A DNA stretch of 64,000 nucleotides from the NCBI RefSeq assembly GCF_002077135.1, contig NZ_LDOS01000001.1, positions 74,219-138,218 of the forward strand, written 5' to 3'. The stretch comes from Metallibacterium scheffleri (GTDB taxonomy: Bacteria > Pseudomonadota > Gammaproteobacteria > Xanthomonadales > Rhodanobacteraceae). The notes beneath the pieces were generated by a model, which worked only from the letters and a program-made list of their open reading frames with translations, had not been told where the DNA came from and did not search any database. Positions within the stretch are counted from its first letter, which is position 1. The number at the start of each line of letters is the position of its first letter. The position numbers and the translations under genes were made by a program. Positions 1-64,000 of the stretch are shown here, in pieces.

Positions 1-651
1 GTCGATTGCCAGCGTGGCCTCGCCACGCAGGCCGAGGCCATCGCCGGCCGCCAGCGCGAGTCCGTTGGCGCGCACCGCGCCGCGCGTCACCTGCAGCCAG
101 GTCTGCTCCGCGATATGGTTCAGGGCATGCTGCGCACCGGCCGATGGCCGCCATGCCGACACGCGCGCCGCGGCGTGCAGTGGCAGCGCCGCGCCAGCCT
201 CTGCGGCCGGCGCGGCCAGCACGGTCCAGCCCTGCGCAAGCGGCAGCGGTGCGTAGCCTTGCTGGGCGTAGGACGGCGCGCGATTGGAGCGATCCGGCTG
301 CAGCCAGATCTGCAGAAAATGCACCGGCGCGCGCGCGTCGGCGTTCATCTCGCTGTGGCGGATGCCGTGCCCGGCGCTCATGCGCTGCAATTCGCCAGGG
401 CGGATCACGCCCGACGCTCCGGTGGAATCGCGATGCGCCAGCGCTCCCTGCAGCACCCAGGTGAGGATTTCCATGTTGGCGTGGCCATGCTCGCCGAATC
501 CGGCATCGGGCACCACACGGTCCTCGTTGAGCACACGCAACGCGCCCCAGCCCATCCACGCCGGATCATGGTAGTGGCCGAAGGAAAACGTGTGGCGGCT
601 ATCCAGCCACGCGGTTTGCGTATGCCCGCGCGCCGCGGCCGGGCGCTGCAT
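1..651 (-). CDS. Pirin family protein (YhhW-like), 3' end outside window
   Basis: The minus strand reads a pirin/quercetinase-type bicupin: a WLDSRHTFSFG start region, then GFGEHGHANMEILTWVLQG with cupin metal ligands, then MSAGHGIRHSEMN and FLQIWLQP. These are hallmark pirin blocks. About 217 residues are visible and the frame is still open at base 1, so roughly 15 C-terminal residues are missing compared with YhhW. The ATG at 651 is used. An in-frame GTG at 657 would match the family N-terminus better, and neither has a clear Shine-Dalgarno. Related proteins are metal-dependent and some oxidise quercetin; the substrate here is unknown. It lies downstream of yceI in the same direction, separated by the hairpin element at 726-882. 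Confidence 0.85.
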   Translation of the reverse strand, partial: MQRPAAARGHTQTAWLDSRHTFSFGHYHDPAWMGWGALRVLNEDRVVPDAGFGEHGHANMEILTWVLQGALAHRDSTGASGVIRPGELQRMSAGHGIRHSEMNADARAPVHFLQIWLQPDRSNRAPSYAQQGYAPLPLAQGWTVLAAPAAEAGAALPLHAAARVSAWRPSAGAQHALNHIAEQTWLQVTRGAVRANGLALAAGDGLGLRGEATLAID

Positions 652-725
652 CAACACGACGGTCGCCGCTGCGCGCGGCCGCTGGCGGGCCCGGCAGTCA
701 GGCGGGGCGCCAGGCCAGCCATGCG

Positions 726-882
726 CTCAGAGCCTGCGAAAAATTCCGCGTCGTGCGGAATTTTCATCGGCGCGCCCGGCACAGGTCCGTACGCGCCTGC
801 GCGAATCAGCCACGTGCGTGACCGCTTCGCGTCCGGCCATCCATGGCCGGGCTGAGAGGCTGAAAAATTCACAGCCTCTCAG
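726..882 (-). repeat. Multi-hairpin dispersed repeat, copy A
   Basis: This 157-bp element matches the one at 39050-39207 in inverted orientation, with about six differences by hand alignment (~96%). Read on the minus strand it begins with an 11-bp perfect stem, CTGAGAGGCTG paired with CAGCCTCTCAG around a 9-base loop. A short GGCCATGGATGGCC palindrome follows, and then an AAAATTCC...GGAATTTTT hairpin. The two ends are imperfect inverted repeats (CTGAGAGGCTGTGAA against CTCAGAGCCTGCGAA). Bases 2-4 of the element (TGA) are the stop codon of yceI. It has no coding capacity. It resembles a MITE/REP-like non-autonomous element. Confidence 0.85.
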
Positions 883-1490
883 CGCTTCTTCGCCGCGGGC
901 TTGGCGGCAGGCTTGGCCGCATCGGCTTCGAGCGTGATGCTGATCTGCACGGCATTCGAGACCATCGGCACATAGGCGCTCACGCCGAAATCGCTGCGCT
1001 GGATCTCCGCCGTCGCGTTGAAGCCAATCGCCGGCACCTGCATCATCGGGTTCTCGCCGATCTTGTTGAGGTGGGCGTGCAGCGTTACCGGCCGGGTCAC
1101 GCCGTGCGCGGTCAGCAGACCCTCGATGGTGAACTCGCCGGGCTTGGCGCCGGGGATCACCTTGGTGCTCTTGTAGGTGATGTCGGGGTACTTCGCGGCG
1201 TCGAAGAAATCGGCTTCCTTAAGGTGCGCGTCGAGCGCCGGCACGTGCGTATCCAGCCCGGACATCGGCATGGTCGCCTGCACCGATGACAGCGCCGGAT
1301 CCTGCGCGTCATACACCAGCGTGCCCTTGACCGTGTTCATGTTGGCGCAGGGCATCGAGAAACCGAAATGGTCCCAGCAGAAGCGCACCTGGGTATGCCC
1401 GAGATTGAAGTGATACGTCACCGGCGCAGCCAGCGCCGGCAGTGTGACCAGGGCCAGGCCGGCCGCGAGCAATGCATGGGAAAAACGCAT
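879..1490 (-). CDS. YceI family periplasmic protein
   Basis: This 203-residue protein has a Sec signal peptide (MRFSHALLAAGLALVTLPALA, then A/P) followed by the YceI lipocalin-like beta barrel. Typical blocks are YHFNLGHTQVRFCWDHFGFS, FFDAAKYPDITYKSTKV, the LTAHGVTRPVTLHA strand pair and the closing SDFGVSAYVPMVSNAVQI. Family members bind isoprenoid or amphiphilic molecules in the periplasm; the ligand is not predictable here. The ATG at 1490 is preferred because GGAGGA lies 7 bases upstream and the signal peptide starts there. The C-terminus is a low-complexity KPAAKPAAKKR tail, and its TGA belongs to the repeat at 726-882. It is 43 bases downstream of the nitroreductase and probably co-transcribed. 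Confidence 0.9.
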   Translation of the reverse strand: MRFSHALLAAGLALVTLPALAAPVTYHFNLGHTQVRFCWDHFGFSMPCANMNTVKGTLVYDAQDPALSSVQATMPMSGLDTHVPALDAHLKEADFFDAAKYPDITYKSTKVIPGAKPGEFTIEGLLTAHGVTRPVTLHAHLNKIGENPMMQVPAIGFNATAEIQRSDFGVSAYVPMVSNAVQISITLEADAAKPAAKPAAKKR

Positions 1491-1533
1491 GATGGAATCC
1501 TCCGGAAGCGTTGGGAAATCCGGCGCCGAAGCG

Positions 1534-2127
1534 TCAGTCGATGCGGCAGACCTCGTCGAAACCGAAGCGTGGACTGCGCGGGAACAGGTCACGGCTGGCG
1601 TCACCGTAACCGATGTTGATCAGGAAATTGGATTTGTATGTGGTGTTGGCGAAAAACGCCGCATCGACCTGCGCGTTGTCGAAGCCGGACATCGGCCCGC
1701 AGTCCAGCCCCAGCGCGCGCGCGGCGATGATCAGATACGCGCCCTGCAGGGTGCCGTTGCGGAACGCGGTGATCTCGCTGAGCGCCGGGTTGCCGGCAAA
1801 CCAGCTGCGCGCATCGGCATGCGGGAAGAGCTTGGGCAGGTGCTCGTAAAACGCGTGGTCGGTGGCGACGATCGCGGTCACCGGCGCGGCCAGCGTCTTG
1901 GCGCGATTGCCATCGGACAACAGCGGCCCCAGCTTCGCCTTGGCCGCCTGCGATTTGACGAACACGATGCGTGCCGGCGAGGCGTTGGCGCTGGTCGGCG
2001 CCATCTTCGCCAGGTCATAGATCGCGCGCAGTTGCGCGTCGCTGACTTCGCGCGGCAGGAAGGCGTTGTAGGTGCGCGCTTCGCGGAAAATCTGGTCGAG
2101 CGCGGCGGCGGACAGTTCGGGCTTCAT
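1534..2127 (-). CDS. Nitroreductase family protein (RutE/YdfN-like, malonic semialdehyde reductase type)
   Basis: This is a 197-residue FMN-dependent nitroreductase of the RutE subgroup. Visible blocks are the [41 protein letters not shown] segment (FMN-binding, with the PTSAN motif) and the C-terminal [11 protein letters not shown]...[10 protein letters not shown] glycine-rich segment. RutE reduces malonic semialdehyde in pyrimidine catabolism, but no other rut genes are present, so a general NAD(P)H oxidoreductase role is equally possible. Start ATG 2127 is supported by GGAG five bases upstream. It lies upstream of yceI on the same strand and is divergent from the ELM1-like gene across ~205 bp that should carry both promoters. 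Confidence 0.85.
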
Positions 2128-2332
2128 CGAGACTCCATGCGGCTGGGCGATTGCTCGCGACGGCGCACAGTGTAGGTGCGGCGCCAGCCCGGCACACGGC
2201 GCGCGTGGCAATGCACTGTCAGCGCGGCATGGACAATGCGCCATCGATTCGCATGCGCCGGCGCGCGCCCGCCCGCTGCCGCGCTTTGCCCGACAATGCG
2301 CCCTGACGGGGCCGGGCGCAGGCGGAGTGGCG

Positions 2333-3283
2333 ATGCATTCGATCTGGGTGATCAGCGATGGCGCGGCGGGCAACCGGCGCCAGGCGCTGGCGCTGGCCGC
2401 GGCGCTGGGCGGCGCGGCGCGCGAGCTGATGCTGCGGCCGCGCGCGCCATGGTCGTGGCTGGCGCCACGCGTCGCGGCGGGCGGACTGCTGGCATGGGAC
2501 CGCCGCGCGCGCGCGCAATTGGCACCGCCGTGGCCCGGGCTGGTCATCGGCTGCGGTCGCCAGGCGGCGCTGGCCACGCGCCAGCTGCGCGAGATCGGCG
2601 GCGGGAGCTGCCGCAGCGTGCAGATCCTCGACCCGCGCTGCGACACGCGTCACTGGGATGTGGTGATCGCACCACGTCACGATGGGCTGCGCGGAGCCAA
2701 CGTGCTCACTCCGCTGGGCTCGCTGCACCCCATCGACACCGCCTGGCTGGCGGACGCGCGCGCCGCCTGGCAACACTTCGCGCACTTGCCGGCGCCGCGC
2801 ATCGGCGTGCTGCTGGGCGGGCCGCGGCGCGGCGTGGCGCTGGATGCCGCGTGGCGGTCAGCGCTGGGCGCAACGCTGCGCGCGCTGTTGCGGCAGGGCG
2901 GCAGCGTGCTGATCACCGCTTCGCGCCGCACGCCCGCCGGCATGGTCGATGCCTGCCTGCAGGCCATTGGCGAGCGGCCGCGGCAGGTATGGCACGGCGC
3001 CGGGGATGGCATAAACCCGTATCCGGGCGTGCTCGCATGGAGCGACCGCCTGCTGGTCAGCCCAGATTCGGTGAACATGCTCAGCGAAGCGGCCGCCTGC
3101 GGCGTGCCGGTGCATAGCGTGGTCAGCGCGCCGCTGCCGCCGCGCCTGGCGCGTTTCCACGCCGCGCTGCGCACGGGTGGCTGGCTGCTCGACGCCGACG
3201 CCACCTATGGCGCGCCGGCGCCGCTGCGCGAAACCGCAGCGATCGCCGCGCGCGTGCGCGACATCCTGCAGGGGGCACGCTGA
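2333..3283 (+). CDS. ELM1/DUF1022 family protein
   Basis: This 316-residue protein begins [22 protein letters not shown], the signature of the bacterial relatives of mitochondrial fission protein ELM1 (PF06258), which have a glycosyltransferase-like two-lobe fold. Later blocks are [68 protein letters not shown] and a C-terminal GWL...PLRET. The [11 protein letters not shown] segment resembles the nucleotide-sugar site of GT-B enzymes. The bacterial function is unknown; an envelope glycoconjugate role is inference. Start ATG 2333 has GGAG upstream. It stands alone on the plus strand. Confidence 0.85.
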
Positions 3284-3381
3284 GCGGAAGGACGGGATGG
3301 CGGCGCGCGCCGTCGCGTTGGCGTCATCGACGGAGCATGCGCGACACAAAGTGAATCCCTGCATTGCCCGACGCGCGCCGA

Positions 3382-3424
3382 ATGCCCGTCTCCGCCTGCG
3401 CGGGGGCAGGCTCTCCGCGGGCAT
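3382..3424. repeat. REP-like nested palindrome
   Basis: An outer inverted pair ATGCCCG (3382-3388) and CGGGCAT (3418-3424) encloses an inner pair GCCTGC (3394-3399) and GCAGGC (3406-3411), with similar TCTCC spacers on both sides. It sits in the ~270-bp gap between the ELM1-like gene and the convergent glnE, where transcripts from both sides end. It has no U-tract, so it is not a classical intrinsic terminator. I saw no second copy in this window. The rest of the gap (3284-3554) holds nothing I can recognise. Confidence 0.4.
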
Positions 3425-3554
3425 GACGATCACGAGGTGATGGCTGTTCGACCGCCGCTACGCTGCTGCCCGTTCGCAATGACCCGTTTGGGTTTACCCG
3501 CTCGCGCTGATCAGCTGCCGGATACCCGCCCCCTGCCCGTGCCCCTGCGCCCTG

Positions 3555-6434
3555 CTAACGGCTGCCAGCCCCATCGGCGAACACAAACCCGCATTCGGCG
3601 GCCACGCGCAGCACCGCGTCGGCGTGCTGCTGCAGCACGGGCTCGCGCGCAAGCAGGCGTGGGCGGTCGTCCAGGGTGCAGCTCAGCGCGTGTTGCAGCA
3701 GCGCGGCATGCGCGGCGCGCAGTGCTGCGGCCTGCGCGGTGCGCAACACATGCAGACTTTCCAGCACGGTGATCAGCGCCGCGCTGGCGGTGCTCTCGGT
3801 GATCAGCGGCGCGCGCGCGGCATGCGCCAGCACCAGGCCCTGCAGCAGGAATTCCAGATCCAGCAGACCGCCGGCGCCCTGTTTCAGATCGAAGCGCTGC
3901 GCGTCGGAGCGATCGCGTTCAGCACGCCAGCGTTCGCGCATGGCGCCGACTTCGGCAGCGACTTGCGCGGCTGCGCGCGGTTGCGCCAGCACGCGCTGGC
4001 GCACCTGCGCGAAAGCCGCGCCCAGCTGCGCATCACCGCACACGACGCGCGCGCGCACCAGCGCCTGATGCTCCCAGGTCCAGGCGCGCTGCTGTTGATA
4101 GTCGGCATAGGCATCCATGCTCTGCACCAGCAGACTCTTGCTGCCATCCGGGCGCAGGCGTGTATCCACCGCATAAAGTTGCCCCGCGCGGGTGACCGCA
4201 CCCAGCCAGTGCACCACGCGTTGCGCCAGGCGCTGGTACCACTGCGACCCTTCCAGCGGACGCGGCCCATCGCTGCCCTGCGTGGCGCGCGCGGCGTCAT
4301 ACACGAACGCCACATCGAGATCGCTGGCAAAGCCCAGTTCGTGCCCACCCAGGCTGCCGTAGCCGATCACGCAGAAGCCGAGGCCATTGCCCGGCAGACG
4401 GCCGTGGCGCGCGACCAGCTCGCCTTCGGCCAGACGCAGCACGGCGTTGAGCACGGCCTCGGCCAGCGCCGCCAGCCGGCGCGCGGTGGCCGGCGCATCG
4501 GCGCGATCGTCGGCAAAGGCCAGACCCAGCCGAAACGCCAGGCTGGCGCGCGCCTCGTTGATGCGTTCCAGTTCAGCCTCGGGGCCGCGTTCGTCCAGTG
4601 CGTCGAGCAGGTGCGCGATCTCGGCGGCGATGGCCGCGGCCTTCAGCGGCAACTGCTCGATGCGCGGATCGAGCACGTCGTCGAGCAGCAGCGGCTGCGC
4701 CAGCACGCGCGCCGCCAGGAACGCGCGCTCGGCGCACAGCACCGCGAGGCGCTGCAGCGCGGCGGGTGATTCTTCCAGCAGCGCCAGATAGGCTGGGCGC
4801 CGCGCGATGTTGTGCAGCAGGCGCAGCAGGCGCGGCAACGCCAGGTGCGGCGCGGCGCTGTGGCGCGCGGCATGCAGCACCCGCGGCAGCAAACGCTCCA
4901 GGCCGGCCCGTGCGGACTCGCTCATGCCGCGCACGGCGCGACTGCCGGCCAACGCCTGCAGCGCCGCGCCGGACTCTGCATCCAGTGCGCAGGCGCTGAT
5001 CGCGGCGGCAGTGGCGTTGCCGACTTGCATGTCGCGCCACAGCGCCAGCAGCGCGTCCTGCCCGGGCACGCGGGCCGCTGCGGCGCCATCGAGGATCGGC
5101 GCGAAGGCGGCGCTGATCGCGGCGCGCTGCGCGGCCAGCGCGGCATCCAGCGCGGCGTCATCGACATAGCCGAGTCCGCACGCGATGCGCAGCCGCGCCA
5201 GTGGCTCATCCGGCAACGCGTGGGTTTGCGCGTCGGCCAGCATCTGCACGCGATTTTCGACGTGGCGCAGCAGCGTCCATGCCTGCCGCAAGATGCGCGC
5301 GCGCGCACTGGCGATGAAGCCGCGCCGCTCCGCCGCCAGCAGCGCCGGCAGCAGGCCGGGCTCGCGCAGGCCGGGCTCGCGCCCGCCGCGAATCAGTTGT
5401 TCGAGCTGCACGCTGAACTCGATCTCGCGGATGCCGCCGGGGCCAAGCTTGAGGTTCGCGGCCAGGTCTTTGCGCGCCACCTCGGCGTCGATCAGCGTCT
5501 TCATCGCGCGCAGGCCGGCAAAGGCGGTGTAATCCAGGTAGCGGCGATAGACGAACGGCCGCAACTGCGCCAGCAGTTGCCGCCCGGCATCGAGATCGCC
5601 GGCCACCGGGCGCGCCTTGATCCAGGCGTAACGTTCCCAGTCGCGGCCCTCGCTCTGGTAATAGGCCTCCATCGCCGCGAACGACCACGCCAGGCGCCCG
5701 GCGCTGCCATACGGACGCAGACGCAGATCCACGCGCGCGACCTGGCCGTCGGCGGTGACTTCGCTGAGCAGACCGACGAATTCGCGTGTCAGCCGCGCGC
5801 AGTATTCGCTGGCCTCCAGCGCGCGCGTGCCGTCGCTGTGGCCTTCCTCGGGGTAGGCCAGGATCAGGTCGACATCCGAGGAGAAATTGAGCTCGCCGCC
5901 ACCCAGCTTGCCCAGCGCCAGCACCGTCATGCGCTGCGCGCGCCCCTGCATATCGCGCAGCACGCCGTGGCGCGCACGCAGGCTGCGCTCGGCGTGGCGC
6001 AAGGCCAGCTCGAGCAGGGCCGCATACAGGCTGCTGGTGGCGGCGAGGGTTTCGGCGAGCGTATCCAGTGCGTTGACGTCGCGGAAGACCAGACGCAGCG
6101 CTTCGCGCGCGCGCGTCTGGCGCAGCTGCATCAGGGCCGCGTCGCGCGCTTCGGGCAGCCCCGGTCCGGCCAGCAGACGCGCGCCGGGATCACCGCCACT
6201 GCCCAGCCAGTGCAGGCCCGCAGGCGCCAGCAGCTGTGGCTGCGCACGCAGCACGCTGGAGGCGAAATCACTGACCAACAGCAGGCGCTGCACACGCTCG
6301 GCAACGCCGGCATCGTCGTAATACGGCACCGCGGCCATGCGCAAATGCGCGACCAGATCGGCATAGCGCTGCGCCAGCAGCGCGCGCAACGGCGGCGCCA
6401 GCGGCGCGTGCGCGGTAACGCATGCCTGGCTCAT
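3555..6434 (-). CDS. glnE: Bifunctional glutamine synthetase adenylyltransferase / adenylyl-removing enzyme
   Basis: At 959 residues this is the usual GlnE size. The protein has two tandem nucleotidyltransferase domains. The N-terminal adenylyl-removase half carries LGKLGGGELNFSSDVDLILAY near residue 181. The C-terminal adenylyltransferase half carries IGYGSLGGHELGFASDLDVAFVYD near residue 700. Both keep the paired acidic SDxD metal ligands, so both activities should be intact. GlnE adds or removes AMP on glutamine synthetase in response to PII and glutamine, setting nitrogen assimilation. Start ATG 6434 overlaps the stop of the glutathione peroxidase gene by four bases (ATGA), implying translational coupling. 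The combination of gpx and glnE looks like chance operon sharing. Confidence 0.97.
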   Translation of the reverse strand: MSQACVTAHAPLAPPLRALLAQRYADLVAHLRMAAVPYYDDAGVAERVQRLLLVSDFASSVLRAQPQLLAPAGLHWLGSGGDPGARLLAGPGLPEARDAALMQLRQTRAREALRLVFRDVNALDTLAETLAATSSLYAALLELALRHAERSLRARHGVLRDMQGRAQRMTVLALGKLGGGELNFSSDVDLILAYPEEGHSDGTRALEASEYCARLTREFVGLLSEVTADGQVARVDLRLRPYGSAGRLAWSFAAMEAYYQSEGRDWERYAWIKARPVAGDLDAGRQLLAQLRPFVYRRYLDYTAFAGLRAMKTLIDAEVARKDLAANLKLGPGGIREIEFSVQLEQLIRGGREPGLREPGLLPALLAAERRGFIASARARILRQAWTLLRHVENRVQMLADAQTHALPDEPLARLRIACGLGYVDDAALDAALAAQRAAISAAFAPILDGAAAARVPGQDALLALWRDMQVGNATAAAISACALDAESGAALQALAGSRAVRGMSESARAGLERLLPRVLHAARHSAAPHLALPRLLRLLHNIARRPAYLALLEESPAALQRLAVLCAERAFLAARVLAQPLLLDDVLDPRIEQLPLKAAAIAAEIAHLLDALDERGPEAELERINEARASLAFRLGLAFADDRADAPATARRLAALAEAVLNAVLRLAEGELVARHGRLPGNGLGFCVIGYGSLGGHELGFASDLDVAFVYDAARATQGSDGPRPLEGSQWYQRLAQRVVHWLGAVTRAGQLYAVDTRLRPDGSKSLLVQSMDAYADYQQQRAWTWEHQALVRARVVCGDAQLGAAFAQVRQRVLAQPRAAAQVAAEVGAMRERWRAERDRSDAQRFDLKQGAGGLLDLEFLLQGLVLAHAARAPLITESTASAALITVLESLHVLRTAQAAALRAAHAALLQHALSCTLDDRPRLLAREPVLQQHADAVLRVAAECGFVFADGAGSR

Positions 6435-6922
6435 GCCGCGGCGGGCAACAGCGTATCCAGCTCGCGTCCGATCGCCGCGGGCGTATCGGTGGGCGCGTAG
6501 CGCGCGCGTACCCTGCCCTCGGCATCGACCAGGAACTTGGTGAAGTTCCACTTGATGCCCTGCGAGCCAAGTACGCCGGGCGCCTCGCGCTTCAGCCATT
6601 GATACAGCGGATGCGTGTCGGCGCCGTTGACCGCGATCCTGGCGAACAGCGGGAAACTCACCTCGTAGTTGAGCGTGCAGAACTGGCGGATTTCCTCGGC
6701 GGCACCTGGCTCCTGGTGGCCAAACTGGTCGCAGGGAAAACCGAGGATTTCCAGTCCGCGCGCGCGGTACTGTCGATACAAGGCCTCCAGTCCACGATAT
6801 TGCGGCGTGAAGCCGCACTTCGATGCCACGTTGACAATCAGCAGGGTCTTGCCGAGATAGCGCGACAAGGCCATGTCCTCACCCTCCAGCGTGGTGGCAT
6901 GCAAGGTGGCAAGCGGGCTCAT
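6431..6922 (-). CDS. Glutathione peroxidase (BtuE-like)
   Basis: This 163-residue protein shows the complete glutathione peroxidase signature: VNVASKCGFTPQY with the peroxidatic Cys at residue 36 (cysteine, not selenocysteine), GFPCDQFGHQEPG with the catalytic Gln, and IKWNFTKFLVD with the catalytic Trp and Asn. There is no signal peptide, so it should be cytoplasmic. Bacterial members usually accept thioredoxin rather than glutathione and remove H2O2 and alkyl hydroperoxides. It is the first gene of a two-gene unit with glnE (ATGA overlap). It is divergent from the Sco gene over ~95 bp. Confidence 0.93.
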   Translation of the reverse strand: MSPLATLHATTLEGEDMALSRYLGKTLLIVNVASKCGFTPQYRGLEALYRQYRARGLEILGFPCDQFGHQEPGAAEEIRQFCTLNYEVSFPLFARIAVNGADTHPLYQWLKREAPGVLGSQGIKWNFTKFLVDAEGRVRARYAPTDTPAAIGRELDTLLPAAA

Positions 6923-7016
6923 GCACGGACTCCATCGAAGCGGGATGCGCGGTATAGCACTTGCGCCGCGCCGCCGCAGGGATGAACCGCGGTGATCGAT
7001 CGTGATTCAATAGCGC

Positions 7017-7610
7017 ATGTCGCGCCGCTTGCTGATTGTCCTCGCCACCTTTTCACTGCTGTTGAGCGCGTGCTCGCATGCGCCCCGCCCATGGCTGCTG
7101 ACCGATGTGCGCGGGCATCTGCCCGATCTGCGCTTTCATCTGATCAACGACCTCGGCCAGCCAGTGACCGGTGCCAGCTATCGCGGCAAGGCCGTGCTGC
7201 TGTACTTCGGCTACACGCATTGCCCGGACGTGTGCCCGACCACGCTGGCGCACCTGACCGTGGTGTTGCAAAACCTCGGCCCGCTGGCGCAGCGCGTGCG
7301 CGTGTTGTTCGTCAGCGTCGATCCCAAACGCGACACGCCGGCCCTGCTGCGCGCCTACACCAGTGCCTTCGGCCCGCACATCATCGGCCTGACCGGCACG
7401 CCCGATGCGATCGCGCGCGTGGCCAAGCGCTACCGCGTGGCCTACAGCTACGGCAAGCCGGATGCCACCGGCAATTACGTGGTCAACCATAGCGCGGCGA
7501 TCTTCATTTTCGACCCGCAGGGTCGCGCGCGCCTGCTGGCGACGGAGCACGATTCAGTTGCGCAACTGACCCACGACCTGCACCTGTTGCTGACGGAGCC
7601 CAACGCATGA
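7017..7610 (+). CDS. SCO1/SenC family copper chaperone lipoprotein
   Basis: This 197-residue Sco protein is a likely lipoprotein: the lipobox LLSAC places the acylated Cys at residue 19. The thioredoxin-like domain has the copper site C69-x3-C73 in GYTHCPDVCPTT and the third ligand His158 in YVVNHSAAIF. Sco proteins deliver copper to, or reduce, the CuA site of cytochrome oxidase subunit II at the outer face of the inner membrane. Subunit II is encoded nearby at 15511-16458. The stop overlaps the start of the PCuAC gene by four bases (ATGA). Confidence 0.95.
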   Translation: MSRRLLIVLATFSLLLSACSHAPRPWLLTDVRGHLPDLRFHLINDLGQPVTGASYRGKAVLLYFGYTHCPDVCPTTLAHLTVVLQNLGPLAQRVRVLFVSVDPKRDTPALLRAYTSAFGPHIIGLTGTPDAIARVAKRYRVAYSYGKPDATGNYVVNHSAAIFIFDPQGRARLLATEHDSVAQLTHDLHLLLTEPNA

Positions 7611-8137
7611 ATTTGCCTCGCCACCTGCTGGCCCACGCCTTGCTCGCCGCGGGTCTGCTGGCCGCGCCCTTGCTGGCAAACGCCGCGCCACCTGCCGCAT
7701 CCGCGCACGCGCCGATGCACGACATGCCGGGCATGGCGCCTGCTCCGGACGCGCGCGCTCTGCCCACCGCGCGCGTCGCGGTCACCGACGCCTGGGTGCG
7801 CTGGCTGCCGGCGGGGCTGCCGATGGGCGGGTATTTTTCGCTGCGCAACCTGGGCAGGCAGCCGCTGCAACTGGTCGGCGCGACCAGTCCCAGCTACCGG
7901 ATGGTCATGTTGCACGAGAGCATCAGCCGTGGCGGCATGGAACGCATGGTGCACGTCGATCAGGTGTCGATCGCGCCGGGGCAGGGCGTGCACTTCGCGC
8001 CCGGCGGCTATCACCTGATGCTGATGCACGCCGCGTCCACGGTGCAGCCCGGCACACGCGTGCGCATCGACCTGCAGTTCGCAGGCCATGCGCCGTACCC
8101 GGTCGAATTCACGGTGCGGCCCGCCGCCGCGCATTGA
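7607..8137 (+). CDS. PCu(A)C copper chaperone
   Basis: This 176-residue periplasmic copper chaperone has a signal peptide ending near LLANAA. A His/Met-rich stretch follows (MHDMPGM, residues 37-43). The PCuAC copper motif H-x10-M-x21-H-x-M is met exactly by His103, Met114, His136 and Met138. PCuAC loads Cu(I) into the CuA centre, typically together with Sco, and the ATGA overlap with the Sco gene fits that partnership. The MHDMPGM segment may be an extra copper-binding site (inference). The 3' end overlaps the convergent ctaG gene by 29 bp. Confidence 0.95.
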   Translation: MNLPRHLLAHALLAAGLLAAPLLANAAPPAASAHAPMHDMPGMAPAPDARALPTARVAVTDAWVRWLPAGLPMGGYFSLRNLGRQPLQLVGATSPSYRMVMLHESISRGGMERMVHVDQVSIAPGQGVHFAPGGYHLMLMHAASTVQPGTRVRIDLQFAGHAPYPVEFTVRPAAAH

Positions 8138-8948
8138 GGTGCCGGCGTGCGTCCAGCAGCGTCCAGCGCCGCATCGCCAGCAGCGCAGCGATGACGCTCA
8201 TCATCGCCGCCGGAATCCAGATGATCAGCCCGCCGAGATATTGATCGGTCTGGAAAGTCAGCCACGGAAACACGCGCCCGCACACCTCGAAGGCCGGATA
8301 CAGGTCTTCGCCGGTAAAGGTGATGAAGGCACCCATCATGATCTGCGGCAGCGCGACCAGCAGCGGCAGCACCACGCGCATCCCCGGTGACAACCGCGCC
8401 GGCGGCTTGGCGCGCGGGTCCAGCACCAGCCACCAGAACAGGAACCCATCGAGCAGCATGCTCCAGTTCATCAGACGGTAGATGCGGTCGTCCAGCATGG
8501 CCACGAACTGCACCGGCGGATACAGCCACAGCGCGATCACGCCGACGAACAGGCTGGCCGCCACCCAGGGATCGAGTAGCACGTTCATGGCCCAGCGCAG
8601 CGGCGGCAACCCGCGCAGCATACGTGCGCCGCGCACGCGCCAGCGCAGTGGCAACGCGGCGCGCAATTGCGGCCCCGGATAGGCCAGCACCAGCAGAAAC
8701 GGCCCGAGATGATGCAGCACCAGATGCTGCAGCCGCTGCAGGAAAAACGCGTGCTCGGAAAAATAATCCCAGCGCGACTGCATGGCCACGTAGCACAACG
8801 CCAGACCGATCCACCATGCCGCGCGGCGCCAGCGCGAAACCGGGCGCAGGCGCTGCCCGCGCCAGTACAGCACGATCGCGGCAATGGCCAGCAGCCATGC
8901 CAGGGGCGAAGGTTCCCAGGGCACGAAGAATTGCAGCAACGCGTGCAT
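8109..8948 (-). CDS. ctaG: Cytochrome c oxidase assembly factor, caa3-type CtaG
   Basis: This 279-residue polytopic membrane protein of the Caa3_CtaG family (PF09678) has about seven hydrophobic segments. Conserved His-rich helices include LQHLVLHHLGPFLLVLAYPGP, and PQIMMGAFITF occurs in the middle. It is not homologous to Cox11, although both are called CtaG. Bacillus CtaG is needed for caa3 oxidase, probably in CuB insertion. It follows ctaB by 14 bases in the same direction and probably ends the ctaA-ctaB operon. The 3' end overlaps the PCuAC gene on the opposite strand. Confidence 0.9.
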   Translation of the reverse strand: MHALLQFFVPWEPSPLAWLLAIAAIVLYWRGQRLRPVSRWRRAAWWIGLALCYVAMQSRWDYFSEHAFFLQRLQHLVLHHLGPFLLVLAYPGPQLRAALPLRWRVRGARMLRGLPPLRWAMNVLLDPWVAASLFVGVIALWLYPPVQFVAMLDDRIYRLMNWSMLLDGFLFWWLVLDPRAKPPARLSPGMRVVLPLLVALPQIMMGAFITFTGEDLYPAFEVCGRVFPWLTFQTDQYLGGLIIWIPAAMMSVIAALLAMRRWTLLDARRHLNARRRAAP

Positions 8949-8962
8949 CGCCGGCAGCGCGC

Positions 8963-9871
8963 CTAGCGGATCGGCACGTACTGCAGCAACTGCGGTGCCG
9001 CGGCATGCATCGGCAACAGCCAGTGGTCGGCCAGCAGAAAGCCGAACAGCGCCGCCAGATAAATGATCGAGTAGGCGAAGGTGCGCATCGCGAACAGCTC
9101 ATCCGGCGGGCGTAGCATGCGCACGGCGTAATACAGGAACCCGATGTCCAGGATCAGCGCGCCGCCGAGATAGAACAGCCCGCTCATGCCGGTCAGATAC
9201 GGCAGCAGCGTGGCCAGCACCAGCAGCACGGTATAGGCCAGCAGGTGCCAGCGCGTGACCACCACGCCATGCGTGACCGGCAGCATCGGGATGCCGGCGC
9301 GCGCGTAATCGGCGCGGCGGAAAATCGCCAGCGCCCAGAAATGCGGCGGCGTCCACAGGAAAATGATCAGCACCAGCAGCAGCGCGTGCGGCGCCAGCGT
9401 GCCGGTGACCGCCACCCAGCCCAGCGCCGGCGGCGCCGCGCCGGCGATGCCACCGATGACGATGTTCTGCGGCGTGGCGCGCTTGAGAAACGCGGTGTAC
9501 ACCCCCGCGTAACCGATCAGCGAGGCCAGCGTCAGCCATGCACTGAGCGCATTCACTCCCAGCGCGAGAATCAGCATCGAAACCACGCCCAGCGCCAGGG
9601 CGAACAGCAACACCTGCAGCGGACGCAGCGTGCCGGTAGCCAGCGGCCGGTGCGCGGTGCGCGCCATCATGCGGTCGATGCGCTGGTCGATGAGGTGATT
9701 CAGCGCCGCCGCCGAGGCCGCCGCCAGCCAGATTCCGGCCAGGCCCAGCAGCAGGTGCCGCCACGGCGGCAGGCCGGGCACCGCCAGCAGCGCACCGATC
9801 AGCGCGGTGAACACCAGCAGGGCGACGACACGCGGCTTGGTCAGTTCCAGATACTCGCGCCACAACTTCAC
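8963..9871 (-). CDS. ctaB: Protoheme IX farnesyltransferase (heme O synthase)
   Basis: This 302-residue UbiA-superfamily prenyltransferase has about nine membrane helices. The first aspartate-rich motif is [20 protein letters not shown], and the second conserved loop is [15 protein letters not shown]. The start [16 protein letters not shown] is typical of CyoE/CtaB. It converts heme B to heme O at the inner membrane, the precursor for CtaA just upstream. ctaA stops one base before ctaB starts, so the two form one operon feeding the heme a3-type oxidase encoded by ctaCDE. Confidence 0.97.
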
Positions 9872-11017
9872 TCAGAACTCCCGCTGCGTGGATGGACGCT
9901 GCGTGGCGGCCAGCAACCAGATCAGGGTGAACAGCAGCAGCGCGGCGCCAGCATTGTGCGCGGTGGCCACGGCCAGCGGCAGACCCAGCACCACGTTGCC
10001 GATGCCCAGCAGCACCTGCGCGCACAGCAACAGCGCCAGCACGATGCCCTGCGGCTTCAGCCCGGCGCGCGCCGCGCGCCAGGCCAGCCACAGCCCGTAA
10101 ACGAACACGACTACGGCGCCGATGCGATGCGCCATCTGGATCGCCGCGCGCGCCGCTGCATCGAGCACGCCGCCTTCGTAGTTGACCCCGATATCGCGCC
10201 ACAACACGAAACCTTGATGAAAGTTCAGCGCCGGCCACCAGCGGCCCGCGCATTCCGGGAAGCTCGTGCCGCAGGCCAGCGCGGCATAGTTGGTGCTGGT
10301 CCAGCCGCCCAGCGCGATCTGCATCGCCAGCAGCAGGAGGCCCAGCGCCACCCAGGGCAGCAGGCGCCGCGCTGGTATGTCGCGGGTGCCCGCGCCGCTC
10401 AGGCGCAACGCCGCGTAGGCCAGCAACGCAAACGTGGCCAGTCCGCCCAGCAGATGACTGGTGACGATGGCCGGCTTCAGCAGCAGGGTCACGGTCCACA
10501 TGCCCAGCATGGCCTGGAAGATGATCAAACCCAGCACCACCGTCAGTACCTTCCACGGTGCCGCGCGGCGCAGCCGCCACGCAGCCAGCAGCGGCAACGC
10601 GATGGCGATGCCGGCCAGCGCGCTGGAGTATGCGTGCTCGCCACCCATGTACAGCCAGACACCCGCCGCTGCGGCGAGCGCGGCCACGATCACCGCAACG
10701 CGTGGCATGCGCTGGCGCCAGACCGCACCCAGCGCCAGCAGCAGCACCAGCACACCCAGCGTGCCCGCGATGAAGCGGTGCACCTGTTCCCGCCAGGCCA
10801 GATGCACGGCCACCGGCCGCTGCGGAAACGCGGCATCGGCCGCAGTGATCGCGGCGTGGTGCGTGGGCCAGGTGATCTGCCCATAGCAGGTCGGCCAGTC
10901 CGGGCAGGACAATCCGGCGTTGGACAAGCGCACGAAGGCACCGAATACGATCACGCCCAGCGCCAACGCGGCGGCGATCCAGGCCAGCGGCCGCACCCAT
11001 GCGGGCTTGACGATCAC
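9872..11017 (-). CDS. ctaA: Heme A synthase
   Basis: This 381-residue protein of the COX15/CtaA family has eight membrane segments in two halves. Conserved heme-ligand histidines lie in AVHLAWREQVHRFIAGTLG, KPAIVTSHLLGG, NFHQGFVLW and the closing helices (MAHRIGAVVV, ATAHNAGA). The cysteine pairs LSCPDWPTC and ACGTSFPECAG mark it as a Cys-containing type. It oxidises the C8 methyl of heme O to make heme A. Start GTG 11017 is chosen because GGAGG lies eight bases upstream and it overlaps the stop of the preceding gene as GTGA. Confidence 0.96.
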   Translation of the reverse strand: MIVKPAWVRPLAWIAAALALGVIVFGAFVRLSNAGLSCPDWPTCYGQITWPTHHAAITAADAAFPQRPVAVHLAWREQVHRFIAGTLGVLVLLLALGAVWRQRMPRVAVIVAALAAAAGVWLYMGGEHAYSSALAGIAIALPLLAAWRLRRAAPWKVLTVVLGLIIFQAMLGMWTVTLLLKPAIVTSHLLGGLATFALLAYAALRLSGAGTRDIPARRLLPWVALGLLLLAMQIALGGWTSTNYAALACGTSFPECAGRWWPALNFHQGFVLWRDIGVNYEGGVLDAAARAAIQMAHRIGAVVVFVYGLWLAWRAARAGLKPQGIVLALLLCAQVLLGIGNVVLGLPLAVATAHNAGAALLLFTLIWLLAATQRPSTQREF

Positions 11018-11571
11018 TTGAACAACCTCCGCAGATCCTTGTTGATGCCGGCCACGGAGACCGCTGGCGGGTAATACACGATCGCCGTGCCGTCCGCCGC
11101 CACCAGGATCACCGCGACCTGATCGGCCGGCCGCGGAACGAAGCGCAGCAATTGCGGAGCCCGGGTTCGCCCCAGCGTCCAGGATTGCAGCGCGCCATGC
11201 GTGTCGGCCAGAACCGGTGGCGCGCCGACATACAACAGGCGCAGGTTCTTGCTGCTCTTGTTCAAGCCGATCTGCGCGTTGTGCAGCATGTACAGCTTGT
11301 ACAGGCACGCCGCGGCGCAACCCGGCCCGGCCAGGGCCAGCAGCGTGTATTGCGGTGTCGCTGCCTTCCACGGCCAGTCCTTGCCTCCGGCGATGCCGAC
11401 CTTGAGCGCGGCAAAGCTTTCCTGCGGCACGATCGGTTGCCCGTGACTGCTGGCGCTTGGCACCCATCCGGACAGCGCCAGGATGGCGGCCAACAGCATC
11501 GGCGCGAAAAACACGGCGGCGATCAGCAGCAACTGGCGGCGGCCGCGGCGAGGGTCAAGTGAAGCGTTCAT
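11014..11571 (-). CDS. Conserved membrane-anchored protein of the oxidase assembly operon
   Basis: This 185-residue protein has one N-terminal membrane anchor (LLLIAAVFFAPMLLAAILALSGW) and a periplasmic domain. I cannot name it from a characterised family. The segment GPGCAAACLYKLYMLHNAQIG has a C-x3-C pair, the spacing of Sco proteins, followed by LNKSSKNLRLLYVG, so a thioredoxin-fold redox or copper role is possible but unproven. Its place between SURF1 and ctaA, with a 4-base GTGA overlap to ctaA, points to a function in oxidase assembly. ATG 11571 is preferred; an in-frame TTG at 11580 directly abuts the SURF1 stop. Confidence 0.75.
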   Translation of the reverse strand: MNASLDPRRGRRQLLLIAAVFFAPMLLAAILALSGWVPSASSHGQPIVPQESFAALKVGIAGGKDWPWKAATPQYTLLALAGPGCAAACLYKLYMLHNAQIGLNKSSKNLRLLYVGAPPVLADTHGALQSWTLGRTRAPQLLRFVPRPADQVAVILVAADGTAIVYYPPAVSVAGINKDLRRLFK

Positions 11572-11580
11572 GCGTGGCAA

Positions 11581-12324
11581 TCAGTCCTGGCGATCATTTT
11601 TTGGCGGCTCGACGCGCCGGTGCAGCACGATGAAAATCACCAGCGCCGCGGCGGCAAACGAGAACCACTGGAAAGCGTAGGCCTGGTGCCGCGCAGGCGG
11701 GATGAAGGTCGGCGTCCAGTCGCGCAGATAGGCCGACTTTGGGTTCGGATCCAGCAGTACGATGCCGGGGTACAGGCGCTGATCGAGATCGCGGCTGATC
11801 TGGCTCAATTCGAGGTAGGTGCTCAGCTTGGGCCATTGCTTCTGCCGCGCGATCTGGTCGCCGCCCAACTTCAGCCCGGGTGGCGGCATCGACGCATACA
11901 GCCCATGCAGGGTGAGCTCGCCGGCGGGCAGCGGCGGCATCTGCGGGCGTCGGTCGAGCTCACTGTTGCCGTGCGGCAGAAAACCGAGGTTGACGATCAC
12001 CAGGCGCGCGTGACCCTGCACCACGAACGGCACGTAAACATCGACGCCGACCTGCTCGCCGATGGTCTGGTCGTCCCACATGTAGGCACGGCCCTGTAGA
12101 TAGTGGCCGTGCACCGCGATGTGCGCGAAACCGTGATGCGGCGCGGTGTCGCTAACCTGCGCGAACGGGATCAGCGGCGCATCCGTGGCATGCGCGAACC
12201 GCGCCAGCAAGTGTTCCTTGTACGCCGCGCGATCCAGTTGCCAGATGCCCAGACGCACGAAGATCGCGATCCCCGCCAACGTCAGCAGCATCGCGAACCA
12301 CGAGGGTCGGCGCAGTCTCAGCAC
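11581..12324 (-). CDS. SURF1 family cytochrome oxidase assembly protein
   Basis: This 247-residue SURF1 protein has two flanking membrane helices (residues ~10-28 and ~215-235) and a periplasmic domain between them. Family blocks are GIWQLDRAAYKE, VHGHYLQGRAYMWDDQTIGEQVGVDVYVPFVV, VNLGFLP and HQAYAFQWFSFAAAALVIF. SURF1 helps insert heme A into subunit I. The start is GTG 12324, preceded only by a weak Shine-Dalgarno. It is the first gene of the SURF1-hypothetical-ctaA-ctaB-ctaG run and is divergent from the small DUF2909 gene over ~54 bp. Confidence 0.94.
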   Translation of the reverse strand: MLRLRRPSWFAMLLTLAGIAIFVRLGIWQLDRAAYKEHLLARFAHATDAPLIPFAQVSDTAPHHGFAHIAVHGHYLQGRAYMWDDQTIGEQVGVDVYVPFVVQGHARLVIVNLGFLPHGNSELDRRPQMPPLPAGELTLHGLYASMPPPGLKLGGDQIARQKQWPKLSTYLELSQISRDLDQRLYPGIVLLDPNPKSAYLRDWTPTFIPPARHQAYAFQWFSFAAAALVIFIVLHRRVEPPKNDRQD

Positions 12325-12350
12325 AAACGCAGCCTTGACCTGCCGCGGTC

Positions 12351-12356
12351 TATACT
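12351..12356 (+). promoter_or_regulatory. Candidate -10 box for the DUF2909 gene
   Basis: TATACT lies 23 bases upstream of ATG 12379. A TTGACC at 12335-12340 is only 10 bases away, too close for a standard -35. The same TATACT -10 core recurs upstream of the ankyrin gene, rsmG and hppA in this window, which raises confidence that it is real. Confidence 0.4.
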
Positions 12357-12378
12357 GGGTTTGTCATTGACCGGATGC

Positions 12379-12606
12379 ATGTCTATGCACACCTTGTTCA
12401 AAGCCGCATTGATCCTGATGCTGCTGGCGGCGATCTTCAGCCTCGGCCAGGCGTTGTTTTACATGATGACCGAGCGCCCGGACTCCAACCCCAAGCGCAT
12501 GGCATGGGCACTGACACGACGCATCGGGTTTTCGCTGGGTGTGTTCCTGCTGGTGATCATCGGCATCCTGACCGGACTGCTCAAACCGCATGGCCTGGGT
12601 GGCTAG
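12379..12606 (+). CDS. DUF2909 twin-transmembrane protein
   Basis: This 75-residue protein has two membrane helices, LFKAALILMLLAAIFSLGQALFYMM and IGFSLGVFLLVIIGILTGLL, joined by a polar TERPDSNPKRMAWALTRR loop. That is the DUF2909 pattern, found next to cytochrome c oxidase genes in many proteobacteria. The function is unknown; an accessory role in oxidase assembly is inferred from location only. ATG 12379 is used; ATG 12385 is an alternative two codons in. It is the only plus-strand gene between the SURF1 and ctaE units. Confidence 0.85.
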   Translation: MSMHTLFKAALILMLLAAIFSLGQALFYMMTERPDSNPKRMAWALTRRIGFSLGVFLLVIIGILTGLLKPHGLGG

Positions 12607-12660
12607 CCACGCGGATTCCGGCGGATCCGGACGTTCCAGGTCCGCGTGACGCACTTCGGA

Positions 12661-13530
12661 CTACATGATGTAGACGAACAGGAACAGCCCCAGCCAGACG
12701 ATATCCACGAAGTGCCAGTACCAGGCCACCGCCTCGAAGGCGAAGTGGTGTTCCTTGCTGAAGTCGCCGCGCCAGGTGCGATAGAGAATCACCAGCAGCA
12801 TGATCGTACCCAGCGTCACATGCAGACCGTGGAAGCCGGTCAGCAGGAAGAACGTGGCGCCATAAATGCCGCTGTGCAACGTCAGATTCAGATGCGTGTA
12901 CGCATCGATGTACTCGTGCGCCTGGAACCACAGGAACAGCGCGCCCAGGATCGGCGTGGCCGCCAGAAACACCAGCATGCGGCGGCGATGGCCATCGCGC
13001 AGCGCGTGGTGCGCGATGGTGATGGTGACGCTCGATGACAGCAGCAGCAGCGTGTTGAGCAGCGGCTCGCCCCACGCCGGTACCGTCTTGAACGGTCCGC
13101 CGATGGCGTCGGGACCGGCGGTTGGCCAGCCGCCGGTATAGCCGCGGAACAGGTAATAGTTGGTCAGCGCGCCGTGGCCCTCGCCGCTGAGCCACGGCAC
13201 CTGCAGGCCACGGCTGTAAAACAGGGCCCCGAAGAACGCACCAAAAAACATCACCTCGGAAAAGATGAACCACATCATGCCCATGCGGAAGGACACGTCC
13301 ACCTGTGAGTTGTACGCCCCGCGCTGCGATTCGCGGATGACCTCGCCGAACCAGCCGAACTTCATGAAAATGATGATGGCGACGCCGGTGAAGAGCAGGA
13401 TCGGGCCTTCCGGCTCGATCCCGTCCAGCCAGTGCGCGGCGCCCCACATGAAGATGAACAATCCGACTGCGGCGATGATCGGCCAGCGGCTCCCGTGGGG
13501 GACATAGTAAGCACCGGCTTGCTGGGACAT
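12661..13530 (-). CDS. ctaE: Cytochrome c oxidase subunit III
   Basis: This 289-residue subunit III has seven membrane helices. Diagnostic blocks are YYVPHGSRWPIIAA, MGMMWFIFSEVMFFGAFFGALFYSR, GFHGLHVTLGTIMLLV and HHFAFEAVAWYWHFVDIVWLGLFLFVYI. It stabilises proton pumping by subunit I. Start ATG 13530 gives the canonical MSQQAGAYYVP N-terminus. The 135-bp gap upstream, before the small protein at 13666, contains a CGGCGGT-caa-ACCGCCG hairpin at 13562-13578 and no Cox11 gene. Confidence 0.97.
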   Translation of the reverse strand: MSQQAGAYYVPHGSRWPIIAAVGLFIFMWGAAHWLDGIEPEGPILLFTGVAIIIFMKFGWFGEVIRESQRGAYNSQVDVSFRMGMMWFIFSEVMFFGAFFGALFYSRGLQVPWLSGEGHGALTNYYLFRGYTGGWPTAGPDAIGGPFKTVPAWGEPLLNTLLLLSSSVTITIAHHALRDGHRRRMLVFLAATPILGALFLWFQAHEYIDAYTHLNLTLHSGIYGATFFLLTGFHGLHVTLGTIMLLVILYRTWRGDFSKEHHFAFEAVAWYWHFVDIVWLGLFLFVYIM

Positions 13531-13665
13531 GGCGAAGTTCCGTTGCGAGTTGGTTTCGATACGGCGGTCAAACCGCCGCGTGGATGAACGCGAGTTTAAG
13601 CCAACACCATCGCCGCGCAATGCTGCCGTGCACGCTGGCGTTGCGCGCGTCGCCTGCGGCGCGCA

Positions 13666-13815
13666 TCAAAAAAAGAGATGCTCAAGGAAAAAGACCACGT
13701 AGAACCCGGCCGAGACCAGCGCCAGGATCAGCGCCGTACGCCGCGCCTTGCTCTGGCGCGTACTCGATTTTGGATCATCGGCCTGGGGACGATGCTTGCC
13801 GGAATTGCTGTTCAT
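13666..13815 (-). CDS. Small single-pass membrane protein of the oxidase cluster
   Basis: This 49-residue protein (starting MNSNSGKHRPQADDPKS) has a basic hydrophilic N-terminus and one C-terminal membrane helix, RTALILALVSAGFYVVFFLEHLFF. Size, position between subunits I and III, and the FYxxFxxE helix resemble the cytochrome oxidase small assembly proteins that precede cox11 in other gammaproteobacteria. Here cox11 itself is absent. ATG 13815 is chosen because it removes an implausible Arg-rich extension. It starts 43 bases after the ctaD stop and should be co-transcribed. Confidence 0.65.
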   Translation of the reverse strand: MNSNSGKHRPQADDPKSSTRQSKARRTALILALVSAGFYVVFFLEHLFF

Positions 13816-13857
13816 CGCGAAATCCGACCGGGCGCGGGCACCCGGCCGCAAGCATCC

Positions 13858-15480
13858 TCAGTGGGTGATATCGCCGTGCGCGAGCATCCCGGGCAGGATC
13901 TCCGGCGGCGTCGGATAGCTGTGATGCGGTGGCGGCGAGGACAATTCCCACTCGAGTCCGCGCGCGCCCTCCCACACCCGTGCCGGCGCCTTGTCCCTGG
14001 CGAAGTACACGGTGTAGATGATATTGCCGACGAAGATCAGCTGGCTGGCGCCGAACACGAAGCCGCCGATCGAGCTGACCATGTTCCAGTCGGCGAACGC
14101 CACGTTGTAGTCGGGGATGCGGCGCGGCATGCCGGCCAGGCCGAGGAAATGCTGCGGGAAGAACAGCACGTTGACCGAGATCGCGCTGAGCCAGAAGTGG
14201 ATCTTGCCCCAGCGCTCGGAATACATGTGCCCCGACCATTTCGGCAGCCAGAAGTACACGCCGGTCATGATGCCGAAGGCCGCGCCCGAGACCAGCACGT
14301 AGTGGAAGTGCGCCACCACGAAGTAGCTGTTGTGGTACTGGTAGTCGGCCGGCACCAAGCCGAGCATCAGGCCCGAGAATCCGCCGATGGTGAACAGGAT
14401 CACGAAGGCCACCGCGAACAGCATCGGCGTCTCGAACGTCATCGAGCCCTTCCACATCGTCGCCACCCAGTTGAACACCTTCACCCCGGTGGGCACCGAA
14501 ATCAGCATGGTCGCGTACATGAAGAACAACTGCGCGCCCACCGGCAGGCCGGTGGTGAACATGTGGTGCGCCCAGACGATGAACGACAGGAAGGCGATCG
14601 AAGCTGTGGCGTAAACCATCGGCTTGTAGCCGAAAATCGGCTTGCGCGCGAACGTGGGGATCACCTCGGAGATGACGCCGAACGCCGGCAGGATCATCAC
14701 GTACACCTCGGGGTGCCCGAAGAACCAGAAGATGTGCTCGTACAGCAGCACATCGCCGCCACCGGCGGCATTGAAGAAATTGGTACCGAAATACCGGTCG
14801 GTCAGCAACATGGTCACCGCGCCGGCCAGCACCGGCATGATCGCGATCAGCAGGAACGCGGTGATCAGCCAGGTCCACACGAACAGCGGCATCTTCAGCA
14901 GGTCCATGCCGGGGGCGCGCAGGTTGAGGATGGTGGCGATGATGTTGATCGCGCCCATGATCGAGCTGATGCCCATCAGGTGGATCGCGAAGATGGTGAA
15001 CGCCAGGGACTCGCCGGTCTGCAGGATCAGCGGTGGATACATCACCCAGCCACCGGCGACCGCGCCGCCGGGCATGAACAGCGTCGACAGGATCAGCAGG
15101 AAAGCAAACGGCAGGATCCAGAACGACAGGTTGTTCATGCGCGGCAACGCCATGTCGGGCGCGCCGACCATCATCGGGATCTGCCAGTTGGCCAGGCCCA
15201 CGAACGCCGGCATGATCGCGCCGAAGATCATGATCAGGCCGTGCAGCGTGGTCAGCTCATTGAAGAAATATGGCTGCACCAGCTGCAATCCTGGCTTGAA
15301 CAGCTCGGCGCGGATGACCATGGCCATGGCACCGCCGATGAAGAACATCACCAGCGCCAGCACCAGGTACATGGTGCCGATGTCCTTGTGGTTGGTGGCG
15401 AACAGCCAGCGATGGACGAAACCCTTGGGCACGTCGTCGTGGTGGGCGTCGTCGTGGTGGATGGCGGCGTCGGTGCTCAT
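13858..15480 (-). CDS. ctaD: Cytochrome c oxidase subunit I (aa3-type)
   Basis: This 540-residue heme-copper oxidase subunit I has twelve membrane helices. Visible are the WLFATNHKDIGTMYL N-terminus, LHGLIMIF (heme a ligand region), and WFFGHPEVYVMILPAFG with His256 and Tyr260, the crosslinked CuB pair. WAHHMFTTGLP (CuB histidines) and YFVVAHFHYVL (heme a and a3 ligands) follow. The Glu in GHPEVY marks the A1 subclass. It is the catalytic proton-pumping subunit, downstream of ctaC in the same operon. It needs heme A from CtaA and CuB from an assembly factor. Confidence 0.98.
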   Translation of the reverse strand: MSTDAAIHHDDAHHDDVPKGFVHRWLFATNHKDIGTMYLVLALVMFFIGGAMAMVIRAELFKPGLQLVQPYFFNELTTLHGLIMIFGAIMPAFVGLANWQIPMMVGAPDMALPRMNNLSFWILPFAFLLILSTLFMPGGAVAGGWVMYPPLILQTGESLAFTIFAIHLMGISSIMGAINIIATILNLRAPGMDLLKMPLFVWTWLITAFLLIAIMPVLAGAVTMLLTDRYFGTNFFNAAGGGDVLLYEHIFWFFGHPEVYVMILPAFGVISEVIPTFARKPIFGYKPMVYATASIAFLSFIVWAHHMFTTGLPVGAQLFFMYATMLISVPTGVKVFNWVATMWKGSMTFETPMLFAVAFVILFTIGGFSGLMLGLVPADYQYHNSYFVVAHFHYVLVSGAAFGIMTGVYFWLPKWSGHMYSERWGKIHFWLSAISVNVLFFPQHFLGLAGMPRRIPDYNVAFADWNMVSSIGGFVFGASQLIFVGNIIYTVYFARDKAPARVWEGARGLEWELSSPPPHHSYPTPPEILPGMLAHGDITH

Positions 15481-15510
15481 GGCCTGAAGCCTCGGTCAGT
15501 GTGAATCGGA

Positions 15511-16458
15511 TCAACCCTGCGGGGCGGCGCCGGGAGCGGCGACGACCTGCGCGGTACGGGAAACATCCTGCATGCGCGATTTGTTTTCCTGCGTCACCAG
15601 CCACTGCTGGAACTCGGCGCGCGGCACGGCCTTGATCACGATCGGCATGTACGCGTGATCCTGGCCGCACAACTGCGCGCACTGGCCACGATAGGTGCCG
15701 GGCTTGTCGAGCTGACCCCAGGCGTCGTGAATCTGGCCGGGAATGGCGTCGGCCTGCCAGCCCAACGCCGGCACCCAGAAACCGTGGATCACGTCCGCCG
15801 CGGTGATCAAAAACTGGATCTTGGTGTGCGTGGGCACCACCAGCGGGTGATCAACGTTGAGCAGATAATCATCGACGCCGTGCGCGGACTTGATGCTCCA
15901 CGGACTGATGCCTGAATCCATCTGCCGCGCATCGTTGCTGTCGGTGGCCAGCATCGAGATGATGCTGACGTTGTTGACCGGCTGGCCTTTGTAATCGATG
16001 TACTCGTAGAACCACTTCCATTGCACGCCGGTGACCTTGACCGTCAACACCGAATGGCTGGTGTTGTTTTCATAGACCAGGATACGCGTGGCTGGCCACG
16101 CCAGGCCAATCAGGATCAGCACCGGAAGAATCGTCCAGATCACCTCGGCCTTGGTGTTGTGTGTGAACTGGGCCGCCTCGGCGCCTTTGGATTTGCGGAA
16201 CTTGAGCATGGCGTAAATCATGGCCCCGTAGACCACCACGCCAATGCCGACGCACACGTAGAACACCGCCATGTGCAGATCCCACACGTCGTGCGACAGG
16301 GGGCTGGCGCCGCGCGTGAGGTTGATCTGCCATTGCGTGGGATGCTCGGGGTTGGCCAGCGCAGCCGTCGACACCAACATGCCGGCCAGAGCCAGCAGCA
16401 TGCGCGCACGCCAATGCGCGCTGGGCCGGGTTGCAGGACGGGTCGCGAGCTGGGTCAT
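15511..16458 (-). CDS. ctaC: Cytochrome c oxidase subunit II
   Basis: This 315-residue subunit II has a signal peptide (MLLALAGMLVSTAALA), two membrane helices and a periplasmic cupredoxin domain. The CuA ligands are all present: His225 in DVIHGFW, Cys260, Cys264, His268 and Met271 in GQCAQLCGQDHAYMP. The aromatic VQWKWFYEY electron-entry segment is also present. No cytochrome c domain is fused to the C-terminus, so this is aa3- rather than caa3-type. Start ATG 16458 overlaps the DUF2244 stop (ATGA). Confidence 0.97.
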   Translation of the reverse strand: MTQLATRPATRPSAHWRARMLLALAGMLVSTAALANPEHPTQWQINLTRGASPLSHDVWDLHMAVFYVCVGIGVVVYGAMIYAMLKFRKSKGAEAAQFTHNTKAEVIWTILPVLILIGLAWPATRILVYENNTSHSVLTVKVTGVQWKWFYEYIDYKGQPVNNVSIISMLATDSNDARQMDSGISPWSIKSAHGVDDYLLNVDHPLVVPTHTKIQFLITAADVIHGFWVPALGWQADAIPGQIHDAWGQLDKPGTYRGQCAQLCGQDHAYMPIVIKAVPRAEFQQWLVTQENKSRMQDVSRTAQVVAAPGAAPQG

Positions 16459-16964
16459 GGGCTTGTCCGTGGATCCTGTTGATGAGCGGGCAGGCGCAAA
16501 CGCGCCAGACTGTCTTCAAGTTGCTTGCACACCACCTGACGCTCCTCCTCGCCGAGAAACGCGCCGATTTCCAGCGCGCGTCCGTGCGAAACCAGCGTCA
16601 GGCGCGGATGCGCATGCCCGGGCTGCAGGCGCACGCGCACCCAGTAAGGCTGCAGTTGCACGCGGCTGCGCTGCGCGGGAAAGCGCACGATCTCCAGCGC
16701 GTCATCGGTCAAGGTGATGCGTTCGGCGCGCTCGCCCGCGCGCCATACCGCCGCGAACGCCAGCACCACCACCGCCGCGTCGATCAGTGCGAAAAATGGC
16801 GCGTAGGCATTGCCTGCCAGGCTGCTGACCAGCGCCACCAGCATGATGTAGCCGGCGAGCAGGCCCGCGGCCCAACGCAGGCCGCGCAGACTGAGCGCGC
16901 GATTGGGCCGCAGCCACAAAACCTGCACACCTGAAGACGGCGATGGCGTGTTGATCGAGATCAC
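16455..16964 (-). CDS. DUF2244 membrane protein
   Basis: This 169-residue protein has two adjacent membrane helices (residues ~30-75) and a C-terminal soluble domain. Blocks WLRPNRALSLRGLRW, WRAGERAERITLTDDALEI, YWVRVRLQPGH and SHGRALEIGAFLGEEERQVVCKQLEDSLARLR match DUF2244 (PF10003), commonly encoded beside coxB. The function is unknown. The start is GTG 16964; the ATGA overlap with ctaC suggests it leads the ctaCDE operon. Confidence 0.85.
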   Translation of the reverse strand: MISINTPSPSSGVQVLWLRPNRALSLRGLRWAAGLLAGYIMLVALVSSLAGNAYAPFFALIDAAVVVLAFAAVWRAGERAERITLTDDALEIVRFPAQRSRVQLQPYWVRVRLQPGHAHPRLTLVSHGRALEIGAFLGEEERQVVCKQLEDSLARLRLPAHQQDPRTSP

Positions 16965-17168
16965 GGCGTTTCGGTTTCCTTCAGCTTGCAGAATAGCGCC
17001 CGCTTGCGTCGACCGGCAAGACGCAAAATCGCGTCCATCGACTTGACCGCGGTCAAACCCCGTGCCGATTGGCCGGCGCTGCGACAACATGCCGCATGGC
17101 GCGCATCGCGGCATCGCCCTGATCGGCGCCACAGCTAAACTAGCAGGCTGCATCACGACGCATTGCCC

Positions 17169-20100
17169 ATGACCATCCTCGAATCCGAACTGCCCGTCAA
17201 CACGCGCTTTGCAGCCATCAGTGCCGCCTGGAGCGAGCCGGAAGAACGCGTCCTGGCGGCACGTCTCGCCGAAGCGATGCCCACGCCTGCGGCGGCCGCC
17301 GCGATCGCGCAGCAAGCGATCGCCTTGGTCGAGCACGTGCGCGCGCGCACCCCGGAGCAGAGCGCGGTGGAATCCTTCATGCGCCAGTACGACCTGTCCA
17401 GCGAGGAAGGCGTGCTGCTGATGTGCGTGGCCGAGGCGCTGCTGCGCATCCCCGACAGCGCCACCGCCGATCGCCTGATCCAGGACAAGCTCGGCGACGC
17501 CGACTGGGAAAAGCACCTCGGCAAGAGCGACTCGCTGTTCGTCAACGCCTCGACCTGGGGGCTGCTGCTCACCGGCCGCCTGGTGCAACTGAGCGGCGCC
17601 ACCGAGCGCGACTGGCTGGGTGCGCTCAAGCGCATGGCCGGGCGCAGCGGTGAGCCGGTGGTGCGCCTGGCGGTGCGCCAGGCCATGCGCATCATGGGCC
17701 ACCAGTTCGTGATGGGCCGCAGCATCGAGGAAGCACAGGATCGTGCCGCCGAAAAAGCGCAACGCGCTTACCGCTATTCCTACGACATGCTCGGCGAAGC
17801 GGCGCTCACCGCGCCCGACGCCGCGCGCTATCTGCAGGCCTACCGCGATGCGATCCGCGCGTTGGGCCGGCGCGGTCCCTACCGCGACGTGCTGGACGCG
17901 CCGTCGATTTCGGTCAAGCTGTCGGCACTGCATCCGCGCTACGAAGTGGCGCAACGCGCGCGGGTGCTGCGCGAGCTGGTGCCGCAGTTGCTCGAGCTGG
18001 CGCAACTGGCCAAGGCCCAAGGCATCGGCATGACCGTGGACGCCGAGGAAGCCGAACGGCTGGAGCTCTCGCTCGAGGTGATCGGCACGGTCTTCGCCGA
18101 GCGCACGCTGGATGGCTGGGACGGCTACGGCCTGGCCATTCAGGCCTACCAGAAGCGCACACCCTTCGTCATCGACTGGCTGGTCGAGCAAAGCCGTGCC
18201 GTGGGCCGGCGCTGGTGCGTGCGCCTGGTCAAGGGCGCGTACTGGGACGCCGAGATCAAGCGCGCCCAGGAACTGGGCCACGCCGACTATCCGGTGTTCA
18301 CGCGCAAGGTCAACACCGACGTGTCGTATCTGGCCTGCGCGCGCCGCCTGCTGGATGCCGGCAGCGCACGCATCTTTCCGGCCTTCGCCACGCACAACGC
18401 GCATACCGTCGCCGCCATCCATCACCTCGCCGCGGGGCGCCCATTCGAATTCCAGCGCCTGCATGGCATGGGCGCGGACCTCTACGCCGAGGTCGTCGGC
18501 AAGGACAAGCTCGACGTGCCCTGCCGCGTGTATGCGCCGGTCGGCAGCCATGAGGACCTGCTGCCGTATCTGGTGCGGCGCCTGCTGGAAAACGGCGCCA
18601 ATACCAGTTTCGTCAATCGCATCTCCGACGCCGGCTTGGCGCCGGCCGAACTGGTGGCCGACCCCTGCGCCGCCGCCACGCGCAACGCCCAGGCGCAGCA
18701 TCCGCGCATTCCGCTCCCCCTCACGATGTATCTCCCGGTCAGGAACAATTCCATGGGCGTGAATTTCGCCAACGATCCCGAGCTGCGCGCGCTGGCCGCG
18801 CAGATCAACGCCGAACAAGGCCCGTGGCGGGCCGCGCCGCTGGTGCCGGGCGCTGCCGCCGGCAGCGCCGCGCCACGCACGGTGACCGACCCCGCCGACC
18901 GCCGCCGCACGCTGGGCCAGTGGCTCGACGCCGACGACGCCTGCGTCGAGCGCGCGCTGGGCAATGCCGTGGCCGCGCAACCGGGCTGGGACGCAACACC
19001 CGCCGCGACGCGCGCCGCCGCGCTCGAGCGCGCCGCCGATCTGCTCGAGCAGCGCCGCGGCGCGTTCATCGCACTGTGCGTGCGCGAAGCCGGCAAGACC
19101 CTGCCGGCCAGCGTCGCCGAGGTGCGCGAGGCCGCCGACTTCCTGCGCTACTACGCGCACGAAGCGCGGCGCCTGTGCGGCGCGCCCATCGCCCTGCCCG
19201 GTCCCACCGGCGAGCAGAATCAAATGCATCTGCACGGTCGCGGCGTGTTCGTGTGCATCAGCCCGTGGAACTTCCCACTGGCGATCTTCAGCGGGCAGAT
19301 CGCCGCCGCGCTGGCCGCCGGCAACAGCGTCATCGCCAAGCCCGCCGAGCAGGCCACGCTGATTGGCCACGCCATGACGCGACTGCTGCACGAGGCCGGC
19401 GTGCCTGCGGACGTACTGCAATTCGTGCCGGGCGAGGGCGCCACGGTCGGCGCGGCGCTCACCCGTGACGCGCGTGTGGCCGGCGTGGCTTTCACCGGCG
19501 GCACCGACACCGCCTGGGCGATCAACCGCAGCCTGGCCGCACGCAACGCGCCGATCGCCACGCTGATCGCCGAGACCGGTGGCCAGAACGCACTGATCGC
19601 CGATTCCTCGGCGCTGCCCGAGCAACTGGTCAAGGACGCCATCGCCTCGGCCTTCGATTCGGCCGGACAGCGCTGCTCGGCGGCGCGCGTGCTGTTCGTG
19701 CAGGCCGACATCGCCGACAAGGTGCTGACCATGCTGGCCGGCGCCATGGCCGAACTGAAGCTGGGCGACCCCGGCCTGCTGTCCACCGACATCGGCCCGG
19801 TGATCGACCAGGACGCGCTGGATGTGCTGACCGCACATGCGGCGCGCATGCAGCGCGAGGCCCGGCTCATCGCGGAGGTACCGCTGCCCGCCGCGTGCGC
19901 GCATGGCACCTTCTTCGCGCCACGCGCGTACGAGATCGCCAGCATTGGCGTGCTGCAGCGCGAGGTGTTCGGTCCGGTGCTGCACGTGGTGCGCTGGCAG
20001 GCCGATCAGCTCGACGCGGTGATCGCCGCGATCAATGCCACCGGCTACGGGCTGACCCTGGGCATCCACAGCCGCATCGACACCACCATCGAACGCATCA

Positions 20101-20312
20101 GCCAGGGTGTGCGTGCCGGCAACTGCTACGTCAACCGCAACCAGATCGGCGCCGTGGTCGGCGTGCAACCGTTCGGCGGCGAGGGGCTGTCCGGCACCGG
20201 GCCCAAGGCCGGCGGGCCGCACTACCTGCAGCGCTTCATGACCGAGCGCGTGATCAGCGTCAACACCACCGCCGCCGGCGGCAATGCCTCGCTGCTGACG
20301 CTGGGCGAGTAG
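17169..20312 (+). CDS. putA: Bifunctional proline dehydrogenase / L-glutamate gamma-semialdehyde dehydrogenase
   Basis: This 1047-residue PutA oxidises proline to glutamate in two steps. The FAD-dependent proline dehydrogenase barrel spans roughly residues 80-480 (ISVKLSALHPRYE, RRWCVRLVKGAYWDAEIKRAQ, FATHNAHTVAA, QRLHGMGADLY). The NAD-dependent dehydrogenase follows, with base Glu802 in AETGGQN and nucleophile Cys836 in GQRCSAARVLF, ending QPFGGEGLSGTGPKAGGPHYL. There is no N-terminal ribbon-helix-helix DNA-binding domain, so this PutA cannot repress its own gene in the enterobacterial way. An intrinsic terminator follows at 20332. No putP is adjacent. Confidence 0.97.
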   Translation: MTILESELPVNTRFAAISAAWSEPEERVLAARLAEAMPTPAAAAAIAQQAIALVEHVRARTPEQSAVESFMRQYDLSSEEGVLLMCVAEALLRIPDSATADRLIQDKLGDADWEKHLGKSDSLFVNASTWGLLLTGRLVQLSGATERDWLGALKRMAGRSGEPVVRLAVRQAMRIMGHQFVMGRSIEEAQDRAAEKAQRAYRYSYDMLGEAALTAPDAARYLQAYRDAIRALGRRGPYRDVLDAPSISVKLSALHPRYEVAQRARVLRELVPQLLELAQLAKAQGIGMTVDAEEAERLELSLEVIGTVFAERTLDGWDGYGLAIQAYQKRTPFVIDWLVEQSRAVGRRWCVRLVKGAYWDAEIKRAQELGHADYPVFTRKVNTDVSYLACARRLLDAGSARIFPAFATHNAHTVAAIHHLAAGRPFEFQRLHGMGADLYAEVVGKDKLDVPCRVYAPVGSHEDLLPYLVRRLLENGANTSFVNRISDAGLAPAELVADPCAAATRNAQAQHPRIPLPLTMYLPVRNNSMGVNFANDPELRALAAQINAEQGPWRAAPLVPGAAAGSAAPRTVTDPADRRRTLGQWLDADDACVERALGNAVAAQPGWDATPAATRAAALERAADLLEQRRGAFIALCVREAGKTLPASVAEVREAADFLRYYAHEARRLCGAPIALPGPTGEQNQMHLHGRGVFVCISPWNFPLAIFSGQIAAALAAGNSVIAKPAEQATLIGHAMTRLLHEAGVPADVLQFVPGEGATVGAALTRDARVAGVAFTGGTDTAWAINRSLAARNAPIATLIAETGGQNALIADSSALPEQLVKDAIASAFDSAGQRCSAARVLFVQADIADKVLTMLAGAMAELKLGDPGLLSTDIGPVIDQDALDVLTAHAARMQREARLIAEVPLPAACAHGTFFAPRAYEIASIGVLQREVFGPVLHVVRWQADQLDAVIAAINATGYGLTLGIHSRIDTTIERISQGVRAGNCYVNRNQIGAVVGVQPFGGEGLSGTGPKAGGPHYLQRFMTERVISVNTTAAGGNASLLTLGE

Positions 20313-20331
20313 GCGCTCGCGCCAGCGCGAA

Positions 20332-20357
20332 AAAACCCGCGCCATGGCGCGGGTTTT
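20332..20357. terminator. Bidirectional intrinsic terminator, putA / fadL-like gene
   Basis: AAAACCCGCGCC-atgg-style perfect palindrome ending GCGCGGGTTTT. The GC stem is flanked by A and T runs, so it works for both convergent transcripts: putA from the left and the FadL-type porin from the right. Confidence 0.9.
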
Positions 20358-20380
20358 GTGTTGCCGCAACGAAGCAGCGA

Positions 20381-21745
20381 TCAGAAGCGATACGTTGCCG
20401 AGGCCGACAGCAGATCGGCACTGTTGGTGTAGTAGCCGGTGAGCAGATCGTTGGTCGGACTCTCGCTGTTGACATGCGCGTTGTTGACGAACAGATGCGC
20501 GTAGCCGACGTTGATCTCGAAGTTGTCCAGCGGCTTGTAGCCCAGACCCACCGTCAGCCAGCGGCGCGTGGCGTCGGGCACGCGCGGGTCACGCGTCAAC
20601 TGGTAGGTCGGCGAGGTGTCCACGCCGACGCCCGCACGCAGGGTCAGCGTGTCGCTCAGGTGGTAATCGCCACCAACCGAGATGAAGTGCGAGTTGCGCC
20701 AGTTGAACACCTCGGTGCTGGGCGGCTGCGCCGGGTTGGCATACACCACGGTGAGATTCTTGAAGCTGCTCCACTGCGTCCAGTCGGCCTGCACGCCGGC
20801 GCTGAAGCGATCGTTGAACACATGCCAGTAGCTCAGGTTCACGTACGCGGGGGTGGCGAAAGCGGCGCTGCCACCGGTGTTCTGGAACAACGGCAACTGC
20901 GCGGCGGCGAACACGGTCTGCACCTGCGCGGGCACGGTGAACGTGGCGTTGCCGGTCAGGGTCTGGCTGATCTTGGCGTGATACAGCAGGGCGATCGTAT
21001 CGCGGTCGGTCGGCTTCCAGGTCGCGCCGATCTGCCAGCCCCACTTCCAGTTGTGGCCCTTGATTTGCGCCAGCCCGTCGGCGGACTGCGGCATGAAGGT
21101 CGGCGCCAGATTGAATGGCGGTGCCGCGAGAATCGAACCGAAATTGATCGCCGAGGTCAGGTCCGCGCTGGTGCGCTGCGCGATGAGGCTGGCGCCCAGC
21201 GCGAAGTTGTCCGCCACCTTGTATGACACCGAGAAGGTCGCATCCACCGATTTGAAGTCGGACAAGATCGCGTTGTAGCGACCCACCCAGGTCGGGTTGT
21301 ACTGGGTCTGGAAGCCGAACGGCGCCGACACACCCATGCCGAACGCCCACTGCTCGTTGATGGGCTGGAGATAAAAGAACGCCGGCACCGGGATGGTGCC
21401 TCCGGCATTGCCGCCGTTGCCGCCGGAAACCGGCTGCCCCAGAGCATCGGTGGCGCTGCCGTGGAATCGGGAACTGAAGTCGATCGCCGTGGCGCTGACC
21501 TGGAGGTAGCTGTGCTTGAACCACGCCATGGACGCCGGGTTGTTGACCACCACCGAGGGGTCGCCCGGTGCGGCGCCGTCACCGGCATAGGCGCGACCCA
21601 TGGCCTGGGCGCTGTTTTCATTCAACTGAAACGCGCTGGCGCGGGCGGCTTGCGGCGCGACCAGGGCAACGGCCACCGCCAGCGCCAGCGCGCCAACGGC
21701 ATAGGCACCGTGAGCGGTGCGCATGGAAGTCTTGTTGTGGGGCAT
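20381..21745 (-). CDS. FadL/OmpP1/TodX family outer membrane transporter
   Basis: This 454-residue outer membrane beta barrel has a signal peptide ending near AARASA. The N-terminal hatch is FQLNENSAQAMGRAYAG...DPSVVVNNPASMAWF, the hallmark NPA-type FadL plug. Barrel strands alternate through the rest and the chain ends ...SASATYRF with a C-terminal Phe for BAM recognition. FadL proteins import long-chain fatty acids or other hydrophobic compounds. The ATG at 21745 (MPHNKTS) is preferred because GGAG sits nine bases upstream; an ATG at 21760 has no such signal. It is divergent from the ankyrin gene. Confidence 0.9.
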   Translation of the reverse strand: MPHNKTSMRTAHGAYAVGALALAVAVALVAPQAARASAFQLNENSAQAMGRAYAGDGAAPGDPSVVVNNPASMAWFKHSYLQVSATAIDFSSRFHGSATDALGQPVSGGNGGNAGGTIPVPAFFYLQPINEQWAFGMGVSAPFGFQTQYNPTWVGRYNAILSDFKSVDATFSVSYKVADNFALGASLIAQRTSADLTSAINFGSILAAPPFNLAPTFMPQSADGLAQIKGHNWKWGWQIGATWKPTDRDTIALLYHAKISQTLTGNATFTVPAQVQTVFAAAQLPLFQNTGGSAAFATPAYVNLSYWHVFNDRFSAGVQADWTQWSSFKNLTVVYANPAQPPSTEVFNWRNSHFISVGGDYHLSDTLTLRAGVGVDTSPTYQLTRDPRVPDATRRWLTVGLGYKPLDNFEINVGYAHLFVNNAHVNSESPTNDLLTGYYTNSADLLSASATYRF

Positions 21746-21972
21746 GCGGGTGTTCTCCATTAGGCTGGCGGGGCGTGTTTGCGGCGCGGGCGCCGTTTTC
21801 GGGAGCCGCGCGAGGCTGCACCGTACGTGAAAGTATTGCAAGACATGGCGCAGCACAGCGGCCATCGGTCATGCCCATGCACGCGGGCCTGCGCTGCGCC
21901 AGCACAGACTCCGCACGGCCAGTGCCGTGCACGGCAAGCACCGCCCGCCAGCACGCAGCGGCGTGCGCTGCC

Positions 21973-21978
21973 TATACT
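21973..21978 (+). promoter_or_regulatory. Candidate -10 box for the ankyrin gene
   Basis: TATACT lies 33 bases upstream of ATG 22012 with no recognisable -35 at 17 bp. It is the best promoter candidate in the 266-bp gap shared with the divergent FadL-type gene. I see no other structure in that gap. Confidence 0.35.
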
Positions 21979-22011
21979 TCGGCAACTTCACCTGATCGAG
22001 CCGCACGCCGC

Positions 22012-25000
22012 ATGACGTCGCCACGCCCACGCCTGCCGCTGGCTCTCGCCGCGTTCGCGCCCGCGCTCATGCTCACGGCGCTGGCGGCGCTGCCATGGCC
22101 GCTGCTGCGCGTGCTGCTGCTGCTACTGGCCAACACGCTGGCCATGGCCGCAGCCATGTACGCGCTGGGCGCGGCGGGTGCGCCCTGGCAAATGGCCACG
22201 CTGCGTCGTGTCCCGGCGCATCTGGCGCGCTTCGCGCTGGCCTGCCTGCTGCTGCTGGTGCTGTGCCTGTGGCCGCTGCTGCAATTGCAACGCCATCCCG
22301 CGGCGCCAGGCAACATGATCCTGCTGCTCGCCGCATTGCTGGTCACGCTGCTGGCGCTGTGGCCGTTCTGGACGCGCTATGCCGAGGTATTTGCCGCCAA
22401 CCCGGGGGTCATGAACAGCGCCGATGCGATGGGTGCGACGATCGCGCAGCGTTTTGCCCGACGCACCCCGGCGCGTGGCGCCCGCGGCTACAGCCACGGC
22501 TTGCCGGCGACGCTGGCGCTGTTGTTGCTGGCGTGCGGCGTGATTGCACTGAGCGGCTTGCCACTGCTGCCCATCACCACGCCACTGGCATGGCTGCTGC
22601 TCGCTGGATACGCGATTGCCGTGCTGCCGCTGGCCACGCTGCTGCTGGCGTCGCGCACGCTGGCATTGCCGCTGGATGCGGCCGCCGCTGGCTCCTCCGC
22701 GCGGGCAGCGGGCGACACGCAGACACCGGCATTTGCGCTGCGCTCAGCCCCGACCGACGCCGCACCCGCGCCGCTGGTGGACGTCCCTGCGGCGCCATCC
22801 GCGCCGGCGCCGCCGGTCATCGACCCGGCCGCGCTGGGCCTGCAACTGCTCGACGCCGCGCGCCGCGGTGACAGCGACACCGCGCTCGCACTGCTGGACG
22901 CGGGCGCGCCGGGCGATCCCGTCGCGCGCAAGGACGCCGCGGACCAACGCAGCGCGCTTGCGCTGGCCGCGGTGCTGCCGGATACGCGCCTGCTGCGCGC
23001 ATTGATCGGACGCGGTGCCGAGGTCAATCGCCTGCAAGGCGGCCTGACCGCGCTGCACGCAGCCACGCGCGATAGTTGGCACGGCCGCGACGAGGCCGTG
23101 CTGGCGCTACTCGCCAACGGCGCCGATCCGCGCCTGCGCGACGCCGAGGGCCGCACCGCACTGCACGGCGCCGCGCTCAGCGGCAATCCCAATATCGCCG
23201 CGATGCTGCTGGACGCCGGCGCCGCGATCGATGCACTCGACACGCAGGGCATGAGCGCGCTCAGCCTCGCCTGCCGCGCCGCCAACTGGACGCTGACCGC
23301 GTTCCTGCTGGAGCACGGTGCCGCGGCCGATCCTGCCGAGGGCGAGCCACCACTGGTCGCCGCCTGCGGCATCGGTGAGGACGACATCGCCGGCGCGCGC
23401 CTGCTGCTCAAGCACCGCGCCAAGGTCGATCGCTGCGATCGCCTGGGGCGCAGCGCGCTGATGGCCGCGGCGCTGGAAGGGCATCCCGCATTGCTGCGCT
23501 TGCTGCTGGCCGGCGGCGCCGATGCGCGCCGTGCCGATCGCAATGGCACGACCGCGCTGATGGAAGCCGCACGCGCCGGCAAGGCCGAATTGATCGAGGC
23601 GCTGGGCGCGGCTGGCGCCGATGCGCAGGCACAGGACGTGCACGGCCGCGATGCGCTGATGCTGGCCTGCCAGTCGCCGCGCGCGGATGCAGCCGCGGTG
23701 CTGGCGCTGCTGGCGCTGGGCGCCGATGCACGACGCCGCGGCAGCGATGGCCGCAGCGCGCTGGACCACGCCAGTGCCGCCGGGCGCTGGGATCTGGTCG
23801 CGGCGCTGGCCCCGGACACGCCGCTGCCGGCCAGTCTGCGTGGCCAGGTCATGCCCGCGCCCGGTGCCGACAGCCCCGCCGATCTGCTCGACGCGCTGCG
23901 CGGCGAGCACTGGGCCGCGGTGTCCACTTTCGAGCGCTCTCTCGATACCTGGCCCGCGCACAGCCTGGCCGAGCTGTATCTGCAACTGGCCGGCGGCGGC
24001 TACGACAGCGCGCGGCGCTGGCTGCTGGACCGCGGCGCACTGGGCGAGGCGCGCCTGGAAGACGGCACACGCCTGTTCGATGCACTCATCCAGCGCCTGC
24101 CGGACACGCTGGAAGCGCTGGAGGAATTGCTCGAACAAGGCGCCAGCCCGGCTGGCGGCGGACTGCTGGCACGCATGCTGGCGCATCTGGGCAATACCCC
24201 GGAAGGCGCGGCGCTGACTGAGGCGCTGCTGGCGCGCGGCGCCGATGCCTTTGGCGCCAGCGACGCCGGACGCACGCCGCTGAGTCTGGCCGCCGCGGCC
24301 GGCTGGCAGGCGGCGCTGGATGCGCTGCTGGCGCGCGGCGCCGATCCCAATGCGCGCGATGCGCGCGCACGTGCGCCCTTGCACCACGCACTGCAACTGC
24401 CGGCGGCACAGGCACTGCCACTGGTACGCAGCCTGATCGCCGCAGGTGCCGATGCCCAGGCCAGCAGCGACAACGGCGAGACGCCGCTGGGCCTGGCGCT
24501 GGCGCAGGGCGACGCCGCGCTGATCGACTGGCTGCGCTGGGACGGCGGCTACGCGCTGCCGCGACGTGCACTGCGCGCCGAGGATCTGCCCGCTGCCGCC
24601 GCCTGCGGTGACCTCGCCGCGGTGCGGCGTCTGCTGCAACTGGGCTTCGCGGTGGATCACGCGGATGCCGCCGGCTACAGCGCCCTGCTGCATGCCAGCG
24701 GACGCGGCTTCGCCGATCTGGCGCGCGTGCTGATCGCTGCAGGCGCACGCCTGGACGTGCTCGGCAGCAGCGGTGTCAGTTGCCTCGCCGCGGCGGTCAA
24801 CGGGCGCCAGCGCGCATTGGTCGAGCTGCTGTTGCAACATGGCGCCGCGGTCGATCAGCCGCTGGCCGGCGGCGCACGCGCGCTGATGCTGGCGGCGGCG
24901 CGCGGCAGCGCCGATCTGCTGGAGCTACTGCTCGGCGCGGGCGCGGACGTCAACGCCAGCAGCGAACACGGCCAGAGCGCATTGCTGGCGGCAGCGCGCT

Positions 25001-25443
25001 ACGCGTTCGATCGTGGCGACAGCCTCGGCGCGCGGCGCGTGTTCGACGTGCTGCTGCGCCACGGTGCCGCGGTCAACCACAGCGACAGCGGCGGCATGAG
25101 TGCGCTGCTGCTGCTGCTGGGCGCGCACGCGCCGCCCGGTCAGGATGGTGATGCGACGCATCTCGGCGCATTGCTGCCACTGCTGCTGGATGCCGGTGCC
25201 GAGGTCGCGCATGCCGACCAGCGCGGCGTCACCGCGCTGCACGCCTGCGCGCTGCACGCGCTGTTGGGTCCGGCGCGCACCCTGATCAGTCGTGGCGCAC
25301 CGCTGCAGGTCCGCGATGCGTGGGGACGCACCCCGGCCGAGGTAGCGCAGCGCCTGGGCTTCAGCGATCTGGCGCTGGAACTGGAAGCGCGCGCGCTGCC
25401 CGGCGTCAAGCGGACTTTGTTGCGCCCGGCGGCCGAGGATTGA
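22012..25443 (+). CDS. Giant ankyrin-repeat membrane protein
   Basis: This 1143-residue protein is of unknown function. The N-terminus holds about five or six hydrophobic helices (residues ~8-120 and ~160-220), then an Ala/Pro-rich linker to ~280. More than 15 ankyrin repeats run to the C-terminus, recognisable by G-x-TALHxAA, LLxxGADxxxxDxxGRTAL and similar. Some central repeats (around residues 610-720) are degenerate. The long ankyrin surface should be a protein-binding platform, held at the membrane; helix count suggests it faces the cytoplasm (inference). The 3' end overlaps the convergent kef-like gene by 38 bp. Similar large ankyrin membrane proteins occur in Xanthomonadales as far as I recall. 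Confidence 0.85.
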   Translation: MTSPRPRLPLALAAFAPALMLTALAALPWPLLRVLLLLLANTLAMAAAMYALGAAGAPWQMATLRRVPAHLARFALACLLLLVLCLWPLLQLQRHPAAPGNMILLLAALLVTLLALWPFWTRYAEVFAANPGVMNSADAMGATIAQRFARRTPARGARGYSHGLPATLALLLLACGVIALSGLPLLPITTPLAWLLLAGYAIAVLPLATLLLASRTLALPLDAAAAGSSARAAGDTQTPAFALRSAPTDAAPAPLVDVPAAPSAPAPPVIDPAALGLQLLDAARRGDSDTALALLDAGAPGDPVARKDAADQRSALALAAVLPDTRLLRALIGRGAEVNRLQGGLTALHAATRDSWHGRDEAVLALLANGADPRLRDAEGRTALHGAALSGNPNIAAMLLDAGAAIDALDTQGMSALSLACRAANWTLTAFLLEHGAAADPAEGEPPLVAACGIGEDDIAGARLLLKHRAKVDRCDRLGRSALMAAALEGHPALLRLLLAGGADARRADRNGTTALMEAARAGKAELIEALGAAGADAQAQDVHGRDALMLACQSPRADAAAVLALLALGADARRRGSDGRSALDHASAAGRWDLVAALAPDTPLPASLRGQVMPAPGADSPADLLDALRGEHWAAVSTFERSLDTWPAHSLAELYLQLAGGGYDSARRWLLDRGALGEARLEDGTRLFDALIQRLPDTLEALEELLEQGASPAGGGLLARMLAHLGNTPEGAALTEALLARGADAFGASDAGRTPLSLAAAAGWQAALDALLARGADPNARDARARAPLHHALQLPAAQALPLVRSLIAAGADAQASSDNGETPLGLALAQGDAALIDWLRWDGGYALPRRALRAEDLPAAAACGDLAAVRRLLQLGFAVDHADAAGYSALLHASGRGFADLARVLIAAGARLDVLGSSGVSCLAAAVNGRQRALVELLLQHGAAVDQPLAGGARALMLAAARGSADLLELLLGAGADVNASSEHGQSALLAAARYAFDRGDSLGARRVFDVLLRHGAAVNHSDSGGMSALLLLLGAHAPPGQDGDATHLGALLPLLLDAGAEVAHADQRGVTALHACALHALLGPARTLISRGAPLQVRDAWGRTPAEVAQRLGFSDLALELEARALPGVKRTLLRPAAED

Positions 25444-27241
25444 GCGGCACAGCGGTCGCATCGCTCTCCGCGGCATCGGCCTCGAACAGGCGTTCCAGAT
25501 CGGCCAGTGCCTCGCGCGTGGATTGCACCAGCTTGGTCTCGTCGTCGTAAACCTCGTGCTGCCGGCGCAGCAGGTCTTCGTCGTGCTTGCGGAAACGCTC
25601 GACGTGCGCGGCCGCGGTGGCGGCATCGAAGCCCAGCGTCTCCAGCACCTGGCGCGCCATCACCAGACTGGAATGGAAGGTCTCGCGCACCACACGGTGT
25701 GGCTGCAGATCCATCAGCCGAAACGCGTGCTGGCGATTGCGCGCGCGCGCGATCACCTTGAGCCCCGGATACAGGCGTCGCACCAGACGCGCGGTGCGCA
25801 GATTGGTCTCCGGATCGTCGGTGGCCAGCACGAACACCTCGGCCTGCGCGACCTGCGCGGCGCGCAACAGTTCGGGGCGGCCCGGATCGCCGAAGAAAAT
25901 GCGCATGCCGCTGTAACGGCGCGAGGTTTCCACCTGCTCGATCGAATGCTCCAGCGCGGTGAAGGGAATGCCGTGCGCCTGCAGCACGCGCGCCACGATC
26001 TGCCCGACGCGACCATAGCCGGCGATGATCACGCGCGGCATGTGCTCGGCCGGGATCGCATCGAATGGCCGCTGCGGCGTATTCGGGCGCCGCGCCAGCA
26101 GTACATGGATCGCGGCCACCAGCAGCGGCGTCAGCGCCATGCTCAGGGTGATCGCCAGCACCAAGCGCTGGTGCATCGCTGCATCGAGCAAACCGTGCGC
26201 GCGCGCCAGTTGAAACACCACGAAGGCGAACTCGCCACCGCCGGCCAGCAGCACGGTCAACCGCAGCGCGGCGCTGGCATCGCGCAAGCCAGCGCGACCC
26301 AGCGCGTACAGCACGGGCGCCTTGATCAGCAACAGGCCCAGCACCAGCGCCGCGATCAGCAGCGGCTCGCGCAACAGCAGCGGCAAGTTGGCGGCCATGC
26401 CCACGCTGATGAAAAACAAGCCCAGCAGCAGGCCCTTGAACGGCTCGATGCTGGCTTCCAGCTCATGGCGATATTCCGAATCGGCTAGCAGCAGGCCGGC
26501 CAGAAACGCGCCCAGCGCCATCGATGCGCCCGCCTGCCCGACCAGCCACGCCGTACCCAGCGCCACCAGCAACGCCATCGCCGTGGATACTTCCACCTGC
26601 TGCACGCGCGCGGCCATGCGAAACAGCGGCCGCAGCAGCAGGCGCCCACCCAGCACCACCACCAGCACCACGCCGGCGACTTGCAGCAGGCGCGGCCACA
26701 GCGGCGCATCGGCCTGCGCGCCGGGTGCCAGCAGCGGCACCGCCGCGATCAGCGGAATCGCCGCCAGGTCCTGAAACAGCAGCAGCGCGAACGCCAGGCG
26801 TCCGTAGGCGCTGGGCAGCTCCTTGCGCTCGCCGAGAATCTGCAAACCGAACGCCGTCGAGGACAACGCCAAGCCCAGCCCGACCACGCTCGCCGCGCGC
26901 GCGCCCAGCCCCAGCCCGAAATGCGCCGTCACGCCCAGCAGCGCCGCCGACACCAGCACCTGCAGCGCGCCGTAGCCGAACACCTGGCGCCGCATCACCC
27001 ACAAGCGCTGCGGCGACAGTTCCAGCCCGATCAGGAACAGCAGCAGCACCACGCCCAATTCCGACAGCGTGTCCAGCGTGCTGCCGCCCCGCACCCAACC
27101 CAGACCGTGCGGCCCGATCAGCATGCCCGCGCCGAGATAGCCCAGCACCGCGCCCAGGCGCAGGCGGCTGGCCAGCGGCACCGCGATGACGATGGCCAGC
27201 AGAAAAATCAGCAGCGGCAACAGCAGCGAATGCGAGTGCAC
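25406..27241 (-). CDS. Kef-type monovalent cation:proton antiporter with RCK domain
   Basis: This 611-residue CPA2 antiporter has 12-13 membrane helices over residues ~1-385 (GYLGAGMLIGPHGLG, LFLIGLELSP, LALSSTAFGLQIL, LLFQDLAAIPLI, GAFLAGLLLADSEYRHELE). A cytosolic RCK/TrkA-N domain begins near residue 405 (VIIAGYGRVGQIVARVL), with the nucleotide-binding glycines and a later acidic FFGDPGRPELLRAAQ. It is KefB/KefC-like; KefC homologues extrude K+ to acidify the cytoplasm during electrophile stress. No KefF/KefG partner gene is adjacent. The charged C-tail (residues ~550-611) is of unknown role. Confidence 0.9.
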   Translation of the reverse strand: MHSHSLLLPLLIFLLAIVIAVPLASRLRLGAVLGYLGAGMLIGPHGLGWVRGGSTLDTLSELGVVLLLFLIGLELSPQRLWVMRRQVFGYGALQVLVSAALLGVTAHFGLGLGARAASVVGLGLALSSTAFGLQILGERKELPSAYGRLAFALLLFQDLAAIPLIAAVPLLAPGAQADAPLWPRLLQVAGVVLVVVLGGRLLLRPLFRMAARVQQVEVSTAMALLVALGTAWLVGQAGASMALGAFLAGLLLADSEYRHELEASIEPFKGLLLGLFFISVGMAANLPLLLREPLLIAALVLGLLLIKAPVLYALGRAGLRDASAALRLTVLLAGGGEFAFVVFQLARAHGLLDAAMHQRLVLAITLSMALTPLLVAAIHVLLARRPNTPQRPFDAIPAEHMPRVIIAGYGRVGQIVARVLQAHGIPFTALEHSIEQVETSRRYSGMRIFFGDPGRPELLRAAQVAQAEVFVLATDDPETNLRTARLVRRLYPGLKVIARARNRQHAFRLMDLQPHRVVRETFHSSLVMARQVLETLGFDAATAAAHVERFRKHDEDLLRRQHEVYDDETKLVQSTREALADLERLFEADAAESDATAVPLNPRPPGATKSA

Positions 27242-27305
27242 GATGCGCCCGGCTTGGAACCCGCGATCACTTTAACCGCACGGTGCCGGGTCGACACGAG
27301 TGTGC

Positions 27306-28643
27306 TCAGGCATCTGCCGACATGGCCAGCAGCACGCCCGCGAACACTACTGCCGCGCCGAGCGCCATCGCCGCAGCGAACCCCGCGCCCACGTTGCTGC
27401 CCGCCGCGAACACGCTGCCCAGCACGCCGACGCCCAGCGTGGCGCCGATCATGCGCGCGGTGTTGACCATGGCCGAAGCGGTGCCGGCGCGGGCGGGCTC
27501 CACCGCCGCCACGGCGCTGGCCAGCACCGGGCCGGTGTTCAGCGCCATGCCCACGCCGGTGAGCAACAGGCCAGCTTCGGCCAGCCACAGGCGTTGCCCC
27601 GCGTGCGAACACGCCAGCACGGCGATGCCCGCGCCGATCAGCGCCATGCCGCCCGCCATCAGCCGCCGCGTGCCGAAGCGCTTGCTCCACGGGCCGGAGC
27701 GATGCGACAGCGCGACGAAGGCCAGCGACATCGGCAGCAGCGCCAGTCCCGCGCCGGTGGCGTCGAGCACGTTCGCGCGCAACCAGTTCAGCGGCAGCAG
27801 GAACAGCACGCCGTACATGCCGAAGGTCATCGCCGCGGCCACGCCGTTCACCGCGGCCAGCCGCGCGTTGCGCAGCAGCGGCAGCGGAATCATCGCCCCC
27901 GCGCCCGCACGCCGTTCGACGCGCACGAACAGCAGCGCGGCCAGCAGCGCCACCACCACGGCGGGCCACAGCAGGCGCTGCACGATGGCGGCCACCGCCA
28001 GTGCGGCCAGCGCGAGGCCGCCGAACAACTGCCCCGGCAGATCGACGCGCCGCCCCTGCGCATCACGCGATTCCGGGATGGCGCGCGGCGCCCACAGCAG
28101 CACCGCGAGGCCGATGGGCACGATGAGCAGAAACACGCTGCGCCAGCCCGCGGTCTGGATCAGCCAGCCGCCCAGCGTCGGACCGATGGCCAGCGCCGCG
28201 CCGTTGGCGCCGGCCCACACGCCGATGGCGTGGGCGCGCTCGTGCGGGTCGGCCCAGATGACGCGAATCAGCGCCAGACTGGCGGGCAGCAGCAAGGCCG
28301 CGCCGATGCCCGCCAACACGCGCCCGGCAATCAGTGCGGCGATATTGGGCGCCAGCCCGGCGAGCAAGGAACCCAGCACGAACACCGCCGCGCCCACCTG
28401 CAGCACGCGCCGCCGCCCGAGCAGATCGGCCAGGGTGCCGCCGGTCATCAGCAGCGCGGCATAGCTCAGGTTGTAGCCATCCAGCACCCATTGCAGCGCC
28501 GGCAGCGGCGCGTGCAGGCCGACGCCGATGGCATGCACCGCGAGATTGACCACCGAGGTATCGACCTGCGCGATGAGCACGGCTAGGCACAGGATGAACA
28601 GGATGGTGCGGCGATCGGCGTGCGCTGCATGGGCATTAGACAT
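27306..28643 (-). CDS. MFS transporter, DHA2-type drug efflux
   Basis: This 445-residue major facilitator protein has a DHA2-like signature: AQVDTSVVNLAVHAIG near the start, LQWVLDGYNLSYAALLMTGGTLADLLGRRRVL (motif A) and GRVLAGIGAALLLPASLALI. A WAGANGAALAIGPTLGGWL antiporter motif follows. Members export drugs or toxic organics in exchange for protons; the substrate cannot be read from sequence. The gene stands alone between the kef-like gene and the azoR cluster. No regulator gene is fused or overlapping, though marR at 30451 is close. Confidence 0.88.
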   Translation of the reverse strand: MSNAHAAHADRRTILFILCLAVLIAQVDTSVVNLAVHAIGVGLHAPLPALQWVLDGYNLSYAALLMTGGTLADLLGRRRVLQVGAAVFVLGSLLAGLAPNIAALIAGRVLAGIGAALLLPASLALIRVIWADPHERAHAIGVWAGANGAALAIGPTLGGWLIQTAGWRSVFLLIVPIGLAVLLWAPRAIPESRDAQGRRVDLPGQLFGGLALAALAVAAIVQRLLWPAVVVALLAALLFVRVERRAGAGAMIPLPLLRNARLAAVNGVAAAMTFGMYGVLFLLPLNWLRANVLDATGAGLALLPMSLAFVALSHRSGPWSKRFGTRRLMAGGMALIGAGIAVLACSHAGQRLWLAEAGLLLTGVGMALNTGPVLASAVAAVEPARAGTASAMVNTARMIGATLGVGVLGSVFAAGSNVGAGFAAAMALGAAVVFAGVLLAMSADA

Positions 28644-28791
28644 GGCGTGAACTGCGAGGTGGGCAGGCCGTCATCGTCGCCGCGCGCGCAATGTCATGAT
28701 TCGGCGCGCACCGAAGTGTCGTGTCCGCACAGCGACCACAATCAGGCCCATGCGAGCCACACATACCGGGACGCCGCTATGACCCGATCAG

Positions 28792-29424
28792 CTATCCGAT
28801 GGGAGCGCAATGGTCAGCGCGGCAATCAATATCCAACCAACTCGATGTGATAGTTGGCAGCGCACTAACCGACGTGCGTCGATTGCAGTTCTCCAGCGAA
28901 ACCGCCTTGAAATCCCGCAGGCCGATCACCTCAAACACGTAGCGCAAATAGGGAGTGACAAAGTCGACCTGTCCCCCCGGTTCGGCACCGAGGCTGCCTC
29001 CGCTGGCCAGCACGACGCGCACCGGTCGGTCGCGCAACAGGCCCGTTTTCCCGTTTGCATCTAGCCGAAAGGTTTGTCGAGGACGCACGACATGGTCGAT
29101 CCAGGCTTTCAGTACCGAGGGCAGCGTGAAGTTGTGCATCGGCGTGGACAACACGATCGCATCGGCGCTGGACAGTTCAGCAATCAACCGATCCGAAAGT
29201 CGCAGCACGACACGCTGTGCAGCATCGCGTTGCGCATCCGGCAGCAGACTCGCTTGGACGAACGCCGCATCGGGGTGTGGCAAGGGTTCCATCCCAAGAT
29301 CCCGTTCGATCACCTGCAAGGCCGGATGGTGTAACTGCAGGTGCGCAATCGCCGCCGCCGCTGCCTTTCTACTGTGCGAGGCCGCGTGCCGTGGGCTTGC
29401 CGAGACATGCAACAAGGTTTTCAT
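28792..29424 (-). CDS. FMN-dependent NADH-azoreductase (AzoR-like), unusual C-terminus
   Basis: This 210-residue flavodoxin-fold protein begins MKTLLHVSASPRHAASHSRKAA (FMN phosphate loop). It carries LSTPMHNFTLPSVLKAWIDHVVRPRQTF, the AzoR substrate and FMN segment, then VVLASGGSLG and LRYVFEVIGL. AzoR enzymes reduce quinones and azo compounds with NADH, giving protection from thiol-reactive electrophiles. The last ~30 residues (after LRDFKAVSLENCN) do not resemble the usual AzoR ending, so the 3' end may have been altered by a frameshift or recombination. It is the last gene of the ahpD-like/GNAT/azoR operon, six bases after the GNAT gene. Base composition is visibly less GC-rich than its neighbours. 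Confidence 0.82.
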   Translation of the reverse strand: MKTLLHVSASPRHAASHSRKAAAAAIAHLQLHHPALQVIERDLGMEPLPHPDAAFVQASLLPDAQRDAAQRVVLRLSDRLIAELSSADAIVLSTPMHNFTLPSVLKAWIDHVVRPRQTFRLDANGKTGLLRDRPVRVVLASGGSLGAEPGGQVDFVTPYLRYVFEVIGLRDFKAVSLENCNRRTSVSALPTITSSWLDIDCRADHCAPIG

Positions 29425-29430
29425 CGCCGA

Positions 29431-29892
29431 TCAGCTTACCAATGACACTTCGGCGGCGATCGGCAGACTGAAGCGCAACGCCGTGGCGAGCAGCCCTTGG
29501 CGAAAATAGAAGCGCTGACCGAGTGCGTTCGATAGCGGGGTATCCAGCAGCAGCTTGGTACAGCCCAACAGGCGCGCGTCTTGCTTGAGGCGTGTCATCA
29601 ATTCGGCACCATGACCGGAGCCGCGCAAGCAGGCATCGGTTACCAGATCGTCCACATACATATGGCGGCCGGACACCAGATTCTCCTGAACCCGATAGCC
29701 TGCCAACGCTAAGACGTTTGAACCCGCGTGCAGCGCGAGCAATCGATAACCGTCCAGGGACTGTCGGTGCCAACGGCTGACGAATTCATCCTCCGATGTC
29801 AGATGTGGACGCAACTGCACCATCAAGGGATGGCACCGCCGTGCATGCGCTTCCTCTTCGACCATCTGAATGTCAGGGGTAAAAGTCATCAT
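29431..29892 (-). CDS. GNAT family N-acetyltransferase
   Basis: This 153-residue GNAT-fold protein shows the core ALHAGSNVLALAGYRV, MYVDDLVTDACLRGSGHGAELM (acetyl-CoA pyrophosphate loop, RGSGHG) and LLLDTPLSNALGQRFYFRQGL in order, ending with a beta strand. The substrate is unknown. The start overlaps the stop of the AhpD-like gene (ATGATGA), so translation is coupled; M1 at 29892 or M2 at 29889 are both possible. It is the middle gene of the stress-type operon controlled from the marR side. Confidence 0.85.
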   Translation of the reverse strand: MMTFTPDIQMVEEEAHARRCHPLMVQLRPHLTSEDEFVSRWHRQSLDGYRLLALHAGSNVLALAGYRVQENLVSGRHMYVDDLVTDACLRGSGHGAELMTRLKQDARLLGCTKLLLDTPLSNALGQRFYFRQGLLATALRFSLPIAAEVSLVS

Positions 29893-30386
29893 GCCGCGCT
29901 CCCGCTTGCGTGTGCCTGACTCGGAATTGGCGGCGTGAAGCGCAGCGTGCCCGCGATGCGGTTCCACGCGTTGATCGTCGCTATCGCAGTGGTCAAGGCG
30001 ACGATTTCGACTTCTTGGAACAGAGATTGCAGACCGTCGTAAGCGGAATCTGGAACATGCGATCCGGCCATTCCGGTCAACGCTTCGGCCCAGGCCAAGG
30101 CGGCGCATTCGCGCACCGTGAAAGCCCCGGCATCGCGCCAGGCGGCGACCAAGTCCAGCTGATGGTCCGGCACGCCCTGACGACGCGCCTGATTCAAGTG
30201 GTACTGGATGCAATAGGCGCAACCGTTGATCTGCGAGACGCGCAGCTTGATCAGTTCGGTCAAGCACTTGTCGAGCCCGCTGTCGTCCACGGCTTTGCCG
30301 AGTGCGCGCAGTGCAGCAGGTGCAGCCGGAATACTGCACTCGAAGGTATCCCAAGAGATGCGCGGCGTTGATGCATGGTGGTTCAC
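29889..30386 (-). CDS. AhpD-like carboxymuconolactone decarboxylase family protein
   Basis: This 165-residue alkylhydroperoxidase-D fold protein has the redox motif C56-x2-C59 in QINGCAYCIQYH and the following helix HLNQARRQGVPDHQLDLVAAW. A C-terminal INAWNRIAGTLRF is seen in AhpD-like peroxidases. It probably uses the CxxC pair to reduce peroxides or related electrophiles. GTG 30386 (AGGA upstream) is preferred over an upstream ATG at 30449, because the longer version would run through the palindromic operator at 30435-30446. It is first in the operon and divergent from marR. Confidence 0.85.
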   Translation of the reverse strand: MNHHASTPRISWDTFECSIPAAPAALRALGKAVDDSGLDKCLTELIKLRVSQINGCAYCIQYHLNQARRQGVPDHQLDLVAAWRDAGAFTVRECAALAWAEALTGMAGSHVPDSAYDGLQSLFQEVEIVALTTAIATINAWNRIAGTLRFTPPIPSQAHASGSAA

Positions 30387-30430
30387 GGTTGGGTTCCTGT
30401 CTGGTCGGAGTAATATCAAAGCACGAACAC

Positions 30431-30450
30431 TATATTCGAATTCGAACATT
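30431..30450. promoter_or_regulatory. Candidate MarR operator in the divergent promoter
   Basis: A perfect 12-bp palindrome TTCGAATTCGAA (30435-30446) sits directly before the marR ATG at 30451 and overlaps a TATAGT-like sequence reading toward ahpD. Position and symmetry fit an operator through which MarR represses both its own gene and the ahpD-GNAT-azoR operon. This is inference; no second half-site was found. Confidence 0.6.
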
Positions 30451-30918
30451 ATGGGAAAAACTCAGCACCCCACGTCGGTTCCCGCTGTCGGCGAAGGCAA
30501 GCGCGGCGAGCAGGGGCACATCGGCTACCTGCTGCGACAGGCGCAGACGGCGCATCGGCAACATATGGAGCAGGCGCTGGCCGATAGCGCACTAACGCTG
30601 CCGCAGTTCATGGTGCTGACCATGCTCATGGCGTACCCGGGAGCGTCGGGGGCCGATCTGGCGCGTGTGTCCTTACTGACGCCACAGACGGTGAGCGTGA
30701 TCGTCACCAATCTGGAGCGCAGCGGAGCTATCGAACGCCACGCCCACGCGGTGCACGGGCGCATTCAGCACATCGCTGTCACAGCATCAGGCAAGCAACA
30801 GCTGGCCGCCTGCCGCAGCAAGGTCAAGCTCGTCAAGGACGAGCTGTTGTCGGGCCTCTCAGCCGCAGAGGAAAAGATCATTCGCCGTTGGTTGGTGCGC
30901 ATCGCTGACACCCAATAA
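30451..30918 (+). CDS. MarR family transcriptional regulator
   Basis: This 155-residue winged-helix regulator shows LTLPQFMVLTMLMAYPGASGADLARVSLLTPQTVSVIVTNLERSGAIERH (helix-turn-helix) and HGRIQHIAVTASGKQQL (wing). The helices before and after should form the dimer interface. Divergence from the AhpD-like/GNAT/azoR operon suggests it represses those genes and is released by a quinone, peroxide or phenolic ligand. There is no clear Shine-Dalgarno; the ATG follows the operator palindrome immediately, so the mRNA may be nearly leaderless. Confidence 0.9.
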   Translation: MGKTQHPTSVPAVGEGKRGEQGHIGYLLRQAQTAHRQHMEQALADSALTLPQFMVLTMLMAYPGASGADLARVSLLTPQTVSVIVTNLERSGAIERHAHAVHGRIQHIAVTASGKQQLAACRSKVKLVKDELLSGLSAAEEKIIRRWLVRIADTQ

Positions 30919-30947
30919 TGATCTGCAGCCTTGTTGCGGAAAGCATC

Positions 30948-30977
30948 GCCATGCTTCGGCGCGCGCCGAAGCATGGC
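30948..30977. promoter_or_regulatory. Perfect 30-bp palindrome between marR and the ArsR-like gene
   Basis: The half-site GCCATGCTTCGGCGC is followed with no spacer by its exact reverse complement. It lies 30 bases after the marR stop and 55 bases before the ArsR-like start. As RNA it would form a very strong hairpin, but no U-run follows, so it may be either a marR terminator or an operator for the downstream regulator. Confidence 0.7.
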
Positions 30978-31032
30978 CCGCGTGCTGCACTCACAATCAC
31001 GCTCCAGCAAGCCGCAACATCGGAAACTCACC

Positions 31033-31719
31033 ATGACCCACGACATCGACATCGCCCGCATCGCCGCGTTGGTGGGCGAACCCGCGCGCGCGGCCATGCT
31101 GCTGGCACTGGGCGATGGCCGGGCGCTGCCTGCGGGCGAACTGGCGGCCTGCGCCGGGGTGAGCGCGGCCACCGCCAGCGGGCATCTGGCCGCGATGCGC
31201 GAGGCGGGGCTGCTGGACGCGAAGCAGCAGGGGCGCCACCGCTACTACCGGCTGGCGTCGGCGCAGGTCGCCGCGTTGCTGGAATCGCTGATGCTGGTGG
31301 CGGCGCAAAACCCGGCGCGGGTGTCATCACACGTCGATCCGCTGTTGCAAGCCGGGCGCACCTGCTACAGCCATCTTGCTGGGCGGCTGGGGGTATCGAT
31401 CTGTGACGGGTTGTTGGCGCGCGGAGCGCTGCACATCGAAGACGACCTGGCGCATTTCACGCCACGCGGCCTGGCCCTGCTCGATGACTTCGGCCTCGAC
31501 ACGCGCGCCCTGCGCCGCCAGCCGGTGAGCAAGACCTGCATCGACTGGAGCGAGCGCCGCCATCATCTGAGCGGCCCCGTCGGCGTGGCTTGGTACCGCC
31601 GCTGCGTGGAACTGGGCTGGGTGCGGCATCACCTTGACAGCCGCGCGGTCAGCGTCACCAAGGCCGGGGCCAAGGGGCTCGCGGCATCCTTCGGATCGGC
31701 GTTCACAGCGACTATCTGA
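31033..31719 (+). CDS. ArsR-type winged-helix transcriptional regulator, two-domain
   Basis: This 228-residue protein has an N-terminal ArsR winged helix (IARIAALVGEPARAAMLLALGDGRALPAGELAACAGVSAATASGHLAAMREAGLL...GRHRYYRLA). It is followed by a ~130-residue C-terminal domain with CYSHLAGRLGVSICDGLLARG and SKTCIDWSERRHHLSGPVG. The latter resembles the extension found in a subgroup of ArsR proteins that sense organics rather than metals. No metal-binding CxC is seen in the DNA-reading helix. It is convergent with an FMN-reductase fragment, probably the remnant of its former target gene. Confidence 0.85.
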   Translation: MTHDIDIARIAALVGEPARAAMLLALGDGRALPAGELAACAGVSAATASGHLAAMREAGLLDAKQQGRHRYYRLASAQVAALLESLMLVAAQNPARVSSHVDPLLQAGRTCYSHLAGRLGVSICDGLLARGALHIEDDLAHFTPRGLALLDDFGLDTRALRRQPVSKTCIDWSERRHHLSGPVGVAWYRRCVELGWVRHHLDSRAVSVTKAGAKGLAASFGSAFTATI

Positions 31720-31754
31720 TGCAAACCGGCAACGCTGGTGCGCCGCCGGTGACC

Positions 31755-31985
31755 CTAGGCCGACTGCAAAGCCAGCAGCGCGTCGGCTACTGCAACCTCG
31801 GCATGCAGTGCGGCAACGCGTTCCGGCTCATGCGGCTCATGGTCGGGATTGAACAACGTCGGATCACCGATGCCGGACCACGGCCGCAGCTCCATGCCAG
31901 CCGGAGCCAGCCGCACCGCGGCACGTAGCAGCGCGGAATGGATCGATGCGGCGCGCAGGCTGCCGGAAAGCGCAAGAACTCTCAT
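31755..31985 (-). pseudogene. NADPH-dependent FMN reductase, truncated N-terminal fragment
   Basis: This 76-residue fragment starts MRVLALSGSLRAASIHSALLRAA, the flavodoxin-fold FMN phosphate loop of SsuE/ChrR-type reductases. It continues to VAALHAEVAVADALLALQ and stops just where the family has its SPEYNxxxxxxLKN active loop, so over half the protein is missing. The continuation is not found in another frame before the ArsR-like gene. It is probably inactive, left by a deletion. Flanking bases 31720-31754 and 31986-32089 hold nothing else I can identify. Confidence 0.75.
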
Positions 31986-32089
31986 GCTGCCCCGCGCGGG
32001 GTCATCGTCGTGGAACACGACAGGATGGAAACGCCACGGGGTGACGTGGGTACCCCGCGTCGCAAGCCGGTTGTGGCGAACACCCCCGC

Positions 32090-34769
<2,680 letters not shown>

Positions 34770-34785
34770 GGGTGGTCCTCTGCGA

Positions 34786-36408
34786 TCAGCCGCGCGCGGC
34801 GGCATGGGTGATGAAAGCGTCGATGTTGTGCGCCAATTGCGGCAATACGGCCGGATTCAGATACAGCATGTGTCCAACCTTGTAGTAGTCCTCGTGGATG
34901 TTGCCTTGCAGAGCCTGCGGCAGACCCATGTGTGCGATGGTGTAATTGGTGGCGTCGAATGGCGTGGCCAGATCGAACCAGCCGTTGTTGAGCAGCAATT
35001 GCATGGCTGGGTCGTTGCTCATGGCGCGCGCCAGCGCAGGTGCCACGTTGCGCACGCGGCCCAGGGTCTTGCCGCTGCCGACGCCCTGCGCCAGTGCGCT
35101 CAGCGGTGGCGTGTAGCGACCCCAATCCCAGGCCTTGAACACCGTGCCACTGGTTTGCACATACAAGTGCTGGCTACGGTAATGCAGGCTGTTCCGCAGG
35201 TAATCATCGAAGCGGGTACTGAGCGCGCCCCAGATTGCGGTGGTTGCCGCGCCGGCGGCCGAGCCGCCTGATTCTGGATCGAGCGGCTGCAGTTCCGGCG
35301 TGATGAAACGCGCGTCGAAGCGGCCGGTGCTATAGCCATCGCCCAGCAGATTGCGCTGAAACACCGACAGCGGCATGCGCAGATCGGCACGCAGCCACAG
35401 CGCCACCGGCAGGCCGGTGTAGCGCGCCAGTTGCGCGGCGATGCGCGCCTTCTCGGCCGCGGGCAGCGCCGCGCCCTGGAACAGCGCGTGCGCGTAGGCG
35501 CCACCGGCGAACTGCTCGACCTGGTGCACGAAGGCCGGCAGATCCGGCGGCTGCGGGTGCAGGCGATGGTGGTACCAGGCCACCGCCGCGTACGAGGGCA
35601 GATACAGCTCATAGGGCAGATCGTTGCCGGGATTGGTATTGAGCGTGGCGAAATCCAGCACCGTCGAGCACAGGATCACGCCATCCAGATACACGCCCTT
35701 GCCCACCAGATCGCGTGCCAGCACTGCCGAGCGCGTGGTGCCGTAGCTCTCGCCGAGCAGAAACTTGGGCGACTGGAAGCGCCCGCTCTGCTGCACGTAG
35801 CGCTGGATGAACTGGCTGAAGGCGTGCGCGTCACCGTTGATGCCGTAGAACATCTTCGGCATGCCGTAACCGACGATGCGGCTGTAGCCGGTGCCGACCG
35901 CATCGATGAATACCAGGTCGGTGCTTTTCAGAATGCTGTCGGCGTTGGGCACCAACCGGTACGGCGGCTGCGCCGCCTTGGCATCGCCCGGCGCCGGCCA
36001 CACCAGCCGGCGTGGGCCGAAACCGCCAACATCCACCAGCGCCGAAGCAAAACCCGGACCGCCGTTGTAGGCAAAGGTGATCGGGCGCCGCGCCGGATCG
36101 CGCACGCCGTCCTTGGTGTAGGCGATATAGAACACGCTGGCCGTGGCTTGATGCTTGGCGTCATACAGCAGCAGCGTGCCGGCCGTGGCGGTGTAGTCGA
36201 TGCGCTGACCATCGATCACCACGCTGTGATGGGTGACCACGCTGCGCGCCTTGGGAATCGGCAGCGGCGCCGGCTTGGCGGCTTTGACGGTCTTCGCGAC
36301 CGCGGGTTTCGCGGCCGCGCGCGCAACGGGCACGAGCAGCGGCAGGGCCGCGATCAGCACTGCGCCGAGCACAGCCTGCTGGATGATGGTCTTCATGGCA
36401 CTGCGCAT
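34786..36408 (-). CDS. S10 family serine carboxypeptidase (paralog 2)
   Basis: At 540 residues this is the first gene of the tandem S10 pair. The signal peptide ends VPVARA, followed by a Lys/Ala/Pro-rich stretch. The triad is Ser221 in LLGESYGTTR, Asp in NGWFDLATP and His in YYKVGHMLY. The oxyanion loop reads NGGPGFASALV, with Phe-Ala-Ser where paralog 1 has Ser-Ser-Ser, hinting at different specificity. ATG 36408 (AGGG seven bases upstream) is used; ATG 36396 is an alternative. It is divergent from the TPR-oxygenase gene over ~186 bp. Confidence 0.92.
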   Translation of the reverse strand: MRSAMKTIIQQAVLGAVLIAALPLLVPVARAAAKPAVAKTVKAAKPAPLPIPKARSVVTHHSVVIDGQRIDYTATAGTLLLYDAKHQATASVFYIAYTKDGVRDPARRPITFAYNGGPGFASALVDVGGFGPRRLVWPAPGDAKAAQPPYRLVPNADSILKSTDLVFIDAVGTGYSRIVGYGMPKMFYGINGDAHAFSQFIQRYVQQSGRFQSPKFLLGESYGTTRSAVLARDLVGKGVYLDGVILCSTVLDFATLNTNPGNDLPYELYLPSYAAVAWYHHRLHPQPPDLPAFVHQVEQFAGGAYAHALFQGAALPAAEKARIAAQLARYTGLPVALWLRADLRMPLSVFQRNLLGDGYSTGRFDARFITPELQPLDPESGGSAAGAATTAIWGALSTRFDDYLRNSLHYRSQHLYVQTSGTVFKAWDWGRYTPPLSALAQGVGSGKTLGRVRNVAPALARAMSNDPAMQLLLNNGWFDLATPFDATNYTIAHMGLPQALQGNIHEDYYKVGHMLYLNPAVLPQLAHNIDAFITHAAARG

Positions 36409-36594
36409 GTCGACACCCTAGGTTGTGGACCCGAACGATTCGGCGCGAATCCTGCACGCCGCGACCGCTGAACCGTCTATGACCACGTGCGCGCGGCATG
36501 GTTCCCCGACGCGTCCGCAGTCGCGCCGCGCGAACCGCAGGCCGGGCAGCGACCAACCATTGCGGGACCACGCCGGACGCCAGACACTCGCTGC

Positions 36595-38421
36595 ATGTCC
36601 AGCACCCCGCCCCAGGCCGTCCGCGATGCCGCACTGCTGTTGCGCGAACGCCGCTACGCCGCGGCGCGCGATCTGCTGCAAGAGCACCTGGCGCAAACGC
36701 AGGCCAGTGTGCAGGTACTGTGGCTGCTGGGCGGCGCCTGCCAGGAACTCGGTGATTTCGACGCCGCGCGCGCGGCCTTTGCGCAACTGCTGCAGCTCGA
36801 CCCGCGCTGGGTGCCGGCGCGCGTGGCGCTGGGCGAGCTGTTGGCGCGCGCCGGACAAATCGATGCTGCCGAACGTGCACTGCGCCGTGCGCTGCAGGAC
36901 GACCCGCGCTTCATGCGCGCCGCGCTCAGCCTGGCGCAATTGCTGCGCCACAGCGGGCGCGGGCGCGACGCGCTGCCAATCACCCAGGCGGCGATCGCGC
37001 ATAGCGACGATGCGGCCCTGCAGCTGGAACACGCGCTGGCGCTGCGCACCGACCAGCGCGACGCCGAGGCGCTGGCGCTGCTGCAGCGCATCGCCGCCGC
37101 GCATCCCCGGCGTGCCGATGCCGCGCATTACCTGGCGCTGTCGCTGCACGGCGCCGGCCGCTACGACGCGGCCATCGCCAGCGCGCAGCGCGCCATGCAA
37201 CTGGGCCTGGATGACGCCGAAACATGGGGTGTACTGGCGCGCGCACTGGCTGCCGCCCATCGTCTGGACGAAGCTGAGGCCGCGTTCCACCAGGGCCTGC
37301 AGCACGACCAGGACTGCGCGCCGCTGCACGAGGATTATGCGCGTCTGCTATGGCTGCGCAGCGGCGATCTGGCCCACGCCACCGCAGCGCTGGATACCGC
37401 GCTGCAACGCCAGCCCGACCATGCCGCGCTGCTCGCGCTCAAGGCGCAGTTGCACGGCAGCGCCGGCGACGCGCAGACCGCTTACGCCTTGTACGCGCGC
37501 GCCGCTGCGCTACCGGGTGCCGCTGCGCAACTCGAGGTCGCCGCTGCCAGCGCGGCGCTCAAGGATGTTCCCGCGCGCGCACTCGCGCATGCGCGCCGCG
37601 CCGCCGCACGCGCGCCCGGGCTGGCGCAAGAGGCGCTGGTCCAGGCTCTGCTGGTGCGCGGCGAACTCGCCGAAGCCGCCGCGCTGTTGCAGCGTGCGCA
37701 GGCCGCGCGTCCCGACGATCAGCAATTGCTGGCACTGCAGGCCGTGCTGTGGCGCGCCAGCGGCGACGCGCGCTATCGCGCGCTGTATGACTACGCCAAC
37801 GTGGTGCGCGCGTGGACACTGGACACCCCACCCGGCTGGACAAGTCTCGACGCTTATCTCGATGACTTGCGCGCCACGCTGCGCCGCCTGCACATCCTGC
37901 GCGGACACCCGCCCGATCAATCGCTGCGCGGCGGCGCGCAGACCATGGGCGATCTGGCCCGGCATGACGATCCGGTGATCCGCGCGTTTTTCGATCACGC
38001 CATCGTCGGGCCACTCGATCGCCATCTGGCCGTGCTGGGCCGGGGCGCCGACGCACTGCGCCGGCGCAACAACGGGCGCTGGCGCGTGCACAGTGCGTGG
38101 TCGGTGCAACTGCGCGCGCAGGGCTTCCACGTCGATCACGTGCACCCCGACGGCTGGCTGTCCTCGGCGTGCTACATCGACTTGCCGGACGCCATGGGCG
38201 ATGCGCAACCCGGCGTCGTGGGCGACGATGCGCAACGCGCCGGCTGGATACGCTTCGGCGCGGTGCCGCTGCCACTGACGCCGGCCTTGCCCGCCGAGCA
38301 TTACGTGCGCCCCGCGCCTGGCCTGCTGCTGCTGTTTCCGTCGTATATGTGGCACGGCACCGTGCCCTTCAGCGGCACCCGCACACGGCTGACCATCGCC
38401 TTCGACGTGCTGCCGGGCTGA
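36595..38421 (+). CDS. TPR-repeat protein with C-terminal 2OG-Fe(II) oxygenase domain
   Basis: This 608-residue protein has about ten to twelve tetratricopeptide repeats over residues ~5-390 (for example LWLLGGACQELGDFDAARAAFAQLLQLDP). A C-terminal putative 2-oxoglutarate/Fe(II) dioxygenase domain follows. The iron ligands are His517 and Asp519 in HVHPDGWLSSACYIDLP, with distal His587 in MWHGTVPF, and Arg in GTRTRLTIAFDV for 2-oxoglutarate. The TPR part probably docks a protein substrate for hydroxylation; the target is unknown. No signal peptide is seen, so it is cytoplasmic. Confidence 0.85.
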   Translation: MSSTPPQAVRDAALLLRERRYAAARDLLQEHLAQTQASVQVLWLLGGACQELGDFDAARAAFAQLLQLDPRWVPARVALGELLARAGQIDAAERALRRALQDDPRFMRAALSLAQLLRHSGRGRDALPITQAAIAHSDDAALQLEHALALRTDQRDAEALALLQRIAAAHPRRADAAHYLALSLHGAGRYDAAIASAQRAMQLGLDDAETWGVLARALAAAHRLDEAEAAFHQGLQHDQDCAPLHEDYARLLWLRSGDLAHATAALDTALQRQPDHAALLALKAQLHGSAGDAQTAYALYARAAALPGAAAQLEVAAASAALKDVPARALAHARRAAARAPGLAQEALVQALLVRGELAEAAALLQRAQAARPDDQQLLALQAVLWRASGDARYRALYDYANVVRAWTLDTPPGWTSLDAYLDDLRATLRRLHILRGHPPDQSLRGGAQTMGDLARHDDPVIRAFFDHAIVGPLDRHLAVLGRGADALRRRNNGRWRVHSAWSVQLRAQGFHVDHVHPDGWLSSACYIDLPDAMGDAQPGVVGDDAQRAGWIRFGAVPLPLTPALPAEHYVRPAPGLLLLFPSYMWHGTVPFSGTRTRLTIAFDVLPG

Positions 38422-38630
38422 ATGGCCGCCGTTTCATCGCCACGCAGCGCGCTGGCACGTCCGATGCTTGTCCATTCCGTGAACAGCGCCTCGGTCAGAA
38501 CGGCTGGATTCAGGCAAGGTTGCTTGCCGTTACTATAAAGTTAAGCGATGATCGAGCTGTAGAAACATAGACTTGCGTTTCCAATGCAAAATTACACTGA
38601 GCATTCACATTCAACTAGCTGATAAAAATC
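38422..38630. other. AT-rich intergenic stretch
   Basis: Within this gap the 110 bases 38521-38630 contain about 41 G or C by hand count (~37%), far below the surrounding coding DNA. TATAAAG occurs at 38534 as a possible -10. No open frame with recognisable content is present on either strand. It probably holds the promoter of the SPFH-like gene and may mark a past insertion. Confidence 0.5.
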
Positions 38631-39053
38631 ATGTCACTGCTGCTATTCGCCCTGCTTGCCTTGTTCGTGGCCACCGCCTTTCTGGCGGTGAAGCGCATCC
38701 CCGAAGGCACGGTGGTCACGCTGACCCGTTTCGACGGACACGCGCGCCGCCTGGAGCCGGGCACGCACTTCGTGCTGCCATTGCTGGAGCGGGTCAAGCA
38801 TCGCATCAGTCTCGGCGGCCACATGCTCGATCTGAGCGCGCCCGAGCTGCACGCGCGCGTGTATTGGCAAGTGCTGGAACCGGCGCGCGCCGAGGGCGTC
38901 ATCGAGCGCGCCGAAGCCCTGCTCAGCCAGACCGCCGTCGAAATATGCGCGGCGCAGCGCGGCGCCGAGCCGGCGCAGTTGAAGGCTTCGCTCAACCAGC
39001 GCCTGCGCGATTTCGGCCTGCTGATCACGCGCATCGAGCTGCTGTCGGCCTGA
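38631..39053 (+). CDS. Small SPFH/band-7-like membrane protein
   Basis: This 140-residue protein has an N-terminal membrane helix (LLLFALLALFVATAFLAV), then RIPEGTVVTLTRFDGHARRLEPGTHFVLPLLERVKHRISL. This is the opening of an SPFH (stomatin/prohibitin) domain. The rest (VYWQVLEPARAEGVIERAEALLS, LNQRLRDFGLLITRIELLS) keeps the second half of a minimal SPFH fold, but there is no coiled-coil tail, so it is much shorter than stomatins or HflK/C. The function is unknown. Its stop codon lies inside the hairpin element at 39050. Confidence 0.7.
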   Translation: MSLLLFALLALFVATAFLAVKRIPEGTVVTLTRFDGHARRLEPGTHFVLPLLERVKHRISLGGHMLDLSAPELHARVYWQVLEPARAEGVIERAEALLSQTAVEICAAQRGAEPAQLKASLNQRLRDFGLLITRIELLSA

Positions 39054-39207
39054 GAGGCTGTGAATTTTTCAGCCTCTCAGCCCGGCCATGGATGGCCGGA
39101 CGCGAAGCGGTCACGCACGTGGCTGATTCGCGGCGGCGCGTACGGACCTGTGCCGGACGCGCCGATGAAAAATTCCTCACGACGCGGAATTTTTCACAGG
39201 CTCTGAG
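39050..39207 (+). repeat. Multi-hairpin dispersed repeat, copy B
   Basis: This 158-bp copy is ~96% identical to 726-882 in inverted orientation. It begins CTGAGAGGCTG / CAGCCTCTCAG (perfect 11-bp stem) and ends AAAAATTCC...GGAATTTTT plus CACAGGCTCTGAG, with imperfect terminal inverted repeats. TGA at bases 2-4 is the stop codon of the SPFH-like gene, exactly as copy A supplies the stop of yceI. It is followed 15 bases later by the rsmG -10 box. Confidence 0.85.
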
Positions 39208-39221
39208 CCGCGCCGCGCGCT

Positions 39222-39227
39222 TATACT
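39222..39227 (+). promoter_or_regulatory. Candidate -10 box for rsmG-parAB
   Basis: TATACT lies 36 bases upstream of the rsmG ATG at 39263. The -35 position falls at the right end of the hairpin element, so the element may contribute part of this promoter. No consensus TTGACA is visible. Confidence 0.4.
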
Positions 39228-39262
39228 GCTTGGCCCTGCGGCCTGTGCCGCGCGCGCGCCGC

Positions 39263-39916
39263 ATGTCATCCCAGACCATCCCCGCCTCGATACTCGCCGC
39301 TGGCTTGCATGCACTGGAGCTGGACGACGCCGTGCCCGCGGCGACGCAACAGCGCCTGCTCGATTATCTGGCGTTGCTGGACCAGTGGAATCAACACACC
39401 AACCTGACCGCGGTACGCGAGCGCAGCGCGATGGTCACGCGCCACCTGCTCGACTCGCTGGTGCTGCTGCCGCATGTGCGGGGCACGCGGCTGGCCGATC
39501 TTGGCAGCGGCGCGGGCCTGCCGGGAATTCCGCTGGCGCTGGCGCGCCCCGACCTGCACGTGACCCTGGTCGACAGCAACGGCAAGAAGGCGCGTTTTCT
39601 GCAGGCCGCCATCGATACCCTCAAGCTCAACGCGGACGTCGCGCACCTGCGCGTCGAGGCACTGCGCGGCAGCTTCGATACGATCACCGCGCGCGCCCTT
39701 GCCAGCCTGCCCGACATGCTGCGCTGGGGCGGACACCTGCTCACGCGGGATAACATCTGGCTGGCGCAGAAAGGCCGCTATCCTGACGCGGAGCTGGCGG
39801 CGCTGCCAGCCGGTTATGCTGCCGCGACATTGCCGCTGCACGTGCCGGGTCTGGACGCGGCGCGGCATGTGGTCATCATCCGCCGCAGCGACACGGGGAG
39901 TCGGCACGCACCATGA
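39263..39916 (+). CDS. rsmG: 16S rRNA (guanine(527)-N7)-methyltransferase
   Basis: This 217-residue RsmG (GidB) methylates G527 of 16S rRNA; loss gives low-level streptomycin resistance in other bacteria. It shows the Rossmann SAM site [21 protein letters not shown], the acidic [15 protein letters not shown] motif and [12 protein letters not shown]. The N-terminal [25 protein letters not shown] is diagnostic. The stop overlaps the parA start (ATGA). The rsmG-parA-parB order is common near chromosomal origins, but no oriC or gidA is in the window. Confidence 0.95.
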
Positions 39917-40704
39917 CACGCATCATCGCCATCGCCAATCAGAAGGGTGGAGTCGGCAAGACCACCACCGCGGTCAATCTTGCCGCGGCGCTGGCCGAAG
40001 CGCGGCGCAAGGTGCTGCTGGTCGATCTCGATCCGCAAGGCAACGCCACCATGGCCGCGGGCGTGGACAAACGCACGCTGGCCGCGACCGGTTGCGAAGT
40101 GCTGCTGGAGGAAGTGCCGATCGAACGCGCCATCATCGCCACCGAAGCCGGCTTCGACCTGCTGCCCGGCAACGGCGATCTGACCGCGGCCGAACTCAAG
40201 CTGATGGACGCACTGGCGCGCGAGATGCGCCTCAAGGAACAACTGGCCAAACTCGGCGAGCGCTACCACACCATCCTCATCGACTGCCCGCCGACGCTGC
40301 ACCTGCTCACGCTCAATGCGCTCACCGCGGCGCACGGCGTGCTGATCCCGGTGCAGTGCGAATACTTCGCGCTGGAAGGTCTGGCCAGCCTGCGCGAAAC
40401 CATCGCGGCGGTGCAAAAGCGCCTCAACCCGCAACTGCAGATCGACGGCCTGCTGCGCACCATGTACGACGTGCGCAACAACCTCGCCAACGACGTCTCG
40501 GCGCAGCTCACCCAGCACTTCGGCGAGCTGCTGCTGCGCTCGATCATTCCGCGCAATGTGCGCCTCGCCGAGGCGCCCAGCCACGGCAAGCCGATCAACC
40601 TGTACGACCGCGAATCGCGTGGCGCACTGGCCTATCTCGGCCTCGCCGGCGAGATGATCCGCCGCGAGCGCCAGCACCAGGGCGCCAGCGCGCCCATGCA
40701 CTGA
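39913..40704 (+). CDS. parA: Chromosome-partitioning ATPase ParA (Soj)
   Basis: This 263-residue deviant Walker-A ATPase has [24 protein letters not shown], the signature lysine pair, then [15 protein letters not shown] (A') and [17 protein letters not shown] (Walker B). It has no N-terminal DNA-binding domain, so it is a chromosomal (type Ib) ParA. It cooperates with ParB at parS sites to segregate the origin. Translation is coupled to rsmG by ATGA; parB follows after 89 bp. Confidence 0.96.
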
Positions 40705-40793
40705 ATGCGTACGCACTGATGTCGGCCACGCATGCACACCTGTCCAACCCGCCGTTGCGCGCACACGCGCACGGCCCCTGCTGAGGTACCGTC

Positions 40794-41669
40794 ATGGCGG
40801 CGAAGAAACGCGGATTGGGACGCGGCCTCGATGCCCTGCTTGGGCAAGCGGATGCGCCGGCGGGCGACAGCGGCGGCGATGGCACGCTGGCCACGCTTGC
40901 GGTCGGCCTGATCCAGGCAGGCAAGTACCAGCCGCGGCGCAATTTCGATGAAACTGCGCTGGACGAGCTGGCTGCCTCGCTGAAGGCCCAGGGCATGATC
41001 CAGCCGATCGTGGTGCGCGCGCTGCCCAAGGGTCGCTACGAACTGATCGCCGGCGAGCGCCGCTGGCGCGCGGCGCAGCGCGCCGGCCTCGCCGAGGTAC
41101 CGGCGCTGGTGCGCGAGGTGCCCGAGCAGACCGTGCTGGCGCTGGCGCTGATCGAGAACATCCAGCGCGAGGACCTGTCGCCGCTGGAGGAAGCCGACGC
41201 ACTGCAGCGCCTGATCGACGAATTCGGACTCACCCACCAGCAAGTGGCCGCGGCCGTGGGCCGTTCGCGCGCGGCGGTATCCAACCTGCTGCGCCTGCTG
41301 GAACTGCCTGCACGCATCCGCGCCCTGCTGGATACGCGCGGCCTGGACATGGGCCACGCGCGCGCGCTGGCCGCACTGCCGGAAAAACTCGCGCTGAGCC
41401 TGGCCGAGCAGGCCGCCGCGCAGCAGTGGTCGGTGCGCGAACTGGAAGCCGCCGCACGCCATGCGCAGAACGCGCCTATCGCCGCGCTGAAAAAAAAGCC
41501 GCTGCGCAAGGCGCGCGACGCCGACCTCGCCGTGCTCGAACGAGAGCTGTCCGAGCGCCTGGCCACGCGCGTCGAATTGCAGGGCGGCCGTGGCGGACAC
41601 GGCAAACTGGTGTTGCACTATCACAACCTCGATGCACTCGACGGGCTGCTCGCCAAGCTGCGCCGCTGA
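40794..41669 (+). CDS. parB: Chromosome-partitioning protein ParB (Spo0J)
   Basis: This 291-residue ParB/Spo0J starts KKRGLGRGLDALLGQ (ParA-stimulating N-terminus). The ParB/Srx CTP-binding domain shows YQPRRNFDE, GMIQPIVVR, YELIAGERRWRAAQRAGL and ALIENIQREDLSPLEEA. A helix-turn-helix follows, LTHQQVAAAVGRSRAAVSNLLRLLELP, and then a C-terminal dimerisation region. It loads on parS as a CTP-gated clamp. I saw no sequence close to the 16-bp parS consensus in the window. Confidence 0.96.
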   Translation: MAAKKRGLGRGLDALLGQADAPAGDSGGDGTLATLAVGLIQAGKYQPRRNFDETALDELAASLKAQGMIQPIVVRALPKGRYELIAGERRWRAAQRAGLAEVPALVREVPEQTVLALALIENIQREDLSPLEEADALQRLIDEFGLTHQQVAAAVGRSRAAVSNLLRLLELPARIRALLDTRGLDMGHARALAALPEKLALSLAEQAAAQQWSVRELEAAARHAQNAPIAALKKKPLRKARDADLAVLERELSERLATRVELQGGRGGHGKLVLHYHNLDALDGLLAKLRR

Positions 41670-41723
41670 TGCGTGGCCACGGCCGCCGCGCATGATCGGC
41701 GATAATCGCCGGCCACTTGCCGC

Positions 41724-42467
41724 GTGGTCCGTACCGTGACCGATTCCGACGCCCTGCCCCTGTCCGTGGTCGTGCCCGTGTTCAACGAGCGCGACAACAT
41801 CCTGCCGTTGCTGGGCGAGATCGCCGCCACACTGCGCGGGCACACGGCATTCGAGATCGTGTACGTGGATGACGCCAGCCGCGACGACACGCTGGCCGTG
41901 CTGCAGGCGGCGCGCGCGCGGTTTCCCGAGCTGCGCATCCTGCGCCACCGCGTGCAAAGCGGACAAAGCACCGCGGTGTGGAACGGCGTGTGCGCGGCAC
42001 GCGGCGCGTGGATCGCCACGCTGGACGGTGACGGCCAGAACGATCCGGCCGACATCCCCAAGCTGCTGGCGGCACGCGCCGTGGCGACGCCAGCCGTGAA
42101 GCTTTTCGCGGGCTGGCGCACCACACGCCGCGACGGTTTTTCCAAGCGCATCTCCTCGAAGATCGCCAACGGCGTGCGCGCGCGCCTGCTGCACGACGCC
42201 ACACCGGACACCGGCTGCGGGCTCAAGCTGTTCGAGCGCGCGATGTTTCTGCGCCTGCCGTATTTCGATCACATGCATCGCTTTCTGCCGGCGCTGGTGC
42301 GCCGCGCCGGCCATGCCTGCCAGAGCGTGCCGGTGGCGCACCGCCCGCGCACGCGCGGCGTGTCCAAGTACGGCATGTGGAACCGTCTGTGGGTAGGGCT
42401 GTCGGACCTGCACGGCGTGGCTTGGCTGATGCGGCGCACGCGGCTGACCGGAATCGACGAACTCTAG
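41724..42467 (+). CDS. Glycosyltransferase family 2 (DPM1-like)
   Basis: This ~247-residue GT2 enzyme shows [38 protein letters not shown] (first Asp), [17 protein letters not shown] (DxD metal site) and a C-terminal [13 protein letters not shown]...[16 protein letters not shown] acceptor segment. It lacks C-terminal membrane helices, resembling soluble dolichyl/polyprenyl-phosphate mannosyltransferase types. It probably transfers a sugar to a lipid carrier for envelope glycans. The start is GTG at 41724 or 41736; neither has a strong Shine-Dalgarno. Confidence 0.88.
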
Positions 42468-42476
42468 CGCCGGCTT

Positions 42477-42497
42477 TTGCGCCGCATCAAGGCGCAA
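42477..42497. terminator. Possible terminator hairpin after the GT2 gene
   Basis: TTGCGCC and GGCGCAA form a perfect 7-bp stem with a seven-base loop, 10 bases after the GT2 stop. No U-tract follows, so it would be a weak terminator or pause site. Confidence 0.35.
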
Positions 42498-42511
42498 CAC
42501 GCAAGCTTGCC

Positions 42512-42517
42512 TATACT
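42512..42517 (+). promoter_or_regulatory. Candidate -10 box for hppA
   Basis: TATACT lies 52 bases upstream of ATG 42569, in the gap after the GT2 gene. There is no obvious -35. The GGGAGAGGGG ahead of the ATG is a strong Shine-Dalgarno. Confidence 0.4.
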
Positions 42518-42568
42518 CGCGCGACCGCCCAGCCGGGCTGGTCATCCATCAACACGGGAGAGGGGTCG

Positions 42569-44638
<2,070 letters not shown>

Positions 44639-44654
44639 GCGCGCGCAGTCCGCA

Positions 44655-44696
44655 CAGGCACAGAAAACCCCGCTGCGGCGGGGTTTTCTGTGCCTG
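44655..44696. terminator. Long intrinsic terminator between hppA and yhhQ
   Basis: A perfect 19-bp stem with a four-base loop (tgcg). The core is AAAACCCCGC / GCGGGGTTTT, extended by CAGGCACAG / CTGTGCCTG. A and T runs in the stem allow termination in both directions, serving hppA and the convergent yhhQ. Confidence 0.9.
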
Positions 44697-44710
44697 CTTG
44701 CGGCACGGAT

Positions 44711-45406
44711 TCAGCGCGTTACGCGCAGCGAGAACGGCGTGAAATCGGTGTCGCGGTCGTAGTAGTCCTCGTGCTCGACGCGCTTGAGGAAGGCCACGAT
44801 ACGGTAGGTCAGCGGCGTGGCCAGCACTTCCCACAGCACCTTGGCGATGTAGTTGAAGGCCATCACGCGCAGCAGCAGGTGATGATTCCACACGCCGAGA
44901 AATGCCACCGGGTAGAACACCAGCGTGTCCACGCCCTCGCCGCACACGGTCGAGCCGACGGTGCGCGTCCACAGCCAGCGTCCTGCGGTGAGCAGCTTCA
45001 TCTTGGCCAGCACGAATGAATTCACGAACTCGCCGACGAAGAACGCCGTGATCGAGGCGATGACGATGCGCGGCGTCTGCCCGAAGATGGTTTCGTAGGC
45101 GGCCTGGTCGTGCCAGCCGCGCGCGGGCGGCAAGGCCACCACCACCGCGCTCATGATCGAGGCGAACACCAGCGCGATCAGCCCCGACCAGATCACGCGC
45201 CGCGAGCGCGCGTAACCGTAGACCTCGGTGAGAATGTCGCCGAACAGGTAGGAGATGGGAAAGAACAGCACGCCGGCACCGAAATCGATGCCATGCACCT
45301 CGGCGATCTTGGCTGGCCCGATCAGGTTCGCGCATAACAGCACGCAGACGAAGGCGCCCAGGATCAGGTCGTAGTAGCGAAATTGACGCTGCGGCACGGC
45401 GGCCAT
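44711..45406 (-). CDS. yhhQ: Queuosine precursor transporter (YhhQ/VUT family)
   Basis: This 231-residue protein has about six membrane helices. Family blocks are FPISYLFGDILTEVYGYARSRRVIW, TAFFVGEFVNSFVLAKMKLLTAGRWLWTRTVGSTVCGEGVDTLVFYPVAF and KVLWEVLATPLTYRIV. YhhQ imports queuosine precursors (preQ0/preQ1) for tRNA modification. GAGGAG lies upstream of ATG 45406. I looked for a preQ1 riboswitch in the leader and saw none. A decayed peroxiredoxin gene lies directly upstream. Confidence 0.93.
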   Translation of the reverse strand: MAAVPQRQFRYYDLILGAFVCVLLCANLIGPAKIAEVHGIDFGAGVLFFPISYLFGDILTEVYGYARSRRVIWSGLIALVFASIMSAVVVALPPARGWHDQAAYETIFGQTPRIVIASITAFFVGEFVNSFVLAKMKLLTAGRWLWTRTVGSTVCGEGVDTLVFYPVAFLGVWNHHLLLRVMAFNYIAKVLWEVLATPLTYRIVAFLKRVEHEDYYDRDTDFTPFSLRVTR

Positions 45407-45475
45407 GTCGACTCCTCGCGCGGCTTCGCGCAGGTCTCCGGGAGAGGCGAAGCTACGGCCTCACCGCCCCTGTTG

Positions 45476-45670
45476 TCATCCAGAACGGCTTGCGGCATCA
45501 CCGCGCCGGCCCTTTTCGCCACAATATCGAGCCAGCGATTTCCAATGTCCGTTCTGGTCTTGCAGCCTGAAGCCCGGAGCCATCTGCCCGACCTGGGGTG
45601 TGGTTTCTGCGGCCGCGGCCTATGTGGGCAACAGGCACAACGCAAAAAGCAGGATGCGCAGACGACGCAT
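45476..45670 (-). pseudogene. Secreted peroxiredoxin (AhpC/TSA, BCP-like), nonsense and truncated
   Basis: Reading the minus strand from ATG 45670 gives MRRLRILLFALCLLPT, a signal peptide, then an in-frame TAG (45622-45620). After it the frame continues AAAAETTPQ-VGQMAPGFRLQDQNGHW-KSLARYCG, matching the start of thiol peroxidases (xVGDxAPDFxLQDQxGxxxSLADYRG). After this the frame reads unrelated residues and stops at 45476, before the catalytic PxxxTPGC motif. Two lesions, a nonsense codon in the signal peptide and loss of the active-site half, make it a clear relic. The rest of 45407-45921 shows nothing identifiable. Confidence 0.75.
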
Positions 45671-45921
45671 GATCGATCCAATCCAGAGGGGGCACACGTG
45701 CTAGCCCCGTTGCCTCGGCCTGGCGTGATGAAGCCGATAGGCACACCTCGTAAAGTTGGCGGTTTCGTGATCCTTGCCGCGCATGGGGTGGCCACGACGA
45801 CCGCGCACCATCGCGCCGGGTGCCCGTCTGCGACCGCAGGGCATGCAGGATCCGCGCGCAATCCTGGAGCAGCGTCGGCAATGCGCGCATCATTGCGCGA
45901 TTCCCCCAGTGGACCGACACC

Positions 45922-46335
45922 ATGCCCAAACAGATCCTCGTCGGCTACGACGATTCGCCCGCCGCGCAGCGCGCGCTGCAGTTCGCGTTCAAGCTGGCGC
46001 AGGGCTTCGGCGCCGAGTTGCAGGTGGTGTACGCGGCGATGCTGCCCGCAGCCAGCCCGGAGGCCACGGCCTCGCTGATGGCCGACAGCAAGGCGCTGCG
46101 CCCGGGTTTGTCGCAGAAGGTGCTGGAGAGTGCCGCACAGGCCGGCGTCAAGACCGCTTGGAAAGTCGTGCCCGGCTCGGCCGGTGATGTGTTGCTGGCC
46201 GAGATCAAGACCGGCAGCTTCGATCACCTGGTGATCGGCAACAGCGGCCGCGGCGCGCTGGCACGCTGGCTGCTGGGCTCGGTGATGGGCGAGGTCGTCG
46301 AAAACAGCCAGGTGCCGGTGACCGTGGTGCCCTGA
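45922..46335 (+). CDS. Universal stress protein (UspA family)
   Basis: This 137-residue single-domain Usp starts PKQILVGYDDSPAAQRALQFA. Its C-terminal motif GNSGRGALARWLLGSVMGEVVENSQVPVTVV is the ATP-binding G-x2-G-x9-G-S signature, so it is an ATP-binding type. Usp proteins help survival in stress and stasis; no specific role can be given. Start ATG 45922 is the only one that gives the canonical N-terminus. Confidence 0.93.
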   Translation: MPKQILVGYDDSPAAQRALQFAFKLAQGFGAELQVVYAAMLPAASPEATASLMADSKALRPGLSQKVLESAAQAGVKTAWKVVPGSAGDVLLAEIKTGSFDHLVIGNSGRGALARWLLGSVMGEVVENSQVPVTVVP

Positions 46336-46395
46336 GACGTTTTTGCATGCATTCGATGCCGTCGTGCCAATGGATTCCGGCACCGGCGGAAATGC

Positions 46396-47148
46396 TCAGT
46401 GCTTGCTGGGCAGCGCCGGGAAATCCGCCGGATTGAAGCCAGCGACCTCGAATTTGAGCATGCGTGTGCCGCCCTGTTTCAAATCCACGCGCATCTCGAG
46501 CACTCGGGATTTCTCAAGCAGGCGGATGAAGCGCGCGTCGTCCTTGATGAACAGCGCCGGCTCGCCAGTGGGCGGCAGATACGCTGCCCAGCCCTGCGGC
46601 TTGCCGCCATCGACGGACACCGGCACGCGGCAGATGCCCTTGCACACAAAGCCCGGCGCCTGACCATAGAGGTACACGCTTTGTCCCCACGCGCTGTGCC
46701 GGCGCAGGATCAGCTGGATCGTGCCCTGCGTGCCGTCGCTGCGCGTGGCATTGATCGAGGCGGTGTTCTGCGTGCCGCCTTCCATGGGCACGCCGGTCTG
46801 GTAATCCCACAGCGCGGCGAGGCGCCGTGCTTGCGCCTGCTTCGCGGCCTCGGCGGTGAGCGCAGGCAGATCCCTGGCCACGGTGCTGGCAGCCGGCGTG
46901 CCCGGATACATCTGCTCGATCTGCTGGCCCAGGCTGGCCGCGAGCTGGATGTCCTTGCGTGCCAGCATTTCGTGGTACAGCTTGAGCTCCTGCTGCGATT
47001 GCTCCAGCCGCTGCGCGGCAGCCTGCGCGTGCGCGGCGGCTTCGCGCTGCGCGGCCGTGGGGCCCTGCTGACAGCCGACCAGCGCGAGCCCGGCCAGCAG
47101 CAGCATGGCGGCGCGCAATGCCACGCGACGGGTATGTACAGCGCTCAT
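46396..47148 (-). CDS. Putative lipoprotein coupled to aceE
   Basis: This 250-residue protein has a lipoprotein signal peptide (lipobox ALVGC, Cys ~26). An Ala/Gln/Glu-rich coiled-coil stretch follows (residues ~30-75), and then a C-terminal beta-rich domain (TQGTIQLILRRHSAWGQSVYLYG, CKGICRVPVSVDG, KSRVLEMRVDLKQGGTRMLKFEVAGFNP). I recognise no characterised family. Its ATG overlaps the aceE stop (ATGA), so it is translated from the aceE transcript where aceF would usually be. A link to pyruvate dehydrogenase is not obvious, because the lipoprotein is in the envelope. Confidence 0.8.
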   Translation of the reverse strand: MSAVHTRRVALRAAMLLLAGLALVGCQQGPTAAQREAAAHAQAAAQRLEQSQQELKLYHEMLARKDIQLAASLGQQIEQMYPGTPAASTVARDLPALTAEAAKQAQARRLAALWDYQTGVPMEGGTQNTASINATRSDGTQGTIQLILRRHSAWGQSVYLYGQAPGFVCKGICRVPVSVDGGKPQGWAAYLPPTGEPALFIKDDARFIRLLEKSRVLEMRVDLKQGGTRMLKFEVAGFNPADFPALPSKH

Positions 47149-49844
47149 GCGTGCAACGGCAACGGCTTGTCAGGGTCGAGCTGGTAGAGCTCCATGGCGC
47201 GCGCCACCTCCTTGGCCGGCACCGCGCCTTCCGCAGCCAGCGCGGCCAGCGCGGCGTGCGCGATCCAGTGGCGGTCCACCTCGAAGAACGCGCGCAGGTG
47301 CGCACGCGTGTCCGAGCGACCGAAGCCGTCCGTGCCCAGGGTCACGTAGCGGCGCCCCAGGGGCAGGTAGGCGCGGATCTGCTCGGGAAAGGCGCGCACG
47401 TAATCGGTGGCGGCGATCACCGGGCCATCGTGGCCCGCCAGTTGCTGCGCGACGAAGCAGGTCTGTGGCTTCTGCAGCGGGTGCAGACGCTGCCGGCGCT
47501 CGCATTCCATGCCGTCACGTGCCAGCTCGGTGAAGCTGGGGCAACTCCACAGGTCGGCCTTGACGCCGAAATCCTTGTCCAGCAACTCGGCGGCGGCGAT
47601 GACTTCGCGCAGGATCGTGCCCGAGCCCAGCAACTGCACGCGCGGCGCGGCGGACTTGCCCTTGGTTTTGCCGCCATCCGCCGCACGGAACAGGTACATG
47701 CCCTTGACGATGTCCAGCTCGACGCCGGCGGGCATCTCGGGGTGAGCGTAGTTCTCGTTCATCACGGTCAGGTACCAATAGGCGTCCTCCTGCTCGTGCA
47801 ACATGCGGCGCACGCCGTCGTGCAGGATCACCGCCACCTCGTAGCTGAAGGTCGGATCGTAGGCGTGACAGTTGGGAATCGCCGCGGCCAGGAGATGGCT
47901 GTGACCGTCCTCGTGCTGCAGACCTTCGCCGTTGAGCGTGGTGCGCCCGGCGGTACCGCCGATCAGGAAACCGCGGCAGCGCATGTCACCCGCCGCCCAG
48001 GCCAGATCGCCAACACGCTGGAAGCCGAACATCGAGTAGTAGATGAACACCGGCAGCATCGGCACGTTGTGGAATGAATAGCTCGACGCCGCCGCCATCC
48101 ACGCGGCCATGCCGCCGGCCTCGCTGATGCCTTCCTGCAGCACCTGGCCGGACTGGTCCTCGCGGTAATACATCAGCTGGTCGGCGTCCTGCGGCCGGTA
48201 CTTCTGGCCGAACGGTGCGTAGATGCCGATCTGGCGGAACATGCCCTCCATGCCGAAGGTGCGCGCCTCGTCGGCGACGATGGGCACGATGCGCGGGCCG
48301 ATGTCCTTGTCGCGCAGCAGCAGGTTGAGGCCGCGCACGAAGGCCATGGTGGTGCTGATCTCGCGCTCGCCGGTGCCCTGGGTGATCTGCTTGAGCGCAT
48401 CCAGCCCGGGCGCGACGGGCGCGTGGTCGGCCATGCGCCGGCGACTGGGCAGCGGACCGCCCAGTGCCTCGCGACGCGCGCGCAGATACTGCACCTCGGG
48501 CGAATCCGCACCGGGGTGGTAGTACGGCACCTCCTCGAGCTCGGCGTCGGCCACCGGAATGTTGAAGCGGTCGCGGAAGGCGCGCACCGCAGCGGTGTCC
48601 ATCTTCTTCTGCTGGTGGGTGATGTTCTGGCTCTCGCCTGCATCGCCCATGCCGTAGCCCTTGACCGTCTTGGCCAGGATCACCGTGGGCATGCCCTCGG
48701 TGTGCATGGCGGCGTGATAGGCGGCGTAGACCTTGTGCGGATCGTGACCGCCGCGGTTGAGGCGCCAGATGTCCTCGTCGGAGAGGCTGGCGACCATGGC
48801 TTTGGTCTCGGGATACTTGCCGAAGAAATGCTCGCGCGTGTAGGCGCCACCGAAAGCCTTGTAAGCCTGGTACTCGCCATCGACGGTTTCCATCATCAGG
48901 CGCTTGAGCAGGCCATCCTTGTCGCGCGCCAGCAGCGGGTCCCAGTAGCTGCCCCAGATCAGCTTGAGCACGTTCCAGCCGGCACCGCGGAACTGGCCCT
49001 CGAGTTCCTGGATGATCTTGCCGTTGCCGCGCACCGGGCCATCCAGACGCTGCAGGTTGCAATTGATCACGAAGATCAGGTTGTCCAGATGCTCGCGCCC
49101 GGCCAGACCGATCGCGCCCAGCGACTCGGGCTCGTCGGTTTCGCCGTCGCCGAGGAAACACCAGATCTTGCGATCGGTCTTCGGCACCAGGCCGCGGTGC
49201 TCCAGGTACTTCTGAAACTGCGCCTGATAGATGGCCTGGATCGGGCCCAGACCCATCGATACCGTGGGCAATTGCCAGAAATCCGGCATCAGCCATGGAT
49301 GCGGGTACGAGGGCAGCCCTTGGCCGCCGGTTTCCATGCGGAAATGATCCAGCCGTTCGGCGTCGATGCGGCCTTCGAGAAATGCGCGCGCGTAGATGCC
49401 CGGGCTCGAGTGGCCCTGGAAGCAGACCAGATCGCCAGGGTGATCGGCGCTTTGCGCGCGCCAGAAATGGTTGAAGCCGACGTCGTACAGCGTGGCGCTC
49501 GAAGCGAAGCTGGCGATGTGTCCGCCCAGCTCGCCCGGCTTGCGGTTGGCGCGCAGCACCATGGCCATCGCGTTCCAGCGGATGATCGAGCGGATGCGCC
49601 ATTCCAGCGCGGCATCACCCGGACTCTTGGCCTCGCGCTCGGGGGGAATGCTGTTGATGTATTCGGTGGTCGGCGCGAACGGCAGCATGCCGCCGGCGCG
49701 GCGCGTCTCGTCGACCATGCGCTCGAGCAGGAAATGCGCGCGCGGCGCGCCGCCGCGCTCGAGGATGGCATCGATGGATTCAACCCATTCGCGTGTTTCG
49801 CTGGGATCTGGATCCTGCTGCAGGATGTCGGTGATCGGGTCCAT
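47145..49844 (-). CDS. aceE: Pyruvate dehydrogenase E1 component, homodimeric
   Basis: This 899-residue AceE decarboxylates pyruvate with thiamine diphosphate. Visible are GHSSPGIYARAFLEGR, the ThDP motif FLGDGETDEPES...FVINCNLQRLDGPVRGN, the inner-loop region VILAKTVKGYGMG and EGISEAGGMAAWMAAASSYS. The C-terminal segment VTLGTDGFGRSDTRAHLRAFFEVD is typical. ATG 49844 is preferred (GGAG six bases upstream) over GTG 49856. The dehydrogenase E2/E3 genes are not beside it. It lies downstream of maeB on the same strand, 184 bp apart with its own likely promoter. Confidence 0.97.
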   Translation of the reverse strand: MDPITDILQQDPDPSETREWVESIDAILERGGAPRAHFLLERMVDETRRAGGMLPFAPTTEYINSIPPEREAKSPGDAALEWRIRSIIRWNAMAMVLRANRKPGELGGHIASFASSATLYDVGFNHFWRAQSADHPGDLVCFQGHSSPGIYARAFLEGRIDAERLDHFRMETGGQGLPSYPHPWLMPDFWQLPTVSMGLGPIQAIYQAQFQKYLEHRGLVPKTDRKIWCFLGDGETDEPESLGAIGLAGREHLDNLIFVINCNLQRLDGPVRGNGKIIQELEGQFRGAGWNVLKLIWGSYWDPLLARDKDGLLKRLMMETVDGEYQAYKAFGGAYTREHFFGKYPETKAMVASLSDEDIWRLNRGGHDPHKVYAAYHAAMHTEGMPTVILAKTVKGYGMGDAGESQNITHQQKKMDTAAVRAFRDRFNIPVADAELEEVPYYHPGADSPEVQYLRARREALGGPLPSRRRMADHAPVAPGLDALKQITQGTGEREISTTMAFVRGLNLLLRDKDIGPRIVPIVADEARTFGMEGMFRQIGIYAPFGQKYRPQDADQLMYYREDQSGQVLQEGISEAGGMAAWMAAASSYSFHNVPMLPVFIYYSMFGFQRVGDLAWAAGDMRCRGFLIGGTAGRTTLNGEGLQHEDGHSHLLAAAIPNCHAYDPTFSYEVAVILHDGVRRMLHEQEDAYWYLTVMNENYAHPEMPAGVELDIVKGMYLFRAADGGKTKGKSAAPRVQLLGSGTILREVIAAAELLDKDFGVKADLWSCPSFTELARDGMECERRQRLHPLQKPQTCFVAQQLAGHDGPVIAATDYVRAFPEQIRAYLPLGRRYVTLGTDGFGRSDTRAHLRAFFEVDRHWIAHAALAALAAEGAVPAKEVARAMELYQLDPDKPLPLHA

Positions 49845-50028
49845 GTGCTGCTCCACGCCGCGTTACCGCGTCGCCAAGGCCGCCGTCGCGGCCACGGTGC
49901 CGCACGTGCGACACCAGGGGAATCGGGCGTTGCGGACGCGCATTGGCAGTGCCCCGCAACCTTTTCATTTTAGCGCCACGCGAACGATTTGCGCGGGTCG
50001 CCGCACGCAGGTCCGGCTCGATTTCCGC

Positions 50029-52314
<2,286 letters not shown>

Positions 52315-52618
52315 GGATGACGCGACCGTGGCGCCGTGGCGTGAAAAACAATCGTTCATTCTACAAGCGCGGCAGCAGCACCAAACGCTGCACGGCAGCA
52401 ACGGACGCGCCCGGAAGCCGCGGACGACCCGGCGCCATGCCGCCAACATCCGGGCCGCGTGGAGGAGTTGCCACGCTCGCGCCGAAGGCGGGTGGGGTGG
52501 GGTGCAGCGCCGCGTGGTGCGCGCGCGCGTCGGGCCTGGCGAGGTTCGTGCGATGACGCGAGACGCGGCGGTCAGGTGCAATGGCGCGTGCCCGGGCCAG
52601 CTCCGACCTCGCCGCGGA
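52315..52618. other. Intergenic, maeB promoter region
   Basis: These 304 bases separate maeB from the alpha/beta hydrolase stop. I see no recognisable gene, repeat or RNA structure on either strand. The maeB promoter should lie here. Confidence 0.5.
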
Positions 52619-53476
52619 TCAGGCGTCGCGAAAAAACGCGCGCAGCCGCGCGGCGACCTGTGCAGGTTGCTCGCCATGCAGATGGTGGCCACCGGCAAGC
52701 GTGTCGATTACCAGGTGCGGGACGCGGGCGGCCCGCATGCGCAGCAGCGCATGGGGCAGATACGGGCTTTCCGGCTCGGCCAGCAACAGCCAGGCGGGCG
52801 CGGCGATGCCGGCCAGCAGCGCATGCACTTGCGACTCGGCCATGCGCAACGGCGTGGTCGTGGTCAGACGCGCATCGCTGCGCCATACCCAGCCATCATG
52901 CTGCGGGCGCAGGCCGCGTTCGACGATGGCGCGGATGGCGCCCGGCTGCTGGCCGGTGGAGCGGCAGCGCGCGGCCAACGCCTGTTCGACATCGGAGAAC
53001 ACGCGCACGGACTTGGCGACTGGCATGGCCAGCGCATCGCGCCAGCGTTGCAGCGTGGCGCTGCCGTCGTCAGCGATGGGACCCAGCGCCTCGATCAAGG
53101 CGAGTTGCGCGATTTGCGCGGGAAACGCCGCGGCATACAGGCTGGCCACGGCGCCACCCAGCGAGTGACCGAGCAGGCCGAAGCGCGTCAACCGTAACGC
53201 GCAGACCGCATCGCGCACCGCGGTCACGAACAACGCGAGGTCGTAACGCGCCGAGGCCGGCAGGTGCGCGCTGTGGCCATGGCCGGGCAAGTCCAGCGCG
53301 ATGACGCGGTACTGTACGGCCAGCAGCGGCGCCAGCGCGGCGAAACTGGCGGCGTTGTCCAGCCAGCCATGCAGGGCGAGCAGCGGTGGCGCGTGCGCAT
53401 CGCCCCAGGCCAGCGCGGCCAGATCCAGCCCGAGGCCGGGCAAGGTGATGCGCAGCGGCTCAGCGGTTGCAGTCAT
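52619..53476 (-). CDS. Alpha/beta hydrolase
   Basis: This 285-residue hydrolase has the oxyanion motif LLALHGWLDNAASFAAL, nucleophile Ser in GLLGHSLGGAVASLYAAAFP, an acid segment near LLLAEPESPYLP and His in LAGGHHLHGEQP. It belongs to the general esterase/lipase group; the substrate is unknown. No signal peptide is seen. ATG 53476 lies inside the end of hemH (17-base overlap), so translation may be coupled. It is downstream of hemH in one operon. Confidence 0.88.
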   Translation of the reverse strand: MTATAEPLRITLPGLGLDLAALAWGDAHAPPLLALHGWLDNAASFAALAPLLAVQYRVIALDLPGHGHSAHLPASARYDLALFVTAVRDAVCALRLTRFGLLGHSLGGAVASLYAAAFPAQIAQLALIEALGPIADDGSATLQRWRDALAMPVAKSVRVFSDVEQALAARCRSTGQQPGAIRAIVERGLRPQHDGWVWRSDARLTTTTPLRMAESQVHALLAGIAAPAWLLLAEPESPYLPHALLRMRAARVPHLVIDTLAGGHHLHGEQPAQVAARLRAFFRDA

Positions 53477-54578
53477 GCGCGGCGCGTTCGCGGGCACTGG
53501 CCTGCAGGGCAGCATGGACCGCGGGATTGAAATCGGGCGCCAGTTCCGGCCAGCCGGCCATGTGCCTGAGCGCCAGCGCGGCGAGCGCGCGCACCTGCGC
53601 GTCGCCGCTGTTGAGCGCGGGGATATAGTGCAGCACGGTGCCGCCGGCACTGAGGAAATCCGCCTTGCCACGCAGCGCGATTTCCTCCAGCGTCTCCAGA
53701 CAATCCACGGCGAAGCCCGGACACAGCACGTCGATGCGCTTGACGCCCTGCGCGGGCAACGCGCGCAACGTAACGTCGGTGGCCGGTTGCAGCCAGCGCT
53801 CGCGACCGACGCGCGACTGGAACGTCAGCAGCACTTCGCCCGCACCCAGGCCCAGGCGTTCGCGCAGCAGCCGCGCTGTGGCCAGACACTGGCAGTAATA
53901 CGGATCACCGCCGAGCACATAGCGCCGCGGAATACCGTGGAAACTCAGCAACAGCTTCTGCCCGCGACCCTGCACCGCCCAGTGCCGGCGCACGCTGTCG
54001 GCCAGCGCGTCGAGATGCGCGGCGTCGTCGTGATAGTCGTTGATCACGCGCAGCTCGGGCGGCCAGCGCAGGCGCTTGATGGTGTCGGCCATGGCATCCA
54101 GCACGCTGCCGGTGGAGGTGGCCGAATACTGCGGATACAGCGGCAGCAGCAGCAGGCGGCGCACGCCCGCGGCCTGCAGCGCGGTGATGCGTTCGCGTAT
54201 CGCGGGCCGGCCGTAGCGCATGGCCAGGTCCACGCTGACCGGGCCGGCGCATTGATCGCCCAGCGTGCGCTGCAAGGCCGCGGCCAGCGCTTCGCTGTGC
54301 GTGCGCAGCGGCGAACCGGCATCGGTCCAGATACTGGCGTAGGCGTGCGCCGAGCGTTTGGGCCGCACGCGCAGAACCACGCCATGCAGCACCAATTGCC
54401 ACAACCAGCGCGGATACTCGATCACGCGCGGATCGGAAAGAAATTCGGCCAGATATTCGCGCACGGCCTTGGGCGTGGCTGCCTCCGGCGTGCCGAGGTT
54501 GACCAACAGCACGGCGGCACGCGCTGGCGTGTCGTGGGCGTAGCCGGCGAGGCCGGTGTAGTGCGAGGATGCAGGCAT
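53460..54578 (-). CDS. hemH: Ferrochelatase
   Basis: This 372-residue HemH inserts Fe2+ into protoporphyrin IX. Signatures are AAVLLVNLGTPEAATPKAVREYLAEFLSDPRVIE, LLLLPLYPQYSATSTGSV, LLLSFHGIPRRYVLGGDPYYCQC with the catalytic His, TFQSRVGRERWLQPATD and VLCPGFAVDCLETLEEIA. It is at the end of the same pathway as hemB at 32090 and supplies heme to ctaB/ctaA. ATG 54578 gives the conserved short N-extension. Confidence 0.96.
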   Translation of the reverse strand: MPASSHYTGLAGYAHDTPARAAVLLVNLGTPEAATPKAVREYLAEFLSDPRVIEYPRWLWQLVLHGVVLRVRPKRSAHAYASIWTDAGSPLRTHSEALAAALQRTLGDQCAGPVSVDLAMRYGRPAIRERITALQAAGVRRLLLLPLYPQYSATSTGSVLDAMADTIKRLRWPPELRVINDYHDDAAHLDALADSVRRHWAVQGRGQKLLLSFHGIPRRYVLGGDPYYCQCLATARLLRERLGLGAGEVLLTFQSRVGRERWLQPATDVTLRALPAQGVKRIDVLCPGFAVDCLETLEEIALRGKADFLSAGGTVLHYIPALNSGDAQVRALAALALRHMAGWPELAPDFNPAVHAALQASARERAAHDCNR

Positions 54579-54953
54579 GACGCGGCGGGCAGTGACGGCG
54601 CGGCGAGTCTGCCACAGGCGCGCGTGTAGGCCGCGTTCACGCGCGGTTGCGCGCACCGGCATATAGAGTGGGCCTTGTGCGCTGCGACCTGTTGTCGCGT
54701 CCGTTGTCCGCGTCGAGTTGCCAGCGGGTGGTTGCAAGACTGCTGCGGCGCACGCGTGCAGCGAACGCAGGGCCGCAGCACGCTGGAACCATGCATGGTG
54801 CGGGCCGGGCCTGGCTACAGGAGCAGGATGCGCAGATGCCCACGTGCCGCCGCGACGAACGTGGCGCGGCCATTGCCGCGAGCGTTTGTCGGCAGACCAC
54901 GGCAGAATGCGCGGTTTTGCAAACTCATCCAATCTGATTTGAAGGAGTGCCTC
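54579..54953. other. Intergenic between hemH and SYLF gene
   Basis: These 375 bases are the divergent promoter region of hemH and the SYLF gene. No frame on either strand matches a known family and I see no clear hairpin. A TATAGAG near 54664 on the plus strand is a weak -10 candidate. Confidence 0.4.
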
Positions 54954-55643
54954 ATGTTGCTGCGACCTTTGCGAGTGCTGTTGATGCTGTTGACGCTGTT
55001 GCTGCCTTTCGTGGCGGGTGCCCAGGATGGTATCGACCGCGATACCCAGCGCGCCCAGAGCGCCACGCGCGTACTGTCGGAAATCCAGATGGCGCCCGAT
55101 CGCGCGGTGCCGCACAGCCTGATGCAGGTCGCCCACGCGATCGCGGTGATCCCGAACGTGATCAAGGCCGGGCTGATTTTCGGTGGCCGCTTTGGTGAAG
55201 GCCTGGTATCGATCAAGAAACCCGACGGCACCTGGTCGGATCCAGCCTACATCCGCCTCACCGGCGCCAGCGTGGGCTTTCAGGCGGGCGTGTCGTCGAC
55301 CGACGTGATCCTGGTATTCACCAATGAGGACGGCGTCAAGCGCCTGATCCACGGCGAGTTCACCATCGGCGCGGATGCATCGGCGGCGGCCGGACCGGTG
55401 GGGCGTTATGCCAATGTCAGCACGAATGGTCATTTTGACGCGGCCATCTATTCCTATTCGCGCTCGCGCGGCCTGTTCGCCGGCGTGGCGCTGGATGGCG
55501 CGCGCATCGGCATCGACAACGCCGCCGACCAGCGCGTCTATGGCACCAACGTGACCGCGCGACGCGTGTTCGACGGTCAGGTCAAGCAGGTGCCGCCCGC
55601 GATCGTCGAGTTCCGCAACACGCTCGAAGAGTACACTCAGTGA
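54954..55643 (+). CDS. SYLF/Ysc84-domain lipid-binding protein
   Basis: This 229-residue exported protein has a signal peptide ending FVAGA, then a SYLF domain: AQSATRVLSEIQMAPDRAVPHSLMQVAHAIAVIPNVIKAGLIFGGRFGEGLVSIKK, GASVGFQAGVSSTDVILVFTNEDG and YSRSRGLFAGVALDGARIG. Eukaryotic SYLF domains bind phosphoinositides; the bacterial role is unknown, possibly envelope lipid binding. A strong GAAGGAG precedes ATG 54954. It runs into tatABC with 57 bp between them, so it may share the tat transcript. Confidence 0.9.
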   Translation: MLLRPLRVLLMLLTLLLPFVAGAQDGIDRDTQRAQSATRVLSEIQMAPDRAVPHSLMQVAHAIAVIPNVIKAGLIFGGRFGEGLVSIKKPDGTWSDPAYIRLTGASVGFQAGVSSTDVILVFTNEDGVKRLIHGEFTIGADASAAAGPVGRYANVSTNGHFDAAIYSYSRSRGLFAGVALDGARIGIDNAADQRVYGTNVTARRVFDGQVKQVPPAIVEFRNTLEEYTQ

Positions 55644-55700
55644 GGCAAGCGCCGGCCACTACGGTGCCATCGGCGCGCATTGGCGCGCGGGAGTTGGAAC

Positions 55701-55949
55701 ATGGGTTTTGACAGCATTTGGCATTGGCTGATTGTGCTGGTGATCGTGCTGTTGATCTTCGGCACGAGCAAGCTGCGCAACGCGGGTTCGGACATTGGCG
55801 CGGCGGTGCGCAACTTCAAGAAAGCGATGAAGGAGGACGCGGACGCGGCCAAGGACGCCAAGGACGGCAGCGTGGAGCGCCTGCAGGCGGATGCGCCGGT
55901 CGCGGAGGCGGCCAAGGATGCGGCCAAGCCGCAGGATCACGCCCCGTAA
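55701..55949 (+). CDS. tatA: Sec-independent protein translocase subunit TatA
   Basis: This 82-residue TatA has a short periplasmic N-end, a membrane helix ([16 protein letters not shown]) and then the [24 protein letters not shown] amphipathic helix, followed by an acidic/Ala-rich tail. TatA oligomers form the passage for folded proteins with twin-arginine signals. It is first of tatA-tatB-tatC; tatB starts 9 bases after its stop. Confidence 0.95.
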
Positions 55950-55958
55950 GCGGCGCCC

Positions 55959-56597
55959 GTGTTCGGCATCGACTTCAACGAGCTGCTGCTGATTGCGGTG
56001 GTGGCGCTGGTGGTGCTGGGCCCGGAGAAGCTGCCTGGCGCGGCGCGGACCGCCGGGGCGCTGGTGCGGCGTGCGCGCACGGCCTGGGCCAGCGTGCAGG
56101 CCGAGGTGGCGGGCGAACTGGACAAGGACGCGCTCACCCGGCAGTGGCGCGAGGGCGCCGCGGCGCTGCGTGGGGTGGCCAGCGAAGCGCGCGCGACGCT
56201 GGGCGAAGCGCGTGAAGCGCTGCAGCCGGCCGTGCACGCGGCGGACGCGGCGCGCGCCGGCATGACGGAGGTGTCTGCCGAACTGGCGCGCAGCATCGGC
56301 GAGTTGCGCACGTTGGCGGCACGCCTGGATGGCGCGGCCGGCGCCGAGCGCGACGCACTGCGCGCGGTTGCCGCCGATCTGCGTGCCGCCGCCGACCAAC
56401 TGGCCGCCACGCCGGAGATGGCCGCCGACGCGGCCGCGCTGGCGGACGCCACGGCCCCGGCCACGCAGGCCGTGGCGCAATCGCTGACCGAGATCGCGCA
56501 GCGCCTGCAGCAGGTGCCGGCGGCGACGCTCGCCGTGGCCCCGGATGCGGATGCGGCCGCTGCCCGCCCGGTGCCCGCCCCGCCGCACTCCGCATGA
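55959..56597 (+). CDS. tatB: Sec-independent protein translocase subunit TatB
   Basis: This 212-residue TatB opens FGIDFNELLLIAVVALVVLGPEKLPGAARTAG (membrane helix plus PEKLP hinge). It continues with a long Ala/Glu/Arg-rich amphipathic stretch to residue ~180, then a Pro-rich end. It is longer than E. coli TatB, mainly in the Ala-rich helix. With TatC it receives the twin-arginine signal peptide. The start is GTG 55959. The stop overlaps tatC (ATGA). Confidence 0.94.
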   Translation: MFGIDFNELLLIAVVALVVLGPEKLPGAARTAGALVRRARTAWASVQAEVAGELDKDALTRQWREGAAALRGVASEARATLGEAREALQPAVHAADAARAGMTEVSAELARSIGELRTLAARLDGAAGAERDALRAVAADLRAAADQLAATPEMAADAAALADATAPATQAVAQSLTEIAQRLQQVPAATLAVAPDADAAAARPVPAPPHSA

Positions 56598-57367
56598 GCG
56601 CCGCTGACGCCCCAGACAGCCCCGGCGGCCTGATCGCGCACCTGCTGGAGCTGCGCTCGCGCCTGCTCAAGGCCGCGCTGGCCGTGCTCGTGGCGCTGCT
56701 GGCGCTGCTGCCGTTTTCCGAAAAACTCTACGCGCTGCTGGCGCGGCCACTGATCGAGCGCCTGCCCAAGGGCGCGCACATGATCGCCATCGAGGTCACC
56801 GGGCCGTTCCTCACCCCGATCAAACTGACCTTCGTGGTGGCGCTGTTCGCGGCCATGCCGGCGGTGCTGTACCAGATCTGGGCCTTCGTCAGCCCCGGCC
56901 TGTACCGCCACGAAAAACGCCTGGCGCTGCCGCTGCTGATCGCCGCGGTGCTGCTGTTCTACACCGGCTGCGCGTTCGCCTATTTCCTGATCCTGCCGGC
57001 GGCGTTCCATTTCCTCACCCTGGTCACCCCGCCCGGCGTGTCGATGATGACCGACATCGGGCATTACCTCAGCTTCGTGCTGCACGTGTTCTTCGCCTTC
57101 GGCCTGTGCTTCGAGGTGCCGGTGATCGTGGTGGTGCTGGCCGCGATGGGCGTGGTCAGCGTGGCCAAGCTGCGCAGCGCGCGGCGCTACGTCATCGTCG
57201 GCGCGTTCGTGGTGGCCGCGATCATCACCCCGCCGGACGTGCTGTCGATGACCCTGCTGGCGGTGCCCATGGTGCTGCTGTACGAGATCGGCGTGCTGGT
57301 CGCCGCCATGCTGGTGCGGCAGAAGGCCGCGCGCGCCGCACAACACCAGGACGAAAACGAGCGCTGA
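56594..57367 (+). CDS. tatC: Sec-independent protein translocase subunit TatC
   Basis: This 257-residue TatC has six membrane helices, HLLELRSRLLKA at the start (the conserved L-x-E-L-R signal-receptor site), FVSPGLYRHEKRLALPLL and FGLCFEVPVIVVVLAAMG. TAxITPPD is represented by AAIITPPDVLSM. It binds twin-arginine signal peptides together with TatB. It ends seven bases before the convergent S41 protease stop. Confidence 0.97.
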   Translation: MSAADAPDSPGGLIAHLLELRSRLLKAALAVLVALLALLPFSEKLYALLARPLIERLPKGAHMIAIEVTGPFLTPIKLTFVVALFAAMPAVLYQIWAFVSPGLYRHEKRLALPLLIAAVLLFYTGCAFAYFLILPAAFHFLTLVTPPGVSMMTDIGHYLSFVLHVFFAFGLCFEVPVIVVVLAAMGVVSVAKLRSARRYVIVGAFVVAAIITPPDVLSMTLLAVPMVLLYEIGVLVAAMLVRQKAARAAQHQDENER

Positions 57368-57374
57368 GCGTGCT

Positions 57375-58709
57375 TCAAGGCGCGGATGCGGCCGCTGCCG
57401 GCCGCGCGCGCGTGGCCACCAGCGCCTGCAGCACGTGCAGGGCCTGATCCAGCCACCAGTCCTCGGCGGCCAGCGTGCCCGTGCCGCCGCTGCTCGCGGC
57501 CACGTTGCCGGAACCGCCGAGATGTCCGAGCAGATCGGCTTCGCGGCTGCTCAGCTCCGGCGCCTTGCTCACGCTCACCCGCAGGTTGTCGGCCAGCTCG
57601 ATGTCGGGGCTGATGCCGCGCGCCTGGATGGAGTCACCGTCGGGCGTGTAGTAGCGCGCCGTGGTCAGCTTGATGGCCGCGCCGTCGGGCAGCGGCAGCA
57701 CGCTTTGCACCGAACCCTTGCCGAAGCTGCGCCGGCCCATCAACACGGCGCGGTGGTTGTCCTTCAGTGCGCCGGCGACGATCTCGGCGGCCGAGGCGGT
57801 GCCACCGTCGATCAGCACCACCAGCGGCGCGCCATGCAGCAGATCGCCGGGTGTGGCGCGGAAAATCGTGTCGGATTGCGGCAGGCGCCCGCGCGTGCTG
57901 ACGATCACGCCGGAGTCAAGGAAGTCATCGGCCACTGCGACCGCCGCGGTCACCAGACCGCCTGGATTCGAGCGCAAATCCAGCACCGCACCCTTGAGCG
58001 GGCCGTCCTTGCGCTGCAGGGCATCGAGCTGGCGCTGCAGTTCGCTGGCGGTATCGGCCTGGAACTGGCTGATGCGCAGGTAGGCGAAGCCCGGCACCAG
58101 CAGGCGCGAGCGCACGCTGGGTACCTGGATGAATTCGCGCACCAGACGCAGATTGATCGGCTGGCTGGCGCCGGCGTGCAGGATGGTCAGGGTGATGACG
58201 CTGCCGGGCTTGCCGCGCAACGCATCCAGCGCAGCATCCAGCGCATCCGGGTCGATGGCCTTGCCGTCGATGCCGAGGATGATGTCACCGGCGCGGATGC
58301 CGGCTTTCTGCGCGGGCGTGCCGTCGATCGGCGCGATGATGCGCAGCGTGCCCTTGACCTCGGCGACCTCGATGCCCAGCCCGGCGTATTCACCGCTGGT
58401 GTCCTCGTCGAACTGGCGCAGCGCCCTGGCGTCAAGGAATTCGCTGTGCGGATCCAGCCCGGACAGCATGCCGCGCAGCGCCGACTGCATCAGCGCGTGA
58501 TCGCTCACCGGCTCGACGTAAGCCTGTTTGATGATCTCGAAGGTGCGCGTGAAGATGGCGATGTCCTTGAGATCCGGTCCGGCATGCGCGCTCGGCAGCG
58601 AACTCGCGACAGCCGGCGCGACACTGCCCGCAAGCGCAGGCACGGCGGCTCCGGCCGTGGCGCAAACGCCGGACAGCATGCAGGCAAAAACGATCGGCAG
58701 GCGACGCAT
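57375..58709 (-). CDS. S41 C-terminal processing protease (CtpA-like)
   Basis: This 444-residue periplasmic protease has a signal peptide (start MRRLPIVFACMLSGVCATAG). A PDZ domain spans ~100-190 (DTSGEYAGLGIEVAEVKGTLRI...AGDIILGIDGKAI). The S41 core carries Ser306 in GGTASAAEIVAGALK and Lys331 in GRRSFGKGSVQ, the Ser-Lys dyad 25 apart as in other Ctp proteases. CtpA enzymes trim peptidoglycan hydrolases or precursor proteins. ATG 58709 has GGAG upstream. The CPBP and EnvC-like genes follow upstream on the same strand. Confidence 0.93.
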   Translation of the reverse strand: MRRLPIVFACMLSGVCATAGAAVPALAGSVAPAVASSLPSAHAGPDLKDIAIFTRTFEIIKQAYVEPVSDHALMQSALRGMLSGLDPHSEFLDARALRQFDEDTSGEYAGLGIEVAEVKGTLRIIAPIDGTPAQKAGIRAGDIILGIDGKAIDPDALDAALDALRGKPGSVITLTILHAGASQPINLRLVREFIQVPSVRSRLLVPGFAYLRISQFQADTASELQRQLDALQRKDGPLKGAVLDLRSNPGGLVTAAVAVADDFLDSGVIVSTRGRLPQSDTIFRATPGDLLHGAPLVVLIDGGTASAAEIVAGALKDNHRAVLMGRRSFGKGSVQSVLPLPDGAAIKLTTARYYTPDGDSIQARGISPDIELADNLRVSVSKAPELSSREADLLGHLGGSGNVAASSGGTGTLAAEDWWLDQALHVLQALVATRARPAAAASAP

Positions 58710-58793
58710 CGCGGACTCCGGCAACTGCCGGCATTATGCCCGTGCCGTGGCCGCGCGCCGCGGCGCGCGGTTCGCCCTGCCGCGTTCGGGTGC

Positions 58794-59540
58794 TCAATGC
58801 AGCGCACCCAGCCCGAGCAATGCGTTGAAGCACATGTGCGCCACGATGCCCGGCCACAACGAACCGGAGCGCAGACGCAGCCACGCGGCCAGGCCACCCA
58901 GCGCGGCGATCGGCAGCAGGCCCCAGAAGTAACCGGCTTGCTCGGGCACATGCAGCACGGTGAACAGCGCGGTGCTGGCCACGCCCGCGCCCAGCGGACC
59001 CAGCGCCGGCGCCAGCGCACCCAGCAGCGCACCGCGGAAAATGCCCTCTTCGAACAACGGTGCCAGCAACACGCTGATCAGCGTGCTCGCCAGCGGCAGC
59101 GCCGGCAGCGCGATCAGCAGGCTGGCCAGATGCGGCGCGCCATGTCGCGGCAGCAGCCAGGCCAGCGCGACCGCGGCCAGCGCCAGCATCAGGCCACTGC
59201 CCTCGCCGGCCAGCATCCAGGCGCGTGTGCTGCCGCCGAAACCGAAACCGCACGCGCTGCCCGCCCGCCACCGCGCGCCGACCCGCGCGCGCAGCCAGCG
59301 AAACGTCAGCAGGCCGGCGCCGAGTTGGGTCAGCAGCAACGCCAGCGAGCCGTATACGTACTGCGCGCCCGCGTCGGGTGGCGCGAACGCAGCGCTGCCC
59401 AGCAACGCCAACCCCTGCGCCATGCCCACCAGCAGCAACAGATACAAGCCAGGCGCGCCGAGCACCAGGCGCCAATCGATCGCATCCGCGCAGGGCGCAG
59501 GCGGGGTATTCGCAAGGGTGGCGGGGGTGGTGGATGCCAT
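58794..59540 (-). CDS. CPBP family intramembrane metalloprotease
   Basis: This 248-residue polytopic protein has about seven helices. It carries the CPBP motif EEGIFRGALLGAL (EExxxR), FTVLHVPEQ (motif 2 His) and HMCFNALLG (motif 3). These residues form the metal site of Rce1-type CAAX proteases; bacterial members process membrane peptides or act in bacteriocin immunity. The role is unknown here. ATG 59540 is used. Confidence 0.85.
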   Translation of the reverse strand: MASTTPATLANTPPAPCADAIDWRLVLGAPGLYLLLLVGMAQGLALLGSAAFAPPDAGAQYVYGSLALLLTQLGAGLLTFRWLRARVGARWRAGSACGFGFGGSTRAWMLAGEGSGLMLALAAVALAWLLPRHGAPHLASLLIALPALPLASTLISVLLAPLFEEGIFRGALLGALAPALGPLGAGVASTALFTVLHVPEQAGYFWGLLPIAALGGLAAWLRLRSGSLWPGIVAHMCFNALLGLGALH

Positions 59541-59653
59541 GGCCCGCACTATGGCCGTTTGCGGGCATGCCGCCTGTGACACGCATCGTGTCCGCGGGTA
59601 TCGTCGACCAACGCCAGGCGCGCAGTGTGCGCCGCATCACGTGCCGGCGTTGC

Positions 59654-60811
59654 TCAGGGTCGCGGCATCAGCCACGCGCGTGGGTCCACCGGCTGGCCGG
59701 CGTGGCGCAGCGCGAAATACACGCCATCGAAGCCCGCCGCCGGCGTACCGGCGCTGGCGATCACCTGCCCCGGGCTCACCCAGTCGCCGACCTGCACCAG
59801 CAGGCTCTCGTTGTTGCCGTACAGGGTGATCCAGCCATCGCCCTGATCGACCACCACCAGCATGCCGAAGCCGCGCAGCCAGTCGGCATAGGCCACGCGA
59901 CCGTTGGCCACCGCGCGCACCTTGCTGTGCGCGCCGGGCGCGATCAGCAGCCCGCCCTGCCAGGCGCGCGCGCTGCCGCGCAGCGGCCACGGCAAGTGGC
60001 CCCTGAGTTGCGCGAAGGGGACGTTGCCGGGCAGTTGCTTGGGGATGTCCGCGAAGATGTCGCGCAGGCGCGCCAGCAGGTTTTGCAGATCGCGTGATTG
60101 CTGCGCCAGCGCGGCCAGCTTGTCGCCCTGATCGCGGAAGCGCGCCGCGGCCTGCGCACGCAGGCCCTGCAGTCGGTTGCGCGCCTCGCGCTGCGCCAGG
60201 TCGCTGGCTTGCGCCGCGCTTTGCGCCTGCACGAGCTGGCGTTGCTGTGCGGCCAGCGCGGCCTGCCGTGATCGCAACACCTCCAGCGCCGTCAGCAGCG
60301 CGCGAATTTGCGCCAGGCGCTGGCGCTGGAAATAGTGCGTGTAGGCCAATGCGCGCGTCAGATGCGCCAGGTCGGCATCACCCAGCAGCACGCGCAGATC
60401 CGACTCCGGGCCCAGCGCGTAGGCAGCGCGCAACAGCGCGCCCAGTGCCTCGCGCTGCTGCGTCAGGAGCGCCTGCTGCGCGCCCACGGCCACCTGCAGC
60501 GCAACGAGTTTTTGCTGGCTGGCCAGCAGCGCCGCCGCGGTCTGCGCGCGCAGCGTGGCCGCCTGGGCCAGTGCCTGCGAGGCCTGTGCGATCTCGCCGT
60601 CCAGCGCATCGCGCTGCATGGCGGTCTGTTGCTGCGCCGAGGCCAGCGCGGCGATCTGCTGCCTGATCCGGGCCAGCCTGGCGCTGGTCACGGCTTCCTG
60701 CTGCTTGCGCGCGACATCCCCGGGCGGTGTGCTCGGCGCGGCCGCCAAGCAGGTGCCGGAAAACGCCCAAAGCAGCAAACCGGCAAGACGCGCGCGCGGT
60801 GCGGGAATCAT
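59654..60811 (-). CDS. EnvC-like murein hydrolase activator, degenerate M23 domain
   Basis: This 385-residue exported protein has a signal peptide (LLLWAFSGTCLA), a long coiled coil at residues ~35-265 and a C-terminal LytM/M23 domain. The LytM catalytic residues are replaced (AYADWLRGFGMLVVVDQGD, YGNNESLLVQVGDWVSPGQVIASAGT, GVYFALRHAGQPVDPRAWL), as in EnvC, which activates amidases AmiA/B rather than cutting peptidoglycan. It probably triggers septal splitting. It is downstream of nothing obvious and upstream of the CPBP and S41 genes. Confidence 0.88.
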   Translation of the reverse strand: MIPAPRARLAGLLLWAFSGTCLAAAPSTPPGDVARKQQEAVTSARLARIRQQIAALASAQQQTAMQRDALDGEIAQASQALAQAATLRAQTAAALLASQQKLVALQVAVGAQQALLTQQREALGALLRAAYALGPESDLRVLLGDADLAHLTRALAYTHYFQRQRLAQIRALLTALEVLRSRQAALAAQQRQLVQAQSAAQASDLAQREARNRLQGLRAQAAARFRDQGDKLAALAQQSRDLQNLLARLRDIFADIPKQLPGNVPFAQLRGHLPWPLRGSARAWQGGLLIAPGAHSKVRAVANGRVAYADWLRGFGMLVVVDQGDGWITLYGNNESLLVQVGDWVSPGQVIASAGTPAAGFDGVYFALRHAGQPVDPRAWLMPRP

Positions 60812-60999
60812 CAATCGCGACCACGACAAGCATGGGTGTTTGCACAGCCAGCGCAGGCGGTGACGACAAGGGTCATGGCGAAAACACGGTTGTGCACCGT
60901 GGCCGTTCGCAAGGCTCGCCGTGCCCGTCGCCATCCATCGGCACGTCGGTGCAGTGGCGCGGAAAACAGCGCGCCCGCGCGCACGCGGCCATGTGCGCG

Positions 61000-61172
61000 C
61001 AGTGCATGCGCCCGGCGCAGCGCAATGCCGGTGCGCGGGTGGCGCGGTCCATCCCGCACCACGTCCGCAATCGCGTGACGTGAACCACGACTTCGCGGAG
61101 AACCGGGTTGACGGGACCGAAACCGAAGCTGCGCACGTCTTGCCATTCGGCCAGTGTGCCATCGGTTCTCAT
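61000..61172 (-). pseudogene. Probable relic of a cold-shock-domain (CSD/DUF1294) protein
   Basis: From ATG 61172 the minus strand reads RTDGTLAEWQDVRSFGFGP...REVVVHVTR, resembling the cold-shock domain of CSD-DUF1294 proteins (GTLxxWNDERGFGFI...VFVHISAF). After VTR the match continues only in another frame, RDGPRHPRTG, where the family has PRDGxRPxxGE. That implies a frameshift. RNA-contact residues (RSFGFG for RGFGFI) have drifted too. The rest of 60812-61278 shows nothing else. The identity is moderate and should be treated as tentative. Confidence 0.4.
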
Positions 61173-61278
61173 CGGAGATGGGTTTGCATCGGACGGGTCA
61201 GCTCGGCACCGGCGGGACCGGCGCGCTCTGCATAGCACAGCGTGCCCACAACGTGGGCGCCGTGGCCGATCGCCGCAT

Positions 61279-64000
61279 TCAGGATGCCAGCGGCTGCCTG
61301 GCCGCGCGCGCGGCGTGGCGCGCGGCACGGCGTGCGCGGCGGCGCTGGCTGGCGCGGTCGAACAGCAGATAGATCGCCGGGGTACTGAGCAGGGTCAGCG
61401 CCTGCGAGAACAGCAGACCGCCCACCAGGGCGATGCCCAGCGGGCGCCGCAACTCGGCGCCGGAGCCGAAGCCGATCGCCAGCGGCAGCGCCGACAGCAT
61501 CGCCACCATGGTGGTCATCATGATCGGCCGGAAGCGCACCAGACAGGCCTCGCGGATCGCATCGATCGGCGCCAGACCGCGCTCGCGCTCGGCAGCCAGC
61601 GCGAAGTCGACCATCATGATGGCGTTCTTCTTGACGATGCCGATCAGCAGCACGATGGCGATGATCGAGACGACGGATAGTTCGGTGTTGGTGATCAGCA
61701 GCGCCAGCATGGCGCCGAAGCCGGCGGCGGGCAGCGTGGAAAGAATCGTGATCGGGTGGATGAGATTTTCGTAGAGCATGCCGAGCACGATGTACACCGC
61801 CAGCAGCGCGCCCAGCAGCAGCAGCGGGGTGCTGTTTTGCTGCTCGGTGAAGCGGCGGAAATCGCCGCCGAAACCACCATGGATGTCGCCAGGCAGGCGC
61901 AGGTCCTTCATCAACTGATTGATCGCGGCGTAACCGGCGCTCATCGCCACGCCGGGCGCGAGATTGAAGCTGACGCTGACCACCGGAAACTGGCCTTCGT
62001 GATCGACCTCGGTGGGCGCCAGGCCGGGCGTGATCGTGGCCAGTGCGGTCATGGGCACCATGCCGCCCGAGCTGCTTTGCACATACAGGCGCTTGATCGA
62101 CTCGGGCGTGGCCGCCATCGACGGCATGGCATTGAGCACGACCTGGTACTGGTTCATGTCGGTGTAGATGGTGCTGATCTGGCGCTGGCCGAAGGCATCA
62201 TAGAGCGCGCCATCGATGGCGCCGATGCCGATGCCGAGGCGCGCCGCGGTATTGCGGTTGATATGCAGCGTCTCGCGCAGGCCGGAGCCGTCAAGACTGG
62301 TGCTGACATCGGTGAAGATTTTCGACTTGCGCATCGCCGCGGCCAGTTTCGGCGTCCATGCCTCCAGTTCGGCGTAGTTGTCGCCCTTGAGGTTGTAGCT
62401 GTAGAGGGTTTTGCTGTTGCCGCCGCCGGGACCGCCGATGTCCTGCACCGGACGCAGGAACACCGAGATGCCGGGCACATGCGCGGTAGCGAGGCGCAAC
62501 TGGTTCATCACCTGTTCTGTGGTCAAGCTGCGGCCGTCGCCGAGCGGCTTGAGATTGATCAGCAAGGTGCCGGTGTTGCCGCTGCCGTGCCAGCTGCCGA
62601 GGCGCGAACCGACGCTGTCGACCGATGGATTCTGCTGCACGATTTTCGCCACGCGCTGCTGCAGCTGCATCATCACCGCGGGCGAGATGTCGGCGCCCGC
62701 CTGCGTGGAGCCCTGGATGGCGCCGGTGTCCTGCTGCGGAAAGAAGCTCTTCGGGATCACCACCATCAGCGCGATGGTCAGCACCAGCAGCAGCGGCACC
62801 TGCGCCGCCATCAGGCGCGGATGGCGCAGCGCCCACTCCAGCGCCTTGGCGTAGCGCGCGCGCATGCCGGCGTGGAAGGCTTCCAGCTTGCGTCCCAGTC
62901 GCGACGCTTCCGCTGCGGGCGGATGCGCGTGCAGGAACTGCCCGCACAGCGACGGCGTCAGGGTGAGCGAAACCAGCGCCGAGATCAGGATGGCCGCCAC
63001 CAGCGTGATCGAGAATTCGCGAAACAGCATGCCGAAGAAGCCGGTCATGAACAGCAACGGCGCGAACACCGCCACCAGCGACGCGGTGATCGAGACCACG
63101 GTGAAGCCCACCTCGCGCGTGCCGGCCAGCGCGGCATCCATCGGGCTCAGGCCCTTTTCGAGATGGCGATGGATGTTCTCGATCACCACGATGGCATCGT
63201 CGACGACAAAACCAATCGCGATCACCAGCGCCATCAGCGAGAAATTGTCCAGCGTGTAGCCGAGCACGTACATGACGATGAACGCGCCGGTCACCGACAG
63301 CGGTGCAGCCAGCGCGGCGATCAGCGTCGGCGCCCAGCGGCGCAGGAACAGCAGCATCACCATGATCACCAGGCCAAGGCTGATCAGCAGCGTGATCTGC
63401 ACCTCGTCCACCGAGGCGCGGATGGTCGGGGTGCGATCGAAGAAGGGCGTCAGCTTGACCCCCGCGGGCAGATCCGGGGTGAGCTGCGGCAGCAGCGCGC
63501 GCACCTGATCGACGATGGCGATGACGTTGGCATCGGCCTGCTTGCGGATCATCAGCAGGATCGCGCGCTGACCGTTGTACCAGGCGGCCTGGTACTGGTC
63601 CTGCTGGCCCGAGTAGACGTGCGCGATGTCCTTCAGTCGCACTGGCACGCCGTTGCGCACCGCGACGATGGCGTCGGCGAATTGATCCGGCTGGGTCATC
63701 GACGTGTTGGCGTTGATCGCCAGTTGCGTGTGGCCATCCGACAGATAGCCCATCGGCTCGATGACGTTGGCAGCGACCAGCGCGTTGCGCACCTGGTCGC
63801 CGGTCAGCCCCATGGCGGCCATGGCGCGCAGGTTCAGATCCACGCGCACCGCCGGCGTGGCGCCGCCGTTGATGTCCACCTGCGCCACGCCGGGAATCTG
63901 CGAGATGCGCGGCGACAGCGTGGTGTCGGCGTAGTTGTAAAGCTGCGACAGCGGCTGCGTGGTACCGGTCAGTGCCAGGATCAGCACCGGCGCGTTGTTG
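61279..64000 (-). CDS. RND multidrug efflux permease (MdtB/MdtC-like), 5' end outside window
   Basis: About 907 C-terminal residues of an RND inner-membrane pump are visible; the start lies beyond base 64000. Blocks are VAQVDINGGATPAVRVDL, RAILLMIRKQADANVIAIVD, LRRWAPTLIAALAAPLSV, FVVDDAIVVIENIHRHLEKG (motif with the proton-relay Asp pair), FFPQQDTGAIQGSTQAGADIS (MdtB/MuxB-like) and RPIMMTTMVAMLSALPLAIG. The fusion adapter and outer membrane partners are presumably outside. The C-end is Arg-rich (RRRARRAARHAARAARQPLAS). Confidence 0.95.
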   Translation of the reverse strand, partial: NNAPVLILALTGTTQPLSQLYNYADTTLSPRISQIPGVAQVDINGGATPAVRVDLNLRAMAAMGLTGDQVRNALVAANVIEPMGYLSDGHTQLAINANTSMTQPDQFADAIVAVRNGVPVRLKDIAHVYSGQQDQYQAAWYNGQRAILLMIRKQADANVIAIVDQVRALLPQLTPDLPAGVKLTPFFDRTPTIRASVDEVQITLLISLGLVIMVMLLFLRRWAPTLIAALAAPLSVTGAFIVMYVLGYTLDNFSLMALVIAIGFVVDDAIVVIENIHRHLEKGLSPMDAALAGTREVGFTVVSITASLVAVFAPLLFMTGFFGMLFREFSITLVAAILISALVSLTLTPSLCGQFLHAHPPAAEASRLGRKLEAFHAGMRARYAKALEWALRHPRLMAAQVPLLLVLTIALMVVIPKSFFPQQDTGAIQGSTQAGADISPAVMMQLQQRVAKIVQQNPSVDSVGSRLGSWHGSGNTGTLLINLKPLGDGRSLTTEQVMNQLRLATAHVPGISVFLRPVQDIGGPGGGNSKTLYSYNLKGDNYAELEAWTPKLAAAMRKSKIFTDVSTSLDGSGLRETLHINRNTAARLGIGIGAIDGALYDAFGQRQISTIYTDMNQYQVVLNAMPSMAATPESIKRLYVQSSSGGMVPMTALATITPGLAPTEVDHEGQFPVVSVSFNLAPGVAMSAGYAAINQLMKDLRLPGDIHGGFGGDFRRFTEQQNSTPLLLLGALLAVYIVLGMLYENLIHPITILSTLPAAGFGAMLALLITNTELSVVSIIAIVLLIGIVKKNAIMMVDFALAAERERGLAPIDAIREACLVRFRPIMMTTMVAMLSALPLAIGFGSGAELRRPLGIALVGGLLFSQALTLLSTPAIYLLFDRASQRRRARRAARHAARAARQPLAS

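Follow-up and report, generated by a model that had tools for sequence, protein, structure and literature searches.

Why do two copies of one short hairpin sequence each begin at the stop codon of a gene and face that gene in the same way? The question arises from a 64,000-nucleotide stretch of the Metallibacterium scheffleri genome (hereafter, the window), for which the initial annotation described a two-copy element of about 158 bp whose second to fourth bases are the TGA of the preceding gene. Local alignment of the copies at 726 to 882 (reverse strand) and 39050 to 39207 (forward strand) gave 153 identities, 5 mismatches, and 1 gap, in agreement with the estimated identity of about 96% and the opposite orientation. 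Both copies read CTGAG...CTGAG from the gene side, both use the TGA of the left pentamer as the stop codon of the preceding gene, and the postulated terminal inverted repeats are present (AGGCTGTGAA... / AGCCTGTGAA...). The number of internal hairpins had been put at three; five were found. The features of the two copies and their host genes are as follows.

726 to 882, reverse strand: element copy 1, 157 bp, read from the end of the YceI gene
878 to 882, reverse strand: left CTGAG of copy 1; its TGA (879 to 881) is the YceI stop codon
726 to 730, reverse strand: right CTGAG of copy 1, the second copy of the target
852 to 882, reverse strand: hairpin 1 of copy 1, the terminal palindrome, with the stop codon within its stem
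738 to 765, reverse strand: hairpin 5 of copy 1, terminator-like in appearance (A-tract, GC stem, U-tract) and not flagged by the terminator scan
39050 to 39207, forward strand: element copy 2, 158 bp
39050 to 39054, forward strand: left CTGAG of copy 2; its TGA (39051 to 39053) is the stop codon of the SPFH-like open reading frame (ORF)
39203 to 39207, forward strand: right CTGAG of copy 2
39050 to 39080, forward strand: hairpin 1 of copy 2
39167 to 39195, forward strand: hairpin 5 of copy 2, terminator-like in appearance, its GC stem having one broken pair, and not flagged by the terminator scan
879 to 1472, reverse strand: YceI-domain gene ended by copy 1 (PF04264, E value of 1.2e-39; start codon from our own gene caller)
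38631 to 39053, forward strand: weakly Band_7/SPFH-like ORF ended by copy 2 (E value of 5.1e-05, 23.8 bits against a cutoff of 23.6)

The two host genes belong to different families. Copy 1 holds only short ORFs or ORFs that enter from the flanks, and it has no transposase of its own.

The element proved to be far more abundant than the two copies first reported. The M. scheffleri genome (G000; 3.76 Mb in five contigs) contains 16 full-length copies as well as fragments; the full copies are pairwise 89 to 100% alike (mean, 94.7%), and two are identical. A covariance model at an E value of 0.01 detected the element in 89 of 147 Rhodanobacteraceae genomes, representing 17 of 26 genera, with at most the best 20 candidates per genome scored. 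By DNA search, 19 of 61 genomes were matched, the source genome included, several of them in the hairpin core only. A contig pattern scan with TGA left out of the pattern retrieved 17 stretches, 13 of which are in Rhodanobacter or Mizugakiibacter records (including Mizugakiibacter sediminis skMP5, a Rhodanobacter MAG, and Rhodanobacter sp. B05). The other four (Pseudovibrio, Clostridia, Niallia, and Streptomyces) were taken as chance matches. Within the 64-kb window, Rfam gave no match at gathering score; a relaxed search (E value up to 10) of 3.2 kb around copy 1 returned four matches, all under their gathering scores. No description of this element family was found in the open-licence literature. 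We note that copies L007 (M. scheffleri) and L032 (genome G012) follow what, from its identical last codons, seems to be the same gene; this site is thus probably shared within the genus.

Mobility was established from sites that lack the element. The flanks of 13 copies from one Rhodanobacter genome (G172) were joined and searched in 40 genomes of that genus. All 40 genomes were matched, with many matches spanning the junction. Among 20 orthologous places fetched, 2 were filled, both in the close relative G198, and 18 were empty, the latter covering 12 of the 13 copies. Every empty site has a TGA stop at the junction (18/18), and 11 have the full CTGAG; in the other seven, one or two bases of the pentamer differ, and some sites have small indels alongside. 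Because the empty orthologous sites end in TGA, the gene with its stop codon predates the insertion, and the stop is preserved when the element arrives. Thus, of the two readings offered by the initial annotation, insertion into existing stops favors a preference for targets at gene ends over a retained 3'-end module. The 18 empty sites, together with the different families of the two window host genes, refute the notion that the copies are chance resemblances or old gene tails that never moved, to which we give practically no credence.

The element is therefore mobile, non-autonomous, and MITE-like, with the target CTGAG left at both ends. It is short, repeated, and without its own transposase, and it possesses terminal inverted repeats, a target duplication, and empty sites; ends in common with an autonomous element, a further hallmark of MITEs, were found in M. 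scheffleri only. The right CTGAG is more decayed than the left, with TGA kept in 53/64 and 64/64 copies, respectively, in a set for which the left end was one of the selection criteria. Beyond CTGAG, no motif was found other than codon periodicity and a mild excess of a preceding G (36/64 copies against 21/64 background stops of M. scheffleri; p = 0.012). A palindromic target wider than CTGAG was considered and rejected, as flank pairing was close to that of swapped partners (0.47 versus 0.46 at distance 1; 0.48 versus 0.37 at distance 2).

We consider it likely that a MITE-like element inserts at CTGAG with preservation of the stop codon, that it has been moved in M. scheffleri by an IS1182 transposase as the most likely agent, and that off-stop copies have been purged or were never made. 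According to this model, a small non-autonomous element would insert at the pentamer CTGAG and leave CTGAG at each end. With the target at a gene end (C-TGA-G), the left copy would keep the TGA, and the protein would be unchanged. Since CTGAG is asymmetric, the element would always face the gene in the same way, and its fixed orientation requires no separate cause. In M. scheffleri, the transposase would be supplied by a resident IS1182-family insertion sequence, whose ends nearly match those of the element and whose target is CTGAG as well. Copies elsewhere may have been removed by selection or never made, and the burden of copies directly after a stop codon would be small, perhaps in part thanks to the terminator-like hairpin that they carry.

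Stop-codon location was scored with our own codon-score script, trained on M. scheffleri and applied to the other genera as well. In M. scheffleri, the left CTGAG ends a gene in 15 of the 16 full copies (14 clear and 1 weak, L013); the exception, L011, adjoins an apparent tRNA end. Overall, 93 copies were scored, of which 73, from several genera, have a CTGAG-type end (any base, TGA, and then G or A). The scored set excludes truncated copies (L045, L047, and L050), L061, the core-only relatives L063 to L082, the M. scheffleri fragments, the second copy in L175, and covariance matches not fetched; the loci of relatives were chosen by hand from the match list. Among the 73 CTGAG-type copies, 64 are clearly at stops, 3 are weakly so (L013, L150, and L157, the last with a stronger coding signal in another frame), and 6 are not. 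Three of these six (L049, L053, and L130) have an in-frame stop 6 to 12 nt upstream; L011, L154, and L156 do not. Of 20 copies with other ends, 16 are not at stops and 4 are (L147 at TGA, L178 at TAG, and L180 and L185 at TAA). L032, which is outside the 93 and was scored separately, is at a stop. The survey of the genome and its relatives thus returned many copies, nearly all CTGAG-type ones on stops, instead of an isolated pair whose placement at stops has no parallel.

Across 464 kb of the genome, we counted 380 CTGAG sites within genes, 98 in intergenic DNA, and 64 at stops; these counts include a few sites of the two window copies themselves. Landing at non-coding CTGAG would therefore be expected to place 64/162 copies (about 40%) at stops. 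Against this expectation, the observed 15/16 in M. scheffleri gives p = 9e-6 (14/16 gives 1e-4), and 67/73 overall gives p = 8e-21 (64/73 gives 2e-17). When the comparison is restricted to sense sites up to 150 nt after a stop (64/80 expected), 67/73 gives p = 0.005. This latter test hangs on the weak calls: p rises to 0.014 for 66 copies, to 0.06 for the 64 clear ones, and to 0.14 for M. scheffleri alone. All of these p-values are rough, given the non-independence of copies within one family. That the element falls precisely on the stop codon is largely accounted for by its target. What calls for an explanation is its confinement to sense gene ends, and the excess over the CTGAG expectation reflects either selection or targeting.

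A candidate mobilizer bears on this choice. Besides the element copies, the end pattern of the element located in M. scheffleri a second short family and an insertion sequence (IS) of about 1.67 kb with five copies (L210 to L214). The IS copies are 99.7 to 100% alike, with two longer alignments at 98 to 99% that apparently run into the flanks. One IS end, AGGCTGTGAGTTTTTC, agrees with the left end of the element at 15/16 bases, and the other, AGGGTGAGAGTTTTTC, agrees at 13/16. The ends adjoin CTGAG/CTCAG except for one end of L211 (GTCAG). The 483-amino-acid IS protein matches the NCBIfam IS1182 model NF033551 (347 bits against a cutoff of 270) and Pfam DDE_Tnp_1_6 and DUF772. With both ends and target common to the element and an IS1182-family member, this transposase is most likely the mobilizer of the element in this genome.

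Outside M. scheffleri, the partner does not occur wherever the element does. At an E value of 1e-20 or below, an IS1182 transposase was found in only 3/147 genomes of the family, compared with 89/147 for the element; a lost, diverged, or unsampled partner must hence be assumed elsewhere. End-pattern searches of G172, G124, G013, and G114 retrieved no autonomous partner. The only pair of ends 1 to 3 kb apart in these genomes is formed by the outer ends of two neighboring short copies in G013, and the intervening DNA showed no transposase-like ORF. A distant transposase homologue (25% identity) resides in a 1.69-kb element of G030 with ends CCAGGCTGTGTGAAAAC, and no convincing element ends were found for an IS1182-like gene in G161 (L246).

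The IS lies at a stop in 1/5 copies by codon score or 2/5 by open frame, versus 15/16 for the element (p = 0.004 and 0.03, respectively). Because an IS with the same target is mostly off stops, the choice of CTGAG alone does not explain the location of the element. Judging by its identity, the IS is young. The contrast may mean either that off-stop copies are purged with time or that the element is aimed differently. Shortened copies of the element are also found at stops (7/8 distinct fragments, the exception being L024, a divergent core relative), a pattern more easily reconciled with early selection or targeting than with later retention.

Active targeting would mean a preference of the transposase for sites where transcription or translation ends, or for hairpins close by, in the manner of IS1272 and TnSha1. 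These IS1182-family elements are reported to act on stem-loops, many of which are terminators, and to replace or cut them with no duplication of the target (PMC5678879 and PMC4923244), and three of seven TnSha1 sites are predicted terminator hairpins (PMC4923244). Both excesses at stops given above are in keeping with targeting. However, the test against nearby sense sites weakens without the weak calls, no extended motif accompanies the target, flank pairing is near that of swapped partners, and the M. scheffleri IS shares the target and is mostly elsewhere. We regard active targeting as unlikely. Rather doubtful as well is the fuller proposal that the element homes to gene ends, with a target that embeds the opal stop, a preference for gene 3' ends beyond the availability of CTGAG, and a conserved hairpin chain that becomes the transcript 3' end. 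Replacement of a stem-loop, the mode of IS1272, was considered separately and rejected: the element repeats a 5-bp target, and at its empty sites the flanks meet at a single CTGA(G), no stem-loop having been lost.

The single-strand fold of the element is conserved. None of 200 shuffled sequences was as stable as copy 1 (z = -6.38 as RNA and -6.65 as DNA). RNAalifold analysis of 31 copies yielded five hairpins (six helices) with 48 pairs, of which 14 have double changes (1, 2, 3, 3, and 5 in hairpins 1 to 5, respectively). Altogether, 97.3% of the cells are paired, with 100 double-change cells against a shuffle mean of 34, and the covariation score was 0.237, compared with 0.121 for shuffled alignments and at most 0.045 for slid ones. 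The number of pairs with double changes is barely above that of shuffles (14 versus 11.7) and the number of further pair types is not (37 versus 36.7). The relatedness of the copies can inflate the shuffle comparison, and the covariation evidence is mostly one contrast, that of the Mizugakiibacter type with the rest. The aligned copies point to compensatory changes in the hairpins.

Several structural variants were observed. L014 has the hairpin 5 loop GTCGT in place of the ACGAC of other copies, as if the hairpin had been flipped. Versions of about 204 bp also occur (L137, L143, L149, L154, L156, and L208), with an extra hairpin module in the hairpin 2 loop of L143 and L208. The latter is the G198 orthologue of L140; its module spans about 46 bases and is absent from G172 at the same site.

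In hairpin 5, a GC stem with covariation is flanked by an A-tract and a U-tract, both nearly invariant, a layout that recurs in Rhodanobacter copies. This hairpin resembles an intrinsic terminator, and a terminator role is plausible from this anatomy. A terminator and promoter scan detected no terminator in copy 1 and nothing at hairpin 5 of either window copy; its one match in copy 2 is at the left arm of hairpin 1. Within 260 nt downstream of 34 copies from M. scheffleri and G172, the neighboring gene is co-directed in 18 cases and convergent in 11, with none found in 5. Four copies (L134, L145, L142, and L135) lie 5 to 21 nt before a co-directed downstream gene, using the start calls of our own script, which makes a strong-terminator reading awkward. 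At such junctions, almost any insertion away from the stop codon would disrupt one of the two genes.

These data can be weighed against the idea that the element serves as a 3'-end module, landing widely and persisting after stops because its hairpins terminate transcription or protect the mRNA end. The paired cells and double changes described above, the nearly unvarying tracts of hairpin 5, and the retention of two orthologous copies in both G172 and G198 are consistent with such a function. On the other hand, decayed and shortened M. scheffleri copies, including solo 31-bp hairpins, are at stops too, so the persistence of a copy there does not require that it be fully functional. The copies immediately ahead of co-directed genes fit this idea poorly, as do the outcome of the terminator scan and the presence at some sites of a palindrome further downstream that belongs to the site itself (L140 and L144, one with a T-tract). 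A 3'-end module is thus possible, if on the unlikely side, as the main reason for the location of the element.

The strong conserved fold would also suit a REP-like element that a RAYT/Y1 transposase mobilizes in single-stranded form, and GTAG-tagged REPs are reported often to supply TAG stops to flanking ORFs (PMC3733652). The terminal inverted repeats and the CTGAG at both ends of the element argue against this route. Moreover, no Y1 gene was found at an E value of 0.001 in the element-bearing genomes G114 and G103 (11/16 genomes have one), and the element is near only 1/22 Y1 loci. RAYT/Y1 is accordingly not supported as a partner, and we judge this mode of movement very unlikely.

Compared with described repeats, the element behaves somewhat like MIRU and GTAG-REP elements. 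MIRU elements have the target DTGA. They are described as mobile repeats found inserted at start codons, where their internal ORF is coupled to the gene, and like the present element they occupy a codon signal and do the gene little damage (PMC12548453); the site of the element is the stop codon and not the start codon. Like GTAG REPs, it is a palindromic repeat whose end can supply a stop codon (PMC3733652). In contrast to these REPs, it lacks a GTAG or CGTC end tag, is four to eight times longer, has inverted repeats and a target repeat at both ends, and shows no RAYT link. Among the small bacterial mobile sequences covered in a review, the Correia/NEMIS, RUP, and YPAL MITEs are likewise under 200 bp with inverted repeats and target duplication, and YPAL too inserts at or beside dyads (PMC2229807). 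The fixed CTGAG at stops and the five-hairpin chain distinguish the element from these families, a separation drawn from descriptions and Rfam only. Taken together, the element is real, widespread, and mobile, and it is a variant of an already known kind of element.

The element shows how a sequence can multiply within a gene-dense genome and do little harm, as its 5-base target repeat preserves the stop codon, and each copy may bring its own transcript end. Many copies and many empty sites in one family constitute a natural experiment on whether transposon location is set by targeting or by selection; the same material is suited to the study of how mobile elements reshape mRNA 3' ends.

Finally, related repeats were encountered. 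The second short family in M. scheffleri has similar ends (AGGCTGTGAAAAA... beside CTGAG) and a different interior, and all four of its loci are on a stop codon (L215, C1:290423-290602; L216, C1:736292; L217, C2:1387727; and L219, C2:2080506). Divergent relatives occur in G103, G036, G077, and G075 (L170 to L172 and L176 to L181), several with ends CTAG|CAGGGTGTTGAAAAA; most are not on stops, and a few are on TAG or TAA stops. The middle hairpins of the element are part of a wider hairpin-repeat group in the order (L063 to L072 in G039, G049, and G058), some of which are in tandem at 127 or 133 bp, with loop motifs that look alike (for example, CCATGGATGG) and stems that differ. In M. scheffleri itself, four tandem 59-bp repeats with a GGCCATGGATGGCC hairpin (L073, C2:1150007-1150199) apparently start just past a gene stop.
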